Assembly (NCBI GenBank): GCA_002478145.1
Contig: DLMI01000236.1
Location: forward strand, 1 to 12,174
DNA from: Acidobacteria bacterium UBA7540
GTDB taxonomy: Bacteria > Acidobacteriota > Terriglobia > UBA7540
Length of the DNA stretch: 12,174 bases
Reading direction: 5' to 3'
Shown here piece by piece: positions 1-12,174 of this stretch. Position 1 is the first letter of the stretch. The number at the start of each line of letters is the position of its first letter. A program made the position numbers and the translations under genes. The notes under the pieces were generated by a model that did no database searches, was not told the DNA's origin, and saw nothing but the letters and a program-made list of their open reading frames with translations.

Positions 1-3000
1 GAGGGCCTCTCCGTACTTGGTTGGCGGGACACTCCGGTAAACGCCAACACGATTGGACGCCTGGCCCGCAGCACCCAGCCTTACATTGAGCAAGTCTTCA
101 TCCGGCGAGCCTACGGGATGGACCAGGACGCCCTGGAGCGGAAGCTCTACGTCATCCGCAAGCGCGCGGAAAGCGAAGTCGCCAAAACCGAGCTTCGGGA
201 GAAAAGCTTCTTTTACATTCCCTCACTCTCTTCTCGGACGATCGTTTACAAAGGCCTGCTCCTTGCCCCTCAGATCGCCAACTTTTACATCGAGCTGTCG
301 AATTCGGAAGTCAGAAGCGCGATATGTCTGGTTCACCAGCGCTTTTCTACCAACACCTTTCCCACCTGGCATCTTGCACATCCGTACCGCTATCTCTGTC
401 ACAACGGAGAAATCAATACCCTGCGCGGCAACGTGAACTGGATGCACGCGCGGACTTCCGTGCTGGCTTCGCCGCTGTTTGGTGAGGACATCAAGAAACT
501 GGAGCCCATCATCGCCCCTGGCGGCAGCGACTCGGCCAACCTCGACAACGCTGTGGAACTCTTGACGCTCGCCGGGCGCAGCCTTCCTCACGTGATGGAA
601 ATGCTGATTCCGGCAGCCTGGGTGAGCGATCCCACGATGCCGGAAGACGTCAAGGCGTTCTATGAGTACCACGCTTCGTTGATGGAGCCTTGGGACGGCC
701 CGGCGGCGGTGGCTTTCACGGACGGCCGCGTGATCGGCGCCAAGCTCGACCGCAATGGATTGCGACCTGGCCGCTTTCTCGTGACAACCCGCGGCCTGGT
801 CCTTATGGCGTCCGAGGCGGGCGTGTTGCCGGTGAATCCCGCGGAGATCCGCTTCAAGGGCAGGCTCGAGCCGGGCCGTATGCTCCTCGTGGACACGGAA
901 AAGGGGCTTGTCATTCCCGATGAGGAGATCAAGAAGGAATTGGCTGCCAGGCGGCCTTACGCGAAGTGGCTGAGGGAAAACCAGATTACGCTGAAGCAGT
1001 TGGCCGATCCGCCGCGTGTCCAGCCCACTGACCACGCCACTATCCTGATGCGACAGCGCGCTTTCGGGTACACCGACGAGGACCTGCGCATCATCATGAT
1101 TCCCATGGCGCACAACGGCGAAGAGCCCGTGGGGTCGATGGGAACCGATACTCCTCTTGCTTGCCTCTCGGACAAGCCCCAGTTGCTGTTCAATTACTTC
1201 AAGCAGATGTTCGCCCAGGTCACCAACCCGGCGATTGACCCCATTCGTGAAGACTTGGTCATGTCGCTCTACGACTTCATCGGGCGGGAGGGCAACATCC
1301 TGGACGAGACGCCCCAGCTCTGCCACACGCTGAAGAAGCGCCATCCCATGGTGACCAACTGGAACCTGGAAAAACTTCGCCGTGTCAGCCAGGGAGATTT
1401 TCTTGCCACCACGCTGCCCATGCTTTTTCGCGCGCAGGGTGGCGAGAAGCGCCTGGAGGAGGCGGTGGAGAGCCTTTGTCGTAGCGCGTCCTTGGCGATC
1501 AAGTCCGGCTATACGCTGCTGATTCTCTCCGACCGCGGCGTGGATGAGGAGTACGCGCCCATTCCGAGTCTCCTGGCATTATCAGCCGTGCACAATCATT
1601 TGGTGCGGGAGAAGACACGGACCCAGGTGGCCCTCATCGTCGAGACGGGCGAGCCGCGCGAGGTCATGCATTTCGCGCTCTTGCTCGGCTACGGGGCCAG
1701 CGCCATCAATCCCTATCTGGCTATCGAAACGCTGGAAGATCTGCACGTTCGAGGGCACTTTCCCCCCGCTTACACGTTTCAAAAGCTCCTGAAGAATTAC
1801 ATTAAAGCCGTCGATAAGGGACTGCTGAAGGTCCTTTCCAAGATGGGGATCTCGACCCTGCAGAGCTATTGCGGGGCTCAAATCTTCGAGGCGATCGGGC
1901 TCAACCGCGCCGTCGTGGAGCGCTACTTCACGGGCACGGCTTCTCGGATTGAGGGCGTGGGTCTGGAGGTTCTGGCCCGCGAAGCCCTCACGAAGCACAA
2001 GTTCGCAATGCAGTCGCCGGCTGAGTCCGAAACCGAGCTGGAGATTGGCGGCAGCTACCAATATCGAGAGCGGGGTGAGCGGCACCTGCTGAATCCTCTC
2101 ACCATCAGCAAACTTCAGCATGCGGTGAGGCAGTCCAGCTACCCCACGTTTCAGGAGTACGCGAAGATCGTCAATGGGCAAAGCCGGGATCTCTACACGC
2201 TGCGAGGCATGCTTGATTTCCGGTCCGCCGGCCCGCCGCTGCCCATCGACGAAGTGGAACCGGCGTCTGAAATCGTCAAGCGGTTCGCCACGGGCGCGAT
2301 GTCCTTCGGTTCCATTAGCAAGGAAGCGCATGAGACACTGGCCATCGCCATGAACCGCATTGGCGGCCGCTCCAACACCGGCGAGGGCGGAGAGGATGAA
2401 GCGCGCTTCCGCCCCGACCCCAACGGCGACTTGCGCCGCAGCGCCGTGAAACAGGTAGCCTCGGCCCGGTTCGGTGTGACCACGAATTACCTGGTGAACG
2501 CGGATGAATTGCAGATCAAGATTGCGCAAGGCGCCAAGCCCGGCGAGGGCGGCCAGCTTCCTGGTCACAAGGTTGACGAAGTAGTGGCGCGGGTGCGCCA
2601 CGCCATTCCCGGCGTCGCCCTGATCTCGCCGCCGCCGCACCACGACATCTACTCGATTGAGGACTTGGCGCAGCTCATCTACGACCTCAAGAACGTGAAC
2701 CCGCAGGCGAGGATTTCCGTGAAGCTGGTGGCTGAATCGGGCGTGGGGACCGTGGCAGCGGGGGTGGCCAAAGCGCATGCCGATGTTATCCTCATCTGCG
2801 GCTACGACGGGGGAACCGGGGCCTCCCCGATTTCCTCCATCCGGCACGCTGGCATCCCTTGGGAGCTCGGCCTCTCGGAAACCCAGCAAGTCCTGGTGAT
2901 GAATGACCTGCGCAGCCGCGTCCGCCTGCAAGTCGATGGGAAATTGCAGTCTGGGCGCGATGTGGCCATCGCCGCCCTGCTCGGCGCCGAGGAGTTCGGG

Positions 3001-4332
3001 TTTGCCACTATGCCACTCATCTCTATGGGCTGCATTATGATGCGTAAGTGCCATCTGAACACCTGCCCGGTAGGCGTGGCGACGCAGGACCCCGAACTGC
3101 GGAAGAGATTCAAAGGCCAGCCCGAACACGTGATCAACTTCCTGTTTTTCATTGCCGAAGATCTGCGGCAGATTATGGCGCAGCTTGGCTTCCGCAGAGT
3201 CGATGAGATGGTCGGGCGCGTCGATTGCCTCGTGCAGCGCCCGGACGTGGACCACTGGAAAGCCCGCGGCTTGGATTTGTCCTCAGTCCTTCACAATCCT
3301 CAGGTGCCCACACGGGTGGGGCGGCGCTGCCTGATCAAACAGGACCACGGACTGGAGAAATCGCTCGATTATCAGTTGATCGACCATGCGCGTGAGGCGC
3401 TCGAGCGCAGCGCGCAAGTGTCGATCAGTCTCCCTATCCGAAACACCCACCGGACGGTGGGCGCGATGTTGAGCGGCGAGATTGCCCGCCGCTATGGCTC
3501 CGAGGGTTTGCCGGATGACACCATCCGGTTCGAGTTCACCGGTTCGGCGGGGCAGAGCTTCGGTGCTTTCCTGGCGAAAGGCGTCACCTTGGTTCTTGAG
3601 GGCGAAGCCAACGATTACGTCGGCAAGGGGCTTTCAGGAGGTAGGCTCATTGTTTATCCTCCCCGAACTTCGTCGTTCCAGCCCGAGGAGAATATCCTGG
3701 TGGGGAACGTGGTTCTGTACGGGGCCACGAGCGGCGAAGCCTATTTCAACGGCATGGCCGGCGAACGCTTCGCGGTGCGCAATTCCGGGGCCACGGCGGT
3801 GGTGGAGGCGGTCGGCGACCACGGTTGTGAATACATGACTAAGGGGACGGTGATCGTGTTGGGCAAGACCGGCCGCAACTTTGCCGCTGGCATGACGGGC
3901 GGCATTGCTTATGTCCTGGATGAAACCGGAGAGTTCGCCCAGGTGCGCTGTAACCGCGCCAGCGTGGACCTCGAGCCCGTAACAAACTGTAGGGGTAGGG
4001 CTTGCCCTACCCCCTCCCGAACCCGCGATGAGGGGACGGCAAGCCGTCCCCCTACCCCCGCCCGAACCCGCGATGAGGGGACGGCAAGCCGTCCCCCTAC
4101 CGATTCGAACGATGCTGATTTGATTGAATTCTTGATCGCTCGCCACGCGGAGCTGACCGGCAGCCCGCGGGCGAAATGGATTCTGGATAACTGGGAGGCG
4201 ATGCTGCCGAAGTTCATTAAGGTCTTCCCGCACGAATACAAGCGAGTGCTGGGTGTTCCACGCGCCTCCGCAACTCTGGCCCCGGTTCATGCCTCGGCTC
4301 AGCAGTCAACCCGGGAGGTGCTGCGTGGGTAA
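1..4332 (+). CDS. gltB: Glutamate synthase (NADPH) large subunit, 5'-truncated by the window edge
   Basis: Large (alpha) subunit of bacterial glutamate synthase: it hydrolyses glutamine, channels the ammonia to 2-oxoglutarate and forms glutamate at FMN with electrons from GltD. The frame is open from base 1, so the first in-frame ATG (118) is internal; roughly the first 100 residues, including the catalytic N-terminal Cys, are missing. In window residue numbers: the rest of the class II glutaminase domain comes first (motifs [15 protein letters not shown] and HNGEIN), then the central domain (about 355-660), then the FMN/2-oxoglutarate barrel (SNTGEGGED near 791, [10 protein letters not shown]). 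The [3Fe-4S] cysteines are C1011, C1017 and C1022 (C-x5-C-x4-C). The GXGXG beta-helix domain follows at about 1143-1320. An odd repeat-encoded insert occupies about residues 1330-1367, before a normal-looking tail ([15 protein letters not shown]). The stop TAA overlaps the start of gltD. Identification is firm. Confidence 0.97.
3989..4101 (+). repeat. Palindromic repeat block inserted in frame inside gltB
   Basis: Three back-to-back perfect hairpins lie in the coding sequence: arms 3992-4001/4004-4013 (10 bp, loop TT), 4032-4040/4043-4051 (9 bp, loop AA) and 4077-4085/4088-4096 (9 bp, loop AA). The last two belong to a direct repeat, 4016-4056 and 4061-4101, identical over 41 bases with a period of 45 bases, which is 15 codons and keeps the frame. 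Each unit has a spacer CCCGAACCCGCGATGA followed by the hairpin and CCCCCTAC. The block opens with GTAGGGG and closes with CCCCCTAC, the same style of border seen in intergenic palindromes near 5740-5812. It is translated as two copies of a 15-residue unit containing [13 protein letters not shown]. GltB homologues, as I know them, have nothing comparable here. Confidence 0.9.
4313..4320 (+). promoter_or_regulatory. Shine-Dalgarno site of gltD, inside the end of gltB
   Basis: GGGAGGTG lies 6 bases (counting from GGAGG) before GTG 4325 and sets the gltD start. No comparable site precedes the upstream in-frame ATG at 4253. Because the site is within gltB, GltD is probably made by translational coupling. 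Confidence 0.8.
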
Positions 4333-5740
4333 GGTGACCGGATTCATGGAGTACACGCGCGAAGTCCCGGGGCGCCGGCCCGTCCCGGAGCGCGTCAATG
4401 ATTTCCAGGAGGTGTACCAGGAATTCCCGGAGCAGAAGCTGCGCATTCAGGCGGCGCGCTGCATGGATTGCGGCGTGCCCTTCTGCCACACGGGCTGCCC
4501 GCTTAATAACGTCATCCCGGATTGGAATGACCTCATCTATCGCGATCGCTGGAAGGAAGCCATTCGCACCCTCCACGCCACGAACAACTTCCCCGAATTC
4601 ACCGGACGAGTATGCCCGGCGCCCTGCGAAGCTGCCTGCGTTTTGGGTATTAACAACCCTCCTGTTACGATCAAGAACATTGAACAAGCAATCATTGAGC
4701 ACGCCTTCCGCGAGGGCTGGATCCATCCCGAACCCCCTTCCAACCGGACCGGCAAGCACGTGGCCGTCGTCGGCTCGGGACCTGCCGGCCTGGCCGCAGC
4801 GCAGCAACTAAACCGCGCGGGGCATACGGTGACAGTGTTCGAAAAGGCCGACCGCATCGGCGGTCTGCTGCGGTATGGCATCCCGGACTTCAAGCTGGGA
4901 AAGCATATTCTTGACCGGCGACTCGAGCAGATGGCCCGGGAAGGAGTGGTTTTCAAAACCCGGAAGCACGTCGGGCAAAACCTTTCAGTGGAAGACTTGC
5001 GCCGCGAGTTCGACGCCATCCTGCTGGCGGGAGGCGCCGAGAGTCCGCGCGACCTCAATGTCCCGGGACGCGAGCTCAAGGGTATCCATTTCGCCATGGA
5101 GTACCTCCCGCAACAGAACCGCCGCCTGGCCGGAGATGCGGTGGCCCAACAAATCCTGGCCACGCGTAAGCGCGTCGTGATTATCGGCGGCGGGGACACG
5201 GGCGCGGACTGCTTGGGCACTGCGCACAGGCAAAAGCCGGCGTCGGTTCATCAGTTCGAAATCCTCCCCATCCCGCCCATGGAGCGCTCACCAAACACGC
5301 CCTGGCCACTGTGGCCGCTACAGTTGCGCACCGAAGGCGCCCATGAGGAGGGCGGCATTCGAGAATGGGCAGTGGCCACGACCATGTTTGCCGGCGACGA
5401 ACATGGCCACGTGAAACAATTGCATGCGATTCGGGTTGGGCCACCCCCCAAGTTTGATCCGATTCCCAGGACTGACTTCGTGCTCGACGTGGACCTAGTG
5501 CTGATCGCCATGGGCTTCATGGGCCCCGTCAAGAATGGGATGATCGAAGCGCTGGGCGTGAAGCTCGATGCGCGGGGCAACGTCGAGGCGGACACGAATC
5601 ACATGACTTCAGTTCCCGGTGTCTTCGCCGCTGGCGATATGCGCCGCGGCCAATCGCTGGTGGTATGGGCTATCTCCGAAGGCCGCCAGGCGGCGCGCGG
5701 TATTGACCAATACTTGATGGGCGAAACGCAACTGCGGTAG
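4325..5740 (+). CDS. gltD: Glutamate synthase (NADPH) small subunit
   Basis: Beta subunit of glutamate synthase: it oxidises NADPH at FAD and passes electrons through iron-sulfur clusters to GltB. The start is GTG 4325, giving 471 aa, close to the E. coli length of about 472, and an N-terminus GKVTGFMEY typical of the family; it overlaps the gltB stop by 8 bases. Cluster cysteines are C46, C49, C54, C58 ([14 protein letters not shown]) and C97, C101, C105 (CPAPCEAAC). The FAD dinucleotide fold has GSGPAG at 150-155, the NADPH fold GGGDTG at 288-293, and the C-terminal FAD motif FAAGD ends at D438. The gene sits directly behind gltB in one operon. The TAG stop lies inside the first bases of a palindromic repeat (GTAGGGCC), so the repeat may have set the exact C-terminus. 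Identification is firm. Confidence 0.97.
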
Positions 5741-5762
5741 GGCCGAACGGCGTTCGGCCCTC
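5738..5762 (+). repeat. Palindromic element at the gltD stop, possible terminator
   Basis: GGGCCGAAC (5740-5748), loop GGC, GTTCGGCCC (5752-5760): a perfect 9-bp stem that begins in the gltD stop codon. The tail is only TCCTTT, so it is a weak intrinsic terminator at best. The GTAGGG border resembles the element in gltB and the hairpin at 5789-5812, so I read it first as a dispersed repeat that may also end the gltBD transcript. Confidence 0.6.
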
Positions 5763-5788
5763 CTTTGCACCACGCGGGGCGCGGCCCT

Positions 5789-5812
5789 GGGGCGAGCGCC
5801 GCTCGCCCCTAC
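5789..5812. repeat. Second palindromic element downstream of gltD
   Basis: GGGGCGAGC (5789-5797), loop GCC, GCTCGCCCC (5801-5809), followed by TAC. It has a perfect 9-bp stem and a CCCCTAC border like the end of the gltB insert. It lies in the convergent space between gltD and the ABC permease gene. Confidence 0.7.
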
Positions 5813-5840
5813 GCTAAGCCTCCATTTGACTGCGAGGATT

Positions 5841-5886
5841 CTTCGCGGAGTTTACCCTGAGCGGAGCGAACGGGCTCAGAATGACA
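5841..5886. repeat. Dispersed repeat ending in CTCAGAATGACA, copy 1
   Basis: A 23-base core at 5841-5863, starting CTTCGCGGAGTTTACC, recurs exactly at 7182-7204. It ends with CTCAGAATGACA (5875-5886), which also recurs at 7228-7239 and, inverted, at 7097-7108. A looser relative (CGCTCAGGATGACA) follows at 5911-5924. No coding potential is seen. I have seen this style of CATTCTGAGC-type repeat mainly in Acidobacteria. Confidence 0.7.
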
Positions 5887-5924
5887 TGCCGTCCGTTCTT
5901 CGGCTATCCTCGCTCAGGATGACA

Positions 5925-5952
5925 GACTTCTGACTCCTGAATCCTGAATCCT
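5925..5952. repeat. Short heptanucleotide array abutting the permease stop
   Basis: Four consecutive 7-base units: GACTTCT, GACTCCT, GAATCCT, GAATCCT. The array ends 3 bases from the permease stop codon at 5956-5958. It is the same repeat family as the long array at 10123-10368, on which two of the units recur exactly. Confidence 0.75.
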
Positions 5953-5955
5953 GAT

Positions 5956-7095
5956 TTACGTCCAGCGAAACCAGCGAAGCGCCAGCAGGTACGAGAGGGT
6001 GCCCCAGAGGAGCAGGATGAGCAGGCGTGTGCTCTGGGCCGCTAACGTAGCGCCCCCGAGAATCGTAGCGCGCAGAGCATCATTGAGTGCAGTGAGTGGC
6101 AGCACTTTGATCAGCGGCTGAATGATCGCAGGAAAACGGTCGTAGGAGAAGAAGACACCGGAGAACATCCACATCGGCATCATGACCACGTTGATCAGCC
6201 CACTGACGGTTTCAATTTTCTGGGCACGGCTGGCCGTGAGCAGGCCCAATCCCCCGAAAGATAGCGCTCCGACCGCACTGATCAGAATAACCGACGCCCA
6301 CGAACCCATCAGTCGCATCTGGAATGCCAGCACGCCGAATCCGAGCAGCAGGGCAAGCTCGATCAGCATCAGGGCCAGGCGGCTGCTGGCTAGCGCAAGA
6401 AGGAAATCGCTCCGCCGCATGGGAGTCGCCACGAACCGCTTGAGCAACTTTCGCTGGCGCATCTCCACCAGCGCAAAACCGATGCCCCACATTCCTGAGT
6501 TCATCAGATTCATGCCCAGCAATCCCGGGATCAGGAAATCGATGTACCTTGCCCCTGGCTCGCTCGAGGCCTTTGCGGACGTCGGCAAGGCATCCTTTCT
6601 CCCCGCCGCGGCCTGCATGGCATCATTCACGGCGGCGCGGGCCAGCACGCTCTCCGGACGCCCCGGGTCGTATCGATATTCAAAACCGCCGCCCGCCTTG
6701 GGGATCACCACCAGGTCGTACTTGCCGAGACGAAATTGATTGAAAGCGTCAGCCGCGGGCAGCACGTCAGTTCGAACAGTGCTTTTCTGGAGAGAGGCTT
6801 TCAGCAGATCGAGGGCATGCGCGGCTCCTTCCCCTGCCACGATGGCCACACGGTTGACCTCGGCGGGCTTATTACGAAAGGCAATCCCCAGTCCCAGCGC
6901 CAGGAGTATGGGAAATACGAACACCCAGAAGATGACCTCCGGCTCGCGCCACATCTCCCTCGTGCGCGCCATCATCAGTTGCCCATAACCCGCCCAACGG
7001 CCGTTTTCTGGTGGGACGGTGGGCAACTTCGCATCCGGCACGGAGGGGACCGTAGTGTGGGATTCAGCGTTCACCGTACTCACTTTCAGTCTCAT
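5956..7095 (-). CDS. ABC-2 type transporter permease
   Basis: Inner-membrane permease partner of the ATPase at 7269-8210, 379 aa. Hydrophobic segments sit at about residues 54-73, 187-208, 235-258, 266-288, 299-316 and 356-373. A soluble extracytoplasmic loop of over 100 residues separates the first two, the layout of the ABC2_membrane_3 (YhhJ/DrrB-like) permeases. The motif LPLTALNDALR (332-342), before the last segment, is typical of this family. The substrate cannot be told; relatives export drugs, polysaccharide or unknown compounds. The start is uncertain: the ATG at 7095 lies one base from a dispersed repeat and has no Shine-Dalgarno site. The conserved part begins near residue 38, so a downstream GTG (codon 8) or the ATGs at codons 41/42 are possible. 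It is read after the ATPase on the same strand. Confidence 0.9.
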   Translation of the reverse strand: MRLKVSTVNAESHTTVPSVPDAKLPTVPPENGRWAGYGQLMMARTREMWREPEVIFWVFVFPILLALGLGIAFRNKPAEVNRVAIVAGEGAAHALDLLKASLQKSTVRTDVLPAADAFNQFRLGKYDLVVIPKAGGGFEYRYDPGRPESVLARAAVNDAMQAAAGRKDALPTSAKASSEPGARYIDFLIPGLLGMNLMNSGMWGIGFALVEMRQRKLLKRFVATPMRRSDFLLALASSRLALMLIELALLLGFGVLAFQMRLMGSWASVILISAVGALSFGGLGLLTASRAQKIETVSGLINVVMMPMWMFSGVFFSYDRFPAIIQPLIKVLPLTALNDALRATILGGATLAAQSTRLLILLLWGTLSYLLALRWFRWT

Positions 7096-7096
7096 C

Positions 7097-7239
7097 TGTC
7101 ATTCTGAGCCCCGACTTGTCGGGGCGAAGAATCCCTGCAGTTGTTTTTGCGCTCGGCAGCATCCCACAAACTGCAGAGATGCTTCGCGGAGTTTACCCTG
7201 AGCGAACTGCGGAGATTCTTCGCTTCGCTCAGAATGACA
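7097..7239. repeat. Dispersed repeat between the ABC ATPase and permease genes, copy 2
   Basis: This 143-base stretch is bounded by a perfect 12-base inverted repeat: TGTCATTCTGAG (7097-7108) and CTCAGAATGACA (7228-7239). Inside are a hairpin CCCCGAC-TT-GTCGGGG (7109-7124) and the 23-base core shared with 5841-5863 (here 7182-7204). A partial extra end, GCTCAGCATGACA, follows at 7248-7260. It fills nearly all of the 173-base gap in what should be a two-gene operon. Confidence 0.75.
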
Positions 7240-7268
7240 GGCGAAGGGCTCAGCATGACACAATTCTC

Positions 7269-8210
7269 TCACTCCTCGCGCAAGTGGCGCCCCGTGAGGC
7301 GAACGAAGACGTCCTCCAAGCTGGCTTGTCGCGTCGTGAGGTGCAGCAGGTGCGAGCCGCGCTTGTGCAAGGCCGCCAGCAGGGCGGGGATGGTCTCGTG
7401 AGTTTCGCGCACGCTCAGCACGACCCTACCGTCTTCCACATGGACCGCCTCGACACCCGGGAGCGACCGCCACAGCTCCGTTGCGATGGGGTCATTACCC
7501 GTGGCATCAAATTCCACCATCTGATGCCCACCCAGTTCCTCAACCAATTCGGTGGGACTTCCGGAGGCGATGGCGCGGCCATGATCGATGATCGCGATGC
7601 GGTTGCAAAGCCGCTCCGCTTCGTCCATATAGTGCGTCGTCAGCAGGATGGTCCCGCCGCGGCGCTGGAACTGACGGATGATGTCCCAAAGCTGCCGCCG
7701 GCTTTGCGGGTCCAGCCCCGTCGTGGGTTCATCGAGAAACAGTATTTTCGGATTGGCCACCAGAGCGGTGGCTACCGCGAGCCGTTGTCTCTGGCCTCCG
7801 GAGAGCTTCCCGACCCAGCTATTCGCCTTTTCGGTAAGGGCCATTTCTTCCATAACCTCGAGGGTCGAACGTGGATAGCGATAGAAGCTGGCGAAAAGCT
7901 CCAGTGTTTCCCGCACCGTGAGCTTCTCGCCGAGGCGAGTCTCCTGTAACGAGATGCCTAACACCTCGCGCAGTTCCCGGCTGTGGGCGTTCCAGGTCTT
8001 TCCTAGAATCTCAACTTCGCCGGACGTTTGCGAGAGCAGTCCCTCCAGTATCTCGATGGTCGTAGTCTTGCCGGCGCCGTTCGGGCCAAGCAGCCCGAAG
8101 CATTCGCCGGTCAGAATCTCCAAATCGAGTCCCCGAACGGCCTCGACCTTGCCGTCATAGGTCTTGCGCAGGTTACGACATCGTACCGCTACGTCCATGG
8201 TCTGTATCAT
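7269..8210 (-). CDS. ABC transporter ATP-binding protein (ABC-2 export type)
   Basis: Cytoplasmic ATPase that powers the neighbouring permease, 313 aa. Walker A is GPNGAGKTT at 42-50, the Q-loop Gln is Q89, the signature LSGGQ is at 136-140, Walker B ILFLDEP at 156-162, and the H-loop His is H193 (LLTTH). Residues from about 220 form the C-terminal extension (DUF4162-like) ending SLEDVFVRLTGRHL, typical of ATPases paired with ABC-2 permeases. All catalytic motifs are intact. ATG 8210 is taken as the start; ATG 8198 (codon 5) is as likely, since neither has a clear Shine-Dalgarno site. The permease follows after a repeat-filled gap of 173 bases. The substrate is unknown. Confidence 0.94.
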   Translation of the reverse strand: MIQTMDVAVRCRNLRKTYDGKVEAVRGLDLEILTGECFGLLGPNGAGKTTTIEILEGLLSQTSGEVEILGKTWNAHSRELREVLGISLQETRLGEKLTVRETLELFASFYRYPRSTLEVMEEMALTEKANSWVGKLSGGQRQRLAVATALVANPKILFLDEPTTGLDPQSRRQLWDIIRQFQRRGGTILLTTHYMDEAERLCNRIAIIDHGRAIASGSPTELVEELGGHQMVEFDATGNDPIATELWRSLPGVEAVHVEDGRVVLSVRETHETIPALLAALHKRGSHLLHLTTRQASLEDVFVRLTGRHLREE

Positions 8211-8250
8211 ACCGAATGACGCGGCTCTTGGGAACCAATCGGCGGTTGGC

Positions 8251-8278
8251 GCAGAGTCTTGCTTCCCAGAGACTCTGC
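8251..8278 (-). repeat. 28-base hairpin element, copy 1 (inverted relative to copy 2)
   Basis: GCAGAGTCT (8251-8259) and AGACTCTGC (8270-8278) form a 9-bp stem around a 10-base loop. Its reverse complement matches 8782-8809 with one mismatch in 28 bases. It lies upstream of the ABC ATPase start (8210). The two inverted copies bracket the nested palindrome and the transposase remnant. Confidence 0.8.
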
Positions 8279-8291
8279 CGCTCTAACCCGG

Positions 8292-8500
8292 ATTTCTCAC
8301 CAAGCCGGGACGCCTTTAGGGGCGGTACCGGAAGGGCGGGGCTTCAGCCCCGCCGAAATCACGGCTCCCGCCCTCTGTTGGCCCGCGCCCCGCGCAGCTT
8401 GCGGCTGCAAGCTGCGCGGGGCGCGGGACACGGGAATAATTTGGAAGCCCCTGTAGCGGCGGGGCTGAAGCCCCGCCCTCCCAGACCCGCGGTGAGAAAT
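8292..8500. repeat. Nested palindromic element with a perfect 21-bp hairpin
   Basis: Three inverted repeats are nested in each other. The outer is ATTTCTCACC (8292-8301) with GGTGAGAAAT (8491-8500). The middle is a 22-base sequence at 8334-8355 with its exact reverse complement at 8457-8478; each copy is itself a 9-bp palindrome (GGCGGGGCT, 2-base loop, AGCCCCGCC). The centre is a perfect 21-bp stem, 8382-8402 with 8407-8427, and the loop GGCT. No coding signal is seen. The nesting suggests palindromes inserted into palindromes, or one structured element. Confidence 0.85.
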
Positions 8501-8510
8501 GCCGCTCTAA

Positions 8511-8771
8511 AGGCTCGTCGCGCTGCATGGGCGAGTACACTTGCTCTCGTGTCCCGCCTGCGCCGTCGCGCGTGGCGGGATTGGGAGGGTTCTTCTTCAG
8601 CACCTGACGTATCGGAACCCGGTGAGGGTCGGCTTGGGGAGGCAAGCCGAGGGATGGAGATCGTCGAGCGTGCATGAGTATCGCGGGATGCTGAGTGTGG
8701 CGGAGATGCCGTGCGGGATTCTGTTGATCAACCGGGTGGAGTTGCCCGCAGACGAGCACGCGCGGATTTGA
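8511..8771 (+). pseudogene. C-terminal remnant of a REP-associated tyrosine transposase (RAYT, Y1_Tnp superfamily)
   Basis: A frame opening after a stop at 8508-8510 and closing at TGA 8769-8771 contains NPVRVGLGRQAEGWRSSSV followed by HEY. This fits the conserved C-terminal signature of IS200-like RAYT proteins (NPVRAGL, then E-D/G-W and SSxxEY). It ends RVELPADEHARI, and I recall PAD..RI-like endings from RAYT proteins of this group. The part carrying the HUH histidines and the catalytic tyrosine region is absent, so the gene is dead: the recognisable homology starts only near 8600. RAYTs mobilise REP palindromes and are usually flanked by them; here palindromic repeats lie on both sides. 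Recognition is from memory of the motif, not a search. Confidence 0.65.
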
Positions 8772-8781
8772 GAGAAAAGCC

Positions 8782-8809
8782 GCAGAGTCTCTGGGAAGCG
8801 AGACTCTGC
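8782..8809 (+). repeat. 28-base hairpin element, copy 2
   Basis: GCAGAGTCTC (8782-8791), loop TGGGAAGC, GAGACTCTGC (8800-8809): a perfect 10-bp stem. It is the inverted partner of 8251-8278 and starts 11 bases after the stop of the transposase remnant. Confidence 0.8.
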
Positions 8810-8823
8810 CTTATCCTGCTCTC

Positions 8824-8941
8824 GCCGTGGGCTAAAATATGTCGCCCCTCTGTCGGGGCTTCTGATGGGTAAATGGTGTAGGCGTTCCCTTACCCACGGC
8901 CGACGCCGTGGCCTAAGTTATGCCGCCCCTACTGGGGCTTT
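8824..8941. repeat. Two direct copies of a 37-39 base repeat with hairpins between
   Basis: Copy 1 (8824-8862) and copy 2 (8905-8941), offset by 81 bases, share GCCGTGG, then CTAA, then TATG and CGCCCCT, then GGGGCTT. Between them lie stems TGGGTAA/TTACCCA (8866-8872/8890-8896) and CCACGGC/GCCGTGG (8894-8900/8905-8911). A further hairpin GCCCC/GGGGC is at 8925-8938. No gene is seen. Confidence 0.75.
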
Positions 8942-8949
8942 CCGGGGTT

Positions 8950-8988
8950 GGAGACCCGGCCCCTCTTTCCTTGATTGTCCGGGTCTCC
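8950..8988 (-). other. Hairpin just past the coiled-coil gene stop, possible transcript end
   Basis: GGAGACCCGG (8950-8959) pairs perfectly with CCGGGTCTCC (8979-8988) around a 19-base loop, 12 bases past the stop of the gene at 9001-9888. There is no T-run after it on the minus strand, so it is not a canonical intrinsic terminator. Confidence 0.4.
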
Positions 8989-9000
8989 CTTTGGAATTGC

Positions 9001-9888
9001 TTAGCCCTTTCCCTGCGAACGCGCCGCAACTTCCTTGGCACCCTTCGGGATGCTGAGGTAACCCTTCACCTGATCTGGTTTTACTTCATTTACTACCAAT
9101 TCGTAAGGCCTCTTTGAACCGTTTACGTAAAAGAAGATCGGCTCATTGATGGTCCGGTCTTTCTTTTCCACCTGGACGTCATCGGCCAGCAAATCCAGGT
9201 TGAACCGGTGTCGCTTGACGCTTGCCTTCGTTAGGGTCAGGGCGACTCCCTCCACATGCACAGGGCTCTTGCGCTTGGCGGTGAACTCGAAGTAGTCGCG
9301 TTCGCCCAGCTTGCGGAGTTGCTCGATGTCATCATGGTTGCGGGCGATCAGGGTACCCATTTCGCTGCGGGCCATGCCGAGATCGGAGCGGACTGTGTCG
9401 AGTACCGTCTTGGTCTTATCGAGGTCGGTGCGTTGCGCGGAAACGTCCTGGTTCAGCGCGCCCACTTGCTGTTGGTCGGCCTTCTGGGCGAGTTCTGCTT
9501 GAAGTTGTTCGGCCGATTTGCGCTGGTCGTTCTGAAGTTGCGTTACCATGGCGCGGGCGTGCCTCAGCTCGCCCCCCGTCGCGCCCACACGCTTCGACGC
9601 CGCATCCAATTCGTCTTTGAGCGCATCCATTTGCTGCGCATTAGTGCGTTCGAACACGCTCAAGCGGCCGGCGAGTTGATCCTGGAACTCCGCGCGCAGT
9701 TGTTTGCTTGCCTGGGTTTGCTGCGCTTCCAGCCCGTTGCGCATCGAGCTGATTTTGGAGATCGTGTAGATTTCACCTACGACTAGCGCCGCGAGCACCA
9801 GAAAAATCAGCAGAAACTTGTTACGCAAGCCGGAACTTACCGGCTCCATGTCGAGGACTTCCTGTTCTGGAACTTGGTCAATAGCCAT
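9001..9888 (-). CDS. Single-pass membrane protein with a long coiled coil; function unknown
   Basis: Start ATG 9888 gives 295 aa. AAGGAG sits 8 bases upstream, so I prefer it to the in-frame ATG at 9942, which would place the Shine-Dalgarno site inside the gene. Residues 1-24 are a short acidic, probably cytoplasmic tail; 25-43 (from FLLIFLVLAALVVG) are one transmembrane helix. About 48-194 are rich in Q, E, K, A and L in heptad style, a likely coiled coil. About 195-283 form a compact beta-rich domain with GERDYFEFTAKRK, a KKDRTINEP motif, then FFYVNG and GYLSIPK. No enzyme motif is seen. The layout suggests an envelope protein with a stalk and a terminal domain outside the cytoplasm. I recall similar uncharacterised proteins in Acidobacteria, but cannot verify this. 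It appears to be a single-gene unit. Confidence 0.85.
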   Translation of the reverse strand: MAIDQVPEQEVLDMEPVSSGLRNKFLLIFLVLAALVVGEIYTISKISSMRNGLEAQQTQASKQLRAEFQDQLAGRLSVFERTNAQQMDALKDELDAASKRVGATGGELRHARAMVTQLQNDQRKSAEQLQAELAQKADQQQVGALNQDVSAQRTDLDKTKTVLDTVRSDLGMARSEMGTLIARNHDDIEQLRKLGERDYFEFTAKRKSPVHVEGVALTLTKASVKRHRFNLDLLADDVQVEKKDRTINEPIFFYVNGSKRPYELVVNEVKPDQVKGYLSIPKGAKEVAARSQGKG

Positions 9889-9896
9889 TTCATTTT

Positions 9897-9902
9897 CTCC
9901 TT
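9897..9902 (-). promoter_or_regulatory. Shine-Dalgarno site deciding the start at 9888
   Basis: On the minus strand, AAGGAG lies 8 bases before ATG 9888. This favours the 295-residue product over a longer version starting at 9942. Confidence 0.75.
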
Positions 9903-9962
9903 TTCTGGGGCCGTCATCGCGCCATCGGCCCAGCATGTTCATTTCGATCCCTGCTGATGAAC

Positions 9963-9979
9963 TGCACGTCCTATGCCAA
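9963..9979 (-). promoter_or_regulatory. Candidate sigma-54 (-24/-12) promoter for the coiled-coil gene
   Basis: On the minus strand TTGGCATAGGACGTGCA has the GG-N10-GC spacing and most of the TGGCA and TGC bases of the sigma-54 consensus (TGGCACG-N4-TTGC). It would give a 5' leader of about 60 bases before ATG 9888. No enhancer-binding site was identified and one base of the -12 element is off consensus. Chance matches are possible. Confidence 0.3.
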
Positions 9980-10122
9980 TCCTGGATTTGCCTATTCTGT
10001 TGAAAATACAGTGCTTATACTGAGGTTCAGATTGAACGGCTCCCCTCCGGGCAGAAAGTCTTACACTGCGAGTGCAAAAAGTGCCGGGAGAGCCGGTAGG
10101 CTAAGTCAAAGGTCAGTAGGGG

Positions 10123-10368
10123 GTAGGTAGTAGGTGGTAGGTGGGGAAGGGCAGGATTCAGGAGTCAGGATTCAGGATTCAGGAAACAAGAGCACGTTCC
10201 AGGTGCCAGGGGTAAGGTTACAGGGGCCAAACCAGGATTCAGGAGTCAGAAGCCAGGAGTCAGGGGTGAGAATGAAGAGCATCTGCTTCTCGCTCTCTGC
10301 CTTTCGCCTTCTGACTTCTGACTCCTGACTTCTGGCTTCTGCTCGTCACGCATCACTCGTCACTGCCC
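10123..10368. repeat. Degenerate heptanucleotide array with an inverted right half
   Basis: About 245 bases are built mostly of 7-base units. The left part has GTAGGTA, GTAGGTG, GTAGGTG (10123-10143), then GGATTCA, GGAGTCA, GGATTCA, GGATTCA, GGAAACA (10154-10188). More follow from 10202: GGTGCCA, GGGGTAA, GGTTACA, GGGGCCA, and after a 5-base phase break GGATTCA, GGAGTCA, GAAGCCA, GGAGTCA (10235-10262). From about 10285 the units become the complementary type: GCTTCTC, GCTCTCT, GCCTTTC, GCCTTCT, GACTTCT, GACTCCT, GACTTCT, GGCTTCT (to 10340), fading out by 10368. The two halves can pair into a long imperfect hairpin. It resembles in principle the 7-base STRR repeats known from cyanobacteria. 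Confidence 0.8.
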
Positions 10369-10377
10369 TTATGTCTC

Positions 10378-10406
10378 TTGCCGTCCTTTCATAACCAGTG
10401 TATACA
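10378..10406 (+). promoter_or_regulatory. Candidate sigma-70 type promoter of the rubrerythrin gene
   Basis: TTGCCG (10378-10383) and TATACA (10401-10406) are separated by 17 bases. The transcript would begin near 10413, about 100 bases before the ATG. The -10 region is part of the 8-base palindrome TGTATACA. This is a consensus match only. Confidence 0.4.
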
Positions 10407-10516
10407 GGTCTGGGAAGCGGAATCATGGGCGGCAAGGCTTGATACGATTGATCTCTGATCGCGCCCACGGCATGGACGCGATGTCTATGCATGCCGCATA
10501 AACAAAGGGGGCCATC

Positions 10517-11014
10517 ATGGCTACGACTGAAAATAATCTCAAGGAAGCGTTCGCGGGCGAGAGCCAGGCGAGCCGGAAATACCTGGCGTTTGCAAAGAAG
10601 GCTGAGCAAGAGGGTTTCAGCAATGTGGCACGACTGTTCCGAACGGCGTCTGAAGCTGAGACCATCCACGCCCTGGGGCACTTGGGCGCCATGGACGGCG
10701 TCGGTGCCACTTTGGACAACCTGCGCGCGGCGATGGCGGGGGAAACCTATGAGTACACTGAAATGTACCCGCCGATGCTGGAGCAAGCGACAGCCGATAC
10801 CCACCGAGCCAGGCGGATGTTCTCCTATGCCTTGAAGGCAGAGGCTGTTCACGCCAAGCTTTACCAGATGGCTCTCGAAGCCCTTCAGCAGGGGAACGAT
10901 CTGACTGAGGTAGACTTCTACTTGTGTCCGGTCTGCGGCAATATCGAGATCGGTAAGGCCCCCGACGCTTGTCCGATCTGCGGGGCAAAGGGCGAGAGAT
11001 TCATAAAGATGTAA
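10517..11014 (+). CDS. Rubrerythrin (di-iron peroxidase with C-terminal rubredoxin domain)
   Basis: Cytoplasmic non-haem iron protein of 165 aa that reduces hydrogen peroxide, with electrons entering through the rubredoxin domain. The ferritin-like four-helix part carries all expected di-iron ligands: E15 (AGESQAS), E48 and H51 (EAETIH), E79 and E82, E109 and H112 (KAEAVH). The rubredoxin part binds one iron with C137, C140, C152 and C155 (CPVCG and CPICG). Both domains are complete and the length is slightly below the classical form of about 190 aa. The start ATG 10517 has GGGGG 5 bases upstream. No redox partner gene (rubredoxin, peroxide regulator) is adjacent, so it appears to be a single-gene unit. 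I do not assign the symbol rbr to this particular paralogue with certainty. Confidence 0.95.
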   Translation: MATTENNLKEAFAGESQASRKYLAFAKKAEQEGFSNVARLFRTASEAETIHALGHLGAMDGVGATLDNLRAAMAGETYEYTEMYPPMLEQATADTHRARRMFSYALKAEAVHAKLYQMALEALQQGNDLTEVDFYLCPVCGNIEIGKAPDACPICGAKGERFIKM

Positions 11015-11034
11015 GGGCGAACAACTCGTCTGCG

Positions 11035-11133
11035 GGATTGACAGCGGGTCTTTAACGATGTGACCTCTGAGTTGGATTCCTCCCGCCAGGGCGGGACGGG
11101 AATGACGAACCGGAGGATTGACTGCGGGTCTTT
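11035..11133. repeat. Direct repeat pair and hairpin between rubrerythrin and NIPSNAP genes
   Basis: GGATTGAC, then A or T, then GCGGGTCTTT occurs at 11035-11053 and again at 11115-11133, 80 bases apart with one mismatch in 19. Between them is a hairpin TCCCGCC/GGCGGGA (11081-11087/11090-11096) followed by GGGAATGACGAA, which resembles the CATTC-type repeats elsewhere in the window. No coding signal is seen. Confidence 0.65.
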
Positions 11134-11165
11134 GGAATAAAGCACTGAAGAGTGAATTCATTTAA

Positions 11166-11171
11166 GGGAGG
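11166..11171 (+). promoter_or_regulatory. Shine-Dalgarno site deciding the GTG start at 11179
   Basis: GGGAGG lies 7 bases before GTG 11179. It argues against the in-frame ATG at 11152, which would put this site inside the coding region. Confidence 0.75.
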
Positions 11172-11178
11172 AACTGTC

Positions 11179-11988
11179 GTGCAAAGACGAAGTTTTCTGG
11201 CTTCATCGATCGCTGCATCGGCTCTCGCTGTCAACGCGTCAACCCCCAATCCCCTGGGCAGCCAGGGGACCGGGGTGGGAGAGAGTCGCGAGTACTACGA
11301 ACTTCGGCGTTATCACTTGCTCACGGGACCCCAAGTTAAGCTCGCCCACGACTTCTTTCGGGAGGCACTGGGGCCGGCGCTGAACCGTCTGGGGATCAGC
11401 CGCGTGGGAGTCTTTAATGTCGAGATCGGTCCTGATAGTCCGTCATTTTACATTCTGATCCCAAGCGCTTCGCTCGAGACTCTCCTCACCGTTGAGTCCC
11501 GTCTTAATCGAGACGCTGACTATCTCAAAGCTGGGGCGGCCTTCCTGAATGCACCTGCCCAACAGCCTGCCTATGTACGAATGGAAAGTTCACTGATGGT
11601 AGCTTTTGAGGGGATGCCCCGGCTTAAGGTCCCGCCTGCGACGGCCGAGCACGGCTCGCGGATGTTTGAGCTTCGGACTTACGAAAGTCCCACCCCTCAG
11701 GACCACCTGCGGAAGGTCGAGATGTTCAACAACGGGGAATTCGACGTTTTCGAAAAGGCCGGATTCTGGCAGGTCTTCTACGGCGACACGCTTATCGGCT
11801 CACGATTGCCGAACCTGACCTACATGCTCGGCTTTGAAGACCTCGCGGACCGAAACAAGAAGTGGGAGGCTTTCCGGTCAGCCCCGGAATGGAAGAAGCT
11901 CTCCAGTTCGCCCAGGTACGCCTTTGAGGAAATCGTCTGCAACATTACGAACGTTATCCTGAAGCCGGCGCCCTATTCACAGATATAG
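11179..11988 (+). CDS. Tat-exported NIPSNAP family protein
   Basis: From GTG 11179 the product is 269 aa. The N-terminus MQRRSFLASSIAASALAV is a twin-arginine (Tat) signal peptide: RR at 3-4, F6-L7, then a short hydrophobic stretch. Export of a folded protein to the periplasm is inferred. Two dimeric alpha/beta-barrel-like halves follow: residues about 38-150, beginning REYYELRRYHL, and about 162-258, beginning MFELRTYESPT. The ELRxY openings are the hallmark of the NIPSNAP family (PF07978), found in tandem in many exported acidobacterial and planctomycete proteins. No catalytic function is established for these bacterial members. The gene lies 164 bases after rubrerythrin, with a repeat in between, so it probably has its own transcription start. 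Confidence 0.9.
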   Translation: MQRRSFLASSIAASALAVNASTPNPLGSQGTGVGESREYYELRRYHLLTGPQVKLAHDFFREALGPALNRLGISRVGVFNVEIGPDSPSFYILIPSASLETLLTVESRLNRDADYLKAGAAFLNAPAQQPAYVRMESSLMVAFEGMPRLKVPPATAEHGSRMFELRTYESPTPQDHLRKVEMFNNGEFDVFEKAGFWQVFYGDTLIGSRLPNLTYMLGFEDLADRNKKWEAFRSAPEWKKLSSSPRYAFEEIVCNITNVILKPAPYSQI

Positions 11989-12174
11989 GCGAGACGCCCG
12001 CTTGGCGCGATAAGGCCGCTGAAACACAGTCATGCTGAGGGGCCGCCCGCCGAGGGGGCACAAAGGACCCCGCATCCGTTGTCACTCCAAGAGCTGAGTC
12101 GGGACTTCCAAAAACGAGGTTGTAGGATGTACACTCTCACCTGCTTGCGATTCCAAAATGGAAATCCGTGCGCC
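11989..12174. other. Non-coding or unrecognised end of window
   Basis: No gene is recognised. GTCATGCTGAGGGGC (starting near 12031) resembles the CATTCTGAGC-type repeats earlier in the window. An ATG at 12127 opens a 16-codon frame to the window end, and a minus-strand frame (12082-12174) is open for 30 codons; neither has a recognisable product. Confidence 0.5.

Follow-up and report, generated by a model that had tools for sequence, protein, structure and literature searches.

The gene for the large subunit of glutamate synthase (gltB) in the DNA of Acidobacteria bacterium UBA7540 analysed here, a stretch of 12,174 nt that we call the window, carries within its reading frame an array of palindromic repeats whose sequence identifies it as two GTAG-tagged REPs in opposite orientation, that is, a head-to-head dimer or REPIN. 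We consider it very probable that such a dimer, belonging to a family dispersed through the lineage, was inserted in frame into a flexible loop of GltB, was tolerated there, and that its units have since been duplicated and lost by whole codons. The intragenic array itself is real and well supported, and intragenic REPs as a class are already known. The genes of the window follow one another in the order gltB (partial), gltD, an ABC transporter pair, a protein with no Pfam match, rubrerythrin, and a NIPSNAP protein, with gltD presumably starting at a GTG that overlaps the end of gltB. The best-matching relatives that bear names are Terriglobia/Acidobacteriia bacteria. The features on which the argument depends are the following:

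1..4332, plus strand: gltB, glutamate synthase large subunit (Pfam GATase_2, Glu_syn_central, Glu_synthase and GXGXG), its 5' end outside the window
3989..4101, plus strand: in-frame REP array, hairpin A, spacer, B1, spacer, B2, net gain 39 codons (direct reading; covariance model R1)
3989..3992, plus strand: GTAG tag at the left end of the array (direct reading; GTAG class as in the sections of PMC3733652 devoted to it)
3992..4013, plus strand: hairpin A, GGGGTAGGGC TT GCCCTACCCC (direct reading)
4032..4051, plus strand: hairpin B1, GGGGACGGC AA GCCGTCCCC, with its tag CTAC (GTAG on the minus strand) at 4052-4055
4077..4096, plus strand: hairpin B2, of the same sequence as B1, with its tag CTAC at 4097-4100
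4005..4094, plus strand: two 45-base direct repeats (spacer plus B), bounded by CCCTACC at 4005, 4050 and 4095
4325..5740, plus strand: gltD, small subunit of glutamate synthase (the frame 4253-5740 contains Pfam Fer4_20 and Pyr_redox_2)
5737..5812, plus strand: a second GTAG REP head-to-head dimer, of another sequence family, whose GTAG supplies the gltD stop TAG (5738-5740)

The first-pass annotation had described three perfect hairpins and two 45-base units in the gltB frame, uninterrupted by a stop or a frameshift, and all of these could be located: the hairpins A, B1, and B2 have perfect stems of 9-10 bp around TT or AA, the two copies of the direct repeat (4005-4049 and 4050-4094, 45 nt each) differ by one mismatch (98% identity), and the frame stays open across the insert and throughout 1-4332, where the four glutamate-synthase Pfam domains are found. 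Its placement of the insert between the GXGXG domain and the C-terminal tail also holds, the insert beginning at the end of the GXGXG domain match (residue 1329), and only its size needs amending, from about 38 residues to a net 39 codons, as measured between P0001 (1567 aa) and P0010 and other proteins that lack the insert (1528 aa). The hairpins stand well apart from chance: no match to the B palindrome (up to 3 mismatches) was found across 200 dinucleotide shuffles, and a scan for GTAG plus hairpin returned 15 raw matches in the window (several per place), set against none in 19 of 20 Markov shuffles and a single match in the remaining one. Read as RNA, the array folds far better than shuffled sequence (z -5.8); the folding program closes a 4-nt loop in the array hairpins, and hairpins A and B are able to pair with each other.

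A GTAG-tagged REP is recognized by its end tag, GTAG or a close variant, by a stem of 6-13 bp with a short loop, and by many dispersed copies, and a REPIN by two inverted REPs with GTAG on the outside and a spacer between them. The array has GTAG at 3989 beside A and minus-strand GTAG beside B1 and B2, its stems and loops lie within that range, its REPs are inverted about a spacer with the tags outward, and dispersed copies are plentiful in the genomes of relatives, which is where the copies were counted. Hairpin A and the reverse complement of hairpin B share GGGG..GGCTTGCC..CCCC and both have GTAG outermost; this common core together with the outward tags makes the element a head-to-head heterodimer of GTAG-tagged REPs. 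The core of hairpin B occurs 40 times in the related genome G261 and 4 times in G330; at 30 distinct core places that were inspected, the core of hairpin A lay upstream in 17 by test and in 3 more by eye, the other 10 including lone core matches in coding sequence. Most commonly a dispersed copy reads GTAGGGGTAGGGCTTGCCCTACCC and GGGGACGGCAAGCCGTCCCCCTAC with about 25 nt between them, and the copies in G261 and G330 mostly show the same A-spacer-B order with GTAG/CTAC ends. A covariance model (R1) built from 18 chosen copies from G261, G330, and G367, with the window excluded, matches the window at 3982-4060 with 65.4 bits (E 8.3e-16), and has matches in 11 of the 39 family genomes, among them 102 in G261 and 18 in G330, counts in which both strands of one copy may figure. 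The exact hairpin was present in 5 of 399 genomes of the class and its reversed-pattern control in 0, while Rfam gave no match for the element. Several R1 matches fall within about 2.4 kb and 1.3 kb at two loci of genome G292 (L297 on contig C32 and L298 on C1), suggesting clusters of REP dimers. Bryobacteraceae were considered as the home family of the element and rejected: a looser form of the hairpin pattern occurs in 36 of 237 of their genomes, at no more than 2 distinct places in each, and GltB identity is higher in the family of G330, whose own GltB is 90% identical to that of the window (window residues 1001-1329).

Some of the dispersed copies also lie in open reading frames. Among 32 distinct palindrome-core places in fetched loci, a few of them lone core matches, some ORF ran across 17, and the 9 of these 17 that were scanned gave no Pfam match in the ORF; among 16 larger regions (L301-L316), an ORF of at least 120 aa, by mechanical call, covered the element in 6 (L301, L302, L304, L310, L314, and L316) and none did so in 10. 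A search for the 44-residue peptide of the insert elsewhere, over two length ranges, found it in GltB only, a weak result since the single-dimer proteins P0004-P0008 were missed as well.

The presence of the insert among relatives was followed with the C-terminal 204 residues of GltB as query, for which 7998 proteins were scored and the best 120 examined. Among these best 120, 7 carry the insert (P0001, P0002, and P0004-P0008), 111 lack it, and 2 (P0003 and P0041) are unaligned at that position; four further carriers are P0121-P0124. The suggestion of the first pass that a REP-like element had entered gltB at a tolerated loop, which it had proposed to check by alignment with homologues, is thus borne out by the dispersed copies and by the insert-less relatives. 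The insert was likewise found in none of 30 Bryobacteraceae gltB loci fetched out of 218 matching genomes, and, in the family of G330, in none of the 29 distinct gltB-like loci that were fetched and could be read, 1 more being masked. The loop joins the GXGXG beta-helix to the C-terminal helices. Its flexibility, and the fact that GltB proteins vary there anyway, would account for its tolerance of an insertion, and alphaproteobacterial GltB has another insert at the same loop, unrelated in protein sequence.

The carriers differ in the state of the array, which was read from DNA in the window and from protein elsewhere. An A-B array with a two-residue spacer is found in P0005 and P0006 and, in decayed form, in P0004, P0007, and P0008; A-B with a longer spacer in P0124; A-B-B in the window, P0121, and P0122; A-A-A-B in P0123; and A-B-A-A-B in P0002, so that carriers have 2, 3, 4, or 5 hairpin units, every one of them in frame. 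The earlier proposal that a unit of 15 codons lets copy number vary without loss of frame finds support in P0124, which is 97% identical to P0001 (7 mismatches over 273 aligned residues, the last 17 residues being the same) but contains only one dimer, with a net difference of 15 codons in length. In P0124 the spacer has one codon more than in P0001 and the right flank one codon fewer, and this protein is therefore of the precursor type without being the exact precursor of the A-B-B array. The duplicated unit starts at the CCCTACC of A and stops before the CCCTACC of B, and this heptamer is the likely homology for a slippage event, which, between the two repeats, would give A-B-B from A-B in one step.

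On these grounds the history that we favor would begin with a GTAG-tagged REPIN, made up of REP A, a short spacer, and an inverted REP B, which would have entered gltB in frame, in the loop between the beta-helix and the C-terminal helices, in the common ancestor of P0001, P0002, P0004-P0008, and P0121-P0124. Units would later have been gained and lost in whole-codon steps, and in the lineage of the window slippage by 45 bases, with the CCCTACC at the end of A and that at the end of B as the paired repeats, would have turned A-B into A-B-B. The element would, to judge by its class, have been moved by a RAYT-type (Y1) transposase. Y1 transposases (PF01797) are encoded in 34 of the 39 family genomes. 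Of the 20 Y1 genes in G261 and G330, 15 were examined and none has a strong R1 element beside it, which tells against this history; the closest such element is at a distance of about 2 kb, and a weak R1 match (16 bits, E 0.028) was seen some 0.5 kb from one Y1 gene. The additional claim that the phase of the insertion had been selected is weak, as 4 of the 6 frames are free of stops in the element of the window, and between 1 and 4 of them in each of the 18 dispersed copies.

The single origin assumed in this history has to be weighed against the reading that the loop is a repeated landing site at which two groups of carriers acquired REPs independently, which we regard as unlikely. A tree of 39 GltB proteins neither resolves nor rejects a single clade of carriers: the free search does not group them, separating P0001 and P0002 from P0004-P0008 (2 changes, at weakly supported nodes), and we have counted this against our preferred explanation, while a tree in which the carriers are held together is not rejected (p-AU 0.546) and has a likelihood 1.56 log units above that of the free search. 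Outside the insert, P0001 and P0002 are 95% identical, the proteins P0004-P0008 94-97% among themselves, and the two groups about 90% to each other, and the insert-less P0010 (91.1%) and P0014 (90.3%) are as near to P0001 as are the carriers P0004-P0008 (89.7-91.3%), a closeness that we have also counted against a single insertion. The spacers of the two groups are unlike (DE as compared with SRTRDE or PARTREE), but the A-to-B order is the same in both and so are the junction residues, EPVT ... RPP[TA]D in the short arrays and RPPTD in the long ones. One insertion into a common ancestor is still the reading that we prefer.

We find it quite improbable that the hairpins act in the gltB-gltD mRNA, on pausing, on stability, or on the relative expression of gltD, with the added residues being incidental. 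The array lies about 220 nt upstream of the putative gltD start, it folds strongly, and the second REP dimer stands at the gltD stop, but such folding is expected of any REP insertion, and in P0004 and P0008 there are protein changes inside stem codons. The second dimer is itself one of several REPs or REP-like stretches in the window. Hairpins of its type (up to 1 mismatch) occur in 10 of the 39 family genomes; among 8 relatives compared, the gltD stop is TAA or TGA in 6 and TAG in 2 (L318 and L001), no second dimer was seen by eye at the end of gltD, and the G330 locus (L317) has a different GTAG hairpin shortly 3' of the gltD stop. A third REP-like cluster, at 8330-8480, has two hairpins of the GGCGGGGCTNNAGCCCCGCC type, one of them with GTAG at 8453, flanking a 24-bp palindrome (96% complementary) at 8379-8430, and the regions 5835-5930 and 7100-7270 have in common short stretches that resemble each other (GAGTTTACCCTGAGCG and CTCAGAATGACA), perhaps parts of another dispersed repeat.

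It is very doubtful that the insert has become a linker with a selected role in GltB, for instance in oligomer contacts or regulation. The insert has been retained in frame across GltB proteins that are about 90% identical outside it, and its peptide can still be recognized in every carrier seen; against such a role, the array ranges from 2 to 5 units and differs in order, residues have been lost or stem codons changed in P0007 and P0008, and most of the listed relatives are without the insert. An AlphaFold2 model of the C-terminal part of GltB (16 sequences, mean pLDDT 72.5), in a fold that agrees with solved glutamate synthases, assigns a pLDDT below 50 to the modelled residues 194-229, which correspond to the insert, and high confidence to the strand and the helix that enclose them; the insert is thus predicted to be disordered, which also speaks against a selected role. 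Its length variation and decay make a tolerated insertion, probably near-neutral for the enzyme, the simplest reading, and we have abandoned the earlier term "domesticated," which presupposes a function that no evidence supports. An artefact of assembly or binning, finally, is barely conceivable: palindromes and tandem repeats do assemble poorly and the carriers, as far as their origin is given, stem from draft genomes or metagenomes, but the identical 44-residue insert is present in P0121, a JGI sequence that is distinct from P0001 (98.8% identity over 418 residues), and in P0122 (from 10 contigs), whose protein is identical to P0001 and which may be of the same population, and related in-frame inserts occur in eight more protein clusters (P0002, P0004-P0008, P0123, and P0124).

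Compared with known systems, the element resembles the GTAG REP heterodimers in the sections of PMC3733652 (Di Nocera, De Gregorio and Rocco 2013) that treat them, with its terminal GTAG, stems of 9-10 bp, 2-nt loops, and opposite units with GTAG outside, as well as in having dispersed copies, some of them within ORFs and some with ends that supply TAG stops. According to those sections, intragenic REP dimers or groups code for 20-30 aa and clusters for 43-82 aa; a copy-number series within one gene, as in GltB, does not appear in them. REPINs, in the part of PMC3116915 that defines them, share with the present case a mobile unit of two inverted REPs and a spacer, but their definition there draws chiefly on copies outside genes and links them with RAYT genes, none of which was found adjacent to the copies examined here. 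The parallel that the first-pass annotation drew with the RPEs of Rickettsia stands as to the principle of palindromic repeats that code in frame within proteins, and is unsupported as to the identity of the element. PMC3733652, in its passage on intragenic REPs of R. conorii, equates these with RPE-4 and RPE-6 of the CGTC superfamily, whereas the gltB element has GTAG, a comparison that is one of tag and description, and since this tag is borne by the element as well as by its dispersed relatives in the family, membership in the RPEs was not upheld. A literature search among open-licence PMC papers found none that connects glutamate synthase with REPs.

The tails of GltB may hold a further case. 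In P0004-P0008 and P0123 they contain peptides such as VAPTFRSAGG...GADLKVGATS, which fit a translated GTAG REP, GTAGCGCCGACCTTCAGGTCGGC; this tail-type REP is dispersed in 21 of the 39 family genomes, with 97 places in G261, and G383 has a copy of it just 3' of its gltB stop (C19:2968-2990). Going by these peptides, the C-terminal tail is perhaps a second place at which a REP dimer has become coding in gltB. A broader reading, which is conceivable although we lean against it, is that in this clade the coding REP array of the GltB loop is still changing in length, its units being gained and lost between close strains, so that a core enzyme would record both REP mobility and slippage, and that a REP peptide would have entered the C-terminal tail of the sister group as well.

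GTAG REPs are listed in the relevant section of PMC3733652 for the Proteobacteria, Cyanobacteria, Chloroflexi, and the PVC group, with Acidobacteria entered there only for TIR-flanked transposases, and the 2025 REP survey (PMC12306157) counts REPs, in the portion that bears on the phylum, in some Acidobacteriota. What is new is therefore the extension of intragenic GTAG REPs to the Acidobacteriota, which that listing does not include, together with a copy-number series in GltB that is unusually clear. With its states of 0, 2, 3, 4, and 5 units, the series illustrates the steps by which a selfish palindrome turns into protein sequence whose length then varies, in the setting of a well-studied enzyme with solved relatives.
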